From Bacteroidota bacterium (lineage in GTDB: Bacteria; Bacteroidota; Ignavibacteria; Kapaibacteriales; UBA961): a DNA stretch of 64,000 nucleotides. A program made the position numbers and the translations under genes. The notes beneath the pieces are model-generated. The model saw nothing but the letters and a program-made list of their open reading frames with translations, did no database searches and had not been told where the DNA came from. The stretch lies in assembly GCA_018266765.1 (NCBI GenBank), contig JAFDZU010000035.1, positions 9,910-73,909 on the forward strand, written 5' to 3'. Within the stretch, counting starts at the first letter, position 1. Each line of letters opens with the position of its first letter. Below are positions 1-64,000 of this stretch, piece after piece.

Positions 1-117
1 GGACGACAGCGAAATCAGGTAATGCTAAAGTAATCGGGTGCAAAATTCAAAAGAATATTCGACATATACAAGAGATATTTCGATAAGAGAAAAAATATTT
101 TTAAGACTAACAATAGA

Positions 118-162
118 AAGCCCTTCCGTGAAGTAATTACTCCATCGGAAGGGCTTATTTTT
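118..162. terminator. Bidirectional intrinsic terminator after phoU
   Basis: A perfect 10-bp inverted repeat pairs 119-128 (AGCCCTTCCG) with 146-155, with a 17-nt loop. On the plus strand it is followed by TATTTTT, and on the minus strand by TTCTATTGTT. It lies 26 bp beyond the phoU stop codon, so it probably ends the pst operon and also any plus-strand gene lying left of the window. Confidence 0.75.
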
Positions 163-180
163 AAAGATAATCTAAGCTAC

Positions 181-897
181 TTACAGTCCCGAATCATCGG
201 ATTGTGTTTCGGCATCCATGATAGTAGCATCTTCGTCAATTTGCCGGTGACGTACAAGCCGCGCTTCTATCAGAAAGATAACATTTTCGGCAATATTAGT
301 GGCATGGTCGGCAATGCGCTCAATCTGACGCAAAACATCTATTAGTGCAACGCCGGCATCAATATATGATTTATCAGCTTTCATACGGAGTACAACTTCG
401 GCGATAATTTCTTTTTCCAAGCTGTCCACCGTATCATCCGTTGGCAAAATATGTTTGGCAAGTTCGGGGTCATTATTAATAAACGCATCTAAACTTGCTT
501 TTACCATCCGATATGCGGCTTGTGTAATTCGTTCTATTCCAAGTTCATTAGCAAGTTCATGTATATTTTCAACCACAAGAACAGGCCCTGCAACATTGGA
601 TGCCATATCCCCTATTCGTTCAAGCTCATTATTAATTTTAATAGCGGCAAGAAGCAATCTCAAATCACTGGCCACCGGCTGTTGAAGCGCAAAAATACGT
701 TGGCATTGCTTGTCAATTTTAATATCCAATTTATCTACTTTGTCATCGCGTTCTTTCACGATTTTTGCGAGTTCTGTATTGCCTTCGAGAAGGGCACGAA
801 ACGCAAATTCTACTTGTTCCTCGACAATACTTCCCATTCGTACTAAGCGAGTACGAAGTTTGTCAAGTTCATCTTCAAATCCTCTGTGCATAGTCAT
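181..897 (-). CDS. phoU: Phosphate signalling/transport regulator PhoU
   Basis: This 238-aa cytoplasmic protein has the family's usual length and the two repeated three-helix PhoU domains (about residues 10-110 and 115-220). Each carries acidic metal-binding motifs of the ExxxD type, such as INNELERIGD and LRQIERIADHATNIAE. PhoU proteins restrain Pst uptake and link the transporter to the PhoR/PhoB response. It is the last gene of the pst operon, 50 bp after pstB, and is followed by a terminator. No phoB or phoR gene is in the window. The ATG at 897 gives the usual start MTMHRGFEDEL. Confidence 0.96.
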   Translation of the reverse strand: MTMHRGFEDELDKLRTRLVRMGSIVEEQVEFAFRALLEGNTELAKIVKERDDKVDKLDIKIDKQCQRIFALQQPVASDLRLLLAAIKINNELERIGDMASNVAGPVLVVENIHELANELGIERITQAAYRMVKASLDAFINNDPELAKHILPTDDTVDSLEKEIIAEVVLRMKADKSYIDAGVALIDVLRQIERIADHATNIAENVIFLIEARLVRHRQIDEDATIMDAETQSDDSGL

Positions 898-947
898 TTA
901 GTGTTATATGATATTTAAAAATATTTTTTGAAATAACGATGTATCGT

Positions 948-1715
948 CTATCCAAACCTTCCGGTAATATAATCTTCCGTTTCTTTTTTCGATGGTGAAG
1001 TGAATATCGTTCGGGTTCTGTCGAATTCGACCATATTTCCCATATAAAAGAATCCTGTGTAATCGCTGACACGAGCCGCTTGTTGCATATTATGAGTAAC
1101 GATAACAATCGTATAATCATTTTTCAATTCTGCAATTAATTCTTCAATTTTTGCGGTGGAAATAGGATCTAACGCCGAACACGGCTCGTCCATAAGTAAG
1201 ATTTCGGGATTGACGGCAATTGCTCGTGCAATACACAACCGCTGTTGCTGACCTCCCGAAAGTCCCATTGCAGAGTCGTTGAGACGGTCTTTGATTTCAT
1301 CCCACAAAGCAGACCGTTTCAAACTTTCTTCAACGATACCGTCAAGTTCTGATTTGGGGATTTTTCCGGCTAATCGAAGTCCAAAAGCCACATTTTCATA
1401 AATGGATTTTGGAAACGGAATAGACTTTTGGAATACCATTCCCACACGATTACGAAGCTGAACTACATCTATCGAGCGGTCGTAAATGTCCAATCCGTCA
1501 ATTTGAATTGAACCTTCAGAACTAAACGATTCAATTAAATCATTCATACGATTCATCGAACGAAGGAACGTGGATTTACCACAGCCCGAAGGCCCGATAA
1601 ATGCAACAACTTTATTCGATTGAATTTCAGTAGTTACATTATGAAGAGCTCGTTTTTCTCCGTAGTAAACAGTAAAGTTATCTGTGCGAAGTTTTATAGG
1701 ATTATCTTTTGCCAT
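948..1715 (-). CDS. pstB: Phosphate ABC transporter ATP-binding protein PstB
   Basis: This 255-aa ATPase powers high-affinity phosphate import. Visible motifs in order are Walker [10 protein letters not shown] (about residues 42-50), the Q-loop region [14 protein letters not shown], signature LSGGQQQR, Walker [14 protein letters not shown] and the H-loop VTHNM. The N-terminal [11 protein letters not shown] and C-terminal phrase DYITGRFG are typical of PstB. The gene starts 24 bp after the pstA stop, consistent with one transcript. Confidence 0.97.
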
Positions 1716-1739
1716 AAATATTTTTCAGGTTGATGTATC

Positions 1740-2672
1740 TTATTTTTTATTCCGAATTCGTGAACGAATAAAAGTTGCTGTGAAATTTAATAGAAATGTC
1801 AGCATTAGAAGCACAACTGTTGTAGCATATTGCTTTGGCATTGCGGCTTCCACATTAGGAGATTGAGTAGCAAGAACGAATAAGTGATAGCCCAAGTGCA
1901 TAAATTGATCCGTTACTTTTGTGGGAAGTTCAGGCAATGAATAGACCGCACCCACAAAGATAATTGGCGCAACTTCACCTGCACCACGCCCCACAGCCAG
2001 AATAGAACCCGTCAGAATTCCCGTCATTGAATTTGGCAAAACTACCCGCCACACTGTTTGCCATTTAGTAGCACCAAGTGCCAAACTTGCTTCACGAAGT
2101 TCTCTCGGAACAGCGCGAAGTGCTTCTTCTACCGATACAATTACCACAGGAAGAGTAAGTACTGCAAGAGTAGCTGCCGACCAAATCAGCGCGGGCTGCC
2201 CCCAGACTGATGTTGTATCGCCAAAAGTATTGTCAATTCCTTCACCCAAAAAATGGATAAAGAAACCCACCCCAAAAAGTCCGAAAACAATCGAAGGAAC
2301 ACCTGCAAGTGTATTTACCCCAAATCGAACTGAACGTGCAAAAAATGAATTTTGCTTTGCGTATTCAGTTAGATACACTGCCGTTGCCGTACCGACCGGA
2401 ACGCCGAGTATTGCCATGGTCAGCACCAAGAATGTCGTTCCGTAGATTGCAGGGAAGATTCCTCCTTCGGTGTTATTATTGCGTGGAGCTTGAGAAAGAA
2501 ACTCCCACGAAATATTCGGCAATCCTTTAATTAAAAAATGACCAAGCATGACAAGTGCAATAGTTACAACAAGTAAGGCCGCCAAGAATGTAATGCTAAC
2601 GGCAATCGAAGCAATGATTTTTTTACGAAGTGCAAACGAGCGTGCTTGCGGATGTGATGTAATTGTAGCCAT
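1740..2672 (-). CDS. pstA: Phosphate ABC transporter permease PstA
   Basis: This 310-aa inner-membrane permease has about six transmembrane segments. The first is near residues 20-48, and the coupling (EAA-like) loop is REASLALGATKWQTVWRVVLP near residues 190-210. The sequence GVPSIVFGLFG is typical of PstA/PstC. It forms the channel with PstC. The gene is unusually separated from pstC by the aquaporin and arsenate reductase genes, and starts only 8 bp after arsC, so all are likely co-transcribed. Confidence 0.96.
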   Translation of the reverse strand: MATITSHPQARSFALRKKIIASIAVSITFLAALLVVTIALVMLGHFLIKGLPNISWEFLSQAPRNNNTEGGIFPAIYGTTFLVLTMAILGVPVGTATAVYLTEYAKQNSFFARSVRFGVNTLAGVPSIVFGLFGVGFFIHFLGEGIDNTFGDTTSVWGQPALIWSAATLAVLTLPVVIVSVEEALRAVPRELREASLALGATKWQTVWRVVLPNSMTGILTGSILAVGRGAGEVAPIIFVGAVYSLPELPTKVTDQFMHLGYHLFVLATQSPNVEAAMPKQYATTVVLLMLTFLLNFTATFIRSRIRNKK

Positions 2673-2680
2673 ACTATTTT

Positions 2681-3100
2681 TTAACTATGAAGAAGTACTT
2701 CACTCTTCTTGTTCTTAATTAATTCTATCAATTCCAAGACGTTTTGTTTAATTTCATCGCGAATTATGCGGAATTCATCTAATGACATATTTTTAGGGTC
2801 TCTTATGTTCCAATCTTTTCTATGAGTAGCCCGAACAAACGGACATTCATCACCGCAACCCATTGTAATACAATAGTCATATTCAATCTGAGGGATTTCA
2901 TCCAATGATTTTGAGCTGTGAGCCGAAAGATTATATTCAAGCTCCGCCATTGAAGCAATTGCTTTGGGATTAACAACTCCCGACGGTTTAGAACCCGAAC
3001 TATAAGCAGTAAGTATTCCCAAACCATAAATTTTTACGAATGCTTCGGCTATTTGGCTACGGCATGAATTTTCTACACAAACAAATAAGACTGTTTTCAT
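2681..3100 (-). CDS. arsC: Arsenate reductase, low-molecular-weight phosphatase fold
   Basis: This 139-aa cytoplasmic enzyme reduces arsenate to arsenite. The phosphatase P-loop CX5R is C8-VENSC-R14. The redox cysteines are C82 and C86 in MGCGDECP, the short-spaced (CxxxC) version of the relay, and the DP pair D101-P102 contains the expected general acid. This points to a thioredoxin- or mycothiol-type ArsC rather than the glutaredoxin-dependent E. coli type. It lies 15 bp after the aquaporin gene and 8 bp before pstA. No arsR repressor is nearby, so expression probably follows the pst operon. A plain tyrosine phosphatase is unlikely because of C82/C86. Confidence 0.93.
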   Translation of the reverse strand: MKTVLFVCVENSCRSQIAEAFVKIYGLGILTAYSSGSKPSGVVNPKAIASMAELEYNLSAHSSKSLDEIPQIEYDYCITMGCGDECPFVRATHRKDWNIRDPKNMSLDEFRIIRDEIKQNVLELIELIKNKKSEVLLHS

Positions 3101-3115
3101 GAATTTTCAAGACAA

Positions 3116-3802
3116 TTATTGATTTGTACACATTCCGCCGCAACAATCTTTCTCTTTTACCAAACTACATCCCCAAATTGCGAACGTTGCTCCTATAAAA
3201 GGAGCAAGTAAATATAACCATGCAGTTTCGAGTTGCCCCGAAACAAGAGCCGGGGCTAATGACCTTGCTGGATTCATAGATGCCCCTGAAATAGGTCCGG
3301 CGAATATTGCTTCTAATCCTACGACACTTCCAATTGCAATAGCCGCTGTAATTCCTTTTTCTTTTGCTCCGGTAGAAACATTGATAATTACAAACATCAA
3401 GATAAACATCAATACAACTTCAAGTACGAAGGATTGCAAGATATTTCCTTTGGGTAAAGTAGCTCCAAGATTCACACTTTGAGGAAAGAGTATGTGTAGT
3501 AGAGCACTTGCAATTACTGCACCTAATAATTGACTAATTATATAGGGTATCACTTCCCGAAAATGAAGTCGCTTTGCTCTCCAGAATGCAAATGTTACAG
3601 CAGGGTTAAGATGAGCTCCAGAAATATCACCAAGTGTGTAAATCAGTGCAAGTACAACTAATCCAAATGTCATCGCAACTCCGACATGACTTACAGTTCC
3701 ACTCGTAATTTCATTAACGACGATTGCTCCTGTTCCACAAAACACCAAAACAAAAGTTCCAATTGCTTCTGCAATATATTTTTTTCTTGAATTAATCTCC
3801 AT
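3116..3802 (-). CDS. Aquaporin/MIP channel, probably arsenite-conducting
   Basis: This 228-aa channel has six membrane helices and two NPA boxes, at N66-P67-A68 and N177-P178-A179 followed by R180 of the selectivity filter. By alignment to the second NPA, the filter histidine of water-specific AqpZ (H174) is replaced by Ala165, which suggests a wider pore. The C-terminus ends in a Cys cluster, CCGGMC (C220, C221, C225). I chose the ATG at 3802, 4 bp after the pstC stop and preceded by AGGA; a longer frame from 3847 would overlap pstC. The gene lies directly before arsC, like the AqpS-ArsC arsenite extrusion pairs known from rhizobia. Transport of arsenite is an inference. Confidence 0.9.
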   Translation of the reverse strand: MEINSRKKYIAEAIGTFVLVFCGTGAIVVNEITSGTVSHVGVAMTFGLVVLALIYTLGDISGAHLNPAVTFAFWRAKRLHFREVIPYIISQLLGAVIASALLHILFPQSVNLGATLPKGNILQSFVLEVVLMFILMFVIINVSTGAKEKGITAAIAIGSVVGLEAIFAGPISGASMNPARSLAPALVSGQLETAWLYLLAPFIGATFAIWGCSLVKEKDCCGGMCTNQ

Positions 3803-3806
3803 AATC

Positions 3807-4943
3807 CTAAACACCTTGGAATTTCTTCGCGAGTCGTTTTTTAACAAAAAGTTCGGTTACTAAATTAATGCAAAAACTAATTATAAAAAGCAGTACTCCT
3901 ATAAAAAACAATATATTATAGTGAAGTGATCCCCAAATAACTTCTCCCATTTCAGCACCGATAGTAGCCGCAAGAGTCCGCACCGGCTCGGAAAATGAAG
4001 TAGAAAAAATAGCGGCATTTCCCGTTGCCATAAGTGCTATCATCGTTTCACCGAATGCACGACCTATCCCCAATAATACTGCGGCAACAACTCCGGGCAA
4101 AGCGGCAGGAAGCATAACTTTGAAAGCAGTTTCCCATTCCGATGCACCAAGAGCCAACGATGCCTCACGATACGACTTAGGAACGCTTGTGAGAGCATCA
4201 TCAGTGATTGTAAATATAATCGGTATCACTGCCACAGCCAAACCGAAGCCACCGACAATCGCATTCAGCCGATACTCAAAACCAAAAAGCGACTGCGCCA
4301 AACTTGCTACTATCATTAAGCAAAAGAAACCAACAACTACCGAAGGAAAACCTGCAAGTATTTCAATGACAGGTTTGATAATTTCGCGAAGCCAACGTTT
4401 GGCAAAAAAAGCTGAATAAATAGCCGCTAAAATTCCTAATGGTGCTCCTATCAGAATTGAAATTATGGTTGCTTTTGCTGTACCGATGAATAATGGCATT
4501 AATCCGAATTTTGGGTCTTCTCCGACAGGTTGCCAAATTATTTGCATCATGTTTTCCCAAACAGATTTATTTCGACTCGCAGTTAATTCTGCCGAAGGTG
4601 GAGTTGCTTCAGGTTTTTTAATTTCTTCAATTTCGGGATTATAGACTTCCGGTGAATTATCATCTTTTGCTGTTTCTGTCGTATTCGAACCTGTATCGGT
4701 ATCATCACCGAGTGAATATTCTTCGGGTTTGCTGTCGGAAACAGATGAAGAAGTAGGTCTGGCATTTTCGGAGGCAACAGTTTTTCCGGTAAATATTCCG
4801 GCGGCTTCGCGGAATACGAATATAAATATCAGCACAATAAGCAAAATCGAAGCACCGGCGACAAGTTTTATACTTGTTTCTGCAATCCATTCTCCCCATC
4901 GTACTTTTCTTTTTGTCAGCACTTGTTTTTTATTCTCTGCCAT
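3807..4943 (-). CDS. pstC: Phosphate ABC transporter permease PstC with extra acidic linker
   Basis: This inner-membrane permease has 378 aa, longer than the usual 300 or so. The C-terminal 260 residues are classical PstC, with GFPSVVVGF and the coupling loop YREASLALGASEWETA. The extra length lies between the first transmembrane helix (about residues 25-46) and the second (about 150): roughly 75 residues rich in Ser, Thr, Asp, Glu and Pro (residues 55-130), probably a disordered periplasmic linker. The gene is 135 bp downstream of pstS and that gap holds a strong stem-loop. The aquaporin gene starts 4 bp after its TAG stop. Confidence 0.95.
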   Translation of the reverse strand: MAENKKQVLTKRKVRWGEWIAETSIKLVAGASILLIVLIFIFVFREAAGIFTGKTVASENARPTSSSVSDSKPEEYSLGDDTDTGSNTTETAKDDNSPEVYNPEIEEIKKPEATPPSAELTASRNKSVWENMMQIIWQPVGEDPKFGLMPLFIGTAKATIISILIGAPLGILAAIYSAFFAKRWLREIIKPVIEILAGFPSVVVGFFCLMIVASLAQSLFGFEYRLNAIVGGFGLAVAVIPIIFTITDDALTSVPKSYREASLALGASEWETAFKVMLPAALPGVVAAVLLGIGRAFGETMIALMATGNAAIFSTSFSEPVRTLAATIGAEMGEVIWGSLHYNILFFIGVLLFIISFCINLVTELFVKKRLAKKFQGV

Positions 4944-4986
4944 AACTTAACCTAATATTCTTTTCATGTAGAGATATTCTCATTAA

Positions 4987-5037
4987 AATAATAAACCTCA
5001 ACAGCATTCAGTACCGAAGACCGTGAGGTTTATTATT
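4987..5037 (-). terminator. Stem-loop between pstS and pstC (partial terminator or mRNA stabiliser)
   Basis: A perfect 14-bp inverted repeat pairs 4987-5000 with 5024-5037, leaving a 23-nt loop. In the minus-strand transcript the 3' arm ends in UUAUU and continues UUUUAAUG, so it resembles a weak intrinsic terminator. It sits between pstS and pstC, where such elements commonly leave the binding-protein gene more abundant than the transporter genes. Confidence 0.7.
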
Positions 5038-5078
5038 CAAAAATCGTATTTTTAACCGAAACCAACAAACTTATTCTA

Positions 5079-5903
5079 TTATTTTCTCAATGGGAAGTAG
5101 CCAACTTCTTTAATAACTTTCTGTCCGTCTTTACCTAAAACCCAGTCAACAAATTTTTTGATGTCACCGCTTGGGCGTTCGCGCAAGTAAAAATAAAGGA
5201 AACGAGATACAGGATATTTTCCGGAAAGAATATTACTTTCAGTAGGCATTACATACGGAGAACCCGTTTTTTCGGAAAGTGCTACTTCAACTACATCTTT
5301 AGCATAAGCTGCACCACCGAAACCAATTCCATATTTATCTTTTGCAATTGCATTTACAACAGCGGCTGTTCCGGGCATGTTTTGAGCCGTTGGGTCATAA
5401 TCTTGTTTTAAAAGTACGTGCTCTTTGAAAAATTCATACGTGCCTGAGTTATTTTCACGACTGTATAATAATATTTTTTTATCAGGTCCGCCCACATCTT
5501 TCCAGCTTTTATATTTCCCCGTATAAATCATCCTTACTTGTTCTAATGTCATTTTTTTAACAGGGTTAGATTTATTTACATACACACTCAAGCCATCACG
5601 AGCGACCTTGATTTCCAATCCATTAGTTTTATATTTTGCTTTTAGTTGGTCCACTTCCGCAGGTTTAATTGGTCGGCTCGAAGTGCAGATATCGGTAGTT
5701 CCGTTTATGAGTGCAGCTATTCCCGTACCCGAGCCACCACCTGTTACTTGAAATTGAATGTTTTTATCAGGGAATACTTCTGTCCAGCGTTGGGCTAAGA
5801 TAACCAAAGTATCTGATCCTTTAATTGTAATGGTAGTTTTCGCAGGAGCAAAAGCAAACAAGCCGACACATAATATTCCGAATACCAAAGATTTTAATTT
5901 CAT
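5079..5903 (-). CDS. pstS: Periplasmic phosphate-binding protein PstS
   Basis: This 274-aa protein has a Sec signal peptide (residues 1-21, hydrophobic, ending FAPA) and no lipobox, so it is probably soluble in the periplasm. Phosphate-binding family motifs are IKGSDTLVILAQRW, GGGSGTGIAALINGT and SSRPIKPAE near the N-terminus and RENNSGTYEFFKEHVL in the middle. It delivers phosphate to PstCAB and is the first gene of the operon. Because many PstS proteins discriminate only partly against arsenate, the downstream arsC makes biological sense. Confidence 0.96.
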   Translation of the reverse strand: MKLKSLVFGILCVGLFAFAPAKTTITIKGSDTLVILAQRWTEVFPDKNIQFQVTGGGSGTGIAALINGTTDICTSSRPIKPAEVDQLKAKYKTNGLEIKVARDGLSVYVNKSNPVKKMTLEQVRMIYTGKYKSWKDVGGPDKKILLYSRENNSGTYEFFKEHVLLKQDYDPTAQNMPGTAAVVNAIAKDKYGIGFGGAAYAKDVVEVALSEKTGSPYVMPTESNILSGKYPVSRFLYFYLRERPSGDIKKFVDWVLGKDGQKVIKEVGYFPLRK

Positions 5904-5974
5904 TTATTACTCTTTTCTTTATAATAGATTATATTTTAAATTATTTACAAATATCTTGTTTTATTTACTTTTTC

Positions 5975-5982
5975 CAAAATTA
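5975..5982 (-). promoter_or_regulatory. Possible -7 element of the pst operon
   Basis: Read on the minus strand this is TAATTTTG, an exact match to the Bacteroidota -7 consensus TAnnTTTG, about 70 bp before the pstS start. I see no TTTG at -33 and no convincing pho box in 5983-6155, so activator dependence is possible but unproven. Confidence 0.4.
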
Positions 5983-6155
5983 TCATTACGTAATATTGAA
6001 ATTGGAGTTTGATAGACTCTAATTTACATCGCATTGCATTCTGATAAGTAGTAACTAATCTATCTTTATATTTTGATTACCCTGAGGATATTTTTTTATG
6101 ATTATACTACAGAATATTGAATTCATATAAAACTAACTGCTCCCTTTTCCTAAGC

Positions 6156-7649
6156 TTAATATGTTGCAGTAGCCCAAAGATATTTTGCTACAGCTTTGTG
6201 GTAGTTTGACAAAGCATCAATTTCTCTCTGAGCTGCTTCAGCCGCAAAACGCTCACGCATATTCACAGTAAATAAACTAGACTCACCTCTATTAAATAGT
6301 TCGTTTTCTGCTTGTTGCATATTTTCAGCTGCAATTTTTTCTTGTTGTGCAGCAAAAAATAACTCTTGGGTAGATAATAATTCGGATAATGCATCATCAA
6401 CTTCAGCTATAATTTCACGAATTACATTTTTTTTCTTTATTTCAAATTCAAGTTGTTTAATTTCTGCAAGATTGGATTGAGATGAAGTACTACGCTGTAA
6501 AATGGGCATGGAAATATCAAACCCAATTCGATAATCAAGATTATTAATTGGTGAATCAGAACCAATTCTTTGCGAAAACGGTTTAAATTTCATTGTGATA
6601 TCAGGTTTCCATTGTTCATTAGCAAACTCACGTTCAATTCCGGCTCCAGATAAATCTGCTTCAATTTGAGCTATTTCGGGACGGATATTTATAGAGTTAG
6701 CTTTTTCACGCTCAAATTTTTCTCGCTCAATAGACACAACAGCCGGCATTTGTTCCGGTAAAATGAATAATGGAATTTTTGCAGGGTTTCCATCAATTTG
6801 CCACATAAAAACTGAAAGGGCAATTTGAGATTTTTCATATTCTCTTCGTGCTTTTACTAAATTTCCAATTCTTTTTTGGATTTCCTGATAAGCTTCCACT
6901 GAATCTATTACGGCACGCTCACCTTTTATAATTTCAACTTTAATATTATCAAACCTGAATTTAGAAATCTCTAATAATTTATCAATTACCTTTAGCTTTT
7001 GAAAAGCGGCACTCCATTCCCAGTATTTTTCAGACACTTTTACAAATAAATCATTACGTTGCATAGTTACGAATGCTTCGGCTGCAGGTAGTTGTGCTTC
7101 GGCTTTAAGAATTGTAGAACGGTTTTTGTCTATTAAAACATTACGCCATAATGGAACAGATAAAGTAAGTGCATATTCACCAGTTTGTGAGGTATTAATA
7201 TCGTTATCAAAAAAACCAATTGAGCGTCTGAAACCTGTACTAATTTTGGGTCCCCAATACGTTGGAAACAACAGTTCTACTTGAGTATTTTGGTTTTTAT
7301 ATTTACCGTCTTGTTGTTTTATATCTAAAGATGCACCTAACTGCCAGTCAAGCATTCCCCAAGAATTTTGAACCAATGTTGTAGCTTTTTTTTTGCCTAA
7401 TCTTGCTATCTGCATTTTTGGGTGATTTGCATTGACGGCAGAAAGTACTTCGCTGATTCGTAACGTATCCACTTCTTTTAAACGTAAGTAATCAATACGC
7501 TCAAAAGAATCTAATTTTTGTGAATACGTATTGTATTTTAGTGTTATTCCACATACTATAAGTAAAAGCAATCGAGGGTACCGAATAGGATAAAGTTTCA
7601 ATATGTATTTGTAACTACTGTAGTTTTCAAAAAAAATAAACTTATTCAT
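6156..7649 (-). CDS. TolC-family outer membrane efflux protein of a type I secretion set
   Basis: The protein is about 497 aa from the ATG at 7649, which overlaps the end of the upstream HlyD gene by 8 bp (stop at 7642) and has GAGAAAAAGAG as ribosome binding site; this start is preferred to an in-frame one at 7757. A hydrophobic segment near residues 25-35 is a probable signal peptide. The rest shows the long alternating helices of outer membrane factors (for example MQIARLGKKKATTLVQNSW and LFNRGESSLFTVNMRERFAA). It should form the trimeric exit duct for the ABC/HlyD pair. The base composition is AT-richer than the neighbouring pst operon. Confidence 0.85.
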   Translation of the reverse strand: MNKFIFFENYSSYKYILKLYPIRYPRLLLLIVCGITLKYNTYSQKLDSFERIDYLRLKEVDTLRISEVLSAVNANHPKMQIARLGKKKATTLVQNSWGMLDWQLGASLDIKQQDGKYKNQNTQVELLFPTYWGPKISTGFRRSIGFFDNDINTSQTGEYALTLSVPLWRNVLIDKNRSTILKAEAQLPAAEAFVTMQRNDLFVKVSEKYWEWSAAFQKLKVIDKLLEISKFRFDNIKVEIIKGERAVIDSVEAYQEIQKRIGNLVKARREYEKSQIALSVFMWQIDGNPAKIPLFILPEQMPAVVSIEREKFEREKANSINIRPEIAQIEADLSGAGIEREFANEQWKPDITMKFKPFSQRIGSDSPINNLDYRIGFDISMPILQRSTSSQSNLAEIKQLEFEIKKKNVIREIIAEVDDALSELLSTQELFFAAQQEKIAAENMQQAENELFNRGESSLFTVNMRERFAAEAAQREIDALSNYHKAVAKYLWATATY

Positions 7650-9018
7650 AACTCTTTTTCTCGCCTTCATCTTCTTTTGATTTTTTTGTAGCTCTTGCTC
7701 CACCGGTAGGTTTATTTGGGGATAATGGTAATCCATTAAACTGTCGCCACAACTCATAACCTAACGGTACTTGATTTAGTTGCATCCACGTTCGAACCAT
7801 AGTCCCCGGGCGTAAATATTCTTGACTTGGCCATATTTCATTTTTCATTGAAGTATCAGGTTTAATAATAACCCTAAACATTCCACGTGCATTATCGTCA
7901 TCTACGACATCTATTATTTGAACTATCCCACCGTAGGTTCCGACTGTTGCTTGAGGCCATCCAGATACTTGAAGTGCAGGGAAACCGTCAAATTGTATTC
8001 GTACTGAAGTACCCGGCTGAATTAGAGGCGCATCATTTCCGGAAACATATACTTCTACAGCTTGATCTCTGGAAACTGGTGCTATGATGGCAAGTGGTTC
8101 TCCTTGTTTTACAATTTCACCTTTTCCAAAAGAATACAAGCGAACTATTCGGCAATCAACCTGAGCTTTTACAACCCCCGCTGTCCGTCTTTGGATTATA
8201 GAATTAAGCTCACTCTTTGATTTAGCTATAGAGCTTGTGATTGAACTCATAGATTCAATAGACTTAGATTCATCGGCAAGTGACTTTAAAATTTTGGAAT
8301 TACCTTCCGCCATTTTATTTTTAACATTTGCTTCCGCTTGAGATTCAGCATTCCGACTTGCTGTTAAATCTGCTTGCAATCGCTCGATTTTCGTTTGGGC
8401 TTCTTGATACGAGATTTTAGCTTGTTCGTATTCTCTTACCGATTTTAATCCTTTTTCATAAAGGTCTTTTCTATCTTGAAATCTTTGCAATGCAACTTCA
8501 AGATTTAGATTTTCGAGTTTAAGCTGTGCTTCGAGAGAAATACTTTTTTGGTTTGCTTGTTTTAATGCTTCTTGAGCGAATTGTACACTATATTTTTGTG
8601 CCTCTTGTTCGGCAGTTACTTGCTTTTTAAAAGCATCAATCTGTTGAATAATACTACGAGCTCTATCTTCTGTTGCTGTAAGTTGTTGCTGGGTATTATT
8701 AATTATATCAGGATCAATAAATTTGGGATCAATATCTTCAAATACAACAATAGTATCACCTTTTTTTATCATCTGACCTTCTTTTACTTTCCACTCACTA
8801 ACTCGCCCAACAATCTGCGATTCAATATATTGAGGTCGTTCTGAAGGAGAAAGTGCCGTTACTTGTCCTTTGGCATTTACAGTTTGCATCCATGGAACAT
8901 AGATTAAAGCAATGATTATCAAAGCTACTAATACAAGTATTACATAGCCAAAAAGTCTGAGAGTATTTGAAGATTTAATTAATTGTCTGGAAAATGCTAT
9001 GTTGTTGTTTACATTCAC
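7642..9018 (-). CDS. HlyD-family membrane fusion protein
   Basis: This 458-aa periplasmic adaptor has one N-terminal transmembrane helix (about residues 22-44), a lipoyl-like half ending VSEWKVKEGQMIKKGDTIVVFEDIDP, a long coiled coil (about residues 95-270, rich in Gln, Glu and Lys) and a second lipoyl/barrel part with YSFGKGEIVKQGEPLAIIAP. It should link the ABC exporter upstream with the TolC-like protein downstream, which overlaps its 3' end. The best start is GTG at 9018; I see no in-frame ATG before the membrane helix. Confidence 0.88.
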   Translation of the reverse strand: MNVNNNIAFSRQLIKSSNTLRLFGYVILVLVALIIIALIYVPWMQTVNAKGQVTALSPSERPQYIESQIVGRVSEWKVKEGQMIKKGDTIVVFEDIDPKFIDPDIINNTQQQLTATEDRARSIIQQIDAFKKQVTAEQEAQKYSVQFAQEALKQANQKSISLEAQLKLENLNLEVALQRFQDRKDLYEKGLKSVREYEQAKISYQEAQTKIERLQADLTASRNAESQAEANVKNKMAEGNSKILKSLADESKSIESMSSITSSIAKSKSELNSIIQRRTAGVVKAQVDCRIVRLYSFGKGEIVKQGEPLAIIAPVSRDQAVEVYVSGNDAPLIQPGTSVRIQFDGFPALQVSGWPQATVGTYGGIVQIIDVVDDDNARGMFRVIIKPDTSMKNEIWPSQEYLRPGTMVRTWMQLNQVPLGYELWRQFNGLPLSPNKPTGGARATKKSKEDEGEKKSYE

Positions 9019-9078
9019 AGTTACATCTTTAGTTAATATTATTATTTATTCTTATTTAGTTTAATATTCTCAAGGAAT

Positions 9079-11571
9079 TTAAACAATCAATTCCGGAAAT
9101 AATCGCCTAAATTCACCATCGTTTTCTATAACATTCTTTAGTGTTCCCATTTCTTGTATTTTTCCGTTTGAAAGTACAGCTATCTTCTTGCAATGTGAAA
9201 CGACATCAGGGTCATGCGTAATGTTAATAATTGTCCAAGGCAATGATGGATTATGTAATTCACTAATTAGTTCTAACTTTATATTTTCTTCTATTCCATT
9301 AAAAGCTTCGTCAATAATTAATAATCTGGGAGTACTTACAATTGCACGTGCAAGCATAAGACGTCGTTGTTGTCCTGTAGAAAGATTTTTACCATAACTT
9401 AATATTTGAGTTTCTAAACCTCTTGGCATAGTATAGATTTCATCTATTAATTTAACTAATGTTAGTGCTTTGATGATATCTGTATGGTTTATCCAATCAC
9501 GCCCCATTCGTATATTTTCGGATATTGTCCCTTCAATTATTTCTTCGTTTGGAAGACATAACCCTATATTTGACCGTAATTGAGTTAGGTCTATTGTACG
9601 CAAATCAAATTCATCAAAATATATCAATCCTGAGTAATTCTCATTAAGTCCAACGAGTAAATGGGCGATTGTAGATTTTCCTTCACCGCTTTTTCCGACT
9701 AAACAGAATCTATCGCCCTCCTCAATCTTTAAATTCACGCCTGTCAAAAGCTGATTGTCAGTATAAGAAAATACAATATTTTTCATAGTGATAGTAACGC
9801 CTTTTTCTATTTTGGGGAGAATTTCGCCTCCTGTTCTTTCTTGGTCAATATCGGTAATCTGCGCTAATTTTTCTAATGAGGTCAATAAATCATAAGAATT
9901 ATCAAGCTGTTTAAATAAACTTTCAACTGCCGCAATTAAATATAAAACTACAATTTGCGAAGCGACTAATTGCCCTAAGGATATTTGACGCTCAATAACT
10001 AAATACCCACCGGTAGCTAGTATCGTAGTTACAAGTATCACTTTCAGAATTACAGCACTAAACTGTTGTCGTAGCATCACTCTGAAATGTGCCTTCCTAT
10101 AAAACAAATATTGAGTAAGAAGTTGGTCAAGTTTCGTAAAAAGAAAGTGTGGTGAAGCAACTATCTTATAACTTGTTAAGCATCGCCCCACTTCTTCCAA
10201 TGCCGCCGCAATTAAGTATTTTTCGTGAGATTCATTGATACTGGTATGCAATCCTCCTCTACCAAAGAGAAAAATTATCACTATGGATAAGAGTACTAAT
10301 ACTATTCCGACAGCTAATAATAATGGGCTAAATAAAGCAAGAAGCACTATTGCAGAAATACCGATAAATACCGCTGAAATTCCATCTAATACTAAACGAC
10401 TAAAGGTTTTTTGAAGAGTTACCACATCAAAAAACCGATTAATTAATTCAGGTGCATACTCTTCTTGAAACTCTTCTGTTTTTGCATACGGAAGTTTTTG
10501 GGCAATTTCAAAAGATGTATTGACAAATATTCGTTGCTGTAATATTTCCACTATAAATTGTTGAATGAGGGTTAGTCCGCCTGTTATTAACAGGCCTACG
10601 AAAACAAACGCAGTCAAAACGATTAATGGCAATGAAACGATACCGGCAGTAATAGTTTGAACCAAGGAGTCTATTGCAAGTGGGGTTACAAGTGAAAAAA
10701 TACTCACTAAAGCACTATATCCTGTTAATACTAATAAATCTTTACGTTCAAAATTTATTAATTGAATAAGTTTGGATACCGGACGTAATGAAAATATTTT
10801 AAACGTTGAGTTTTTGGTAGTGTGGTGTTGATGTGAATGTCCATGATGACTTGTGTTACTTTGTTTATCAGAAATATAATTTAATGGATTTTCTGCAAAA
10901 ACTGCGTAAGAACCTTCAGCTGTGCTGGGTTGATCACTTAAATTAAAAGTTGGTGTAATTGATTTCCATAAGTTTTTCTCAGAAAATATCAGTTTCAATA
11001 AATCTTTTTTTGCCTGATTTTTAATTGAAACTGTTAGAATATATTCATTGACTTTCAGTAATTCATTCGTTCCGTATTGTTGAATAAATTGTTCAATATT
11101 TTCATTTTCAATGTTCTGTGATATTAAATAGCTTTTTACCTTTTTAATATCCTCTGTATTATTTGACAAAGTAAAGTTAACGTTTTTAATCGCACCAAGA
11201 AATTTATCTTTACTTAATTGTTTACTTTCGTTACTGTCTATAAATTCTATAGTTACATTAGCTTGACTGATTTTTTGTACCAATACCTGATGAATTTTAT
11301 CTTCATAAAAGATGCAGGTAAATATTGGAAAATTATAATGTCCCGGATTTAAAAATATTTCTTGAAAAGGAATTTTCCTAAGTTGCAACGGTATCCTTAT
11401 TGAATGAGCTACTTGAAGTACTACTCCTAAATTATCCCAACCTATAATAGGTGAACTGATATCAATGGCTTCTAATATTCTATACCGTAAATTCTGAATA
11501 TCATCGGTCTTGATTAGGCTGTTTAATATTATTTGAATTTTATCTATATCAATCTCTTTAGATGTCAACAT
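9079..11571 (-). CDS. ABC exporter with degenerate C39-like N-terminal domain (peptide/protein secretion ATPase)
   Basis: This 830-aa fused permease-ATPase belongs to the type I secretion/bacteriocin exporter class. Residues 40-150 look like the C39-like domain of such exporters but lack the catalytic Cys, so leader cleavage is not expected. A His-rich patch (HHGHSHQHH, about residue 240) separates it from the six-helix membrane domain (about 280-560). The ATPase domain has Walker A GKSGEGKST, a variant signature LSTGQQRR, Walker B LLIIDEAF and switch His NITHD. It is 60 bp upstream of the HlyD gene. The cargo is unknown. Confidence 0.86.
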   Translation of the reverse strand: MLTSKEIDIDKIQIILNSLIKTDDIQNLRYRILEAIDISSPIIGWDNLGVVLQVAHSIRIPLQLRKIPFQEIFLNPGHYNFPIFTCIFYEDKIHQVLVQKISQANVTIEFIDSNESKQLSKDKFLGAIKNVNFTLSNNTEDIKKVKSYLISQNIENENIEQFIQQYGTNELLKVNEYILTVSIKNQAKKDLLKLIFSEKNLWKSITPTFNLSDQPSTAEGSYAVFAENPLNYISDKQSNTSHHGHSHQHHTTKNSTFKIFSLRPVSKLIQLINFERKDLLVLTGYSALVSIFSLVTPLAIDSLVQTITAGIVSLPLIVLTAFVFVGLLITGGLTLIQQFIVEILQQRIFVNTSFEIAQKLPYAKTEEFQEEYAPELINRFFDVVTLQKTFSRLVLDGISAVFIGISAIVLLALFSPLLLAVGIVLVLLSIVIIFLFGRGGLHTSINESHEKYLIAAALEEVGRCLTSYKIVASPHFLFTKLDQLLTQYLFYRKAHFRVMLRQQFSAVILKVILVTTILATGGYLVIERQISLGQLVASQIVVLYLIAAVESLFKQLDNSYDLLTSLEKLAQITDIDQERTGGEILPKIEKGVTITMKNIVFSYTDNQLLTGVNLKIEEGDRFCLVGKSGEGKSTIAHLLVGLNENYSGLIYFDEFDLRTIDLTQLRSNIGLCLPNEEIIEGTISENIRMGRDWINHTDIIKALTLVKLIDEIYTMPRGLETQILSYGKNLSTGQQRRLMLARAIVSTPRLLIIDEAFNGIEENIKLELISELHNPSLPWTIINITHDPDVVSHCKKIAVLSNGKIQEMGTLKNVIENDGEFRRLFPELIV

Positions 11572-11643
11572 ATTTTATAATAAATCCAATCTAGTTAATA
11601 ATGGAATTGCTTATTTAAATTATTTATTTTGTGGTATAACTAT

Positions 11644-11979
11644 CTAAGGAGTTTTTGGGAGATTTGGATTTAATTTGGGGGGCATAATATGAATGCTATC
11701 TTTGGGAGTAAATTCATCCATACAATTTCTAAGCATCAGAAATGCGATGTCTGCGTCTTTGTTTCTCTCAGCATCTATAGAATTTTGTAATTTCATTTCA
11801 TCTACCATTTTTTTTTGAAATTCATTAACACAATCTATCATTTTCTGTTTGTCGCCTCCACTTTGCTTAATACATTCACATCCCAGATTTCCTATCTTTT
11901 CCCCGGGTGAAGTTGCACAAGAATCTGCAGAAAGCATCAAGACAACACCAACTATTAATAACAAAACCGACTTAATCAT
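11644..11979 (-). CDS. Small cysteine-containing secreted or lipoprotein, unknown function
   Basis: This 111-aa protein has a hydrophobic leader (residues 3-18) and a weak lipobox (SADSC, C21). Four more cysteines follow (C34, C36, C49, C85), with C34-E-C36 a close pair. The remainder is helical and charged with a Pro-rich tail. I do not recognise a family. It lies between the FG-GAP gene (38 bp upstream) and the ABC exporter (72 bp downstream) on the same strand. It could be an accessory lipoprotein or, more speculatively, a secreted cargo. Confidence 0.6.
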   Translation of the reverse strand: MIKSVLLLIVGVVLMLSADSCATSPGEKIGNLGCECIKQSGGDKQKMIDCVNEFQKKMVDEMKLQNSIDAERNKDADIAFLMLRNCMDEFTPKDSIHIMPPKLNPNLPKTP

Positions 11980-12017
11980 ATACTTCTTTCTATTTTACAC
12001 CCATTAATAAAAATATT

Positions 12018-15000
12018 TTAACGTAATTGATGACTTAAATTAATTGTCTTTTTAACAACCCCACCCTTATAAAAACTTATACTCTTTACTTCAGATGAAA
12101 TTATCATATTCATTGAACTTTGTGAAAGATACCCGGCTCCATAATAAAATTCATGACGACGAAATTGACCGTTTTTCAATGTTAGTATTGCATAACTAAA
12201 CCCTGATTTACTATCCACTTTCAACACAGATGTTTTTGAATCATTCCGTTTCTTGAAAACTTGTAATTGAGCATCATTATTACCTGCCATAATATACATT
12301 CCTTCATTATTGGCCGGAGTAACGGTAATTAAACTGCGTGCATCTTTCAAATCATAAAATCCACTTTCAGACTTATATGTCGGTTCAAATCCTCCCTTAC
12401 CGTCGCCCAGCATTAGGAATCCTTGGCTTGCGTCATATCGCCATGCTTCGCGGTCAGGTCCATAAAAATTACCAACAGCCAAAATATCAAGATTTCCATC
12501 GCTGTTATAATCTTCGACTGAAGTTCCAAAAATTGGCGCAGACTGCGCTATCATTGGCAAAGCGTGAATACTAAATTTACCTCCTCCAAGGTTTTCTATA
12601 TAACTGTTACCAAAATCAGTTGCTTTCAAATGTACAGCCGAATCTATCTGTTCTTTTGTAAACATTGAATGAAAATCAGCCAATGCAAAATCTTCGTATC
12701 GAGGGAATTTTTTATTGAGACTGGGCATTTGGTTATACATTGCATTAAACACTCGCAATGGATATTGTTTACCTTCTGTATAATATGTCATTACGTGATC
12801 TATACTTCCATTATCATCAAAATCGCTGGAATAAAGTTCGATTGGCTCTTTTTCTGATGCTTTATAACGGCAATTCAACCCTAAATTCCCCATAACATAA
12901 TCTATATCTCCATCATTATCGAAGTCACCTGCATTTATACTATTCCACCAACCATAAGCACCTTCTAAGCCACTTCCTTTTGTGACTTCCTTAAATCTTC
13001 CGCCCATATTTTGAAAGATATGCGGTGTCATCCATTCGCCGGTGACAATCAAATCTACTTGTCCGTCATTATTATAGTCTGTCCAAAGTGCCGAAGTTAT
13101 CATTCCTAAATGTACAATATCATGACACAATTGGTCTGTTACATCTATAAATGTCCCATGTTCATTTAAAAGAATATAACTTTGAGGGAAATCAGGATAT
13201 TTACCCGGAACATTCCGCCCACCGATAAATAAATCTAAATCACCATCATTATCAAAATCTCCTGCAACGACAGTTGATGTGCTTGTAAGCATTACAGGAA
13301 GTAGTCCTTTTGAAAATTTCCCCTTTCCATCGTTGATATAAAGTCTGTCTTGCAACAGTCGTGGTTCTTCAATACTTCCTTCGTTACCACCACTTGATAC
13401 ATATAAATCTAAATCACCATCACCGTCAGCATCAAAAAATAGAACTCCTTGATCTTCACACATTGAATCCAACGCTATAATTGCTTGCGGAGAAACTACA
13501 AATCGTCCATTGGATTGTTGAAGAAAAAGACTCCCGGGAATTCCTTGCGGACCACCGATGTAAACATCCTCTAATCCATCACCATTGACATCACCGACTG
13601 CCATACCCGGCCCATTTATCGAAAGACGATTAGGTAAAAGTCTATCTTGAAAGAAATCATCATAAATATTTTCATAATGTCTAAAATTTAAACTACTATC
13701 AGGAGATACGACAGTAAATATTGTTGGTTTTTGTTCAGATTGTATCATCTCAGCTTTTACTGAATTTACTTCTTTTATAATAATTCTTTGGTTCGCCTTC
13801 ACATTTTTCAGTGTTTGAGTCTCGCCGCCTAACCATCGAATTGTTAATTCATCTACTTTTGTTGCTGTTCCTAATCCAAAATGGGCTATAGCATCACCCG
13901 AAGAAGCAAAACCGCGAGTTCGTCCAAGCTCAACAATTTCAGATTTTCCATTGTACATAGCTTCAATTCTTGTCCCAAGTCCCTCTGTGTTTTTTCCTTT
14001 ACCTACTAATTTTACTTGTAAATAATTCCCTAAAGAATGCTCCCTGCTCATATTTCTATAGACAGTAGCCATCGTATCTATATTATTCAACACCAAATCT
14101 AAATCTCCATCATTATCGAAATCAGCATACGCGGCGGCCACTGTATTGTAAGGCACTTTGAACCCCCATTGATCACTTACATTAGCAAAAGAAAGGTCAC
14201 CGTTATTACGATATAAAAAATTCCCTACATGCGTACGTGGCAATTTCCTGAAATATGGGTCGAGGTCGAGGTCTTCAGTGTTGAATTTTTTCACAGAGTC
14301 TTCCATTAATTCAGCTAAATCATTTAATCCCATCTGCCGTAGGATATCAGGTGAGGCGGCATGACGGATGGCATCTCTGTCCATAATATCATATTTTAAT
14401 CCATTCGTTACTATAATGTCTTTATAACCATCATTATTAAAATCAGCGAAAAGAGTAGTCCAGCTCCAATCTGTTTGTGCTACTCCTGCTAAATAACCAA
14501 TATCACTAAATGTACCGTCTCCCCGATTTAACTGCAGGGTGTTTTTAACCATTTGAGTTGAATCGTACAATGTACTAAACGTAGATAAAGTTTCAAACTG
14601 TGTATTACGGCGTTTGTGATTATCCGGTAGCATATCCAACGTCATAAAATCAATAAAACCATCATTGTTTATATCTGCGGCATCGGACCCCATGCTGAAA
14701 TAACTTGTATGGTTTGTTGAACTTTTCGTAACATCTTTAAAGGTACCGTTGTGCTGGTTAAAATACAAGTGATCCGGTTCTTCAAAATCAACAGCTGTAT
14801 AAATATCAAGCCAACCATCGTTGTTATAATCTGCAATACTTGCACTTAATCCAAATCCTTTATGAACAATCCCGGCTTTTTCAGCAACATCTGTAAAAGT
14901 ATTATTGCCATTATTTTGATACAACTTGCTCGAAACGCCACCGGCTTTATATCCTAAATGTGAGATTCCATTAACTACTAAATACATATCCAAGTCGCCA

Positions 15001-15635
15001 TCATTATCATAATCAAAAAATGTTGCCTGAATACAATTACCTGCAAAGTCTAAACCATACTCTTTGGCTTTATCCGTAAATGTTCCGTCACCATTATTGA
15101 TAAACAACCTGTTAGGCGTTACATTATATTCAGATACATAAATATCTAAATCTCCATCACCATCAATATCAACCATTGTTGCACCGAATGAACAAGAAGC
15201 CGAATCACTCACTCCGGCAGATTCCGGTGCTACTTCAAATTTAAAATTTCCTTTATTGATAAAAAGTTGGTTCGGACGTGAAAATCGAGTTAAGTAAATA
15301 TCCGGCAAACCATCGCCATTAACATCCCCCACTGCGACTCCACCGGCAGCAATATTAAAGAGTTTACTTCCCGGTTTCAAATCTTTACCAGGAGGTATGA
15401 TATTATTAAATCGTAAATTCGTTTCATCCTCAGTCAATAATTCAAACACAGCTTCTTTCTCGGGTGAAATATTCTGAGTTGGTTTACTACTAGTTTTTGT
15501 TGGAGTTTGGCTCTTATAGGTTTTTGCCGGAATAGTTTTTTTTGAGGATTTATTTTTTTGTATGTACGAGAATGCTCCACCAAAAGTAAGCATGCTCAAC
15601 ACTATTGATATTGAAAGAATTCGTGAAATTTTCAT
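12018..15635 (-). CDS. FG-GAP/VCBS repeat protein with ASPIC/UnbV domain (CRTAC1-like)
   Basis: This is a large exported protein of about 1205 aa from the ATG at 15635; a TTG twelve bases upstream is less likely. It has a Sec signal peptide (about residues 1-26), a Lys/Thr/Pro-rich spacer, then many calcium-binding FG-GAP repeats with DxNxDGxxD loops such as DVNGDGLPD, DIDGDGDLD and DYDNDGDLD. An ASPIC/UnbV domain lies near residues 545-635 (GRTRGFASSGD, HFGLG), followed by a second set of FG-GAP repeats. This predicts two beta-propellers at the cell surface. Such proteins are frequent in Bacteroidota and Planctomycetes and are linked to adhesion or polymer binding. Nothing here shows the ligand. 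Confidence 0.85.
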   Translation of the reverse strand: MKISRILSISIVLSMLTFGGAFSYIQKNKSSKKTIPAKTYKSQTPTKTSSKPTQNISPEKEAVFELLTEDETNLRFNNIIPPGKDLKPGSKLFNIAAGGVAVGDVNGDGLPDIYLTRFSRPNQLFINKGNFKFEVAPESAGVSDSASCSFGATMVDIDGDGDLDIYVSEYNVTPNRLFINNGDGTFTDKAKEYGLDFAGNCIQATFFDYDNDGDLDMYLVVNGISHLGYKAGGVSSKLYQNNGNNTFTDVAEKAGIVHKGFGLSASIADYNNDGWLDIYTAVDFEEPDHLYFNQHNGTFKDVTKSSTNHTSYFSMGSDAADINNDGFIDFMTLDMLPDNHKRRNTQFETLSTFSTLYDSTQMVKNTLQLNRGDGTFSDIGYLAGVAQTDWSWTTLFADFNNDGYKDIIVTNGLKYDIMDRDAIRHAASPDILRQMGLNDLAELMEDSVKKFNTEDLDLDPYFRKLPRTHVGNFLYRNNGDLSFANVSDQWGFKVPYNTVAAAYADFDNDGDLDLVLNNIDTMATVYRNMSREHSLGNYLQVKLVGKGKNTEGLGTRIEAMYNGKSEIVELGRTRGFASSGDAIAHFGLGTATKVDELTIRWLGGETQTLKNVKANQRIIIKEVNSVKAEMIQSEQKPTIFTVVSPDSSLNFRHYENIYDDFFQDRLLPNRLSINGPGMAVGDVNGDGLEDVYIGGPQGIPGSLFLQQSNGRFVVSPQAIIALDSMCEDQGVLFFDADGDGDLDLYVSSGGNEGSIEEPRLLQDRLYINDGKGKFSKGLLPVMLTSTSTVVAGDFDNDGDLDLFIGGRNVPGKYPDFPQSYILLNEHGTFIDVTDQLCHDIVHLGMITSALWTDYNNDGQVDLIVTGEWMTPHIFQNMGGRFKEVTKGSGLEGAYGWWNSINAGDFDNDGDIDYVMGNLGLNCRYKASEKEPIELYSSDFDDNGSIDHVMTYYTEGKQYPLRVFNAMYNQMPSLNKKFPRYEDFALADFHSMFTKEQIDSAVHLKATDFGNSYIENLGGGKFSIHALPMIAQSAPIFGTSVEDYNSDGNLDILAVGNFYGPDREAWRYDASQGFLMLGDGKGGFEPTYKSESGFYDLKDARSLITVTPANNEGMYIMAGNNDAQLQVFKKRNDSKTSVLKVDSKSGFSYAILTLKNGQFRRHEFYYGAGYLSQSSMNMIISSEVKSISFYKGGVVKKTINLSHQLR

Positions 15636-15943
15636 AGGTGTATTCAAATAATATTAGAATAAAACAACTGTTTTGAATAGCAATTGATATACTCTATTCA
15701 ATAAATTCAAAAGAATAAAAACAATTTAACTTAAGTTAAATCAAAATACTTTCAAGGTATTTCAACAAACTAATCCTTTGCAAAATACATAATTTTTTGC
15801 AAAGGTAATTTGACTAATTTGTTAAAATAGGTTCTGAGAATATTACCCTCTACGACGCACTTCATCTCATTACTATTGCCGATTTACACTAGGGATTTTA
15901 TAGTGTAGTGGTTATTTTTAGGAAAAACAACTCATATTTTTTA
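15636..15943. other. Intergenic region upstream of the FG-GAP gene
   Basis: There is no convincing gene in these 308 bp. On the minus strand 15807-15800 reads TACCTTTG, a match to the -7 consensus TAnnTTTG that could start an FG-GAP transcript, but no -33 box is visible. A 7-bp inverted repeat (15885-15891 with 15901-15907) lies just past the LD-carboxypeptidase stop and lacks a U-tract, so it is at best a weak terminator. Confidence 0.4.
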
Positions 15944-16876
15944 TTAGTCAAGCGGACTTTCTATCATTCGCAAAAAAGAATCTTCATTGGAAATTTGAAC
16001 CGTTACTCCAAAAGGAAGGGTGATTTTTTCTGCTTGATGTCCATAAAGAATATTTCCAAGAGACGGTAATTTAGCTCGACTAACATAATCCAACAACACT
16101 TCATTCATCGGGCGTTGTGGAACTGTAGATTGGCGTACTCCTTCAGCTGTAAATTGACCGAAGCACAATCCCGATAGTTTATTCCAAAGCCCTGCATTTT
16201 CGCAATGCGACAACATCCTGTCAATTCGATACGGCTCTTCGCCGATGTCTTCTGCGAGCAATATGCCCCCTTCCCAATCAGGAGTATAAGGAGTGCCAAG
16301 CAATGTGGTCACAACCGTTAGATTACCGCAGAACAACCTTCCAGTTGCATTCCCTTCGTAGAAACGTTCAGCTGAAATATTTTGTTCAAGACCATATTTT
16401 GAGTTTGAAATTATTCCCCAAAACCATTCTTCGGCAAGTGGATGAAAAGTATCTGCCATATCTACTGATGGCATAGCTCCCGAAAATGTAATGAGTCCGG
16501 TTTTGCTGAAAATTGCCGATTGTAATGCTGTTGTATCGGAGAAACCAACCAAAATTTTGGGATTTTTGCGAATTAACTCATAATCTAATCCATTTAAAAA
16601 TCGAGCTGTTCCAAATCCACCGCGAGCACAAAATATAGCATCAATCGCAGGATTAGCAAACATATCTTCGATATCACTACGGCGTTCATCGTCTGTTCCG
16701 GCGAGATAACCGCCCCAAGAATTAAGTGCTGATTTCCCCAATTCTACCCGATAACCACATCGTTCGAGATAAGCAATTCCCCTTTCTAAGCGAAGTGGAT
16801 CGCGCTGTGGCGATGCAGGTGAAATTAATCCTATAACTGCATTTTTTTTTAAAGGTTTTGATTTGATTATTTCCAT
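15944..16876 (-). CDS. LD-carboxypeptidase (peptidase S66, LdcA/MccF-like)
   Basis: This 310-aa enzyme is the usual family length. The expected catalytic triad is visible: nucleophile S113 in LVGFSDTTAL, E209 in LLAEDIGEEPYRIDRML and H280 in ILYGHQAEKITLPFG. LdcA removes the terminal D-Ala from tetrapeptide stems during murein recycling in the cytoplasm; MccF-type members instead cleave microcin C-like peptides. The conserved ARGGFGTARFL supports the family but not the substrate. It follows the PsbP-like lipoprotein gene, from which a terminator separates it. Confidence 0.88.
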   Translation of the reverse strand: MEIIKSKPLKKNAVIGLISPASPQRDPLRLERGIAYLERCGYRVELGKSALNSWGGYLAGTDDERRSDIEDMFANPAIDAIFCARGGFGTARFLNGLDYELIRKNPKILVGFSDTTALQSAIFSKTGLITFSGAMPSVDMADTFHPLAEEWFWGIISNSKYGLEQNISAERFYEGNATGRLFCGNLTVVTTLLGTPYTPDWEGGILLAEDIGEEPYRIDRMLSHCENAGLWNKLSGLCFGQFTAEGVRQSTVPQRPMNEVLLDYVSRAKLPSLGNILYGHQAEKITLPFGVTVQISNEDSFLRMIESPLD

Positions 16877-16890
16877 AGAATCCTCATTAA

Positions 16891-16923
16891 AAACAACAAA
16901 AGGCGAACCTTTTTGCGTTCGCC
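16891..16923 (-). terminator. Intrinsic terminator after the PsbP-like lipoprotein gene
   Basis: On the minus strand GGCGAAC (16923-16917) pairs with GTTCGCC (16908-16902) across an 8-nt loop, followed by TTTTGTTGTTTTT. It lies 30 bp past the lipoprotein stop and 15 bp before the LD-carboxypeptidase start, so the latter either needs its own promoter or read-through. Confidence 0.7.
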
Positions 16924-16953
16924 CTTTGCTAACTTTTGCTAAAGTGTACTTAT

Positions 16954-17982
16954 TTATTCAAATTTGAAAGAAGAAACACTTTTTTCAAAAATCGGTAAGT
17001 ATGACGATTCTTTCGGTTTGAACCAATTTAATGTAACTCTGAACATTTTATCGTTCTTAATTGTGAAATAAACACGACTGTTCACATCTTTTACAAATGA
17101 ATAATTAATCGAATATGCTTTTGCACCGCCGAGTGTGGTTGCATTGGCAGTGGTGGCTTTGTACCGAGCTTTGTTATCTGCTACAATTTTATCTAAGTTT
17201 TTCTGTTTTGACGCATCAAAAACATCTACTTGTATTGTACAATCTCTGCGATCACCAACATAACTGGCACTTGCAAGCGTTCCTTTTACAGTTGTTCGTG
17301 CTCCTGTGAAATTATCGGGGACACTGATAGAAAATCCATTTCCTGAGATTGATCGCATCGTTTCTGATGGTGGAGCAGGTTCTGAACTAACTGTATCAAT
17401 TTTTACTTCTTTAGGAGCAGGTGCCGTAGCAAGTGTAATAGAAGCAATAATTTCATCAAAGTTCTTGCGGTATGAATCGAATGTACTTCCGAATGCACTT
17501 AACTCAACAATAGTAACATACATACTGTCTTTCATTGCAAAATATTTTTCACTTTGAAATTTACCGTCTGTTAAATCAAAACTACATTCTAATTTAGTTC
17601 CTTGAGTGCCGTCAATTGTTACTTTTTCAGGGGCTGAATATGATTCAGCAGTAAATTCTTTACTGTCGGCTACAACTTGGTCGAGTGGTTTACCGTCTGT
17701 TTTAATTGCTGTGATAGAGATTTTGGCACCTGCAATTCCATCAGCATCATACTTACTAAACCGTTCAATTGCATTATTGGACGAGAAGGCAACTGCTTGG
17801 GAACCGGATTGCTTTCTGAGCATCCAATTGGATGGATATTTCAACCCAAAACCAAGTGACTCATCCTTATATGTCTCTAAGCCGGTTATCGCCACAGGTT
17901 CAGCTTTTTTTGCACCACCACATCCAAAAAGAATAGCAGAAAGTACAAATGCAACCAGCAAATTATTGTGCCTTGTTTTCAT
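16954..17982 (-). CDS. Lipoprotein with two PsbP-like domains, unknown function
   Basis: The protein has about 342 aa from the ATG at 17982, which is preceded by GAAGGAAAA; an in-frame TTG at 17997 is unlikely. A signal peptide ends in the lipobox ILFGC, so it is a lipoprotein. Two similar domains follow (about residues 35-185 and 215-342), each opening with a phrase such as LGFGLKYPSNW or GFSISVPDNF and ending with a residue pattern typical of PsbP/MOG1-like folds, with KMFRVTLNWF in the second. The domains look like an internal duplication joined by a Pro/Glu linker. A consensus promoter precedes it. Confidence 0.75.
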   Translation of the reverse strand: MKTRHNNLLVAFVLSAILFGCGGAKKAEPVAITGLETYKDESLGFGLKYPSNWMLRKQSGSQAVAFSSNNAIERFSKYDADGIAGAKISITAIKTDGKPLDQVVADSKEFTAESYSAPEKVTIDGTQGTKLECSFDLTDGKFQSEKYFAMKDSMYVTIVELSAFGSTFDSYRKNFDEIIASITLATAPAPKEVKIDTVSSEPAPPSETMRSISGNGFSISVPDNFTGARTTVKGTLASASYVGDRRDCTIQVDVFDASKQKNLDKIVADNKARYKATTANATTLGGAKAYSINYSFVKDVNSRVYFTIKNDKMFRVTLNWFKPKESSYLPIFEKSVSSFKFE

Positions 17983-18040
17983 GATATTTTCCTTCAAATT
18001 AACGTATAAAACAAATAAGCGAACATATTACTATATGTCG

Positions 18041-18071
18041 CAAAAATAACGAGGATTTTGACAAGTGCAAA
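18041..18071 (-). promoter_or_regulatory. Bacteroidota-type promoter of the PsbP-like lipoprotein gene
   Basis: Read on the minus strand, TTTG (18071-18068), a 19-nt spacer, then TATTTTTG (18048-18041). This matches the TTTG/TAnnTTTG consensus with normal spacing and would give a leader of about 50 nt before the ATG at 17982. Confidence 0.65.
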
Positions 18072-18159
18072 GTATTGTTTTGATTTTATAATTTCCTAAT
18101 TCTTTTTTTTCTTCAACAAATCGCCACAAACAGTCGGATACACTTGCAAATAAATTTAA

Positions 18160-18639
18160 TTATAGTATTTTCTGTAATTCATCTTCAGTGAGTCGATATG
18201 GATACCATCCTTTGAGGTGCGTTGCACCTAATCGGTCATAAAATTTAATTGCATTTTCGTTCCAATCAAGAACTTGCCACTCCATTCGTCCGCATCCTCG
18301 TTCTACTGCAAGCCGCGCCACAAATTGAAAAAACCGATAGCCAACTCCACTTTTGCGATATTCAGGTAATACAAATAGGTCTTCGAGATATAGTGTAGGT
18401 TTTGCTAAAAAACTTGAATATGTTTCAAATATGATTACATAACTTACTGCTTTTCCATCTTTATATCCCAAAAAAGACTCGAATCGAGGATTCTCTGAAA
18501 AGCAATCTTTGCGAAGTCGGGTTCGGGCTTCAATATCGGGTGGAGCAAGTTCTTCGAATTCAGCCAGTGCTACAATCAATCCCAAAAGTAATTCAAAATT
18601 TTTCGGCGATACTTTTTCGACTGTAAATGAATCTGTCAT
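18160..18639 (-). CDS. GNAT-family N-acetyltransferase
   Basis: This protein of about 159 aa starts at the ATG at 18639; an in-frame TTG at 18741 would add an unlikely Cys/Ser-rich leader. It is a single acetyltransferase domain. The acetyl-CoA loop region is YLEDLFVLPEYRKSGVGYRFF (V-x-P-x-x-R-x-x-G-x-G), followed by WNENAIKFYDRLGA, the usual C-terminal GNAT helix and strand. The spacing resembles the diamine/spermidine acetyltransferase group, but the substrate cannot be read from the sequence. It appears to be transcribed alone. Confidence 0.85.
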   Translation of the reverse strand: MTDSFTVEKVSPKNFELLLGLIVALAEFEELAPPDIEARTRLRKDCFSENPRFESFLGYKDGKAVSYVIIFETYSSFLAKPTLYLEDLFVLPEYRKSGVGYRFFQFVARLAVERGCGRMEWQVLDWNENAIKFYDRLGATHLKGWYPYRLTEDELQKIL

Positions 18640-18918
18640 GTTAATTTTAGATTTGTTTGAAATATTTACTTTGAATACAGATGAAGAAAAAGAACAATTA
18701 TGTGCTAACCTACAAGACCAAGTATATACAAATTTACACAATTCATCGAATGAATAACGGAAAGAATTTTCTTTTATGAGAGTAAATAATTACTACTAAA
18801 CCTTTGGTTTCACAAACGTCCAATTAATGAAAGTTATTTAACCTACCCTATAATTTACCAAAAAGCGGTATTTTTGAGCAAAGAATAGACTGTTTAACCT
18901 AACCAAAAGAGAATTTAT

Positions 18919-19791
18919 ATGATAAAAAGTATGACCGGTTTTAGTAAAGCCGAGACAAGTGATCAAGGGATAACCGCAAGTGTTGAGATTAAAAGTGTGA
19001 ACGGACGATATTTGGAAACATCGGTAAAATTACCCAAAAGTCTCAATCACAAAGAATTTGATGTGCGCGAAGCGACTAGAAAAGCTCTTACACGTGGAAG
19101 CGTTTTTGTGAATATAAACGTGCAACAAGGTACTACCTCACAGCTTATGAAATTTAATGAAGAAGCTGCTACAGAGTATTTTTCAGCAATTGAAAAACTC
19201 AAAAAACGCCTAAAAATTAAAGAACCGATTACTCTTAGTCATCTCTTTGCTTTTGCAGATGGTATGGTAGAAAGTAAGCAGGACGATGCCTCCGAAAAAG
19301 TATGGAAATTAGTTTCTAAATCTTTGGGGGATGCACTCAAAGAACTTGATGTAATGCGCAAAAAAGAAGGAAATGAGATTGCACGTGATTTGCGTAATCG
19401 CATTAAAATTATCGAAGAATCACTTGCAAAAATTGAAGATAAAGCCGTTCAACGAATCCCCGAGGAACGCGAGCGGTTACGTCAAAGAATAGCTCAATTA
19501 TTTGAAAGCGACGAGATTGACGAACAACGCCTTCAATTGGAAATTGTAATTCTTGCCGACAAACTTGATATTTCCGAAGAATGTGTACGACTTCGCAGTC
19601 ATATTAAATTTTTCCACGAAACGATGAAGCAAATTGATGCAGGTCGTAAATTGAATTTCCTACTTCAAGAAATGCACCGCGAGGTAAATACTATTGGCTC
19701 GAAAGCTAATGATGCTGAAATTGCTCAAATTGTAGTGACTATGAAAGAAGAATTAGAACGAACCCGCGAACAAGTTCAGAACATTGAGTAA
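18919..19791 (+). CDS. yicC: YicC-family endoribonuclease
   Basis: This 290-aa protein matches the YicC family over its full length. The N-terminus MIKSMTGFSKAE and C-terminal GRKLNFLLQEMHREVNTIG are diagnostic. E. coli YicC is an endoribonuclease that can act on small RNAs. The gene lies 30 bp before gmk, the common yicC-gmk order, so both are probably on one transcript that ends at the terminator at 20434. A TATTTTTG at 18869-18876 may be its -7 element, though the -33 part is missing. Confidence 0.93.
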   Translation: MIKSMTGFSKAETSDQGITASVEIKSVNGRYLETSVKLPKSLNHKEFDVREATRKALTRGSVFVNINVQQGTTSQLMKFNEEAATEYFSAIEKLKKRLKIKEPITLSHLFAFADGMVESKQDDASEKVWKLVSKSLGDALKELDVMRKKEGNEIARDLRNRIKIIEESLAKIEDKAVQRIPEERERLRQRIAQLFESDEIDEQRLQLEIVILADKLDISEECVRLRSHIKFFHETMKQIDAGRKLNFLLQEMHREVNTIGSKANDAEIAQIVVTMKEELERTREQVQNIE

Positions 19792-19821
19792 ACCAACCCT
19801 CTATTTCAATTATCGGATTTT

Positions 19822-20385
19822 ATGGCTTTTAAACAACTTATTGTACTTTCAGCTCCGAGCGGTGGTGGTAAAACAACAGTAGCGCGACATCTTTTAGCAA
19901 CATTTTCGAAAATGCGGTTTTCAGTATCGGCTACTACTCGCCCTCAACGTTTGGGCGAAGAAGAAGGACGCGACTATTTCTTTTTATCGAAAGAAGAATT
20001 CACTACAAAAATTAAGAACGGTGACTTACTCGAATACGAAGAAATATTTGGTAATCTTTATGGAACGTTGCGTTCCGAAGTTAAAAAATCATTAGATAAT
20101 GGTGATTGTATTATATTTGACGTGGATGTAAAAGGTGCTCTATCACTCAAAAAAGCGTTCCCGAAGGAAACTCTTTTAATGTTTATTGCTCCTCCAAGTA
20201 TGGAAGCTCTCGAACAGCGTCTGCGACTTCGGCAAACCGAATCCGAAGAACAAATTACTCTTCGGCTCGAACGTGCGGCAATGGAAATGAAGAGTGCGAA
20301 GGCATTCGACTCGGTAATAATTAATGATAATCTTACAACTACACTCAGCGAAGCTGAAGATACCGTTAGGAAAAACATACAATAA
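19822..20385 (+). CDS. gmk: Guanylate kinase
   Basis: This 187-aa cytoplasmic enzyme phosphorylates GMP to GDP using ATP. It shows the P-loop SAPSGGGKTTVA (about residues 8-19), the GMP-binding segment SATTRPQRLGEEEGRDYFF, the phrase LLEYEEIFGNLYGT, FDVDVKGALSLK and the lid-region sequence RLRLRQTESEEQI. Its length is normal for the family. It is co-directional with yicC and followed at 49 bp by a strong terminator. Confidence 0.96.
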   Translation: MAFKQLIVLSAPSGGGKTTVARHLLATFSKMRFSVSATTRPQRLGEEEGRDYFFLSKEEFTTKIKNGDLLEYEEIFGNLYGTLRSEVKKSLDNGDCIIFDVDVKGALSLKKAFPKETLLMFIAPPSMEALEQRLRLRQTESEEQITLRLERAAMEMKSAKAFDSVIINDNLTTTLSEAEDTVRKNIQ

Positions 20386-20433
20386 ACAAAAAATATCTCT
20401 CTTCATTCTAACGTGAGCCACAGAAACAATACA

Positions 20434-20464
20434 AGCTCTACCACAATTGGTAGGGCTTTTTTTT
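20434..20464 (+). terminator. Strong intrinsic terminator of yicC-gmk
   Basis: AGCTCTACCA (20434-20443) pairs with TGGTAGGGCT (20448-20457) around a CAAT tetraloop, with one G-T pair, and runs directly into eight T residues (20457-20464). Confidence 0.92.
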
Positions 20465-20493
20465 ATTGCAAAAGGGTAATAAAAATGAATTCA

Positions 20494-20519
20494 GAAACTT
20501 AATAAACATAAATAGTTTC
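20494..20519 (+). promoter_or_regulatory. Candidate TetR operator A
   Basis: GAAACT-N14-AGTTTC, a 26-bp dyad. It lies 20 bp upstream of the -33 box of the tetR promoter and matches two further dyads at 20571 and 21300. Confidence 0.55.
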
Positions 20520-20538
20520 CATTGTGAACAAAAAATAA

Positions 20539-20570
20539 TTTGACACGATGAACTAATTATCGTAATTTTG
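20539..20570 (+). promoter_or_regulatory. Promoter of the tetR gene
   Basis: TTTG (20539-20542), a 20-nt spacer and TAATTTTG (20563-20570) match the Bacteroidota consensus exactly. Transcription should start near 20576, inside candidate operator B. Confidence 0.7.
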
Positions 20571-20596
20571 AAAACTTAAAAAACGATTTCAGTTTC
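20571..20596 (+). promoter_or_regulatory. Candidate TetR operator B (autoregulatory)
   Basis: AAAACT-N14-AGTTTC, directly after the -7 box, covers the expected transcription start and 5' leader of tetR, a position suited to repression. It differs in one base from the other two dyads. Confidence 0.55.
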
Positions 20597-20621
20597 CAAT
20601 TCAAATTTCAAAGGAAAAACA

Positions 20622-21284
20622 ATGGAAATATCAGAAGAAAAATCCAAAGAACTACAGGTGTGGAATCGCATTGTAGAAAGTGCCAAACAATCATTTTTTG
20701 AGTGTGGATTCAGTCGGGTTACCATGGATGAAATTGCAGTAAATTTAGGTATGAGCAAAAAAACACTTTACAAACATTTTTCTTCTAAAGATGAATTATT
20801 AAAAACTGTTATGACGAATCATTGCAAAGGACTGGACGGACGTGTACAGCCAATTATGGAAAATGACAGAACTGATTTTATCGAAAAAATGATGGTTATG
20901 GGACCAATAATTGCCGAAAACATTGCTAAAATTCCTGTTCATTTTCTAAAAGATTTAGAGAGAAACGCGCCTGAAACTTGGAGTGAATACCAAGAATGGA
21001 GACGCAATAATATTATTGATAAATTTGGAAGATTTCTAAGAGAAGGAATAGAAAAAGGAATTTTCCGTAACGATCTCAACACCGAAGGCATCGTGACAAT
21101 GTATCTAACGATTATTGAAGGTATGTTTCGCTCTGAAGTTCTAACAAAATTACCACTTACACCTTCACAAGTTTATATTATGATTGCAAAAATACTTACA
21201 GAAGGAATAATCAATGAATCTGCTCGAAAAGAATATTTAGAGAAAACTCGCCCTGCAATGACAGAGTTTTCACTGTCAATTTAA
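20622..21284 (+). CDS. TetR/AcrR-family repressor of the RND efflux operon
   Basis: This 220-aa protein has an N-terminal TetR helix-turn-helix, with FFECGFSRVTMDEIAVNLGM followed by SKKTLYKHFSSKDELL (about residues 24-67). The C-terminal ligand domain is variable, as usual. The gene is followed on the same strand by tolC, an adaptor and an RND pump, and candidate operators flank it on both sides. It most likely represses itself and the pump. The inducer is unknown. Confidence 0.9.
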   Translation: MEISEEKSKELQVWNRIVESAKQSFFECGFSRVTMDEIAVNLGMSKKTLYKHFSSKDELLKTVMTNHCKGLDGRVQPIMENDRTDFIEKMMVMGPIIAENIAKIPVHFLKDLERNAPETWSEYQEWRRNNIIDKFGRFLREGIEKGIFRNDLNTEGIVTMYLTIIEGMFRSEVLTKLPLTPSQVYIMIAKILTEGIINESARKEYLEKTRPAMTEFSLSI

Positions 21285-21299
21285 ATAAAATGAAACTTA

Positions 21300-21325
21300 G
21301 AAACTAAAATTTCGTTTTGAGTTTC
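21300..21325 (+). promoter_or_regulatory. Candidate TetR operator C, upstream of the efflux genes
   Basis: GAAACT-N14-AGTTTC, identical in arms and spacing to operator A. An extra GAAACT lies 8 bp upstream at 21292. The sequence after the right arm (AGTTTCC..ATT..AAATTTCA) also resembles that after operator B. A TAATTTTA at 21357-21364 is a possible -7 element of the efflux transcript. Confidence 0.55.
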
Positions 21326-21406
21326 CGATTGTAAATTTCAATGATTGTTTTATTCTTAATTTTAGCATAATAAATAGTTTTTCAAGAATAATTTTCAGGA
21401 AAATAT

Positions 21407-22744
21407 ATGAGAAAACTGCCGAAAATGTTTGCAACGCTAATAGTTATTGGGATTATGTATGGTGTACAGCCAACAGCAGTAGCACAGCAAAAAATGTCGC
21501 TTACTATTGATAAAGCTGTCGAACTCGGTTTAGCAAACAGTAAGCTTGTCCATGCCTCGAAAGCAAAAATTGGTGCGGCTGAGGCAAAGACCTCAGAAAC
21601 AAGTGCAGGCCAATTACCCTCCCTTACGTTTCAAGGTGGGTATTCACGACTTTCAAATGTTGAAGCACCTTCATTTACTCTTCCCGGTTCAACAACAAAG
21701 ATTCCAATTGCAGATCCTGTATTGGATAACATAGTATTAAAATTATCTCTTCAACAGCCAATTTTTACAGGTTTTCGGCTTGAAAGTGCTACTAAAATTG
21801 CTCAACTCACAGCTGAAGCCACCAGAATAGATTTACTTAAAGATAAATCTGATGTTGCTTTTGCAATAAAATCAGCGTATTGGAATATGTATAAAGCATT
21901 CCAACTTAAAAAAGTAAATGACGATAATGTTGTACAAGTTCAAGCACATCTAAAAGATGTTGAGAGCATGGAACGTAACGGAGTAGCAACCAATAATGAT
22001 GTCCTAAAAGTAAAGGTACAGCTTTCTGATGCTAAACTTCGTCAGATTGATGCCAAAAATATGGTTCTCCTATCTCAAGTAACGATGAATAACTATCTGG
22101 GTCAACCACTTACCACGGAAATAGAACTTGTCACAAATGCACAATCAGCAACAAAAGATATTGGTTCTTGGGAAAGCTCAATGAATGATGCAAAAAAACA
22201 ACGTCCTGAAGTTCAAGCGGCGGAACTTCGTATGAAAGCAGGTGAAGAAGGCATAACAATGGCAAAATCAAGTTGGTATCCTCAAATTGCCTTAGCGGCT
22301 AATTACAATTTAAATAATCCTAATCAACGCATTTTTCCACTAAAACCAGAATTTACAGGCACTTGGGATGTGGGTATCAATGTTTCGATGAATATTTGGA
22401 ATTGGGGAGTCACAAACCACCAAACTACCCAAGCCGAACTTCAAGTCATTCAGGCACAAGACGCAATCGGACAGATTAAAGAAGGAATTAATGTCGAAGT
22501 AACACAAAGTTATCTTAATCTAACCCAAATGAAAGAAAAAGTAAAAGTAGCTCAAGAAGGTGTCGCACAAGCTGAAGAAAATTTACGCTTAACAAATGAA
22601 AAGTTTAAAAATGGTGTAGCTATCAGTACTGATGTTTTGGATGCAGATTTTGCATTATTATCAAGCAAAACAAATTATACTAATGCCGTAGTAGATGTTG
22701 AAATTGCGGAGGCGCGGCTTCAAAAAGCACTCGGAGAAGAATAA
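21407..22744 (+). CDS. TolC-family outer membrane efflux protein
   Basis: This 445-aa outer membrane factor has a signal peptide (cleavage probably after TAVAQ, about residue 27) and two homologous halves with conserved helices, such as LKVKVQLSDAKLRQIDAKN and ISTDVLDADFALLSSKTNY. It should be the exit duct of the RND pump encoded downstream. The ribosome binding site CAGGAAAA precedes the ATG at 21407. The adaptor gene follows after 58 bp. Confidence 0.92.
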   Translation: MRKLPKMFATLIVIGIMYGVQPTAVAQQKMSLTIDKAVELGLANSKLVHASKAKIGAAEAKTSETSAGQLPSLTFQGGYSRLSNVEAPSFTLPGSTTKIPIADPVLDNIVLKLSLQQPIFTGFRLESATKIAQLTAEATRIDLLKDKSDVAFAIKSAYWNMYKAFQLKKVNDDNVVQVQAHLKDVESMERNGVATNNDVLKVKVQLSDAKLRQIDAKNMVLLSQVTMNNYLGQPLTTEIELVTNAQSATKDIGSWESSMNDAKKQRPEVQAAELRMKAGEEGITMAKSSWYPQIALAANYNLNNPNQRIFPLKPEFTGTWDVGINVSMNIWNWGVTNHQTTQAELQVIQAQDAIGQIKEGINVEVTQSYLNLTQMKEKVKVAQEGVAQAEENLRLTNEKFKNGVAISTDVLDADFALLSSKTNYTNAVVDVEIAEARLQKALGEE

Positions 22745-22802
22745 CAGACTCATAATTAACTCAAAACGTATCTAAACAACCAATTTATTTCGAGGAAATT
22801 CT

Positions 22803-23861
22803 ATGAAAAAGATAGTAACAATAGGAATTTTAGTGATTGCAAGCGTAGCAATTGGATTCACATTAATAAATAATAAAGCCAAAAGTGAAGCCAAAACAGC
22901 ATCTGTTTCCTCTGATATGCAGAAGGAAATTCCTGTTTCGGTAACAACTGTATTACAACAATCTCTTACTGATGATTTATCAATGGTGGGAACAATTTTG
23001 CCAAATAATGATGTAAATGTAATAAGTGAAACGCAAGGAAGAATTACTCAAATGCCTGCAAAAGTTGGAGATGTAAAATCTGCCGGTTCGGTAATTGCCA
23101 TAGTTGATGATGAGTTAAAGCAAGCAGCACTCATCAGTGCACAAGCAAATTACGACAAAGCTCTCAGTGATTGGAACCGTTATGAACCGCTTTATAAAGA
23201 AAAAGCAATGACTTCAGCACAACTTGATGGGGCAAAGCTAGCCGTCAAGTTAGCAGAATCACAACTTATTATGGCTAAAAGACAACTGCGAGATACTAAA
23301 ATAACAACTCCGATTTCCGGTGTAATAGCAGCAAAATATGTAGATGCAGGTGCATCGGTTGACAACAAATCCGTTATAATTAATATAATAGATATTTCGA
23401 CTCTTAAAGTAAAAATTAATGTCGCCGAACGGGATGCTTTTGCTCTTAAAGCCGGTGATAGAGTAGAAATCACATCGTCAGTATATCCTACACAGAAATT
23501 TGAGGGGAAAGTAGCAAGTATCGGCTCGAAAGGTGACGAGGCACATACCTATCCTGTGGAAATATGGTTGCCAAACAGTAAAACCTATCCTCTTAAAGCC
23601 GGAATGTTTGCTCGTGTTACTTTCACAACGGTTGCTCGTGAGAACTCTTTAATTATTCCACGATCGGCACTTGTCGGTAGTGTTAAAAATGCAGAAGTTT
23701 TTGTGGTAGAAAATAATATTGCAAAACTCAAGAAAGTACTTATTGGTTCGGAAGCTGAATCGAACCTAGAAATATTACAAGGGCTTAATGCCGGTGAAAT
23801 AATCGTGACCAACGGACAAAACAACCTTAAAAATGGCTCTGAAGTTAAGGTAATTAACTAA
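22803..23861 (+). CDS. RND efflux periplasmic adaptor (membrane fusion protein)
   Basis: This 352-aa protein has an N-terminal hydrophobic anchor or signal (residues 4-24, no lipobox), the lipoyl halves GRITQMPAKVGDVKSAGSV and KITTPISGVIAAKYVDAGAS flanking a short helical hairpin (about residues 100-155), a beta-barrel and a C-terminal membrane-proximal domain (LEILQGLNAGEIIVTNGQNN). It connects the RND pump to the TolC-like protein. GAGGAAA is the ribosome binding site, and the pump gene starts 52 bp downstream. Confidence 0.93.
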   Translation: MKKIVTIGILVIASVAIGFTLINNKAKSEAKTASVSSDMQKEIPVSVTTVLQQSLTDDLSMVGTILPNNDVNVISETQGRITQMPAKVGDVKSAGSVIAIVDDELKQAALISAQANYDKALSDWNRYEPLYKEKAMTSAQLDGAKLAVKLAESQLIMAKRQLRDTKITTPISGVIAAKYVDAGASVDNKSVIINIIDISTLKVKINVAERDAFALKAGDRVEITSSVYPTQKFEGKVASIGSKGDEAHTYPVEIWLPNSKTYPLKAGMFARVTFTTVARENSLIIPRSALVGSVKNAEVFVVENNIAKLKKVLIGSEAESNLEILQGLNAGEIIVTNGQNNLKNGSEVKVIN

Positions 23862-23913
23862 AACTTTCTCCTAATAAACTGAATTATACATTCCAATTAC
23901 CGGAGTACAAATC

Positions 23914-26900
23914 ATGACAGTAACAGAACTTGCAATTAAACGACCGACACTTGTCGTTGTACTTTTTGCAATCTTAAGCGTGTTGGGACTATTCGGCTAT
24001 TCACAACTTAAATACGAATTGCTCCCCAAAATTAGTCCTCCAATTATAACGATTTCAACTATTTATCCCGGTGCATCACCAAGCGAAGTAGAGACTTCTG
24101 TCTCGAAGCCAATCGAAGATGCTGTTTCGGGTATTGATAAAGTTTCTGCTGTTCGTGCTACTTCTGCCGAAGGACGCTCGACCGTAACCGTCGAGATGAA
24201 ACAAGGTGCAAATGTAGATTTAGCTTTGCAAGATGCTCAACGTAGAGTTAATGGAGCGCAGATGCTGCTGCCAAAAGATGCACGATCACCTATTATTTCT
24301 AAATTTGCTCTCGATGAAATTCCCGTAGTTCGGATGGGTGCTACAAGTAATATGCCTAAACGTGAGTTTTATCAATTTGTGAAAGACCACGTTCAGCCCG
24401 AACTTTCAAAATTAGAAGGAGTCGGTTTAATAACTATTGTCGGTGGTGAAGAGCGCGAAATAAAAGTAAATTTGGATGCTCAAAAACTTCGCGCCTATGG
24501 TCTTGCTATTAATCAAGTTGCACAAATTATTAAAGCATCAAATATAGATTTCCCAACCGGTAATGTAAAAGAATCTGATGGTCAATTTGTAGTACGAGTT
24601 GCCGGAAAATTCAATTCTATTGATGAGATTCGTTATTTAGTAATCGGTCGATCGAGACAAGGTGGCGATATTAGGTTAATGGATGTTGCTGAAATTGAAG
24701 ATGGACATAAAGATTATACAAACATTACTCGTGTTAGTGGTAATACTTCAATTGGAGTATTAGTATCGAAGCAATCCGATGCTAATTCTGTAGATGTTAG
24801 TAAACTTGTTCGCAAGCAAATAGCTGTTATGGAATCTAATTATGCAAAAAAGAACTTAAAGTTTACGATTGCTCAAGATGGTTCTCTTTTTACAATTGAT
24901 GCCGCCGACGCTGTAAAACATGATTTACTTATTGCTATTTTGCTTGTAGCATTTGTGATGATGATTTTTCTTCATAGCTTTCGTAATTCTATTATCGTGA
25001 TGATCTCGATTCCAATTTCGCTTATTTCTACACTCTTTTTTATGTATCTTTTTGGGCTTACACTCAATTTGATGACATTGCTTGGGATGTCGCTCGTTAT
25101 TGGAATTTTGGTGGATGATTCAATTGTTGTGTTGGAAAATATTTACAGGCATTTAGAAAAAGGCGAGAATAAACGAAAAGCCGCACTCGAAGGTAGAAAT
25201 GAAATAGGTTTTGCCGCACTTTCGATTACACTTGTGGATGTTGTGGTCTTTGTTCCACTTTCACTTGTTTCGGGTTTAGTTGGTAATATTTTACGTGAAT
25301 TTGCACTTGTAGTCGTAGTTTCTACGCTATTTAGTTTGCTCGTTTCATTTACTGTTATTCCGGTTCTTGCATCTCGTTTTGCTAAAGTTGAACATTTAAC
25401 CAAAAACTCTCTATTGGGTCGTTTCGGACTTTGGTTTGAGCGTGTATTTGATTCAATTAATAGAAGTTATCATGGAATACTTGCTTGGAGTTTGAGAAGT
25501 TGGTGGACTCGTTTCTCAATCATAGGAATTTCACTTCTATTATTTGTTGGATCTATTCTTTTAGTTGCTTTTAAATTTATAGGTTCTGAGTTTATAGCAC
25601 AATCCGACAGAGGGGAATTTGCAGTAACAATCGAACTTCCCCCGGGAGCAACAATTGAAAATACGAACTTTTCTACTTTACAAGTAGAGCAGATTCTCCG
25701 TGAAATTCCTGAAGTTGCAAGAACATTCGTTACCGTTGGTGCATCAAATGAAGGTTTACTTGGGCAATTCTCGAATAATTCATCTGAAATCAATGTAGCT
25801 CTTACTCCAAAAGATAAACGGACACGCTCGACCGATGATATCGGACAATTTATTAAATCAAAAGTACAAGATTTACCCGGATTGAAAGTACGTGTGAATC
25901 CGATTGGAATTTTCGGTACTGCGAATCAAACTCCGATTCAAATTGTGGTGAGTGGTACTAATTTTAAGGACGTAAACAAAGGTGCAAACTTAATCGCTGA
26001 AATGCTTAAAAGTATAGAAGGTACAGCAGATGTTCGATTATCAGCCGAAGATGGTAAACCCGAAACTCGTGTAGATATTGACCGTCAGAAGCTTGCCGCA
26101 TTCGGACTCACAATAGCAGATGTAGGTTCGTCATTAAAAGTAGCTTTGAGCGGCGATGATGACGCAAAATTCCGTGATGGCAATGATGAATATACTCTTC
26201 GTATTCTGCTTGACCAACATGACCGTTCACAAACAGAATATCTAAAGACACTTGCGTTTGCAAATAGTCGTGGGCAACAAATAGAACTTCAGCAGTTTGC
26301 AACTATTTATACTTCCACAGGTCCAACAAAACTTCAACGAGAAAACCGTAATACCGCTATTACTGTGTTTTCGCAAGCATTAGGCAAACCGCAAGGAACG
26401 ATTATCGAAGAATTTCAAAAGAAACTTGCCGAAAATCCAATTCAACCCGGGCTTGACGTAACTTTCCTTGGCGACCAAAAAAATCAGCAAGAATCTTTTG
26501 CCAGTTTGGGTGCGGCACTCGGTGCGGCAATTTTATTTGTGTATTTGATTATGGTTGCACTGTACGATTCATATATTTATCCTTTTGTAGTATTATTTTC
26601 TATTCCGGTGGCATTGATTGGAGCACTCTTGGCAATGGCATTAAATATGAAAGCACTTGGGTTATTTCCAATTCTTGGAATAATAATGCTTGTGGGATTG
26701 GTTGCCAAAAATGCTATCCTCTTGGTGGACAGAACTAATCAAATGCGCAGTGAGGGAATGGAGCTTATTCCGGCACTTCTGGAAGCGGGAGAAACCCGTT
26801 TTCGTCCGATTGTGATGACGACTCTTTCGATGGTAATTGGTATGCTTCCGATTGCAACTTCATCGAGTTCGGGAGCAGAATGGAAAACAGGACTTGCTTG

Positions 26901-27093
26901 GGCGTTAATTGGCGGTTTGTCGAGTTCACTGCTTCTTACACTTGTCTTAGTTCCGGTAATTTATATAATTATGGAAAAATCTACCAATTATGTAAAACGA
27001 ATTTTCCGTAAATTCGTTCCCAAAAACAATGATGATGGTATTGCAATTTCGGCAGAACCATTTGTAGTTCACTCAAGTGAGCCACAGTCTTAA
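23914..27093 (+). CDS. RND multidrug efflux pump (AcrB/HAE1 family)
   Basis: This 1059-aa inner-membrane proton/drug antiporter has twelve transmembrane helices and two large periplasmic loops. The N-terminus (FAILSVLGLFGYSQLKYELL) and PGASPSEVETSVSKPIEDAV are typical of the hydrophobe/amphiphile exporters. The proton-relay aspartates are in GILVDDSIVVLENIYRHLEKG on TM4 and the partner Lys is in GLVAKNAILLVDR on TM10, so heavy-metal CusA-type function is unlikely. It is the last gene of the TetR-controlled operon and is followed by a terminator. Confidence 0.95.
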   Translation: MTVTELAIKRPTLVVVLFAILSVLGLFGYSQLKYELLPKISPPIITISTIYPGASPSEVETSVSKPIEDAVSGIDKVSAVRATSAEGRSTVTVEMKQGANVDLALQDAQRRVNGAQMLLPKDARSPIISKFALDEIPVVRMGATSNMPKREFYQFVKDHVQPELSKLEGVGLITIVGGEEREIKVNLDAQKLRAYGLAINQVAQIIKASNIDFPTGNVKESDGQFVVRVAGKFNSIDEIRYLVIGRSRQGGDIRLMDVAEIEDGHKDYTNITRVSGNTSIGVLVSKQSDANSVDVSKLVRKQIAVMESNYAKKNLKFTIAQDGSLFTIDAADAVKHDLLIAILLVAFVMMIFLHSFRNSIIVMISIPISLISTLFFMYLFGLTLNLMTLLGMSLVIGILVDDSIVVLENIYRHLEKGENKRKAALEGRNEIGFAALSITLVDVVVFVPLSLVSGLVGNILREFALVVVVSTLFSLLVSFTVIPVLASRFAKVEHLTKNSLLGRFGLWFERVFDSINRSYHGILAWSLRSWWTRFSIIGISLLLFVGSILLVAFKFIGSEFIAQSDRGEFAVTIELPPGATIENTNFSTLQVEQILREIPEVARTFVTVGASNEGLLGQFSNNSSEINVALTPKDKRTRSTDDIGQFIKSKVQDLPGLKVRVNPIGIFGTANQTPIQIVVSGTNFKDVNKGANLIAEMLKSIEGTADVRLSAEDGKPETRVDIDRQKLAAFGLTIADVGSSLKVALSGDDDAKFRDGNDEYTLRILLDQHDRSQTEYLKTLAFANSRGQQIELQQFATIYTSTGPTKLQRENRNTAITVFSQALGKPQGTIIEEFQKKLAENPIQPGLDVTFLGDQKNQQESFASLGAALGAAILFVYLIMVALYDSYIYPFVVLFSIPVALIGALLAMALNMKALGLFPILGIIMLVGLVAKNAILLVDRTNQMRSEGMELIPALLEAGETRFRPIVMTTLSMVIGMLPIATSSSSGAEWKTGLAWALIGGLSSSLLLTLVLVPVIYIIMEKSTNYVKRIFRKFVPKNNDDGIAISAEPFVVHSSEPQS

Positions 27094-27120
27094 AATATTT
27101 TACGAATAGTTTACACAGTG

Positions 27121-27154
27121 AAAGCCGAAAGTACACATGTTGCTTTCGGCTTTT
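27121..27154 (+). terminator. Intrinsic terminator of the RND operon
   Basis: AAAGCCGAAAG (27121-27131) pairs perfectly with CTTTCGGCTTT (27143-27153) around an 11-nt loop, and the arm ends in TTTT. Confidence 0.88.
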
Positions 27155-27424
27155 ATTATAAACATTGGGTAATAGCTTGTAGAATTTTGGGATTTGAAGT
27201 AACCTCGCTTTAGTTTTTATCAATAAGCAGTAACGAAATTTACTGTTGTAATCTTTTTCCCTAAAATTTAGCGTTGAAATTATTGTGACTTTAACAATTA
27301 TGTAGTTGTTATTTAATTAGTTAACATTGTATAATCTGAAATAATAATATTACGTTGTTTAGATTTTGTTAATTCAGAGCTATAAATATTTTTTTGCAAA
27401 CTATGACTTTACGGAAGAAGTTTG
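27155..27424. other. AT-rich leader region before the TPR/SARP regulator
   Basis: I see no gene in this stretch. A TTTG at 27365-27368 is followed about 20 nt later by a T-run ending TTTTTTTG (27389-27396). This only half-matches the consensus, so a promoter here is tentative. GGAAGAAG just before the start codon is the likely ribosome binding site. Confidence 0.35.
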
Positions 27425-29602
27425 ATGACCAATAACTATTCGGCACTTTCTATTCATACCTACATAGATGAACTTAATCAACAAGCGGAAGCAGAATTTC
27501 GGGACAAACAATACGAACATGCTCTTCAAATAACGCAACAGGCGGAGAGACTTTCTGTCGAGCATAAACATCTTGAGGGTAAAGGACTTGCCTTGCGGAT
27601 TAGAGGGAAAATATTATATACCTTGGTTCGCTATGATGAGGCACATGAATATTTTCATCAAGCAGTTGGTATTTTCCAGGAAATTGGTGATCCGCTTCAA
27701 ATAGCCCGTTCACTACAAGGTCTTGCTACTACGTATTATGCTACGGGACGATTACTTCATTCCTTAGAAGAAAACCTAAATGCCTTTTCAGTTATGGAAC
27801 TTGGCGGACTCGAAAAGCATTCTCTTGATATAGTCGGTAATATTGTATTATGTTACCATTCACTTGGAGAATTTTATTATGCAATAGAATATGCCCACAA
27901 ACAATTGGCACTTGCGCGTAAATACAACTCAACTAATTACTCTGCGAGAGCGCTATCGAGCTTGGGAGAATTGTATTTTCGAATAGCAGATTATACCACT
28001 TCGCTCAATTACTCCAATGAAGGATTAGCTCTAGTAGTTGATAAAAAAAATATTATAGCTGAATCCGGTTTTTTGAGCAATATTGGTTCTGTTTATTATC
28101 TCCTTGGAAATTATACAAATGCTCTCGACTCAATGATGAAAAGTATAGCAGTTGCTGAACTGTATCCTGATAAAAGTATTCTTTCTCCACTCCTTAATAC
28201 AGTATGCTGTATCTACGGTAAAATGCAGAATGACTCTCTTGCTCTTGATTATGCCATGAGAGCTTTGGCTATTGATATCGAGTTCGCCGACCCTAAAGGC
28301 GAAGCATATACATTGCATAATATCGCATCAGTTTTTGAACAAAACGGTGATATTACAACAGCAATAGAGTATGCGAAAAAAAGCTACGGACTCTTTGTTA
28401 ATTCATCAATAAAAGAAGGTGAAGCAGAGACATTGATCTTACTGGCAACATGCAATACAAAGCTTGGCGACTATATCACTGCTATTAACAATGCAAAAGA
28501 TGCTCTCGAAATTGCTGAAACTATTCAAGCTCATACGATGCTTCAAAGTTCTTTACAACAGTTACTATCGCTTTCAAATCTTATCGGTGATTCTTCTGCG
28601 GCTGAACATTATAGCCGCCGCCTAACCCTAACTACAAAAATTATTGCCAAGGAGGAACAGCGTAAAAATGCCGAAAAAATATTACGGGAAGCACAAATAA
28701 AAAGAACGCAAGAACAAGCACAATTACTTATATCTTCAACCAAAACAAAACTCACAGGTGATTTTTTAGATAAAACGCAAACTCTCAAACAACAAGGTTT
28801 TGTTTTAGCTACTATTGCAAACACGAAAACAGTTAAGAAAAGCAAGGTATCTCATTCTATTATTGTAAGAACATTTGGCCTTTTCTCGGTAACGATTGAT
28901 GGAAGAGAATTGACAAGCGATGATTGGCAACGCAAAAAAGCAAGAGACATTTTCAAAATACTTCTTATTAATCATCGCAAATCTGTTACTGTAGATGAGT
29001 TAATTGGACATCTCTGGCCGGATGCTTACAGTAAAAATCTTATCCCGACACTCTGGAATTCTGTTTCGTATATCAGAAAAGCTCTGGAACCGAATATCAA
29101 ACCGCATACTCCATCAGCATTTATTAAAATTACCGGCAAATCTTATATGTTAGATTTAGGGAAGGATGTTTCTATTGATTTCTTGGAATTCAAGGAATTG
29201 CTGAATAGTTCTCGTCATGAAAAGCATGAAGAAACTAAATACATGCTCATTGAAAAAGCTATTTCACTTTACAATGGTGAATTTCTGAAAGATGATGTGC
29301 TTGAAGAGTGGTCAGACTTTCAGCGTGAGTCGCTGAAAGAATTATATTTGGAAGCGACATTAGACATTGGTAACTACTACTTAAATCAAGGCAAACTATC
29401 AAAAGCAATACAATTCGCTCGTAAAACTATAGAGGCAGATAAAGTCTATGAAAATGGATATGAACTTCTATTTACTGCTTTAGCAGATAATCAACAGCTA
29501 TCCGAACTCACCAAAGCATGGAAATTATGCCAATCCGCCTATAAAAAAGAACTCGATACAACCCCACCTGAGTATTTAGCCAAACTCATACTTCTCGCAT
29601 AA
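27425..29602 (+). CDS. TPR-repeat protein with C-terminal SARP-type winged helix and BTAD domain
   Basis: This protein of about 725 aa starts at the ATG at 27425; a TTG directly before it is not needed. Residues 10-400 are roughly nine tetratricopeptide-type repeats, for example GDPLQIARSLQGLATTYYATG. A charged coiled coil follows (about 405-450), then an OmpR-like winged helix (about 478-570, with FGLFSVTIDG and VDELIGHLWPDA) and a bacterial transcriptional activation domain (about 575-725, with YNGEFLKDDVLEEW and LDTTPPEYLAKL). DNA binding at the C-terminus is the reverse of actinobacterial SARPs. It lies 220 bp before three envelope genes that it may control. Confidence 0.85.
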   Translation: MTNNYSALSIHTYIDELNQQAEAEFRDKQYEHALQITQQAERLSVEHKHLEGKGLALRIRGKILYTLVRYDEAHEYFHQAVGIFQEIGDPLQIARSLQGLATTYYATGRLLHSLEENLNAFSVMELGGLEKHSLDIVGNIVLCYHSLGEFYYAIEYAHKQLALARKYNSTNYSARALSSLGELYFRIADYTTSLNYSNEGLALVVDKKNIIAESGFLSNIGSVYYLLGNYTNALDSMMKSIAVAELYPDKSILSPLLNTVCCIYGKMQNDSLALDYAMRALAIDIEFADPKGEAYTLHNIASVFEQNGDITTAIEYAKKSYGLFVNSSIKEGEAETLILLATCNTKLGDYITAINNAKDALEIAETIQAHTMLQSSLQQLLSLSNLIGDSSAAEHYSRRLTLTTKIIAKEEQRKNAEKILREAQIKRTQEQAQLLISSTKTKLTGDFLDKTQTLKQQGFVLATIANTKTVKKSKVSHSIIVRTFGLFSVTIDGRELTSDDWQRKKARDIFKILLINHRKSVTVDELIGHLWPDAYSKNLIPTLWNSVSYIRKALEPNIKPHTPSAFIKITGKSYMLDLGKDVSIDFLEFKELLNSSRHEKHEETKYMLIEKAISLYNGEFLKDDVLEEWSDFQRESLKELYLEATLDIGNYYLNQGKLSKAIQFARKTIEADKVYENGYELLFTALADNQQLSELTKAWKLCQSAYKKELDTTPPEYLAKLILLA

Positions 29603-29823
29603 CCAAGTATTTAGTATATCGAAAACTTAAAATGATTGCATAATTGTTATTCAAAACTATGTAATTTTGCAATGGCATTTTCTTATATACACGTGAATCA
29701 TAAAAGCGTACGTTAATTATAATTGTAAGCTTAGTATTTCATTCCAATACGGAATGTCCTAACCACATTGAACAATTTCGACTATTTTATAAAATTTGTT
29801 TTAGTATTATAGAGAGTATCGCC

Positions 29824-30330
29824 ATGAAAAAAACAATGCTATTAGTAATAGCATCCATAAATTTACTATTATTGGGATGTCCTTTTAACAGTGCGTTACC
29901 TCCTGTTTATAGTGAATACGAGCCAATTCTCGTAGATAGAAGTGCTCTGAGTAATATTTCGTTCTCAACAGCAATTCCGGTTAGTAACACCGGAAAAATA
30001 TATTCCTATAATAATTATATATTAATCAATGAAATTGATAAAGGATATCATATTATTGATAATTCTAACCCAATAAATCCAAAGAATGTCGGCTTTCTGA
30101 AAATTTTGGCAAGCAGAGAAGTTGTGATTCGTAATAATATTTTATACAGTGATAATGCTTCTGACCTTATTTCAGTTGATGTTTCGGATATAGCACATCC
30201 CACTATAATAAGTAGAACAGAAAATATATTTCCTGCACAACTGCCACCGGATAATCTCCCATTATCGCCTGAATATGTCGTTAATAATCGCCCTGCAAAT
30301 ACTGTCATTATTGAATGGAGGAAACGCTAA
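29824..30330 (+). CDS. LVIVD-repeat lipoprotein (short)
   Basis: This 168-aa protein has a signal peptide ending in a clear lipobox (LLLGC, C19). At least two LVIVD-type beta-propeller repeats are recognisable, such as YHIIDNSNPINPKNVGF and ISVDVSDIAHPTIIS. At 168 aa it is too short for a whole propeller, so it may pair with the next gene product. Its TAA stop shares its last base with the ATG of the next gene (TAATG), suggesting translational coupling. Confidence 0.75.
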   Translation: MKKTMLLVIASINLLLLGCPFNSALPPVYSEYEPILVDRSALSNISFSTAIPVSNTGKIYSYNNYILINEIDKGYHIIDNSNPINPKNVGFLKILASREVVIRNNILYSDNASDLISVDVSDIAHPTIISRTENIFPAQLPPDNLPLSPEYVVNNRPANTVIIEWRKR

Positions 30331-31076
30331 TGAAAACTTTCAACATTACAACTCTATTTTTCCTTTGTATTGTACTATTTGTGTCATGTGAGAATAATTC
30401 TACATCAATAGCACCGACTTCGACAAGCACCGGTACCGGTGGCTCGCTTGCCCGATTTACGGTGACAGATACATATTTATATACAGTAGATAAAACAACA
30501 TTAAGAATTTTTGACTTAAGCAGTAGCAAAGCTGTTTTTTTGTCATCTGTTTCAGTTGGATTTACTATAGAAACAATCTTTGCTCGTGGGAACACACTTT
30601 TTCTCGGAGCAAGTGACGGAGTTCATATTTATGATATTACGAATCGAACCGAACCGAAATTTATATCATTGTATAGTCATATTGTAAGTTGTGATCCCGT
30701 TGTTGCTGATGGGAATTATGCTTATTCTACACTCAGCTCAGGGAGAACACGGTGTATGCGCGGGGTAAACGTACTCGATATTATTGATATCCGTAATTTA
30801 AAAAATCCATACCAAGTTTTTTCTTTACCTCTTAAAAGCCCGCAAGGATTGGGACTAATAAGTGAAAATCGTTTAGTTGTCTGTGACGACGGAGTCAAGT
30901 TATTGGATATTACCGACCGCACAAGACCTAAAATACTCAACTCGGTTTCATCCGAGAGAGCTTTTGATATTATACCTTCAGGAGGTAATTTCACAGCAGT
31001 TGTGCCGGGTGGACTTACTAATTTTACAGTAACAAATGATTCTCTACAAATAATCGGGAAATTACTCTACAAATGA
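30330..31076 (+). CDS. LVIVD-repeat lipoprotein
   Basis: This protein of about 248 aa starts at the ATG at 30330; an in-frame ATG 15 bases upstream lies inside the preceding gene and is less likely. The signal peptide ends LFVSC, a lipobox. At least four LVIVD repeats are visible, including LRIFDLSSSKAVFLSS, VHIYDITNRTEPKFIS and VKLLDITDRTRPKILNS, predicting a surface or periplasmic beta-propeller. Its stop overlaps the next start by 4 bp (ATGA). The function of LVIVD lipoproteins is not established. Confidence 0.78.
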   Translation: MKTFNITTLFFLCIVLFVSCENNSTSIAPTSTSTGTGGSLARFTVTDTYLYTVDKTTLRIFDLSSSKAVFLSSVSVGFTIETIFARGNTLFLGASDGVHIYDITNRTEPKFISLYSHIVSCDPVVADGNYAYSTLSSGRTRCMRGVNVLDIIDIRNLKNPYQVFSLPLKSPQGLGLISENRLVVCDDGVKLLDITDRTRPKILNSVSSERAFDIIPSGGNFTAVVPGGLTNFTVTNDSLQIIGKLLYK

Positions 31077-31756
31077 AACCATTAATATCATTATTCATCA
31101 TTACTTTATGCTTATCGGCTTCGGTATGCAGAGCCGCAGACCAAGACTCACTTTCAGCAAAATACATCATAGCTCTTCATCCGTTTACTATATTTGCTAA
31201 TGGAATAAAATTTGAAGTAGAGCGCAGGCAACCCGGCAGTCATTTGTCGTTTGCAATTTCTCCCGAATTATATTTTGGCACAATTGAAAATGCAAAAAAT
31301 AACATCTTAATTAATGCAAATAGAGACAGTATTGAAGTATTTGGCTATGGCGGAAGCTTTACAACGCGGCTGTATGTTAACAATAATTTCAAGCGAGGAG
31401 ACACCCAAAATCCTATTTCAAATTTTTACCTTTTTGGTTCGTTCGAAGTTCGAAGATTCGGATTAGATTACACAGGTAGAACGTGGGTGGTCGAGAACGA
31501 AAATGGTATAGAAATTTATCGTCTTAAAAATATTCCACAGCATAATGACATTACTCGGATAGGTGTAAATTTTGGTTTTGGGAATACAATCTTTTTTGGT
31601 GATAATTTCTTTATTGATGCAATGCTGTATGCTCGTATCAGCAAATCATTTCAGAATCCGAACACAATAGAGAACGTTCCTTTTACCGACAGTTTTTTTA
31701 CTCAGAAAGGAAATTCTTTTGGGTTTGGCTTTAGGTTCGGGCTGTTATTCGATTGA
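31073..31756 (+). CDS. Probable outer membrane beta-barrel protein, unknown function
   Basis: This 227-aa protein has a signal peptide (residues 1-21, ending CRAA) and alternating aromatic/polar strands typical of small barrels. The C-terminus ends GFRFGLLFD, with aromatic residues in the last strand. I do not recognise a family. It overlaps the LVIVD lipoprotein gene by 4 bp, so the three genes form one coupled unit: two propeller lipoproteins and a barrel. Confidence 0.7.
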   Translation: MKPLISLFIITLCLSASVCRAADQDSLSAKYIIALHPFTIFANGIKFEVERRQPGSHLSFAISPELYFGTIENAKNNILINANRDSIEVFGYGGSFTTRLYVNNNFKRGDTQNPISNFYLFGSFEVRRFGLDYTGRTWVVENENGIEIYRLKNIPQHNDITRIGVNFGFGNTIFFGDNFFIDAMLYARISKSFQNPNTIENVPFTDSFFTQKGNSFGFGFRFGLLFD

Positions 31757-32172
31757 GTAATGATATTGGGTAGCTCTTGTGATGAGGTCGAGTGTTCCCA
31801 AACTCAATAATACGATACCAAAATTACAGTTCAACATGTGTTAAATATTAAAGACTATTTTAACTCACTACGTAGCTTTATACAACATTTTTTATAACAG
31901 ACTAGCATGTAAGTATTCTAACTTCTTAACACACCATTTATTCCATTTATTTTTTCAAACAGAACACTTTATTTACAAATTTATCTCACAAATCACTGCC
32001 CATGGTACAGACATCCTACAAGAAAATTATTGAAATGAAAACACGAGTTTGAGCTGTTTTCCGTCGGAAGTATGGAGCTGCATTATTGAAGTAAGCAGCG
32101 ATTACTTAAGTAAGTGTTTGAAGTAAAGAATCACCTGAACATCAAATTTATCTATAATTTAGAAAGAAAGAA
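31757..32172. other. Intergenic region without recognisable gene
   Basis: These 416 bp are AT-rich with no coding frame of useful length on either strand. The longest ATG-led stretch I followed, from the ATG at 32002, stops after 16 codons. A 12-bp palindrome TTACTTAAGTAA lies at 32102-32113, about 60 bp before the next gene, and could be a protein-binding site. No terminator for the barrel gene and no consensus promoter for the next gene is clear. Confidence 0.5.
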
Positions 32173-33126
32173 ATGGATTATAAAAACATCGCGAGAAATA
32201 TTTTGTTCGGTGTTTCGGTCGGAGATGCGTTAGGCGTTCCGGTCGAATTCAGACGTAGAGAAGCGTTCAAGCAAAAACCGGTTACGGATATGATTGGTTA
32301 TGGAACGTATAATCTACCACCCGGAACATGGTCAGACGACAGTTCACTCACTTTTTGCCTTGCTGAGGCATTAACGCAAGATTTTGACACGTCAACGATT
32401 GCTAATAATTTTGTTCAATTATATGAAAACAATTATTGGACACCGCGAGGAAAGGTGTTTGATATTGGTATTGCTACCCAACGAGCACTGCTAAGACTCA
32501 AAAAAGGTATTGCCCCTGAGCAAGCTGGTGGAACTGAAGAGACATCAAACGGTAACGGTTCTTTGATGAGAATTTCTCCCCTACTTTTATATATTTTGGA
32601 TAAACCAATTGACGAAAGATTTGAAATTACTAAAAGAGTTTCGTCTATCACACACGCACATATTCGTTCGATTATGGCTTGTTTTTATTATCTTGAATTT
32701 GCAAGACAGTTGCTCACGGAAAAGAACAAATTTACAGTCTATAACAATCTTCAATCAGAATTAACTGCTTTCTTTCAATCACAGAAAATTAATCCTAAAG
32801 AGACTGCATTATTTAACCGTTTACTTATTGGAACTATACACCAAGAGCCCGAAGAAAGTATCGTCAGTGGCGGATATGTAGTTCACTCTCTCGAATCAAG
32901 TATTTGGTGTTTGCTTACTACCGGCAGCTACAGTGATGCTGTATTAAAAGCAGTAAATTTGGGTGATGATACCGACACAACTGCGGCAATTACAGGAGGA
33001 CTTGCAGGGCTTTTATACGGCTTTGAGACTATTCCTACAAATTGGATAGAAATACTTGCTCGACATGAAGATATTGAAAATTTAGCCGAGCGTCTCGGAG
33101 CAAAATTTTCAGATGAAAATAACTAA
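32173..33126 (+). CDS. ADP-ribosylglycohydrolase (DraG/ARH family)
   Basis: This 317-aa enzyme has the all-helical ARH fold. It should cleave ADP-ribose from a protein, nucleic acid or small molecule. The metal-binding motifs are present: GVSVGDALGVPVEF at the start, WSDDSSLTF (D55, D56, S57), NGNGSLMRISPL and NLGDDTDTTAAITGGLAGLLYG (D265, D266, D268). The length is normal. The 212-aa gene that follows after 30 bp is probably in the same transcript. No ADP-ribosyltransferase is visible nearby, so the substrate is unknown. Confidence 0.9.
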   Translation: MDYKNIARNILFGVSVGDALGVPVEFRRREAFKQKPVTDMIGYGTYNLPPGTWSDDSSLTFCLAEALTQDFDTSTIANNFVQLYENNYWTPRGKVFDIGIATQRALLRLKKGIAPEQAGGTEETSNGNGSLMRISPLLLYILDKPIDERFEITKRVSSITHAHIRSIMACFYYLEFARQLLTEKNKFTVYNNLQSELTAFFQSQKINPKETALFNRLLIGTIHQEPEESIVSGGYVVHSLESSIWCLLTTGSYSDAVLKAVNLGDDTDTTAAITGGLAGLLYGFETIPTNWIEILARHEDIENLAERLGAKFSDENN

Positions 33127-33156
33127 ATTTTGAAATAGATTAAACATTAACCAAGT

Positions 33157-33795
33157 ATGGATACCATGAAATCTCCTGATTTTGAAATATTATCATCAGG
33201 CAAAATTTCAAATGAATTTTTACAGAGAGGATTGATTTCATTTCGGGAAGCGGCAGAGTATATCAGCCGACTTCCCTATGGTCGTAATTCTAATAGAAGC
33301 AATACAACAACTATTTTTCTTGATAATTGCGGAACATGCAGCACCAAACACGCTCTTCTAAAAAAACTTGCTGATGAACAAGCTTTTGAAGGAATAAATC
33401 TTGTTCTTGGAATATTTAGAATGAACAGAGTAAATACTCCTAAAATTTCTGCTACATTAAATAAATATGACCTTGAATTTATCCCCGAAGCACACTGCTA
33501 TTTACGATTTCATGATTTGGTTATAGATTATACGTTTAATGACTCCGAACGTATCAGTTTTATAGATAATTTACTCGAAGAAATTATTATTCAACCACAT
33601 CAAATAACAGACTTTAAGTTTAATTATCATAACACATACCTCGAATATTGGCTGAAAACAAACAATAATAGTAGATATACTCTTGATGAGATTTGGGCAA
33701 TTAGGGAAGAATGTATCGGCGAGCTGTCAGTAAAAAATAATGACGACTACTTTCCCTGTTCTTCTGTGTTTTCTTCAAACCGAGTATTGAGCTGA
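33157..33795 (+). CDS. Hypothetical protein, possible transglutaminase-like Cys-His-Asp fold
   Basis: This 212-aa soluble protein has no signal peptide. I do not recognise a named family. It contains an ordered Cys, His, Asp set resembling transglutaminase/papain-like enzymes: C58 and C61 in NCGTCSTKHALLKKL, H113 in EAHCYLRFHDL and D124 in LVIDYTF. The gene follows the ADP-ribosylglycohydrolase by 30 bp. Its 3' end runs 49 bp into the convergent terC gene, so the two transcripts must overlap. Enzymatic activity is an inference from residue order only. Confidence 0.65.
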   Translation: MDTMKSPDFEILSSGKISNEFLQRGLISFREAAEYISRLPYGRNSNRSNTTTIFLDNCGTCSTKHALLKKLADEQAFEGINLVLGIFRMNRVNTPKISATLNKYDLEFIPEAHCYLRFHDLVIDYTFNDSERISFIDNLLEEIIIQPHQITDFKFNYHNTYLEYWLKTNNNSRYTLDEIWAIREECIGELSVKNNDDYFPCSSVFSSNRVLS

Positions 33796-34505
33796 ACAGG
33801 ATTTGTTTTTTTCCGCAAACGGAGATTAAGAAATTCCACAAATACCGAGAAAGCCATTGCAGAATAAATAAACTCTTTCGGAACATGAATACCAAACCCT
33901 TCTAAAAACAGCATCAATCCAACCATCAATAAAAATGACAATGCAAGCATTTTAATTGTGGGATGACGGTTAATAAATGCACTTACTCCTTTTGCAGTAA
34001 CAAACATTATCATAACAGCGATAATAACTGCAGCAACCATGATTTCTATACTTTGTCCCAAACCAATTGCAGTAATTACTGAATCGAGTGAGAATACGAG
34101 GTCTAATAAAATAATCTGAACAATACTGCCAAAATATGAGACTTTTGCTGATGAATCATCTTCGCTTAATGCACCCTCGAGCTTATCGTGGATTTCGAGT
34201 GTACTTTTTGCTATTAGAAATAGTCCGCCGCACACCATTATAATTTCCCGCCCGCTAAAACCATAATGACCAATATAAAACCACGGATTTGTCAATTGAG
34301 CAATTTTCGCAATAGACAACAACAGTAATATCCTAAGAATCAAAGCGAGAGAGAGTCCGATGCGTCGTGCGGAATCCTGCACCACTACCGGTAGTTTTCC
34401 TACTAAAATTGCAACGAAAATTATATTATCTATTCCGAGAACTATTTCGAGAGCCGTTAAAGTAAACAAGCTCACAAGTGCAGAAGCTGTGAAAAGATGT
34501 TCCAT
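33747..34505 (-). CDS. TerC-family integral membrane protein
   Basis: This 252-aa protein has about seven transmembrane helices and the conserved acidic motifs of TerC/YkoY-type proteins: ALEIVLGIDNIIFVAILVG near residue 18 and DLVFSLDSVITAIGLGQS near residue 125. Members are linked to tellurite resistance, manganese export or metalation of exported proteins. The C-terminus ends in a charged tail. The 3' end overlaps the convergent 212-aa gene by 49 bp. It may act on manganese like the Nramp-type gene at 36513, but no regulatory link is visible. Confidence 0.88.
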   Translation of the reverse strand: MEHLFTASALVSLFTLTALEIVLGIDNIIFVAILVGKLPVVVQDSARRIGLSLALILRILLLLSIAKIAQLTNPWFYIGHYGFSGREIIMVCGGLFLIAKSTLEIHDKLEGALSEDDSSAKVSYFGSIVQIILLDLVFSLDSVITAIGLGQSIEIMVAAVIIAVMIMFVTAKGVSAFINRHPTIKMLALSFLLMVGLMLFLEGFGIHVPKEFIYSAMAFSVFVEFLNLRLRKKTNPVQLNTRFEENTEEQGK

Positions 34506-34587
34506 ATCGTGTTAGAATCTACTAAAAATTTGATAAATTTATTAAGCAAAAGCTCAAAACCACACATAACCTCATCTCAAAAAGTAG

Positions 34588-34595
34588 TATTTTTG
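34588..34595 (+). promoter_or_regulatory. Possible -7 element before agmatinase
   Basis: TATTTTTG matches TAnnTTTG about 40 bp upstream of the agmatinase start. No TTTG is seen at the -33 position, so this is only half a consensus promoter. Confidence 0.35.
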
Positions 34596-34636
34596 TCTTT
34601 AAAAAATGATGTTTCTATTAAAAAAAAGGTAATTTG

Positions 34637-35536
34637 ATGAAAGTTCTCGATACTACAAAAAACTTTTTGTCAATCTCAGAAAAATATTCTTTGTATGAGA
34701 ATTCTCGAGTGGTAATTGTCTTGGCTCCGTATGAGCATACTGTCAGTTACGGAGGGGGCACAAAAAATGCACCAAAAGAAATTCTGGCAGCGAGTGCTTA
34801 TGTAGAATTTTACGATGACGAATTCGACAGAGAGTTGTGTTTTGACATTGGGATTGCTACACTTAGACCACTTAAATTTGGGAAACAATATGGTATTGCC
34901 GCTCTCGAAATGATTTACGAACAAGTGTATAAGGCACTTTCCAATGGTAAATTCGTAGTAACGCTTGGCGGTGAACATTCGATTTCAACAGCACCAATCA
35001 AAGCTCATTTTGATAAATACCCGTCGATGAGTATTTTGCATTTTGATGCACATTCTGACTTGCGTGAAGAATACGAAGGAAGTAAATATTCTCATGCTTC
35101 ATTTATGGCTCGTGTGACAGAATTTTTTCCGGCCGAACAGATTACACAAGTAGGAATTCGTGCTCAATGCCGTGAAGAAGCAGAAGTTATTAAAACAAAA
35201 AACATCAAAACTTTCTATGCCTCGGCAATCCGGCGTGGACTGCACGGCACTAATTGGCAAGAAAACGTGGTAAATACACTTGGCGATGATGTTTATATTA
35301 CATTTGATGTAGATTATTTCGACCCTGCAATCATGCCGGCAACCGGCACTCCTGAACCGGATGGTTTTCTTTATTCTGAGACATTGGATGTCTTTCGTAA
35401 ACTTCGTGCTGCAGGTAAAAATATCATTGGTTTTGATGTAGTGGAACTTGCACCCTTAAATGGATTATCACACCCTAATCTAACCACAGCACGGTTAGTT
35501 TATAAAATGCTAAACTTCGCTTTTTCAGGAAAATAA
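34637..35536 (+). CDS. speB: Agmatinase (ureohydrolase family)
   Basis: This enzyme of about 299 aa from the ATG at 34637 hydrolyses agmatine to putrescine and urea. The ureohydrolase manganese motifs are in order: TLGGEHSIS, ILHFDAHSDLRE (D137, H139, D141) with SHASFMARV, and TFDVDYFDPAIMPATGTPEPDG. GGGTKNAPKEIL near residue 37 fits the agmatinase branch better than arginase. It is only 3 bp upstream of dapD, so the two are co-translated. No arginine decarboxylase gene is in the window. Confidence 0.88.
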   Translation: MKVLDTTKNFLSISEKYSLYENSRVVIVLAPYEHTVSYGGGTKNAPKEILAASAYVEFYDDEFDRELCFDIGIATLRPLKFGKQYGIAALEMIYEQVYKALSNGKFVVTLGGEHSISTAPIKAHFDKYPSMSILHFDAHSDLREEYEGSKYSHASFMARVTEFFPAEQITQVGIRAQCREEAEVIKTKNIKTFYASAIRRGLHGTNWQENVVNTLGDDVYITFDVDYFDPAIMPATGTPEPDGFLYSETLDVFRKLRAAGKNIIGFDVVELAPLNGLSHPNLTTARLVYKMLNFAFSGK

Positions 35537-35539
35537 ATT

Positions 35540-36370
35540 ATGCTTAATGACCGTATTCTTTCTGCAATCTCACTTCCTTCTGACGAATTACAATCAGTTT
35601 CTGTTCAAGAACTACTTGCAGAGTTTCTTTCGGCACTTAATTATGGTGAAATTCGTTCTGCTTCACCGGATTCAAAAGGGAATTGGCTAGTGAATGCTTG
35701 GGTAAAACAAGGGATATTACTTTGTTTTCGGGCAGGAATGATGAAAGATGTTTCGCAGGGTGGGTTCCCGTTTTTTGATAAACATACTATCGGCTTACGC
35801 CCTATTGAACTTACCGACGGAATTAGAATAGTTCCCGGGGGCACTGCCATTCGTACGGGCTGTTTTGTAGCAAAAGGTGTGATTTGTATGCCACCATCGT
35901 ACATTAATATTGGTTCGTATATTGACGAAGGCACAATGGTAGATTCTCATGCGTTGGTGGGAACGTGCGCACAAATCGGTAAACGAGTACATCTTAGCGC
36001 GGCGGCTCAAATCGGCGGAGTATTAGAACCTGCCGGTGCGCGACCGGTAATTATCGAAGATGATGTTATGGTAGGTGGCAATTGCGGCGTTTATGAAGGT
36101 GTAATCATTCGCGGTCGTGCCGTTTTGGGTTCGGGCGTTATTTTAAATGGTTCAACCGTCGTATATGACCTTGTAAACGAAAGGATATTACGCTCAACTC
36201 AAGATTCCCCACTTGAAATTCCTCATAATGCAGTAGTTATTCCGGGTTCAAGAGCAATTAAATCGGCTTTTTGCAGAGAACACGGCTTATCGGTATCCAC
36301 ACCACTTATTGTAAAGTATCGTGATGAAAAAACCGATGCTCGAACTGCACTCGAAGATGCTCTCAGATAA
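35540..36370 (+). CDS. dapD: 2,3,4,5-tetrahydropyridine-2,6-dicarboxylate N-succinyltransferase
   Basis: This 276-aa enzyme of the succinylase branch of lysine/diaminopimelate biosynthesis has the usual length. An N-terminal helical part is followed by a left-handed beta-helix of hexapeptide repeats (about residues 100-215). GLRPIELTDGIRIVPGGTAIR, MPPSYINIGSYIDEGTMVDSHALVG and GGVLEPAGARPVIIED are diagnostic for DapD. Its start is 3 bp after the agmatinase stop. Confidence 0.95.
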   Translation: MLNDRILSAISLPSDELQSVSVQELLAEFLSALNYGEIRSASPDSKGNWLVNAWVKQGILLCFRAGMMKDVSQGGFPFFDKHTIGLRPIELTDGIRIVPGGTAIRTGCFVAKGVICMPPSYINIGSYIDEGTMVDSHALVGTCAQIGKRVHLSAAAQIGGVLEPAGARPVIIEDDVMVGGNCGVYEGVIIRGRAVLGSGVILNGSTVVYDLVNERILRSTQDSPLEIPHNAVVIPGSRAIKSAFCREHGLSVSTPLIVKYRDEKTDARTALEDALR

Positions 36371-36512
36371 TATATATGATTTAGTGTTTTATATTCGATA
36401 TCATCCAAATAATTTACTTACTTTTATAAAACTGTTATAAACATTTTTATACAAACAGAATAAAAAAACATAACTTTTCTATTCATGGTATCTTTAATAA
36501 AAACAACATAGT

Positions 36513-38399
36513 ATGAAAGAATCAGTTACATCACTTTCAGAAGTTCATCGTACCGTTAAAATTCCTTTAGGTGTGCGGAGTTGGAAAAAGATTGCGGCAT
36601 TTTTTGGTCCGGCTTATCTTATAAGTGTTGGTTATATGGATCCCGGAAATTGGGCTACCGATATGGAAGGTGGTTCACGCTTTGGGTATCAGTTGATTTG
36701 GGTTTTGGTGATGTCCAATCTAATGGCTGTATTACTCCAAACACTTTCAGCACGGCTCGGGATTGTAAGCGGGCAGGATTTGGCTCAGGCGTGCAGGGAT
36801 TCTTATCCTCGTCCGATTGCATTAGCACTTTGGGTGCTTGCAGAAGTTGCTATTGCGGCGTGTGATTTGGCGGAAGTGATAGGAACTGCTATTGGTCTAA
36901 ACTTACTGTTTGGATTTCCACTTATTTGGGGAGTGCTGATTACCGGTGCTGACAGCTTATTGCTTTTGGGAATTCAGAATTTGGGAATAAGAACATTTGA
37001 AGCATTTATTTTGGCGCTTGTTATTACAATCGGCGGGTGTTTTATCTTTGAACTTTTCCTCTCTAAGCCCGATATTGGATTAATTGCAGGTGGATTTGTA
37101 CCTCATCTTCCCGATGGAGCTTTACTTGTCGTAACAGGAATTATAGGAGCAACAGTTATGCCCCATAATTTATATCTTCATTCTGCTTTGGTTCAAACGC
37201 GAGCTTTCGACACAAGCGAAGCCGGTAAAAAATTAGCATGTAAATATAATTTTTGGGATTCGATGATTGCCCTCAATGGCGCATTTTTTGTGAATGCCGC
37301 AATCTTAATACTTGCTGCAGCAGTATTTTTTAAAAACGGGCTTGAAGTTACTGAACTTCAACAGGCACATACACTTATATCTCCTCTTTTAGGAACAAGT
37401 TTAGCGGGTATTGTCTTTGCTATTGCACTCTTGGCAGCCGGGCAATCTTCTACTCTAACGGGAACGCTCGCCGGACAAATCATCATGGAAGGGTTTTTAA
37501 ATTTCAAGATTCGACCACAACTTCGCCGTCTGATTACACGCTTACTTGCAATTATCCCTGCTGTTATTGTTATTCTAACTTCAGGAGCAGAAGGTTCGTA
37601 CAAGCTGTTAATTTTAAGTCAAGTTATACTGAGTCTTCAACTATCATTTGCAATAATTCCTCTGATCCGTTTCACCAATAGCCGTGAACGTATGGGAGAT
37701 TTTGCCAATAAATTATGGGTAAAAATCATTTCATGGATTATTACCACGATAATTCTTTCACTTAATATTTGGTTAGTTATAGAAAGTTTTAGAGAATGGA
37801 TTGCTTCTACAGATAGTCCATTTATTGTCTATTTATTCGTATTCTCACTTGCAATAACACTACTTGTTTTACTTGGTTATGTCTGTTTCAAACCTCTCGG
37901 AAATTTGACAACTGTAAAGACTACTGTAAAAGAACATATCGGAAAATATTTTGGTAGTGTAGAAAAATCCTTGTCGTTGGAATTACCGGTTTATAAAAAA
38001 ATCGGCGTAGCCATAGATTTTTCAGAATCGGACAAAAATGTATTGAGCCATGCAGTTAGTCTGGCAACTCACCACAAAGCTGAATTATGGATATTTCATA
38101 TTGTAGAGGGTGCAAGCGGTATCGTTCTCGGATCGCAAGCGTATGGTGAAGAAGCACGTGAAGATGCAGAATATTTAGAAAATATCGCCGCTTCGTTAAT
38201 GGCAAGCGATATTACCGCCAAAAGTGTCTTGGGATTTGGTTCAGTACCAAAAGAGATTGTCCGTCTTGCCAAAAGCAGTGAAATAGATGTACTGGTTATG
38301 GGCGCACACGGCCACAGAGGATTTTTCGACTTTTTCTACGGCACAACTATTTCTCCTGTAAGGCACTTACTTAAGATTCCAATTGTAATAATTCGGTAA
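36513..38399 (+). CDS. Nramp divalent-metal transporter fused to a universal stress protein domain
   Basis: This 628-aa protein is about 200 residues longer than MntH. Residues 25-475 form the Nramp transporter with about eleven helices; metal-site motifs are DPGNWATD (D43, N46) on TM1 and TVMPHNLYLHS (M216) on TM6, indicating Mn(II)/Fe(II) uptake. Residues 492-628 are a cytoplasmic UspA domain with an intact ATP-binding motif G-x2-G-x9-G-T near residue 595 (GAHGHRG to GTTISP). The Usp part could gate or sense. No MntR or Fur box is evident in the 142-bp upstream gap. Confidence 0.92.
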   Translation: MKESVTSLSEVHRTVKIPLGVRSWKKIAAFFGPAYLISVGYMDPGNWATDMEGGSRFGYQLIWVLVMSNLMAVLLQTLSARLGIVSGQDLAQACRDSYPRPIALALWVLAEVAIAACDLAEVIGTAIGLNLLFGFPLIWGVLITGADSLLLLGIQNLGIRTFEAFILALVITIGGCFIFELFLSKPDIGLIAGGFVPHLPDGALLVVTGIIGATVMPHNLYLHSALVQTRAFDTSEAGKKLACKYNFWDSMIALNGAFFVNAAILILAAAVFFKNGLEVTELQQAHTLISPLLGTSLAGIVFAIALLAAGQSSTLTGTLAGQIIMEGFLNFKIRPQLRRLITRLLAIIPAVIVILTSGAEGSYKLLILSQVILSLQLSFAIIPLIRFTNSRERMGDFANKLWVKIISWIITTIILSLNIWLVIESFREWIASTDSPFIVYLFVFSLAITLLVLLGYVCFKPLGNLTTVKTTVKEHIGKYFGSVEKSLSLELPVYKKIGVAIDFSESDKNVLSHAVSLATHHKAELWIFHIVEGASGIVLGSQAYGEEAREDAEYLENIAASLMASDITAKSVLGFGSVPKEIVRLAKSSEIDVLVMGAHGHRGFFDFFYGTTISPVRHLLKIPIVIIR

Positions 38400-38469
38400 G
38401 TTTTTTATTTACTGACTATAAAGAATATTTAAATTATCAGTTCACAATGATTTTTAATAGAGTTGCTGC

Positions 38470-41097
38470 ATGAGTACAAAACTAACCCCAATGATGCGGC
38501 AATACAGCCAAATAAAACAAAAGAATCCTGATGCAATCCTCCTTTTTCGGATGGGAGATTTTTTTGAAACATTCGAGGGCGATGCCGAAATTACCGCTAA
38601 AGTCTGCGGGATTACCCTTACAAAGCGTAATAATGGTGAAGCCGGCGAAGTACCGCTTGCAGGATTCCCCCACCATCAATTAGATAATTACCTCCCAAAG
38701 CTTGTTCGCGCCGGATACCGAGTTGCGGTATGTGAACAGCTCGAAGACCCCAAACTTGCCCGTGGCATTGTCCGTCGCGGAGTGGTTGAAATTGTAACTC
38801 CCGGCGTAGCAATGAATGATAAATTATTAGATTCAAAACGTAATAACTATTTAGCCGCTCTCCATTTATTTTCTCAGAAATCAGGTCAAATACTTGCCGG
38901 AGTTGCATGTGTAGATGTTTCTACCGGACATTTTTTTACCTCAGAAGTGAATGTCCAAGACCTAGGTTCGCTGTTGGAAATACTTTCACCTGCTGAAATT
39001 GTCGTCAGCAAACCCCAACACAAGGATATTACTGCACATATTGAGGAACTGTCTATTTCTCCAATACTTACTCGGCTCGAAGATTGGATTTTCGACCGCC
39101 AGTTTGCAATGGAGAATTTACTTCGTCATTTCAAAACAACATCACTAAAAGGATTTGGCGCAGAAGAGCAAACCGCAGGAATAATAGCGGCTGGTGCGGC
39201 ATTGCATTATGTTTCGGAAACGCAACAAGGCGGTGCTTCGCAAATTAAGCGAATGAATGTATTTAACCCGTCGGAATTTATGACGCTGGATTTTGCAACA
39301 AGGCGCAATTTAGAAATAGTTTTTTCGATGAATGACTTAGGACGCGAAGGAACATTAATTTCGATTCTGGATAAAACTAAAACTCCGATGGGCGGACGAA
39401 TGTTCAAACAATGGATTACTCGTCCACTTCGTACGGTCGAACCAATTAAAAGACGGCTAAGTGCTGTTCGAGCACTTGTAGAACATGGAGCAAGTTGTGA
39501 TTACTTACGCAGTGAAATGTCTGAAGTTGGAGATATTGAACGTTTGATTTCTAAAATTTCAACCGGACGTGCGAATCCGAGAGATGTCGTTTCACTTAAA
39601 AAAAGTTTGCAGAAGATTCCCTCGATACAATCAATTCTCACAGAAATAAAATCAGAAACCATTCAAAAATTATCTTCATCACTGCTCCCGCTTGACGAAG
39701 TTGTTGGATTAATCGAACAAGCACTTGATGATGATGTGACGGTTCAACTTGGTACAGGTGCATGTTTTCGCCAAGGTTTTTCGGAGGAAATTGATATGTA
39801 CCGTGAGGCAATGTATTCGGGTAAAAATTGGATAGCAAATTATCAAGCAACGGAACGTGAGACAACAGGAATTCCCTCTCTTAAAGTGAGCTTTAATAAT
39901 GTTTTCGGTTATTACATTGAAATCACTAATACTCATAAAAACAAAGCTCCTGAGCATTACAATCGCAAACAAACAATCTCGACCGGAGAGCGTTATACCA
40001 CGCCCGAGCTCAAAGAAATTGAAACTAAAATATTGACAGCAGAGGAAAAAATATCCGAAGTTGAAATCCGATTATTTTCTGAATTAAGAACTAAAATTGC
40101 AGAGTTTACCGAGCAAATACAAATTCTTGCTTCGAGGATCGCGGCATTGGATTGCATTCAAAGCTTTGCTCATGTAGCACGTGAATATGATTATTGTGAA
40201 CCGGAAATTGATAATTCGACAACTCTAAACATAACAAATGGTCGGCATCCCGTAGTTGAGCGTGTGTTGCCGCTTGGCGAGCATTTTTCACCAAACAATA
40301 CTTCACTTTCGACTGATACCGAGCAAATTCATATTATTACCGGTCCGAATATGTCGGGTAAATCTTGCTATTTACGGCAAGTTGGTTTGATTGTGTTACT
40401 TGCTCAAATTGGATGTTATGTTCCGGCTACATCAGCCCATATTGGATTGGTAGATAGAATATTTACAAGAGTTGGAGCGCAAGATAATATTACCGCAGGT
40501 GAAAGTACATTTTTGGTAGAGATGCAAGAAGCCGCCAATATTCTCAATAATGCATCTGATAGAAGTTTGATATTGCTTGATGAAGTTGGGCGAGGAACTG
40601 CAACATTTGACGGGATTTCAATTGCTTGGGCTATTGCGGAATATTTGCATGAAAGCACAGGTGCTAAAACGCTATTTGCCACACATTACCACGAATTGAA
40701 CGACCTTGCAGGACGGTTTGAGAGAATTTGTAATTATAAAGTTGAAGTACAGGAAATAGGTAATTCTGTTATATTTACGCATAAAGTTACTTCCGGTGCA
40801 AGCGACCATTCATTCGGAATTCATGTGGCTAAGATGGCTGGCTTGCCCCAACTTGTCATTGACCGCGCGACAGAAATTCTTCAAAATTTGGAGCAAAAAG
40901 GCGAGAAAAGTATCGTGACGACTTCCACGTCAAGTACTAAAGATGAAGGGAATTACCAGCTTTCATTTTTTGAAATTAAAGATGATGCTCTGCGCGAGAA
41001 AATTCGCAATCTTGACCTAAATCAGCTAACACCGATTATGGCATTACAAACATTAGCAGAATTACAGAAAGAAGCAGGAAAGAAAAATAAAAAATAG
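38470..41097 (+). CDS. mutS: DNA mismatch repair protein MutS
   Basis: This 875-aa protein is of typical length. The mismatch-reading Phe-x-Glu is in RMGDFFETFEGDAEI near residue 35. The clamp and lever regions follow, then the ATPase with Walker A ITGPNMSGKSCYLRQ (about residue 630), Walker B LILLDEVGRGTATFDGISIAW and ATHYHELNDLA. It recognises mispairs as a dimer and recruits MutL. The C-terminus ends in a Lys-rich tail. The gene appears to be alone, 70 bp after the Nramp-Usp gene, and converges with the ABC permease operon. Confidence 0.97.
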   Translation: MSTKLTPMMRQYSQIKQKNPDAILLFRMGDFFETFEGDAEITAKVCGITLTKRNNGEAGEVPLAGFPHHQLDNYLPKLVRAGYRVAVCEQLEDPKLARGIVRRGVVEIVTPGVAMNDKLLDSKRNNYLAALHLFSQKSGQILAGVACVDVSTGHFFTSEVNVQDLGSLLEILSPAEIVVSKPQHKDITAHIEELSISPILTRLEDWIFDRQFAMENLLRHFKTTSLKGFGAEEQTAGIIAAGAALHYVSETQQGGASQIKRMNVFNPSEFMTLDFATRRNLEIVFSMNDLGREGTLISILDKTKTPMGGRMFKQWITRPLRTVEPIKRRLSAVRALVEHGASCDYLRSEMSEVGDIERLISKISTGRANPRDVVSLKKSLQKIPSIQSILTEIKSETIQKLSSSLLPLDEVVGLIEQALDDDVTVQLGTGACFRQGFSEEIDMYREAMYSGKNWIANYQATERETTGIPSLKVSFNNVFGYYIEITNTHKNKAPEHYNRKQTISTGERYTTPELKEIETKILTAEEKISEVEIRLFSELRTKIAEFTEQIQILASRIAALDCIQSFAHVAREYDYCEPEIDNSTTLNITNGRHPVVERVLPLGEHFSPNNTSLSTDTEQIHIITGPNMSGKSCYLRQVGLIVLLAQIGCYVPATSAHIGLVDRIFTRVGAQDNITAGESTFLVEMQEAANILNNASDRSLILLDEVGRGTATFDGISIAWAIAEYLHESTGAKTLFATHYHELNDLAGRFERICNYKVEVQEIGNSVIFTHKVTSGASDHSFGIHVAKMAGLPQLVIDRATEILQNLEQKGEKSIVTTSTSSTKDEGNYQLSFFEIKDDALREKIRNLDLNQLTPIMALQTLAELQKEAGKKNKK

Positions 41098-41148
41098 TTT
41101 TTCAGCATATCTGCTCGCGGGCTTAATGATAATTTCTATGCACTAACA

Positions 41149-42378
41149 TTACTCATACCTCAGCGCGTCAATTGGGTCTAGGTTTGCTGCTTTCCAAGCA
41201 GGATAGCCACCAAATATTATTCCTAATAACGTACAAGAACCAACGCTTACACCAACCCACAATAAAGGCACAGAGGCAGTAATTCCAATTGAATTACTCA
41301 AAGCCCACCCACCGACAAATCCAAGCACTATACCGATAATCCCTCCAAGCTGACAAAGTGTGATTGCCTCGATAACAAATTGAAGAAGTATCCAATTACT
41401 TTTTGCGCCGACAGCTTTCCTCAGACCAATTTCGCGGGTTCGTTCTTTTACCGAAACGAGCATAATGTTCATAATTCCTACACCGGCGGCTAAAAGTGCA
41501 ATTCCTCCCGATATAAGTCCGAATAAATCAAGATACTTCGTAAATGCCGAAAATTGTTGTGTGAGCGATTCGTTGGTTTGCAATTCAAAACTGTTTTCTT
41601 CCCATGGCTTGACGTTGCGAATACCTCGTAGTATTCCGATTGCTTCATCCATCGAAGGAGAAAGGGCATCTTTAGCCGGTGGCCGAACGATAATATTAAC
41701 TGATTGTTCCCATTCATCAGCATAATAACGCATAAAACTACCAATAGGAATAATCACAATATTATCTTGACTTTGCCCCATCATCGAACCTTTGGGCTTT
41801 ATAAGTCCTGTTACAGTAAATTGCTGATTTTTAATACGAATTGATTGTCCTATCGGATTTGTTCCCGGGAATAATTTCACAGCCACATCATTACCGATGA
41901 TTGCGATAAATCTATTCATCGTTACATCTTCGGTAGTGAATGGATTCCCTTCTTCAATATTTGTATTTGCCGTAACGAGATAATGTTCATTTGCTCCAAT
42001 TAACGTTACATCGGGGTCGGTTGAGTAATTCCCGGATTTCATGGTAAATCCACCGGTAACATTATACATGCTAACGACATCAGTAATTGTCATTTTCTTT
42101 TGGAGTTCTTTTGCTTGATAGTATGTAATTGGTTTGCGTTTACGATATTTGCGCCATGAATCATGGGTTTGAATCATTGGGGCTTTGGTAATATAAAAGT
42201 TGTTTTCACCAAGCTCGTTCAGTTGTCCGCTAATAGTATTATTGAGCGAAGTAACGGCGGTTCCCGAACCGATTATCGCAAAAATTCCGATAGCAATACT
42301 TAATAATGTAAGTATCGAACGGAGTTTATGAGCGCGAACGGCATCGAGAGCAAGAAGGATACTTTCAGCAATATTCAT
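41149..42378 (-). CDS. MacB-like ABC transporter permease (second copy)
   Basis: This 409-aa protein has four transmembrane helices: one near the N-terminus (RAHKLRSILTLLSIAIGIFAIIG) and three at the C-terminus after a large periplasmic MacB-PCD domain. The C-terminal signature TREIGLRKAVGAKSNWILLQFV is the coupling helix of the FtsX/MacB group, and it ends in the usual ANLDPIDALRYE. It has no ATPase domain and is a paralogue of the permease at 42567-43802. The two may form a heterodimer with the separate ATPase. The gene is last in the operon. Confidence 0.88.
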   Translation of the reverse strand: MNIAESILLALDAVRAHKLRSILTLLSIAIGIFAIIGSGTAVTSLNNTISGQLNELGENNFYITKAPMIQTHDSWRKYRKRKPITYYQAKELQKKMTITDVVSMYNVTGGFTMKSGNYSTDPDVTLIGANEHYLVTANTNIEEGNPFTTEDVTMNRFIAIIGNDVAVKLFPGTNPIGQSIRIKNQQFTVTGLIKPKGSMMGQSQDNIVIIPIGSFMRYYADEWEQSVNIIVRPPAKDALSPSMDEAIGILRGIRNVKPWEENSFELQTNESLTQQFSAFTKYLDLFGLISGGIALLAAGVGIMNIMLVSVKERTREIGLRKAVGAKSNWILLQFVIEAITLCQLGGIIGIVLGFVGGWALSNSIGITASVPLLWVGVSVGSCTLLGIIFGGYPAWKAANLDPIDALRYE

Positions 42379-42420
42379 GGCATAATTTGGATAATGTTTA
42401 ATCCGAAATAGTATAGTATA

Positions 42421-42481
42421 TTTTGACTTCGCTCAATGAACTAATTTTTGTTTTAAGAACTCTTAATCGGAGTCGAAGGGG
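42421..42481. repeat. Imperfect palindromic intergenic repeat, copy 1
   Basis: It begins TTTTGACTTCGCTCA and ends with CGGAGTCGAAG, whose arms can fold back on each other. It shares the 18-base string GACTTCGCTCAATGAACT (42425-42442) with copy 2, exactly 80 bp away. Confidence 0.7.
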
Positions 42482-42496
42482 AATTCTCATTTATTC

Positions 42497-42562
42497 TTCA
42501 TTTCGACTTCGCTCAATGAACTGTTATTGTTTCCAGTACCCTCTCAGCGGAGTCGAAGTGAA
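42497..42562. repeat. Imperfect palindromic intergenic repeat, copy 2
   Basis: The 19-base left arm (42497-42515) and right arm (42544-42562) are complementary at 16 of 19 positions, giving a long hairpin. It ends 4 bp from the stop codon of the upstream permease gene, so it could form in the mRNA and affect read-through or stability. Confidence 0.72.
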
Positions 42563-42566
42563 ATAA

Positions 42567-43802
42567 TTATTCATACCGTAGAGCATCTACCGTATTCATT
42601 CTCGAAGCTCTTACAGCTGGAATCAGCCCTGCAATAATTCCTACAAGTATTGACACAAACGTAGCAATAAGTAGAAGTCCGGGAGGAATATACGGAGGAA
42701 ACGTCAGCTCGAATATTTGTACTGTAGCATAAATAACACCCGAACAAATTATAAATGCAATCACTGCACCCGTAAAACAAAGTGCCGCCGCTTCGGTCAG
42801 AAATTGAACTAAAATTGACGCTCGTGTAGCTCCTAATGCTTTGCGAATCCCGATTTCTTTTGTGCGCTCGGTTACAGTTACAAACATGATATTCATAATT
42901 CCAATCATGCCAACGATAAACGAAAGAGCCGTCAGTCCTAAACCAATTCCATAAACGGCTATTCGCATAGTTTTGGATTCCTCGCGAAACGCTTGAGATT
43001 CATTGATTGCAAAATCATCTTCTTCACCGGGAGGAGTATTGCGAACACCGCGCATAATTCCGATTGCTTCGGAGCGAACTTCGTCTAATTGAGCTTCCGA
43101 ACCGGCTTTAACGGCAATAGAAATACTTCGTCCGGTCGAGCCGAAAATCCCAAAAAATGACGAAAGCGGAATGTAACATTGATTATCCATAAAGTCAGTA
43201 ATAAATGTTCCGCGTTTCTCGACCACACCGATAATTGTAAAACTACGTCCGCCGATTTTGAGCGTTTGTCCGAGTGAATTGCTGTCGGGAAATAGATTTT
43301 TTGCTACATTATATCCAATTACTGCAACATCAGCACTATTCATATCCTCAAACTGCGAAAAGAACCTACCTTCGGTTACATTTCCCGAAGGAGTGAGAGC
43401 ATACTTATATGGTACACCCATAATGGTTATTCCATTAAGTAGTTGGTTTTTGAATTGAACTTGTCTGCCCCATGCTCTTCCTTGTGGCATAACGACTTCC
43501 GCACTTTTAATTCGTTTGCAGAATTCTAATGCTTGAGCGTAAGTAATATCTTTTCGAGCTTCAATTTTCCGCCAATTTCTTCCGCCTGACCAGTTCCATT
43601 TGTCCACATAGAGCATATCAGTTCCGATGGCATTAAATGTTTTATCAAGGGTTGAATCTAATCCATTGATAGCCCACCCCATCAGCACTACAAAAAATAT
43701 CCCGATGACAACGCCAAGTGTTGTTAGGAACGAGCGCATTTTATTAGAACTAAGTGCTTCGAATGATATGCGGGTTGTTTCGATGAATTCGCTGATTTTC
43801 AT
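42567..43802 (-). CDS. MacB-like ABC transporter permease (first copy)
   Basis: This 411-aa inner-membrane permease shares the layout of its downstream neighbour: first helix (SNKMRSFLTTLGVVIGIFFVV), a periplasmic MacB-PCD domain, three C-terminal helices, the coupling motif TKEIGIRKALGATRASILVQF and the ending NTVDALRYE. Shared phrases (GIMRGVRNTPPGEEDDF here, GILRGIRNVKPWEENSF there) show the two genes arose by duplication. It starts 18 bp after the ATPase gene. Confidence 0.9.
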   Translation of the reverse strand: MKISEFIETTRISFEALSSNKMRSFLTTLGVVIGIFFVVLMGWAINGLDSTLDKTFNAIGTDMLYVDKWNWSGGRNWRKIEARKDITYAQALEFCKRIKSAEVVMPQGRAWGRQVQFKNQLLNGITIMGVPYKYALTPSGNVTEGRFFSQFEDMNSADVAVIGYNVAKNLFPDSNSLGQTLKIGGRSFTIIGVVEKRGTFITDFMDNQCYIPLSSFFGIFGSTGRSISIAVKAGSEAQLDEVRSEAIGIMRGVRNTPPGEEDDFAINESQAFREESKTMRIAVYGIGLGLTALSFIVGMIGIMNIMFVTVTERTKEIGIRKALGATRASILVQFLTEAAALCFTGAVIAFIICSGVIYATVQIFELTFPPYIPPGLLLIATFVSILVGIIAGLIPAVRASRMNTVDALRYE

Positions 43803-43820
43803 AGGGATAATTCTCCAAAT

Positions 43821-44525
43821 TTAAGCATAAACCGGATTTGAATTTGTTGTGTCAGACTCTACTTCACCATCACGAATTCGCACGATTCGATGTGCATGAC
43901 GCGCAATATCTTCTTCGTGAGTAACAAGAATAATAGTATTGCCACGTTTCCATAATTCTTGAAATAGGTGCATAATTTCAATACCTGTTTTGGTGTCAAG
44001 ATTACCTGTGGGTTCGTCTGCAAGAATAATTGACGGCTTGGTTACGAGTGCCCGAGCCACTGCCACACGCTGGCGTTGTCCACCGGAGAGTTCATTGGGT
44101 TTATGGAGCATTCTGTCGCCCAAGCCAACTTCCGTTAATGTTGTGATTGCCATTTCACGACGAGTAGAACGTGAAATACCTGAATAGACAAGAGGAAGTT
44201 CTACATTTTTAAGAGCAGTAGCTCTTGGCAGAAGATTAAATGTTTGGAAAACAAATCCGATTTCCCGATTACGAATTTCAGCCAAATCATTATCATCCAT
44301 TTGCTTTACGTCTAATCCTTTGAAATTATAAATTCCCGAACTTGGCGTATCAAGACAGCCAAGAATATTCATCAGCGTAGATTTGCCCGACCCCGAAGGC
44401 CCCATAATTGCAATATATTCATTCGGATAAATATTGAGTGATACATCACGCAAAGCATGTACTTTTTCTCCGCCCATGTCATAGACACGAGCAATATGCT
44501 CAATATTAATTATAGGTGTATTCAT
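43821..44525 (-). CDS. MacB/LolD-type ABC transporter ATPase
   Basis: This ATPase of about 234 aa starts at the ATG at 44525; an upstream TTG is not needed. Motifs: Walker [31 protein letters not shown], signature [15 protein letters not shown], Walker [13 protein letters not shown] and [11 protein letters not shown]. The sequence ADEPTGNLD is typical of the MacB/LolD/FtsE branch, in which transmembrane permeases act as mechanotransmitters. It serves the two permeases downstream and the MacA-like adaptor upstream. Confidence 0.93.
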
Positions 44526-44587
44526 AAAAGTATCCAAGCCCCGATTTAATTAAAATAGTCTAAGGAACAATCTGTGAATTAATGGAG

Positions 44588-45871
44588 TTAGTCTTTTTTC
44601 CATTTAGACTTATTCATTGTGTCAATTTTGATAAGCGAACCGTCTTTCAATTCACGGCTGACCGCTTGGAAACTTCCACTGATAATCTCCGCATTTTCTT
44701 GGAGACCGCTTTTAATTTCGATATATCCTCTATCGCTTAATCCGGTTTCGACTTTCACCATTTTCGCTTTCAGTTTGTCGTTTAAAAACACGACGGAAGG
44801 CGGGCGTTTTGTTACTCGTTTCACTTTTTCGTCATTGGTGGTTGAGAGTCTGTTTTGTGTGACATCGGGCATCGAATTAAATGCTGTATCACGCACCGTA
44901 ACTGCTTGCAACGGAACAGAAAGAACGTCGCGGTGAGTTTCAGTTTCAATATCTACATTACAGCTCATTCCCGGACGAAGTTTGGATTCGGGGTCAACTA
45001 TCCTAATTTTCACTTGAAAATTTGTTACTTCATCTTGGGTTCCTAATTTATTTACTTTGGCAGAATGTGCAATTGCTATCACAAGACCAATTATAGTACG
45101 TTCGGGAATTGCATCTACAGTTATACGAGCAGTATCACCGATTTTTACGTTTACAATATCATTTTCGTCCACATCAACGAGTGCATTCATAACGGTTAAA
45201 TCTGCAATTCGCATCATTTCTGTTCCTTGCATTTGCGCTGTTCCGAGTACTTTTTCGCCAAGTTCGACGGTGCGAGAAGTAACGATTCCGCTCATCGGTG
45301 CGTAAATCGAAGTACGTGTTGCCTGTACTTTTACCTGCTTGAGAGCAGAAAGTGAACGGCTATATTCTGCAAGTGAAGATTGATATCGTGATTGTGCTTG
45401 GTCAAATGCAGCTTTAGCACGGTCAAATTCCTCACGAGAAGCAAATTCTTTTTTATATAATTCAGAGATACGTTTCAAATCTGCTTCACTGCGAGTTACT
45501 TCAGCTTTCACAGCTTCAATCGAAACTTTAGCGGCGTTCGCAGATGCTTCGAATTGCTCAAGTTGCGTTTCAATCAAATCCGGCTTGATGCGTACAAGCG
45601 GCTGTCCACTTCGAACAGTATCGCCGTCTTTTGCACCAAGAAAAACTACTTCTCCACTTGCTTCCGATGAAATTTTAACTTCTGTTTCGGGTTGAATCTT
45701 ACCAATTGCAGAGACGATTTGAGTAATTGTACGACGATGAACTTTCTCGACCGTTACCGAAGTTCCTTTATCACGTTTTGAAGCAATATAGGTGGCAATT
45801 CCACCTCCAATTACCACAACGCCTATCAAAAGAAGCGTTATCATTTTCGATTTTGATTTTTTCTTAGCCAT
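44588..45871 (-). CDS. MacA-like periplasmic adaptor (membrane fusion protein)
   Basis: This protein of about 427 aa starts at the ATG at 45871, preceded by AAAGG; an in-frame upstream ATG is weaker. It has one N-terminal transmembrane helix (about residues 10-30), a lipoyl domain (EASGEVVFLGAKDGDTVRSGQPLVRI), a coiled-coil hairpin (about residues 95-175, ELYKKEFASREEFDRAKAAF), the second lipoyl half (IYAPMSGIVTSRTVELGEKV) and a beta-barrel (LRPGMSCNVDIETETH). It should link the MacB-type ABC unit to the TolC-like protein encoded just upstream. Confidence 0.92.
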   Translation of the reverse strand: MAKKKSKSKMITLLLIGVVVIGGGIATYIASKRDKGTSVTVEKVHRRTITQIVSAIGKIQPETEVKISSEASGEVVFLGAKDGDTVRSGQPLVRIKPDLIETQLEQFEASANAAKVSIEAVKAEVTRSEADLKRISELYKKEFASREEFDRAKAAFDQAQSRYQSSLAEYSRSLSALKQVKVQATRTSIYAPMSGIVTSRTVELGEKVLGTAQMQGTEMMRIADLTVMNALVDVDENDIVNVKIGDTARITVDAIPERTIIGLVIAIAHSAKVNKLGTQDEVTNFQVKIRIVDPESKLRPGMSCNVDIETETHRDVLSVPLQAVTVRDTAFNSMPDVTQNRLSTTNDEKVKRVTKRPPSVVFLNDKLKAKMVKVETGLSDRGYIEIKSGLQENAEIISGSFQAVSRELKDGSLIKIDTMNKSKWKKD

Positions 45872-45914
45872 GACAAACCTTTTGTAAAACAATATTGGAA
45901 AAGTATTTTTTTAA

Positions 45915-47252
45915 TTATAAATCACCGAGCACATACCGCATCTGTGATTGTGCCTCGAAATAATTATAAACAGCGGTTATACGGTTGATTTTTGAATTGA
46001 TAAGCTGAGTATTGGCTGTAAGATAGTCCGTTACACTAGCCGCACCGACATTAAATCGTTCTTGTGCACTGTTATAATTTTGCTGTGCGGAGCGAACCGT
46101 TCGTGCTGTAATTTCAAGTTGTTTTTCAGCAGAAGCAAGATTAAGAAAAGCAGATTGAACTTGAGCTTTAAGTGTTTGTTCGAGTTGGGCTTGTTCTATT
46201 TGGCGTTGTGTTACTTCGAGTTTAGCGTTTTGAATTTGTGTATTCGTCGTAAAATTCTCGAATATCGGCACGCGAAGATTCAAGCCGATTGTCGAACTCC
46301 CAAACTTGCTGAAATTATCAAATTCGGTGTTTTGCCACGACCAGCCGCCACTTGCCGAAAGAGTAGGATAATACCCGCTACGTGAACCTTCTAAACTCGA
46401 CTCTGCCGCTTGAATTCTGGATTTAACAGCTGCATAGTCAGGACGTTTTTCGACAGCATGACTAATCGCGGCATCCATGCTTCCGATTTCCATCCGAAAG
46501 TTTTTTATTTCATTATCGGAAACATCACTTGCCAAACTTGATTCGGTGAATTCAGCATTTTGAGCCGGATTAAGTCCCATTGTGGTTAGTAATGTTGCTT
46601 TTGCAAGATTCATTTGATTTTCCGATTGGACAAGTTCCAATTCACGAGAACCATTGTCTGCTTCTTGTGCATAGACCGTACCGATTGCTGTTACTCCGGC
46701 TTCTTGCCGAGCTTTTGCTCGTTTTAACTCGTTATTTCCTAATTCTAAATTTTCTCTGCGTGTTTTTACGATTTGCCCGTTTTTGAGAATTGCAATAAAC
46801 TGTTGCCAAATTAAATATTTAGTTTGAAGTGAAACTGATTCGGTAGTAGATTCGAGAGAAGCAACTGTGGACTGTGCTCGGCTATAATTCGATTCACGCG
46901 AAAAACCGTTGAAGATAGTATATTGCGCTCCGAGATTCATGGAATAACTATTGGCAGGAGCAGAAAATCCACCCGGAAGATTAAATTGTCCACCGCCTTC
47001 CGTATTCAATCTGCGTTGATACCCCATATTGAAACTCACCGACGGTAAAAATTGACCAAATGCACCCTGAATATCTGCCGTTGCTGTCCGAAGTCGAGCT
47101 TTGGCGATTTGTACATCGTAATTTTGAGAAGTTGCAACATTCAGACAGTCAGTCAGCGAATATGAAATTGATGCTCCCGTGGATTGGGCATCCGAGGTAG
47201 AGGCATTGAAGATAATTGCGGCTGTTACAAATAGTGCCTTCACTAATTTCAT
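45915..47252 (-). CDS. TolC-family outer membrane efflux protein
   Basis: This 445-aa outer membrane factor has a signal peptide (cleavage near residue 22, TSDAQ). Its two repeated halves have helices such as FLPSVSFNMGYQRRL and FNVGAASVTDYLTANTQLINS. It is the first gene of the five-gene operon (tolC, macA-like, ATPase, permease, permease), 43 bp before the adaptor gene. It is the third outer membrane factor in the window, and each sits with its own pump. Confidence 0.92.
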   Translation of the reverse strand: MKLVKALFVTAAIIFNASTSDAQSTGASISYSLTDCLNVATSQNYDVQIAKARLRTATADIQGAFGQFLPSVSFNMGYQRRLNTEGGGQFNLPGGFSAPANSYSMNLGAQYTIFNGFSRESNYSRAQSTVASLESTTESVSLQTKYLIWQQFIAILKNGQIVKTRRENLELGNNELKRAKARQEAGVTAIGTVYAQEADNGSRELELVQSENQMNLAKATLLTTMGLNPAQNAEFTESSLASDVSDNEIKNFRMEIGSMDAAISHAVEKRPDYAAVKSRIQAAESSLEGSRSGYYPTLSASGGWSWQNTEFDNFSKFGSSTIGLNLRVPIFENFTTNTQIQNAKLEVTQRQIEQAQLEQTLKAQVQSAFLNLASAEKQLEITARTVRSAQQNYNSAQERFNVGAASVTDYLTANTQLINSKINRITAVYNYFEAQSQMRYVLGDL

Positions 47253-47404
47253 TGTGTAGTCCTGCTAATATTAAAGAATAAATAATCGAGAATCGGCTGT
47301 TGGATTTTGGTCTTGCTTTAGAATTCAAGACGCTTAAAGTATAACGCAGGCAAAATTATTTTGTTGCATTGTTTTTTAGTGAAGGGAAAATAACTACTTT
47401 TTAC

Positions 47405-47435
47405 TTTGTTCATTTAGAAATTATCCGTAAATTTT
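47405..47435 (+). promoter_or_regulatory. Possible moeA promoter
   Basis: TTTG (47405-47408), a 19-nt spacer and TAAATTTT (47428-47435) differ by one base from the Bacteroidota consensus. It lies about 50 bp before the moeA start. Confidence 0.4.
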
Positions 47436-47484
47436 CTGGGCAGTTATAATTGCAGAACAATTTACCCAAACATAAGCTATATCT

Positions 47485-48672
47485 ATGATTTCAGTTCAAA
47501 AAGCACAAGAAGCCGTCATTGAGGCAATGAATCTCGGCAATGAAATAAACTTGCCGGTTGCCGAGTCACTCGGTTATGTGGTAGCGCAAGTGGTTTATAG
47601 TCCACTTGCACTTCCTCCGTTTCGCCAATCGGGTGTGGACGGCTATGCTTTTCGATTTGAAGACTATAAAAACGGTGAAGAAATTCAGGTCATCGGAGAA
47701 TCTTCCGCAGGAAAAAGTTTTCTACGGCAAATTGAACACAATCAAGCAGTTCGGATATTTACTGGGGCAGAAGTTCCCGACGGTGCAGATACGGTAGTCA
47801 TGCAAGAGAAAGTAACAAGAGAAGGCAAGGCACTTTTTATCAACGACCAAGCGATTACATTTGCTGCGAATGTTCGTCCGAAGGGTTCGCATATCAATAG
47901 TGGCGATGTGGCTCTCACTCGCGGAAGTGTTATTACTGCAGGAACTATCGGGTTTCTTGCTTCGATGGGAATTCGAGAAATCAGTGTTTTCTCCAAGCCG
48001 CGGGTGGCAATTATTATCACCGGAAATGAACTCCGTCAGGCGGGTGAGCAATTAGAATCGGGACAAATTTATGAATCAAATGCAGTTTGCTTGCAGGCGG
48101 CTTTGCAAGCAATGCGAATTAAACCAACTGAAATACTGTTTGCACCTGACGATGAAGAATCTATTCGCTCGGCTTTTCGCAGAGCTACCACACAAGCAGA
48201 TTGCGTACTTATAACAGGAGGAATTTCGGTTGGTGATTATGATTTTGTAGGGAAAATTCTTCGTGAAGAACAAGTCAGTGAAATATTCTACAAAGTAAAA
48301 CAGCGTCCGGGGAAACCTTTATTTGTCGGCAAATTCGGCAACGTCAGCGTCTTTGCATTACCGGGCAACCCTGCTTCGGTACTCACTTGTTTTTATGAAT
48401 ATGCTCTACCGGCTCTGCGAACCGTGATGGGATATCCGAGCCCTTTTTTACAATCATTACAACTTCCTCTCAATCGAACAATAACTACCATTAAAGGGCT
48501 TACGTTTTTCCTAAAAGCAGCAACCGATTTCCAAACGGTTACTTCACTCGACGGACAACCATCGTATATTATGCGTTCATTCAGCGAGGCAAATTGTTTT
48601 ATTGTTGTTCCCGAAGATACAGTGCAGATTGAGGCGGGAGAAATAGTCGAAGTACATTTATTGCCTAACTAA
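47485..48672 (+). CDS. moeA: Molybdopterin molybdenumtransferase MoeA
   Basis: This 395-aa enzyme inserts molybdate into adenylylated molybdopterin in the cytoplasm. Family motifs in order: FRQSGVDGYAFR (about residue 48), IFTGAEVPDGADTVVMQE, VRPKGSHINSGD, ITGNELRQAG, LITGGISVGDYDF, KQRPGKPLFVG and ALPGNPASVLTCFYEYALP near residue 293. Length and domain order are normal. No other molybdenum cofactor gene is adjacent. It converges with the hexapeptide-repeat gene, with 13 bp between stops. Confidence 0.95.
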   Translation: MISVQKAQEAVIEAMNLGNEINLPVAESLGYVVAQVVYSPLALPPFRQSGVDGYAFRFEDYKNGEEIQVIGESSAGKSFLRQIEHNQAVRIFTGAEVPDGADTVVMQEKVTREGKALFINDQAITFAANVRPKGSHINSGDVALTRGSVITAGTIGFLASMGIREISVFSKPRVAIIITGNELRQAGEQLESGQIYESNAVCLQAALQAMRIKPTEILFAPDDEESIRSAFRRATTQADCVLITGGISVGDYDFVGKILREEQVSEIFYKVKQRPGKPLFVGKFGNVSVFALPGNPASVLTCFYEYALPALRTVMGYPSPFLQSLQLPLNRTITTIKGLTFFLKAATDFQTVTSLDGQPSYIMRSFSEANCFIVVPEDTVQIEAGEIVEVHLLPN

Positions 48673-48685
48673 GGCACCAACTGTT

Positions 48686-49228
48686 TTATCGAATTTGTTT
48701 TCGATATTCGGCGGTGTAGCGAACATAATTTGCGGCTGATTCTTCAAGTTTGATACGTTCTTCTTGGGTTAATTCACGAATAATTTTAGCCGGAACACCC
48801 GCAACTAATGTTCCTTCAGGTACTTCAAATCCCTCGCGTACAACTGCTCCGGCGGCTACAAGTGAATAATTATTTACAATACTACGGTCGAGAACTCTTG
48901 CACCCATTCCTATCAAGACATAATTTCCGATGGTAGCTCCGTGAAGAACTGCCGAGTGCCCTACTGTTACGTTATCACCAATAATGAGCGGATATTTATT
49001 GTGGGTTACATGAAGCATCGAAAGATCTTGAATATTAGTCCGTTTTCCGATACGAATAAAATGTACATCGCCGCGAATCACAGAATTATACCAGACCGAC
49101 GAATCCTCCCCAATTTCCACATCACCGATAATTCTCACACCTTCGGTAAGAAATACAGTTTCATGGATTTTTGGAGTAATTCCATGATACGTCAGTATCG
49201 AAGCATTTTTTCCGGTTTCTATCGGCAT
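48686..49228 (-). CDS. Gamma-carbonic-anhydrase-like hexapeptide-repeat protein (YrdA/PaaY family)
   Basis: This 180-aa protein folds as a left-handed beta-helix of hexapeptide repeats (about residues 25-150: IGEDSSVWYNSVIRGDV, IGDNVTVGHSAVLHGATIG). The probable metal-binding histidines are in HVTHNK and GHSAVLHG, as in gamma-class carbonic anhydrases. The C-terminal helix RELTQEERIKLEESAANYV is typical. It may have carbonic anhydrase activity, but many relatives have none or act on CoA thioesters. It is 22 bp after the Crp/Fnr gene on the same strand, so probably co-transcribed. Confidence 0.88.
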   Translation of the reverse strand: MPIETGKNASILTYHGITPKIHETVFLTEGVRIIGDVEIGEDSSVWYNSVIRGDVHFIRIGKRTNIQDLSMLHVTHNKYPLIIGDNVTVGHSAVLHGATIGNYVLIGMGARVLDRSIVNNYSLVAAGAVVREGFEVPEGTLVAGVPAKIIRELTQEERIKLEESAANYVRYTAEYRKQIR

Positions 49229-49249
49229 TATGATTGTATTATTAGATAG

Positions 49250-49960
49250 TTAGTCGTCCACATTAGCAGTTTTGAGAAGCGCGCCGTAATTTAATATTTT
49301 GATATTTCGCCCACGTATATCCACATAATTTTTCTTTTTGAATTCGGCAAGTAAACGAATTACCGTTTCAGTTGCTGTGCCTATCATCGTAGCTAATTCT
49401 TCACGAGATAGCATTACAGCAAGAGTTTTTTTATCGTTTTGGAGTCCGTAGGTTTGGTAAAGAATCAGAAGTCCTTCTGCAAGTCGTTCTTTTACGGATT
49501 TTTGTGCCATCTCGACGACCTTCATTTGCGCATGGCGTAATTCTGTTGAAAGCAGTTGCATCATATCAAATGCAAGACGTGAATCCATTCTTACAACTTC
49601 AAAAAATGTTTCTTTAGGGATACTGCAAACTGAAGAATCTTCGAGAGCAACAGCAGAAGTATAATATGCCTCGCCACTTAATAAAGCTCGATATCCCATA
49701 ATATCACCTTGCTTTGCCAATCGTATAATTTGGTCACGTCCGTCAGAGCCAAGCTTTTGAAGTTTAATTTTACCATGATGAATACAAAGCAAATGTGAAG
49801 GATACATCCCTTCGGAAAAAACAACTTCACCTTTTTGGTAATGTCTGCATTGTTTTCCGGTGTTGATAATATTGAGTTCCATCATCGGAAGTTCAGAGAA
49901 CACAGACCCTTCACGGACTTCGCAATCATTACAATCAGGCACAGTAACAGCTGTTTTCAT
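49250..49960 (-). CDS. Crp/Fnr-family regulator, FNR-like with incomplete cluster cysteines
   Basis: This 236-aa protein has an N-terminal cyclic-nucleotide-type sensor domain (about residues 25-140) and a C-terminal Crp helix-turn-helix (LSREELATMIG, TATETVIRLLAEF), keeping the Glu and Arg that read the GA step in Crp/FNR sites. C10-x2-C13 and C112 (SSVCSIPKETF) align with FNR cysteines 20, 23 and 122, but the position of FNR C29 is Ser19. C38 and C59 are other possible ligands. It is divergent from the cbb3 oxidase cluster, and a perfect palindromic site lies in the shared 142-bp gap. An oxygen or redox signal is likely but not proven. Confidence 0.88.
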   Translation of the reverse strand: MKTAVTVPDCNDCEVREGSVFSELPMMELNIINTGKQCRHYQKGEVVFSEGMYPSHLLCIHHGKIKLQKLGSDGRDQIIRLAKQGDIMGYRALLSGEAYYTSAVALEDSSVCSIPKETFFEVVRMDSRLAFDMMQLLSTELRHAQMKVVEMAQKSVKERLAEGLLILYQTYGLQNDKKTLAVMLSREELATMIGTATETVIRLLAEFKKKNYVDIRGRNIKILNYGALLKTANVDD

Positions 49961-50026
49961 AGTTTTATTGAAGATAGTTTAACTGACGAATTTATTTCCA
50001 ACTGTAATTTCATCATTTCTTGAAAC

Positions 50027-50040
50027 ATGACAAAGGTCAT
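50027..50040. promoter_or_regulatory. Crp/Fnr-type operator in the divergent cbb3 promoter
   Basis: ATGAC-AAAG-GTCAT is a perfect palindrome with the 4-bp spacing of FNR sites. Its centre (50033.5) is about 41.5 bp upstream of the start predicted from the -7 box at 50063-50070, the normal class II activator position. Confidence 0.75.
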
Positions 50041-50062
50041 ATTTTTTTAATTCAATTTAGAG

Positions 50063-50070
50063 TAATTTTG
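50063..50070 (+). promoter_or_regulatory. -7 element of the cbb3 oxidase cluster
   Basis: TAATTTTG, followed by C, matches TAnnTTTG. There is no TTTG at -33; the upstream Crp/Fnr palindrome probably replaces it. The leader to the ccoI ATG would be about 27 nt. Confidence 0.65.
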
Positions 50071-50102
50071 CGTACAAATAAATAGACTGTTCGAATTAAT
50101 AT

Positions 50103-52520
50103 ATGAATTCTCAACTTCTGCACAACTCAAAAGTCACTTGCTCTCATTGTGGAGAGGACTGTAAGAGTGACATTGTCCCCCTCGAAAGCGGCGAACGCTT
50201 TTGTTGTGAGGGATGCAGAACTGTATTTGAACTCTTGCGTGATAATAATTTATGCACGTATTACGACTTAGATAAAACTCCAGGAATATCATTTAGGTTC
50301 AAATCTAATGCACCGCGTTTCGACTATCTGGATTCGCCTGAAATCGAACGTCAACTTATAGATTTTACTAAAGGTTCCATCAGTAAAGCAGCATTTTATT
50401 TACCACAGATGCACTGTTCTTCGTGTTTGTGGCTTCTCGAAAAACTTTACAAACTCAACGATGGAATCATCGCATCCGAAGTTAATTTCCTTCGCAAGGA
50501 AGTTAGTATCACCTTTAATAATAGCAAAGTTCGTTTACGTGGGATTGTAGAATTACTTGCTAAAATTGGCTACGAACCCGAAATTCGATTAAGTAATCTC
50601 GATAAAAGAAAAAAAGATAACAGCCAACGCGACTTATATTTGAAACTCGGACTTGCCGGATTCGCCTTCGGCAATTCCATGATGCTTAGTTTTCCTGAAT
50701 ACTTATCATTTGGAAATAACTTAGATGCAAATTTACGATGGTTTTTTGGAATACTCAACATAGTTCTTGCTACTCCAGTATTGTTATACAGCGCAAAGGA
50801 TTATTTTATTTCATCATGGCAAAGTATCCGCAGTCGTACAATGATGCTGGATGTTCCGATTGCCCTTGGAATTCTCGCACTCTATTTTCGGAGCGTTGTA
50901 GATATACTGACAAGTTCGGGAAGTGGGTTTATGGATTCGTTTACAGGATTAGTATTCTTTTTACTTATCGGTAAACTCTTTCAAAAAAAGACATTTGAAA
51001 CTTTATCATTCGACCGTAATTATAAATCATATTTTCCGTTAAGTGTACTCCGAAAACAACAAACAAGTGATGCAAGTATTCCCGTTTCTTCGTTAAAAGT
51101 AGGTGATATTTTTTTAGTAAGAAATAACGAAATTATCCCTGCTGACGGTATTCTCCTTTCTGAGATAGGTCAGGTAGATTATAGTTTCGTAACAGGTGAA
51201 TCCGAACCTGTGGAGGTTTTTAGGGCAAGTGATATCTTTGCCGGCGGAAGAACTGTCGGTGCAGTTTTAGAAATTCAATGTACCAAAGAATGTTCACAAA
51301 GTTATTTAACTCGGCTTTGGAATAATGATATTTTCAAACGTGAAAAGCCCCAGACGCTCTTGGATGTGAACAGCAGATTCGGAAAGTGGTTCACAATTGC
51401 AACTCTCACAATTGCAATAACATCAGGTGTGTATTGGTTTTTTATTAATCCTACTATTGCCCTGAATGTATTTACATCTGTATTGATTATTGCTTGTCCT
51501 TGCGCGCTTACTCTCGCCGCTCCTTTTGCCTTGGGATGGTCATTGACAATATTTGGCAAATCAAAATTTTACCTCAAAAATTCTTCCGTCGTCTTAGATT
51601 TAGTAAACCTTACGTCCATTGTTTTCGATAAAACCGGAACACTTACTGAAACCCATAGGAGCAGAATTACTTATGTAGGAACGATCCTCACGTTTGAAGA
51701 GCAACGACTTATTCAGACTTGTTTGCGTAATTCAACCCATCCCTTAAGTCGAAGTGTAGCCGCTGAAATGCCACAACAAGACGGGCTTATTATTCAAGAA
51801 TTCAAAGAAATCTCGGGTAGCGGTGTTGAGGCAAGTATTTCAGGGAGAAAAATCATAGTTGGTTCGCATAAATTTATAGCTGAGAAATGTACTAATGTTC
51901 AATTGCAAAGAGTGAATACATCTTCAGTACATGTAGCAATTGATGGAGCATATAAAGGATATTATGAGGTTGCAAATTCCTACCGTGATGGTCTAAAAAA
52001 GTTATTTTCCGATTTAAAACAACAGTTTGAGTTATTCTTACTTTCGGGAGATAACAGCCGTGAAAAGAATGGACTGTTATCACTTTTTGAAGAAGAAATA
52101 ACCATGCGCTTTTCGCAGTCTCCTGATGATAAATTGGAATTTATTAAGAGTTTACAGAGTAAAGGGGAGTTTGTTGCAATGGTGGGTGACGGACTTAACG
52201 ATGCCGGAGCTTTGCAACAAAGTAATGTAGCGATAGCAATCAGCGAACAAACAGGTTCATTCTCACCGGCTTGCGATGCTATACTTTCGGCAGAGGAACT
52301 TACGAAACTCCCTCAATTTATTCGTTTTGCAAAATACAGCAAACGAGTAATAATTTCGGCATTCATTATATCAGTAATTTATAATTTAATTGGACTTGGG
52401 TTTGCAATTTCAGGTTCGCTTACACCGATGGTAGCAGCGATTTTTATGCCCGTTTCATCTATTACTATTATTGGATTTACTACCGGAGCAATTGTTTGGA
52501 ACTCAAGGAAGTTGAATTAA
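50103..52520 (+). CDS. ccoI: Copper-transporting P-type ATPase CcoI (cbb3 assembly)
   Basis: This 805-aa membrane ATPase exports copper for insertion into the cbb3 oxidase. It has an N-terminal Cys-rich metal domain (CSHC, FCCEGC; residues 13-38), a heavy-metal-associated domain with C105-SS-C108, eight helices, the ion-path motif CPC (465-467), phosphorylation site D509-KTGT and GDGLNDAGAL in the hinge. This layout, with the N-terminal zinc-ribbon-like part, is characteristic of CcoI/FixI rather than CopA. It opens the oxidase cluster, directly downstream of the Crp/Fnr site. Confidence 0.95.
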   Translation: MNSQLLHNSKVTCSHCGEDCKSDIVPLESGERFCCEGCRTVFELLRDNNLCTYYDLDKTPGISFRFKSNAPRFDYLDSPEIERQLIDFTKGSISKAAFYLPQMHCSSCLWLLEKLYKLNDGIIASEVNFLRKEVSITFNNSKVRLRGIVELLAKIGYEPEIRLSNLDKRKKDNSQRDLYLKLGLAGFAFGNSMMLSFPEYLSFGNNLDANLRWFFGILNIVLATPVLLYSAKDYFISSWQSIRSRTMMLDVPIALGILALYFRSVVDILTSSGSGFMDSFTGLVFFLLIGKLFQKKTFETLSFDRNYKSYFPLSVLRKQQTSDASIPVSSLKVGDIFLVRNNEIIPADGILLSEIGQVDYSFVTGESEPVEVFRASDIFAGGRTVGAVLEIQCTKECSQSYLTRLWNNDIFKREKPQTLLDVNSRFGKWFTIATLTIAITSGVYWFFINPTIALNVFTSVLIIACPCALTLAAPFALGWSLTIFGKSKFYLKNSSVVLDLVNLTSIVFDKTGTLTETHRSRITYVGTILTFEEQRLIQTCLRNSTHPLSRSVAAEMPQQDGLIIQEFKEISGSGVEASISGRKIIVGSHKFIAEKCTNVQLQRVNTSSVHVAIDGAYKGYYEVANSYRDGLKKLFSDLKQQFELFLLSGDNSREKNGLLSLFEEEITMRFSQSPDDKLEFIKSLQSKGEFVAMVGDGLNDAGALQQSNVAIAISEQTGSFSPACDAILSAEELTKLPQFIRFAKYSKRVIISAFIISVIYNLIGLGFAISGSLTPMVAAIFMPVSSITIIGFTTGAIVWNSRKLN

Positions 52521-52561
52521 TATTTGAGTTGTTTTGTTTAAATTTTTATTGAGGAATATCT

Positions 52562-53068
52562 ATGAATCAAGCTCATGTTCATTTAGTTCTTAATCATTTA
52601 CCAATCATTTTTCCATTAGTTGGATTATTGGTGATGGTAGGGGGTATAATTCTTCGTTCTGATATTATAAAACGTATTGCGTATTCAATTTTTATAATTG
52701 GTGCATTATCTGCTATAGTTGCTTTTATTACAGGTGAAGGTGCAGAAGAAGTCGTCGAAAAAGTTCAAGGGGTGAGCGACCAGTTTATCAAAGCTCATGA
52801 AGAAATCGCAGATGTTTTTGCTGCATTATCATACATCCTTGGTGGAATTTCACTTATTGCATTCTGGGCAAACTGGAAACAAAAATCGTTCTCAAATGCA
52901 CTATCGTTTAGTACTGTCATTTTTTGTTTAGTGGTATTATTTTACGCTCAAAAAACAGGAACATCAGGTGGTGAGATTAGGCATACAGAAATCAGAAATT
53001 CGACTTCAGCAACTCCTTCAACCCCGGAAATAAACACAACAAAAAAAAGTGGTGGAGATGAAGATTAG
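52562..53068 (+). CDS. DUF2231-like membrane protein, unknown function
   Basis: This 168-aa protein has four transmembrane helices and a short soluble tail. HVHLVLNHLPIIFPLVGLLV at the start and FITGEGAEEVVE near residue 60 are reminiscent of the DUF2231 group. Conserved His5, His7 and His12 near the first helix and His78 could bind heme or metal. AQKTGTSGGEIRHTE follows the last helix. It lies 41 bp after ccoI and 109 bp before ccoS, so it is a likely accessory protein of the respiratory cluster. Confidence 0.75.
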   Translation: MNQAHVHLVLNHLPIIFPLVGLLVMVGGIILRSDIIKRIAYSIFIIGALSAIVAFITGEGAEEVVEKVQGVSDQFIKAHEEIADVFAALSYILGGISLIAFWANWKQKSFSNALSFSTVIFCLVVLFYAQKTGTSGGEIRHTEIRNSTSATPSTPEINTTKKSGGDED

Positions 53069-53177
53069 AAATTATCTCATTGAGAAATATTAGTTGGGAA
53101 AGTAACTAAGTATTAATAAATAGTTCTATAATTGGAACATATTTTAACAAAAATTCTTCAATATTTATAATTCAAAC

Positions 53178-53342
53178 ATGGAAGCTCTTTATATGCTCAT
53201 AGGATTTAGTTTGCTCGTTGCTATAGGTTTCTTGTGTGCATTCTTTTGGGCAGTACGAACCGGTCAATTTCAGGATAAATACACTCCTGCAGTGCGAATT
53301 CTTTTTAACGACGACGAAATTAGAACAAAAGACAAAAAATAA
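53178..53342 (+). CDS. ccoS: cbb3 oxidase maturation protein CcoS
   Basis: This small gene encodes 54 aa. It has one transmembrane helix (residues 5-25, LYMLIGFSLLVAIGFLCAFF) followed by the CcoS signature WAVRTGQFQD and an acidic/basic tail with DDEIR. CcoS is required to insert cofactors into the oxidase. It sits between the DUF2231-like gene and ccoNO, 49 bp before the latter, the expected place. Confidence 0.9.
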   Translation: MEALYMLIGFSLLVAIGFLCAFFWAVRTGQFQDKYTPAVRILFNDDEIRTKDKK

Positions 53343-53391
53343 ATAAATCATTATCTATCTTATATTTCAATTTATTGTAGGAGTACACACG

Positions 53392-55503
53392 ATGAATGTT
53401 GAAAAGTTTGAGTATGACAATACCATAGTCCGCAATTTTGCGATTGCAACGCTGGGCTGGGCAGTTGTCGGAATGCTCGTGGGTTTAATCGTTGCTATAA
53501 AGCTCGTATTTCCCGAGTTTCTATCAGGAATAGCCGAATTTTCGTATGGACGGCTTCGTCCATTGCATACAAACGCCGTTATCTTTGCTTTTGGAGGTAA
53601 TGCAATTTTTGTTGGGGTTTATTATTCACTTCAACGGCTTTGTAAATCCAGAATGTATAGCGATTTTTTAAGTAAAATCCATTTTTGGGGATGGCAAACA
53701 ATTATTGTTACAGCCGCTCTTACACTTCCACTTGGTTTTACAACAAGTAAGGAATATGCAGAATTAGAATGGCCAATTGATATTCTGATTACGCTTATAT
53801 GGGTGGTTTTCGGTACGAACATGATGGGAACAATTTTCAAGCGGCGTGAGAAGCATATTTATGTTGCTATTTGGTTTTATATTGCTACTTTTTTAACGGT
53901 TGCTTTGCTTCATGTGGTTAATTCACTTGAACTTCCTGTTAGTTTCCTCAAAAGCTATTCGATGTATGCAGGAGTGCAAGACGCACTTGTTCAGTGGTGG
54001 TATGGTCATAATGCAGTAGCATTTTTCTTAACAACTCCGTTTTTAGGAATAATGTATTATTTTATTCCGAAAGCGGCGAATCGTCCGGTATTTTCATATC
54101 GTCTATCAATCGTTCATTTTTGGGCTTTAGTATTCCTTTATATTTGGGCAGGACCACACCATTTACTTTATACAGCTTTACCCGACTGGGCTCAATCACT
54201 CGGAACGGTATTTTCAATTATGCTTATTGCCCCAAGTTGGGGAGGTATGATTAATGGACTTATGACTCTGCGAGGTGCTTGGGATAAGGTACGGGAAGAT
54301 CCAGTTCTGAAGTTTATGGTAGTGGCTGTTACTGCTTATGGTATGTCCACGTTTGAGGGCCCGATGATGTCACTCAAAAGTGTGAACGCACTAACTCACT
54401 ACACAGATTATGTTATCGGACACGTGCATTTAGGAGCACTTGCCTGGAATGGTGGAATTGCTTTTGCGATGCTCTATTATATTATTCCACGAATTTACCG
54501 TGCAGAATTATTCTCCAAAAAATTAGCGAATTACCATTTTTGGGCGGCTACTCTCGGCATTCTGTTTTATGCAATTCCTCTGTATATCGGTGGTATAATG
54601 CAGAGTTTGATGTGGAAAGAATTTACTCCCGAAGGAATCTTACGTTATCCCAACTTTCTCGAAACAGTTACGCAGATAATACCAATGTATTCCCTTCGTA
54701 TTATAGGTGGTTCGCTTTATATTGCAGGTGCTCTGATTGGTGTCTATAATCTTTGGAAAACTGCCAAAGCAGGTAAATTAGTTCGAAATGAAGCGGCTGA
54801 AGCATCCCCAATGGTAAAAACTGAAGAACCAAATGCTCATTGGCATCGGGTTTTAGAAGGCAAACCAGTCAAATTTGCCATTTATACAGTAATTGCAGTA
54901 CTTATTGGTGGTGTAGTTGAGTATGTACCAACTGCGTTAATCAAGTCAAACATCCCTACAATTGCTGAAGTAAAGCCCTATACTCCATTAGAGTTAGAAG
55001 GTCGTGATTTGTATATTCGTGAGGGATGTGTTGGTTGTCACTCACAAATGATTCGTCCATTCCGCTCTGAAACTGAACGCTATGGAGAATACTCAAAAGC
55101 CGGTGAATTTGTATATGACCATCCGTTCCTTTGGGGTTCAAAACGTACCGGCCCTGATTTGCACCGTGAAGGTGGAAAATATCCAGACACATGGCATTAT
55201 ATGCACTTACGCGAACCGGTTTCTACTTCTCCCCATTCTATTATGCCTGCCTATCCTTGGCTCTTGAATGATAAATTAGATTTGAGCCATATCGAAGGTA
55301 AGATTATTACTATGCAAAAACTTGGTGTACCCTATCCTGCAGGATATGAACGTCAAGCCGAAGCTGATTTAAAATCTCAAGCCGAGAAAATCACAGCTAA
55401 TCTGCAAAAAGGTGGATTCACGGTTACTTCCGACAAAGAAATAGTAGCCATGATTGCATATTTGCAACGATTAGGAACAGATATTAAAGCCGTTAAAAAA
55501 TAA
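53392..55503 (+). CDS. ccoNO: Fused cbb3 cytochrome oxidase subunits CcoN-CcoO
   Basis: This 703-aa protein is the catalytic core of a cbb3-type terminal oxidase. Residues 1-455 are CcoN with twelve helices; heme and copper ligand motifs are RPLHTN (H59), WWYGHN (H206), GPHH (H256, H257) and GHVH (H344, H346). After a linker, residues 490-703 are CcoO: one membrane anchor (about 494-516), heme c site C546-VGC-H550 and the methionine motif IMPAYPWL. Fusion of the two subunits is known in Bacteroidota. It takes up oxygen with high affinity and pumps protons. Confidence 0.96.
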   Translation: MNVEKFEYDNTIVRNFAIATLGWAVVGMLVGLIVAIKLVFPEFLSGIAEFSYGRLRPLHTNAVIFAFGGNAIFVGVYYSLQRLCKSRMYSDFLSKIHFWGWQTIIVTAALTLPLGFTTSKEYAELEWPIDILITLIWVVFGTNMMGTIFKRREKHIYVAIWFYIATFLTVALLHVVNSLELPVSFLKSYSMYAGVQDALVQWWYGHNAVAFFLTTPFLGIMYYFIPKAANRPVFSYRLSIVHFWALVFLYIWAGPHHLLYTALPDWAQSLGTVFSIMLIAPSWGGMINGLMTLRGAWDKVREDPVLKFMVVAVTAYGMSTFEGPMMSLKSVNALTHYTDYVIGHVHLGALAWNGGIAFAMLYYIIPRIYRAELFSKKLANYHFWAATLGILFYAIPLYIGGIMQSLMWKEFTPEGILRYPNFLETVTQIIPMYSLRIIGGSLYIAGALIGVYNLWKTAKAGKLVRNEAAEASPMVKTEEPNAHWHRVLEGKPVKFAIYTVIAVLIGGVVEYVPTALIKSNIPTIAEVKPYTPLELEGRDLYIREGCVGCHSQMIRPFRSETERYGEYSKAGEFVYDHPFLWGSKRTGPDLHREGGKYPDTWHYMHLREPVSTSPHSIMPAYPWLLNDKLDLSHIEGKIITMQKLGVPYPAGYERQAEADLKSQAEKITANLQKGGFTVTSDKEIVAMIAYLQRLGTDIKAVKK

Positions 55504-55531
55504 TATTTAAAGTTAATTCTAGGAGTAAAAA

Positions 55532-55726
55532 ATGTATAAAAATATATTGCAATCAATACAAGGTGTTGAAATATATCCTCTTATCTCTATGATGATATTT
55601 TTTGGGCTTTTTCTATCGGTCATTGTATGGTTTTTTAGAGCAGATAAACGCCACTTACAAGAGATGGCAGAACTCCCTCTTGATAGAACTGACACAAGCG
55701 ACTCATCTCATATTAAATTAAACTAA
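55532..55726 (+). CDS. ccoQ: cbb3 oxidase subunit CcoQ
   Basis: This 64-aa single-span membrane protein (helix about residues 15-36) has the CcoQ pattern VIVWFFRADKR after the helix. A good ribosome binding site (GGAG) precedes it. It lies between ccoNO (28 bp) and ccoP (24 bp). CcoQ stabilises the complex. Confidence 0.85.
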   Translation: MYKNILQSIQGVEIYPLISMMIFFGLFLSVIVWFFRADKRHLQEMAELPLDRTDTSDSSHIKLN

Positions 55727-55750
55727 ACTCTATATTAGGAGAAATTTTAC

Positions 55751-56338
55751 ATGGCACAGAAATATGACGATAAATTATTAGACCACGATGCAGACGGTAT
55801 TCAAGAATTTGATAATAATCTGCCTCGGTGGTGGTTGTATGGATTCTATTTTACTATTGCCTTTGCAGTAGTGTATATGATACTTTATCATATTACGGGA
55901 ACGTCCCCATTAAGTAAACAAGAATATGATGAGGAAATGAAACTCGCGGCTGCCTCTGCCAAGAATAAACCGACTAAAACAGTTGCTGTCGCTCCTTTGA
56001 ATGATGCCGCTTCGCTTGCTGCAGGGAAAACGATATTTGACGGTAATAATAATTTGTGCTACACTTGTCACCGCAATGATGGCGGTGGGTTAGTCGGGCC
56101 AAATTTAACAGATGATTTTTGGATTCATGGTTGTGATCTAAAATCAATTATGATAAATATTTCTACCGGATTTCCCGATAAAGGTATGCTTGCCTATGGA
56201 AGCGGAGCAAAGCTCTCCGACGAACAATTATTGCAGGTAGCAAGCTATGTAATATCATTACATGATACGCATCCACCCGACCCAAAAGCAATAGATCCTG
56301 AACGAGAAGTTAAATGTGAAGACCATCAAGAACACTAA
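55751..56338 (+). CDS. ccoP: cbb3 oxidase subunit CcoP, monoheme type
   Basis: This 195-aa protein has an N-terminal CcoP domain (DGIQEFDNNLPRWWLYGFYFT, with the helix about residues 29-48), a flexible linker and one cytochrome c domain with C103-YTC-H107 and probable axial Met in KGMLAYG. Classical CcoP of Proteobacteria has about 300 aa and two hemes c, so the second domain is absent here. It passes electrons from soluble cytochromes to the CcoO heme. Confidence 0.93.
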   Translation: MAQKYDDKLLDHDADGIQEFDNNLPRWWLYGFYFTIAFAVVYMILYHITGTSPLSKQEYDEEMKLAAASAKNKPTKTVAVAPLNDAASLAAGKTIFDGNNNLCYTCHRNDGGGLVGPNLTDDFWIHGCDLKSIMINISTGFPDKGMLAYGSGAKLSDEQLLQVASYVISLHDTHPPDPKAIDPEREVKCEDHQEH

Positions 56339-56353
56339 GGTAAAATTTATATT

Positions 56354-57796
56354 ATGTCGTTAATTCAGCAAACAGAAGAAGAAGGGACATTTAGAGATAA
56401 TCTTTCGACAATTCACAAAGATGGTAGCAGGAATTGGATTTACGTCCAGAAACCTTCGGGAAGGTATTATAACAGACGAACAGTTGTCAGTGTAGTATTA
56501 CTGACCTTTTTGTTTCTTGCTCCTTTTGTACGAGTGGGTGGACATCCGCTAATGCTATTGAATATTATTGAGAGGAAATTTGTTCTGTTTGGTATTCCAT
56601 TCTGGCCTCAAGATTTTTATTTGGTTGTGTTATTAGTGCTGACGGTATTGGTTTCATTTGTATTATTTACGGCAGTATTTGGAAGGATTTGGTGTGGCTG
56701 GTTATGCCCTCAGACTATATTTTTGGAAATGTTATTTAGAAAAATAGAATATGCTATTGAAGGCAGTGCTACGAAACAGAAGTTATTAGATTCAGCACCG
56801 TTAAGTGGCAATAAATTATTCAAAAAAGGGCTAAAACACACAATATTTTTTGCACTTTCATTCATAATTGCAAATACGTTTCTGGCGTATATTATAGGTA
56901 GTGACCAATTACTGACGATAATAACAGACCCGATTGGAAAACATATTGTCGGATTATCTACAATAACAATTTTCAGCTTTGTATTTTATGCTGTCTTTGC
57001 TCGTTTTCGAGAGCAAGCATGCGTGGTTGTTTGTCCGTACGGGCGGTACATGTCGTCGCTCGTAGATGAGGATACGGTTGCAGTTACCTATGATTTCACT
57101 CGTGGCGAACCGCGGAAGAAATTTTCGAAGGAAGATAAACTCCAACAGCAAGGAATAGCCGTTCAGTCTGCTACTCCTCGCGGAGATTGTATAGACTGTC
57201 ATCAGTGTGTTAATGTATGCCCTACGGGAATTGATATTCGCAATGGAATTCAGCTTGAATGTGTGAACTGTACTGCATGTATTGATGCTTGTGACACGAT
57301 TATGACTAAGATTAGCAAACCCAAAGGGCTCATTCGATATACATCGTTTAATGCTGTTAAAGATGGAATTCGTCATAAAGTTAAGCCACGAATTTATGCT
57401 TATTCCGTTGTACTAATTTTATTACTTACAACTGTAAGCTATCTGTTTGCAACCAGACCTGATTTGGATATTTTGATTTTGAGGCAGCCCGGAACAATGT
57501 TCCAAAAAACAGGCAATGGAGATTATGTTAATTTTTATGTTTTTCAAGGGATTAACAAAACTTATTATGATTTGCCGGTTGATATTCAATTGATTGTACC
57601 TGAGCACGGAAAGATAACTCCGCTCGGTACTCTTTCTCCAATTAGCCATCAATCAGCTAAAGAAATGAGGTTTATTCTGACGTTGCCCAAAGACCAATTG
57701 AGTGCTTCGCAAACAAAAGTAAGATTTGTAATATCCTCCAATGGCAAGGTCATCAAGGAAGTTGAGTCTTCGTTTGTTTCGCCGGAAAAACCGTAA
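56354..57796 (+). CDS. ccoG: cbb3 accessory ferredoxin-type protein CcoG
   Basis: This 480-aa membrane protein has about five helices and two 4Fe-4S binding clusters: CIDCHQCVNVCPTGIDIR and CVNCTACIDACD. WCGWLCPQTIFLEM and VCPYGRYMSSLVDEDT add the family hallmarks. A C-terminal immunoglobulin-like periplasmic domain follows the last helix (about residues 350-365). CcoG reduces copper for CcoI in oxidase assembly. It starts 15 bp after ccoP. Confidence 0.95.
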   Translation: MSLIQQTEEEGTFRDNLSTIHKDGSRNWIYVQKPSGRYYNRRTVVSVVLLTFLFLAPFVRVGGHPLMLLNIIERKFVLFGIPFWPQDFYLVVLLVLTVLVSFVLFTAVFGRIWCGWLCPQTIFLEMLFRKIEYAIEGSATKQKLLDSAPLSGNKLFKKGLKHTIFFALSFIIANTFLAYIIGSDQLLTIITDPIGKHIVGLSTITIFSFVFYAVFARFREQACVVVCPYGRYMSSLVDEDTVAVTYDFTRGEPRKKFSKEDKLQQQGIAVQSATPRGDCIDCHQCVNVCPTGIDIRNGIQLECVNCTACIDACDTIMTKISKPKGLIRYTSFNAVKDGIRHKVKPRIYAYSVVLILLLTTVSYLFATRPDLDILILRQPGTMFQKTGNGDYVNFYVFQGINKTYYDLPVDIQLIVPEHGKITPLGTLSPISHQSAKEMRFILTLPKDQLSASQTKVRFVISSNGKVIKEVESSFVSPEKP

Positions 57797-57839
57797 GGTT
57801 CTATTTGATATTCTATAAACTATACTATCACAAGTAATT

Positions 57840-58301
57840 ATGCAAAATGAAACTCAAAAATCTCGAGGAAGAATGTGGGCTTGGGGAACTGCCATTGTTT
57901 ACTGTTTGTTTGCCGCAGGAACGATAGGATTTGTAGTATTTGCTTCTACCCAAAAAGTTGACCTTGTCAGTGAAGATTATTATAAAAATGAGATAGTCTA
58001 TCAAAAGCAGATTGAACGAATGAACCGCACCAATGCACTCAAAGAAACTGTAACATGGTACATTTCAGGTGATGGAAAAACAGTGGAATTCAAATTTCCA
58101 AACAATGATATAACCGACGGCACTATAAAATTTTACAGACCTTCTTCATCTTCTTTGGATAAAGAATTTAAGGTTACTCCAAACGCAGACGGGATACAAT
58201 TTATTCCTGTAGAATCACTTCCAAAAGGAATGTGGAAAGTAAAAGTAGAATGGAGCGAACACAATGAAAATTACTATCTAGAATCTAATTTGATGCTATA
58301 G
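57840..58301 (+). CDS. ccoH: FixH/CcoH-family cbb3 assembly protein
   Basis: This 153-aa protein has one N-terminal transmembrane helix (about residues 12-32) followed by LVSEDYYKNEIVYQKQIERM, the diagnostic FixH phrase, and a periplasmic domain. It is needed for a stable cbb3 complex. It follows ccoG after 43 bp and closes the recognisable cco set before the tyrosine catabolism genes begin. Confidence 0.88.
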   Translation: MQNETQKSRGRMWAWGTAIVYCLFAAGTIGFVVFASTQKVDLVSEDYYKNEIVYQKQIERMNRTNALKETVTWYISGDGKTVEFKFPNNDITDGTIKFYRPSSSSLDKEFKVTPNADGIQFIPVESLPKGMWKVKVEWSEHNENYYLESNLML

Positions 58302-58372
58302 CACTTTCATTTTAACTCTGAAGTTAGAGTGATAAATACAAAAGGTAATTTAAATTTTATAAGGATAACACA

Positions 58373-59527
58373 ATGCCCTTTTATCATAAACTCGGTACTT
58401 TCCCTCAAAAACGACATACGGTAAGCAGACAAAACAACGGTGCATTATATCAAGAAGAGCTTGTAGGAACACAAGGTTTTGCAGGAATGTCTTCGCTCGT
58501 GTACCATCTTTATCCGCCTACATTAGTCAAAGAGTTAGGAGAACCGTATTCTGTAGAACCGAAAGTAGCAATCACTCATAATTTGAGAAATCGAAGTTTC
58601 CAAGGATTCAATATTACCCCACAATCTGATTATATAGAAAGTAGAAAAACACTTTTGGTTAATACAGATTTGCATATAGGTTTGGCTGCACCAACGGATT
58701 CAATGTCATATTTCTACAAAAATGCAGATGCTGACGAAATGTTATTTATCCATAACGGCAGTGGTTTATTGCGAACTATGTATGGTTCGATTCCTTTTGA
58801 ATATGGAGATTATCTCATTATTCCTCGAGGAACAGTCTATCAAATTGATTTTTATACTACCGAAAACCATTTGTTGATTTTAGAAACATTTGCTCCATTA
58901 TATACACCTCGACGTTATCGTAATGATTTCGGTCAATTATTAGAGCATTCTCCGTATTGCGAACGAGATTTCAAATTACCTGAGAATCTTGAAACACACG
59001 ACCAACAAGGTAACTTTACGATTAACATTAAAAAACGTGGAATGTTGTACCCTTATGTCTATGCCACACATCCATTTGATGTTGCCGGGTGGGACGGGTA
59101 TCATTATCCATATGGATTTTCAATTCATAATTTCGAGCCAATAACAGGAAGGGTTCATTTGCCTCCACCAATTCATCAAACATTTGAAAATGCAGGGTGT
59201 GTCGTGTGTTCGTTTGTTCCCAGAATGTATGACTATCATCCGCAAGCAATTCCGGCTCCGTATAATCACAGCAATATTGACTCCGACGAAATTTTATACT
59301 ATGTAGATGGAGATTTTATGAGCCGCAATAATATTCAAAAAGGTCAAATTACATTACATCCTGGAGGTATTCCTCATGGACCGCATCCGGGAGCAATGGA
59401 ACGTAGTATCGGCAAAACAGAAACAAAAGAATTAGCAGTAATGATTGATCCGTTTCGTCCGCTTGCTATCACAGAAGATGCACTACAGATAGAATTTCAA
59501 GATTATTACAAGTCATGGCTTTCTTGA
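58373..59527 (+). CDS. hmgA: Homogentisate 1,2-dioxygenase (short bacterial type)
   Basis: This 384-aa cupin-fold enzyme opens homogentisate to maleylacetoacetate using O2 and Fe(II). It is about 50 residues shorter than the human and Pseudomonas enzymes. The likely iron ligands are H299 and E306 in PYNHSNIDSDEILYYVDGDF and H335 in GGIPHGPHPG. FIHNGSGLLRT and EYGDYLIIPRGT are conserved. It is 71 bp after ccoH and 51 bp before hpd on the same strand. Downstream steps (maleylacetoacetate isomerase, fumarylacetoacetase) are not in the window. Confidence 0.93.
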   Translation: MPFYHKLGTFPQKRHTVSRQNNGALYQEELVGTQGFAGMSSLVYHLYPPTLVKELGEPYSVEPKVAITHNLRNRSFQGFNITPQSDYIESRKTLLVNTDLHIGLAAPTDSMSYFYKNADADEMLFIHNGSGLLRTMYGSIPFEYGDYLIIPRGTVYQIDFYTTENHLLILETFAPLYTPRRYRNDFGQLLEHSPYCERDFKLPENLETHDQQGNFTINIKKRGMLYPYVYATHPFDVAGWDGYHYPYGFSIHNFEPITGRVHLPPPIHQTFENAGCVVCSFVPRMYDYHPQAIPAPYNHSNIDSDEILYYVDGDFMSRNNIQKGQITLHPGGIPHGPHPGAMERSIGKTETKELAVMIDPFRPLAITEDALQIEFQDYYKSWLS

Positions 59528-59578
59528 TACAATCATAAAAAAAAAAGCTAATGTTTAATATTTATTGAAAGAAATACA

Positions 59579-60718
59579 ATGATAATCACAGCCCCAAATC
59601 AGCCGGATACAATATCCGAAAAATCTCATCGAGAGTTTTTGCCTATTAATGGAACTGACTACATTGAATTATACGTAGGCAATGCAAAACAAGCCGCAAT
59701 ATTTTATAAAACATGCTTTGGTTTTCAATCCTTAGCGTATGCAGGACTCGAAACAGGTGTACGCGACCGAACAAGCTATGTTTTGCGACAAGGTAAAATT
59801 ACACTTGTACTGACAACTCCCCTTAAAAGCGATGGTGAAATATCAGAGCACATCAAAAAACATGGTGATGGAGTGAAAGTTATTGCTTTTTGGGTGGATG
59901 ACGCAGAATATTCATATTTAGCAACGACAGAACGAGGAGCGGAATCGTACTTGCCGCCAATAGAAAAAAGCGATGCTTATGGCTCTGTAAAACTTGCAGG
60001 GATTAAAACTTATGGAGATACAGTTCATATTTTTGTAGAAAGAAAAAACTACAGTGGTGTATTTCTTCCCGGGTATGTTGAGTGGAAATCAGAATACAAT
60101 CCTCCTGAAATGGGATTCAAGTATGTTGACCATTGTGTTGGGAATGTAGAATTAGGTCAAATGAACCGTTGGGCTAAATTTTATGAGGATGCGCTTGGCT
60201 TCAAAAATATAATTACCTTCGACGACAAAGACATCTCTACTGAATTTACTGCACTGATGAGTAAAGTTATGTCGAGCGGTAACGGCTATATTAAATTCCC
60301 TATTAATGAACCTGCAAAAGGAAAAAAGAAATCTCAGATTGAAGAATATTTAGATTTTTATGAGGGACCGGGATGTCAGCATATTGCAATAGCAACAGAT
60401 AATATTATCGAAACGGTAACAGCAATGCGCCAGCGAGGAGTTGAATTTCTTTATGTTCCCGGAACCTATTACGACACAGTAGAACATCGTGTAGGACATA
60501 TAAATGAAGAGCTTAGCACCTTAAAATCACTTGGAATTATGGTTGACCGCGATGATGAAGGGTATCTACTTCAAATATTTACAAAACCGGTAGAAGACCG
60601 ACCGACAATGTTTTTTGAAATAATACAACGAGTAGGTGCACGTTCTTTTGGCAAAGGAAATTTCCAAGCATTATTTGAATCAATCGAAGCCGAACAAGCA
60701 AGACGCGGTACTCTGTAA
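59579..60718 (+). CDS. hpd: 4-hydroxyphenylpyruvate dioxygenase
   Basis: This 379-aa Fe(II) enzyme converts 4-hydroxyphenylpyruvate to homogentisate, the substrate of HmgA. It has two vicinal-oxygen-chelate halves. The iron ligands H185 (YVDHCVGNV), H268 (CQHIAIATDNI) and E347 (FFEIIQR) are all present, as is the C-terminal phrase GKGNFQALFESIEAEQARRG. It is next to hmgA, as usual for the tyrosine degradation pair, but both are embedded in the respiratory cluster. Confidence 0.96.
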   Translation: MIITAPNQPDTISEKSHREFLPINGTDYIELYVGNAKQAAIFYKTCFGFQSLAYAGLETGVRDRTSYVLRQGKITLVLTTPLKSDGEISEHIKKHGDGVKVIAFWVDDAEYSYLATTERGAESYLPPIEKSDAYGSVKLAGIKTYGDTVHIFVERKNYSGVFLPGYVEWKSEYNPPEMGFKYVDHCVGNVELGQMNRWAKFYEDALGFKNIITFDDKDISTEFTALMSKVMSSGNGYIKFPINEPAKGKKKSQIEEYLDFYEGPGCQHIAIATDNIIETVTAMRQRGVEFLYVPGTYYDTVEHRVGHINEELSTLKSLGIMVDRDDEGYLLQIFTKPVEDRPTMFFEIIQRVGARSFGKGNFQALFESIEAEQARRGTL

Positions 60719-60753
60719 TGCTACTATTGATATTAAACTCGTAAATTACTATA

Positions 60754-61455
60754 ATGGAACTCTGGACAGCATTTACCATCGGGCTTTTGGGAAGTTTACA
60801 TTGTGTAGGAATGTGCGGTGCTATAGCATTTGCTTTGCCACGAAATAATCACCGATGGAAATTCTTAACAGGTAGAATTTTTTATAACTTAGGGCGTGTT
60901 ACAACATATTCAATATTGGGGATATTTTTTGGTTTCGTGGGACAAGCAGTTTCGCTTGCAGGTTTTCAGCAACGACTATCTATAACAATTGGTATTGTGA
61001 TGATTCTTGCACTCGTTTTTCCGGGCAGAGTCACTCACAAATTGTTTTCGTCAGGTCTGATTGCTCCATTAATTTCACAACTAAAATCAAGAATCGGGCG
61101 GCTGTTTGGTAACGGTTCGATGATATCACTTTTTGTTATCGGGATTCTTAACGGCTTATTACCGTGCGGGTTTGTCTATGTTGGGATTGGCGGCTCGCTT
61201 ACTACTAATAGTATTGCAAGCGGTGTGGCATACATGGCACTTTTTGGGCTGGGAACTCTCCCCACGATGCTTGCCGCATCGCTTGCCACTAATATTATTT
61301 CCATTAATGTACGCAATACAGTCAGGCGTTTTCTTCCGGTGGGAATGGCAGTTCTTGCCGTCATGTTTATTCTTCGTGGTATGGCACTCGGGATTCCATA
61401 TTTAAGCCCAAAACTCTCCTCAACTCCTACTCCTGCTGCGGAATGTCATCAATAA
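60754..61455 (+). CDS. DsbD_2/TauE-like membrane protein of cbb3 clusters
   Basis: This 233-aa protein has about six transmembrane helices. The N-terminus GLLGSLHCVGMCGAIAFALP has the conserved His-Cys-x2-Met-Cys motif expected to bind copper or form a thiol pair, and GILNGLLPCGFVYVG is the second half signature. Such genes are labelled sulfite exporter TauE/SafE family but often accompany cbb3 oxidases, where a copper or redox role is suspected. It follows hpd by 35 bp, which suggests hmgA-hpd were inserted into the original cluster. Confidence 0.82.
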   Translation: MELWTAFTIGLLGSLHCVGMCGAIAFALPRNNHRWKFLTGRIFYNLGRVTTYSILGIFFGFVGQAVSLAGFQQRLSITIGIVMILALVFPGRVTHKLFSSGLIAPLISQLKSRIGRLFGNGSMISLFVIGILNGLLPCGFVYVGIGGSLTTNSIASGVAYMALFGLGTLPTMLAASLATNIISINVRNTVRRFLPVGMAVLAVMFILRGMALGIPYLSPKLSSTPTPAAECHQ

Positions 61456-61521
61456 ATTTAAAATGTTTGGCAAAAGATACTTTTAAATCTGAATAACTGA
61501 CTTACAAAAATTCAAATAAAA

Positions 61522-63636
61522 TCAATTTTTTAATTGTTTGAGAGCATCTTCAACAGTCGTGGTAGGAAGTTTACAACTTTTACTCCTGCAAACGTAGATA
61601 GTTGTTTGATTTGGAATGACTTTGTCTTTTAACAATGACAAAGTACCTTCATTTTTTCCTCCGAGGAATATTGAATTGGGAAGATAATGGTTATCAAATG
61701 ATTTTCTGATTTTTTCATAATCGTTACCAACAATTGCAATTTCGTTAGGAGATTGAATTAATTGCAGTTCCAAACTTCCCCAATTTGAATAAAAGCGAAT
61801 ATTTTCATGAACATTTTTTTGAACGTTACAAAACATTTGAATTGATTTTTTAACATACTCATCATTATCAAAATAAAGTCCTAAGGTAAATAAATTTTTT
61901 GCCATTTCTGAATTTGACGATGGAATTACATTATCGGCAACCTCCATTTTTCGGGCTATTAAATTTGAATAATTCTTATTAGTATAGAAAAACATTCCTG
62001 ATTCAATATCAAAAAAATGAAGTAATACATAGTCATTTATATCTTTTGCTTTATACAGCCATTTTTCATCAAACGTAGCTTGATATAATGAAATAAATGC
62101 AGATATAGTAAAAGCATAGTCATCTAATAAAGCAGGAATGGTTGCTTTATTGTTTTTATAATTTCGAGTTAATTCATTATTTTTATTTATTATATTTTTT
62201 AATATAAATTCAGCATTAATAATTGCTTTTTGTAAATATTTATTCTCACCAAAAACTCGATACGCATCTACATAACCTTTAATCATTAGAGCATTCCAAG
62301 CAGTGATAATTTTATCGTCAAGCATTGGTTTTACTCGTTTTGAACGAATATGCTCTAATATTTTTTTATCATTATTTAATTGAGTTTTTAACTCTTGAAT
62401 AGATATTTTATATTTTTTTGCAATTTCTTCATCACTTATTTTTCTAAATAATATATTATAATTTTGTTCCCAATTTCCATAATGATAAATATTATAATAA
62501 TCAATAAAAAGTGGAGCATTTTCTCCCAAAATAGCTTTTATTTCATCATAAGACCAAACATAATATTTCCCTTCTTCACCTTCGCTATCAGCATCTAATG
62601 AGGAATAAAATGTCGAGTCCGGCGATGTCAATTCTGACTCAATAAACTCTAAAGTTTCAAATACAACCTGTTTATAAAGCGGTTTTTTTGTTAGTTGAAA
62701 AGCATGACTGTATAAGCTCACTAATTGAGCATTATCATAAAGCATTTTTTCAAAGTGAGGTACTTTCCAATCTTCGTCGGTTGAATAACGAGAGAATCCT
62801 CCACCAATTTGGTCGTAAATTCCGCCAAATGCCATATTATCGAGGGTTACTGTTACGGCTTCTAAAGCATCATTATTTTTAGTCATTGAATAATACTGCA
62901 TCAAGTATTCCCAATCTGATGGCATTGGAAATTTTGGTGCTCGATTTTCTCCACCTTTATTAAAATCTATTGATGATTTCCATGAAGCAAAAACTTTATT
63001 TATATCTTCAATTGTAGCAATGGATTTTTCTGAACTAAATTCAATATTTTCAGTGTTTATAATTCCATTAGTAATTTTTTGAGATTGTTCAATTAATGCC
63101 TTTGGATTTTTTTTTTGAACATCCACAAAATAAGCCAGCATATCTAACCATCTTTTCTTGGGGAAATATGTACCTGCATAGAACGGTTTTCCGTCAGGTA
63201 GAGCCAGTGCATTCAAAGGCCAACCTCCCCGTCCTGTCAGTAATTGAGCCGCGGTCATATAAATTTGGTCAACGTCTGGACGCTCTTCTCTATCCACTTT
63301 TAAACACACAAAATACTCATTCATATATTTTGCAGCATCAATATCTTCAAAACTTTCATGCTCCATTACATGACACCAATGGCATGCGGCATATCCAATA
63401 CTGATTATCACCAATTTATGCTCATCTTTGGCTTTTTGCAATGCTTTATCTCCCCAAGGATACCAATTTACAGGGTTATGTGCATGTTGAAGTAAATACG
63501 GACTAGTTTCATGTATGAGTTCGTTTGTATAGTTTTGTTTCATAATTTTATTCTCATTATTTTCTTTATTCTGGCCGTAACAAGAACATAATATTAATCC
63601 AATTAAAATTGTTATTACAACACATTCTTTCTTCAT
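61522..63636 (-). CDS. DUF255/SSP411 (YyaL) family thioredoxin-domain protein with lipoprotein signal
   Basis: This 704-aa protein has an N-terminal signal with a likely lipobox (LCSC, C19). Residues about 35-190 are a thioredoxin-fold domain ([24 protein letters not shown] with C-x2-C), and the rest is an alpha/alpha barrel like N-acylglucosamine epimerase ([41 protein letters not shown]). Most bacterial YyaL members lack a signal peptide, so an exported form is notable. The gene is much more AT-rich than those left of it. Its substrate is unknown. Confidence 0.88.
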
Positions 63637-63675
63637 TTTTGTTATAGTAAATTTGGTAAAAATAGTGATAATACA

Positions 63676-64000
63676 TCATAGCAATATTATTTTTATTATT
63701 TCTTTAAACTTATTTATTTCAACATTATTATCTTGTTTAGAATTCAACATATTTGTTGAAATATAAATACTATTTAAATACTTTAAACCAAAATACTCAG
63801 CAGTTAATTTAAAGGGTATTTCAAAACCTTCCGGCAATTTACTATCAGCACCAACGGCCAATAAAATTATATTTTTATTCTTTAATTTTTTGCCTGTTTC
63901 TTTTTGAATTGTTAATAGGTCTGAAAACCTATCGTAGAGGTTTTTCATAAGTCCGCTCATTGAATACCAATAAACCGGTGTGGCAAAAATTAAAGTATCG
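63676..64000 (-). CDS. Flavodoxin-like NAD(P)H-dependent oxidoreductase, 5' end cut off by the window
   Basis: The frame stays open from the stop at 63676 to the window edge. The visible 107 codons read DTLIFATPVYWYSMSGLMKN near the edge, the classic flavin-binding/substrate loop of FMN-dependent NAD(P)H oxidoreductases, followed by a Lys-rich middle and LTAEYFGLKYLNS. An in-frame ATG at 63960 is inside this motif and is not the true start; the N-terminal FMN phosphate loop lies beyond the window. The composition is AT-rich, like the neighbouring SSP411 gene. Confidence 0.8.
   Translation of the reverse strand, partial: DTLIFATPVYWYSMSGLMKNLYDRFSDLLTIQKETGKKLKNKNIILLAVGADSKLPEGFEIPFKLTAEYFGLKYLNSIYISTNMLNSKQDNNVEINKFKEIIKIILL

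Follow-up and report, generated by a model that had tools for sequence, protein, structure and literature searches.

Background

AcrR, MtrR and TtgR are TetR-family regulators whose genes lie beside those of an RND pump, whose operators cover their own promoters and which are expected to be released by pump substrates, a combination that we propose for the locus reported here as well. QacR of Staphylococcus aureus (site IR1) and CgmR are likewise TetR-family repressors of exporters, as we propose for the present regulator. A genome-context prediction study of TetR targets reportedly takes adjacent genes as an indication of the target, and the same logic is followed here. Operator length differs within the family. 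The TetR operator measures 15 bp and holds a single dimer, sites of 15-17 bp being bound by one dimer, and the operators of QacR (28 bp), CgmR (32 bp) and CprB (22 bp) are bound by a dimer of dimers (PMC4150764). In the complexes of TetR-family proteins the recognition helices are 31-38 Å apart, and the distance is 37-38 Å in QacR and CprB (PMC4150764).

Here we describe a dyad found in three copies around a tetR gene that is followed by the genes of a TolC-like outer membrane protein, a periplasmic adaptor (MFP) and an RND permease. We put at about 90 % the probability that this dyad is the operator of the local, autoregulating TetR (20622-21284), the predicted repressor of the TolC-MFP-RND pump. 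Positions refer to the window, meaning the whole 64-kb stretch of DNA that was analysed; the terminator, the promoter, the operator copies and the genes from tetR to the permease all lie on its forward strand.

As in the QacR, CgmR and CprB systems, the operator is long, and at 28 bp its outer arms lie beyond the span of a single dimer. It differs from that of QacR in having a polar inner half-site and in that two-dimer binding is a prediction here; the pump is of the RND type, whereas QacA is an MFS exporter. The GGAAAC arm is also unlike the QacR site sequence. Compared with AcrR, MtrR and TtgR, the locus has tolC inside the operon and several predicted operators. Even the best NCBIfam equivalogs score far below their cut-offs and do not fit the protein (MtrR reaches 37 bits where 280 are required), and TtgR gives a weak match only, so the regulator would be AcrR/MtrR-like in function, yet not one of these proteins.

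Results and discussion

The tetR-efflux locus

The locus begins with gmk (19822-20385) and the intrinsic terminator of gmk (20433-20458), which separates the tetR promoter from upstream transcription. Copy a of the dyad, the tetR promoter (20539-20570), copy b, tetR (20622-21284) and copy c follow in that order, and the pump genes come last: a tolC-like outer membrane efflux protein (OEP; 21407-22744, Pfam OEP 7e-62), the periplasmic adaptor (22803-23861, NCBIfam RND_mfp 3.7e-65, exceeding the cut-off) and an AcrB-family RND permease (23914-27093, Pfam ACR_tran 4e-259). The promoter is assigned from its sequence to the Bacteroidota type, TTTG-N20-TAATTTTG, with TTTG at 20539-20542 and TAATTTTG at 20563-20570, and the same box stands directly before the downstream dyad in relatives. 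A scan for sigma70 promoters gave nothing above chance, the outcome expected for this bacterial group.

The encoded repressor, a protein of 220 aa, is a member of the TetR/AcrR family by Pfam, by its structural model and by its fold matches. Its N-terminal helix-turn-helix (HTH) matches PF00440 (TetR_N) at 4.8e-14, with 52.3 bits against a cut-off of 24, and the recognition helix reads KKTLYKH. The AlphaFold model (pLDDT 91.5) comprises eleven helices in an all-helical two-domain fold with a C-terminal ligand domain, on which PF17922 (TetR_C_17) scores 24.2, slightly under its cut-off of 26.1. A fold search with the model returned 297 PDB matches at E at most 0.001, and the matches listed are TetR-type regulators. 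DarR structures are among them, one titled as dimer-of-dimers DNA binding; the sequence closeness of our regulator to DarR, as to Mce3R, is limited to the HTH.

Beyond the 3' end of the pump genes, the window encodes a 726-aa protein (27422-29602) with TPR repeats and Trans_reg_C-like and BTAD domains, resembling a SARP-like regulator; there is no dyad in front of this gene.

Three dyads in the window

Perfect copies of GAAACT-N14-AGTTTC lie at 20494-20519 and 21300-21325, and a third dyad at 20571-20596 carries a single mismatch, its arm reading AAAACT; both the places and the mismatch counts are as an earlier note on this sequence had given them. These are the only sites with at most one mismatch in the 64-kb window, for which a first-order Markov simulation predicts 0.013 perfect sites per 64 kb, or 0.35 if up to one mismatch is allowed. 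Three sites inside 807 bp occurred in none of 300 simulated windows, and from the simulation we estimate the chance of such a three-dyad cluster at about 3e-6 per window.

The earlier note had described palindromes of 26 bp. Their placement and reality stand, but the length does not: the arms have 7 bases in relatives, so the window sites extend to 20493-20520, 20570-20597 and 21299-21326. Copy a (AGAAACTTAATAAACATAAATAGTTTCC, 20493-20520) lies between the gmk terminator and the tetR promoter. Copy b (GAAAACTTAAAAAACGATTTCAGTTTCC, 20570-20597) shares its first base with the end of the -7 box and hence covers the expected tetR transcription start. Both are conserved in relatives. Copy c (AGAAACTAAAATTTCGTTTTGAGTTTCC, 21299-21326) is located between tetR and tolC, 15 bp past the stop codon of the former and about 80 bp ahead of the latter. 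This layout agrees with the claims that two copies frame the tetR promoter, that one of them lies over the expected start and that the third is upstream of the tolC-adaptor-RND genes.

Copies a and b have the spacer stretch TTAAxAAACR in common. It contains an inner half-site AAAC (positions 12-15 of 28), found at 20504-20507 in copy a and at 20581-20584 in copy b, which holds the conserved columns A12, A14 and C15. Of this half-site copy c retains C15 only, and the motif model ranks it as the weakest of the three; its position is kept in the two genomes of the same genus, and two more distant relatives (L010 and L017) likewise have a dyad in the tetR-tolC interval. Selection on the arms, suggested from the window alone because the spacers seemed unlike, needs to be extended to the inner half-site: the spacers are unlike only in part, given the shared stretch and the conserved columns.

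Conservation in relatives

A protein search of 123 genomes of the order identified tetR relatives in 55. The full element as read from relatives, GGAAACY-N14-RGTTTCC (28 bp), precedes tetR in nearly all of the order relatives fetched, usually in duplicate with 72-81 bp between the copies. The dyad, whose absence from orthologous operons the earlier note had named as grounds against an operator, is thus present in orthologs of the same genus, the same family and the same order. When the spacing was varied from 4 to 24 over 30 orthologous loci, sites with at most one mismatch numbered 28 at N14, three at N23 and none elsewhere; many of these loci come from close relatives and the site counts are not independent events.

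The conservation extends well beyond the order. Named genomes, scanned by the HTH peptide alone, yielded 80 loci, and 51 of these homologs, from about ten phyla, have a dyad with at most two mismatches within 400 bp upstream. With 200 permutations of the arms over the same 80 loci, 0.05 loci scored on average and never more than one, and the tetR coding sequences of the named loci, taken as a further control, held no dyad. Positive loci include Ignavibacteria, Bacteroidia, Fibrobacterota, Verrucomicrobiota, KSB1, Edwardsbacteria, Firestonebacteria, Coatesbacteria and one Paenibacillus, the dyad being kept at 26-42 % protein identity. Dyad-negative loci are clustered in the tree, with 20 of 27 on one side branch made up mostly of Cyclobacteriaceae; in this clade tetR lies directly 5' of metG (methionyl-tRNA synthetase) and not of an exporter gene, as read in two loci (L058 and L069). 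Algoriphagus-type genomes whose first TetR match lacks a dyad carry one before a second tetR and an OEP-like gene in five cases.

Anatomy of the 28-bp element

Among 89 sites from the first group of relatives, the arm cores AAAC (3-6) and GTTT (23-26) hardly vary, and conservation within the spacer falls on columns A12, A14 and C15. Of the 89 sites, 82 carry C15 and seven its mirror image, so that across phyla the inner half-site points nearly always the same way with respect to tetR transcription; a mirror inner half-site (GTTT at 14-17) was found in none of 45 sites. Such a fixed orientation is more than plain repression should need, and either an inherited asymmetric site or a functional polarity is a possible reason for it.

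The outer arms are 20-22 bp apart. This is about two helical turns, more than a single normal dimer should span, and each 28-bp site is therefore probably occupied by two dimers, a reading drawn from geometry and from the conserved columns. The single inner half-site (12-15) lies 11 bp from the right arm GTTT, and a spacer with an oriented half-site of this kind suggests that the operator is polar and, like that of QacR, takes two dimers. For this part of our proposal, and for this part only, there is a competing reading that deserves some weight, in which one TetR dimer spans both outer arms and the inner AAAC only aids DNA bending. No other columns come near the outer arms in conservation, and the Bacteroidia sites lack the inner half-site, both as a single wide dimer would have it; against it, the distance between the arms is about twice the 31-38 Å between recognition helices in the TetR family (PMC4150764), and the inner half-site stands at a normal-dimer distance from the right arm. 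We regard one wide dimer as unlikely, without thinking it far-fetched, and continue with two dimers per site.

The half-sites are filled differently elsewhere. At Archangium violaceum L051:2590-2626 a 37-bp palindrome shows four half-sites, GGAAAC-N3-GGAAAC-N7-GTTTCC-N3-GTTTCC, ahead of a P450 gene and then a related tetR. All four positions are occupied there, compared with the outer pair and one polar inner half-site here, and the layout fits the 5/14/23 spacing series of other relatives, in which the inner half-site, together with a fourth half-site or the -7 box, accounts for the spacing-5 and spacing-23 signals.

Specificity for this regulator

In 14 genomes of the bacterium's own family, a dyad with at most two mismatches lies upstream of 13 of 13 orthologous tetR genes and of none of 17 other TetR genes. 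Fisher's exact probability is 1/C(30,13), about 8e-9, if genes are independent, which they are not fully. The recognition helix differs in parallel: SKKTLY in the orthologs, and AKGTLY, AQGLMY, GKGTVY or SAGTIY in the other TetR genes.

A motif model, R1, was built partly from sites that it afterwards recovered, copies a and b included, and it ranks copy a best in the own genome, followed by copy b, by C8:28032 and then by copy c. C8:28032, the one other full-length match that equals copy c, is strong but lies inside a reading frame and was rejected as a further regulon member. The motif scan revealed no convincing intergenic site in the own genome beyond the three copies and hence no sign of a wider regulon. 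Applied to the 123 genomes of the order, R1 gave 41 matches at E at most 0.003, of which 37 by our count belong to tetR genes or pump operons: 34 at tetR of this family and three before tolC-MFP-RND genes on contigs that lack tetR. Three candidates in relatives (L145, L147 and L152) were not accepted as operators; they lie between convergent genes (metallo-hydrolase and scpB-like), inside a longer hairpin that is conserved in three genomes and is probably a terminator.

The strongest single argument that the regulator would find its pump through the dyad comes from two genomes, G031 and G032, neither of which was used to build R1. Their tolC-MFP-RND genes reside on tetR-less contigs and are preceded by two perfect copies (G031:C133) and one perfect copy (G032:C78), and tetR is found on other contigs, each time with its own dyad. 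The tetR-OEP-MFP-RND order is shared by the window and many relatives; in at least seven dyad loci the translations show an HlyD-type adaptor and ABC ATPases in place of the RND parts (L052, L055, L057, L059, L077, L083 and L086), and the genes that follow at the Paenibacillus locus encode a short-chain dehydrogenase and a monooxygenase. On these comparisons the dyad follows the regulator and not the pump type.

An improbable alternative is that the dyads bind a different, wider regulator of this operon and that TetR has another site, for which one might cite the dyads at pump operons without an adjoining tetR. Such a regulator should not, however, accompany one TetR subfamily in many phyla, whether at operons of RND, ABC or another type, be missing from other TetR genes, leave no additional convincing intergenic motif site in the own genome, and mark both tetR and pump when the two are unlinked. 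The suggestion of a probable TetR operator is largely supported by orthologs, by the range of phyla, by the unlinked pump operons and by the specificity for this TetR.

Position relative to the promoter

In the first group of relatives the operator mostly starts directly 3' of the -7/-10 box. In Bacteroidia it lies inside the promoter, between -33 and -7: the spacer of these sites contains TTTG and the flank TAGTTTTG, which are the -33 and -7 boxes. The position relative to the promoter therefore differs by group, which indicates that the site is neither a promoter element as such nor an RNA hairpin.

That the dyads act as RNA hairpins, as attenuators or terminators, is very improbable. Arms of 7 bp with a 14-base loop could pair, and a similar dyad sits in the terminator-like longer hairpins of L145, L147 and L152; but copy a lies 5' of the tetR promoter and the Bacteroidia dyad between -33 and -7, both outside the transcript from the respective promoter, the arms are nearly invariant instead of covarying, a U tract is absent and the conserved inner AAAC has no pairing partner. 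Chance or descent of functionless AT-rich repeats, which the AT-rich window and a possible old duplication behind copies a and b might bring to mind, is contradicted by the simulation and permutation controls, by the exclusive N14 spacing and by conservation at the low protein identities given above, and can practically be dismissed.

A proposed model of regulation

From the conserved sites, their place and their link to TetR, we infer the following course of regulation for the predicted operator. TetR would repress its own promoter from copy b, over the transcription start beside the -7 box, and copy a, 77 bp upstream, would assist. The tolC-MFP-RND genes would be controlled through copy c and by stopping read-through from the tetR promoter. 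Binding of a pump substrate to the C-terminal domain of TetR would bring about release, and with it induction of regulator and pump. Local TetR repressors of pumps are expected to block transcription over the start site, to regulate themselves and to be released by a ligand. The role of copy c is the weakest part of the model, as the copy is degenerate inside and a search by eye found no convincing tolC promoter beside it.

Within each 28-bp operator the half-sites recognised would be GGAAAC (1-6), the degenerate AAAC (12-15) and GTTTCC (23-28), and of the two dimers the downstream one would be the stronger, as it would occupy the better palindrome, AAAC-N7-GTTT (12-26). The distances between the two upstream copies cluster near whole helical turns (72-77, 81-84 and 92-93); this phasing is weak (p about 0.015 against random distances of 55-99), and looping between the copies is accordingly not claimed.

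Novelty and wider occurrence

No earlier account of this operator with its TetR was found in the open-access literature, which gave unrelated matches only and is weak evidence on the point. By that literature the TetR-operator pair is new, and the kind of system is known. The result is a testable predicted operator for a widespread, apparently uncharacterised family of exporter regulators that ranges over Kapabacteria, Ignavibacteria, Bacteroidia, Fibrobacterota, Verrucomicrobiota and candidate phyla. With a concrete operator in hand, targets become predictable even where tetR and pump are apart. An operator that can be read across phyla at 26-40 % protein identity is, in our judgement, uncommon for a local repressor. 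Sites with three, four or two half-sites, and proteins that are single or fused, form a natural series for the question of how TetR dimers share a long operator. As a tentative and rather speculative generalisation, the TetR subfamily with SKKT[LI]Y may read an old and stable code, an array of GGAAAC half-sites 9 bp apart in each arm that is filled differently by phylum and takes two dimers per site, the tandem-fused repressors perhaps matching its polarity.

Two observations from the relatives stand apart from the argument above. At L138:1501-1528 (G049:C39) a good dyad lies 5' of a gene for a secreted cytochrome-like protein with CxxCH motifs, where an extra target and chance are both possible. 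In G031 (C203) and G032 (C73) the regulator consists of two complete TetR units fused in tandem within a single frame of about 455 aa (L198:382-1746 and L199:446-1816), comparable with the tandem TetR protein Mce3R (a chain of 406 aa); these fused regulators keep their operator while the pump operon lies elsewhere, and fused double TetR proteins also occur in L200 and L201, so that the arrangement is seen in two families of the order.
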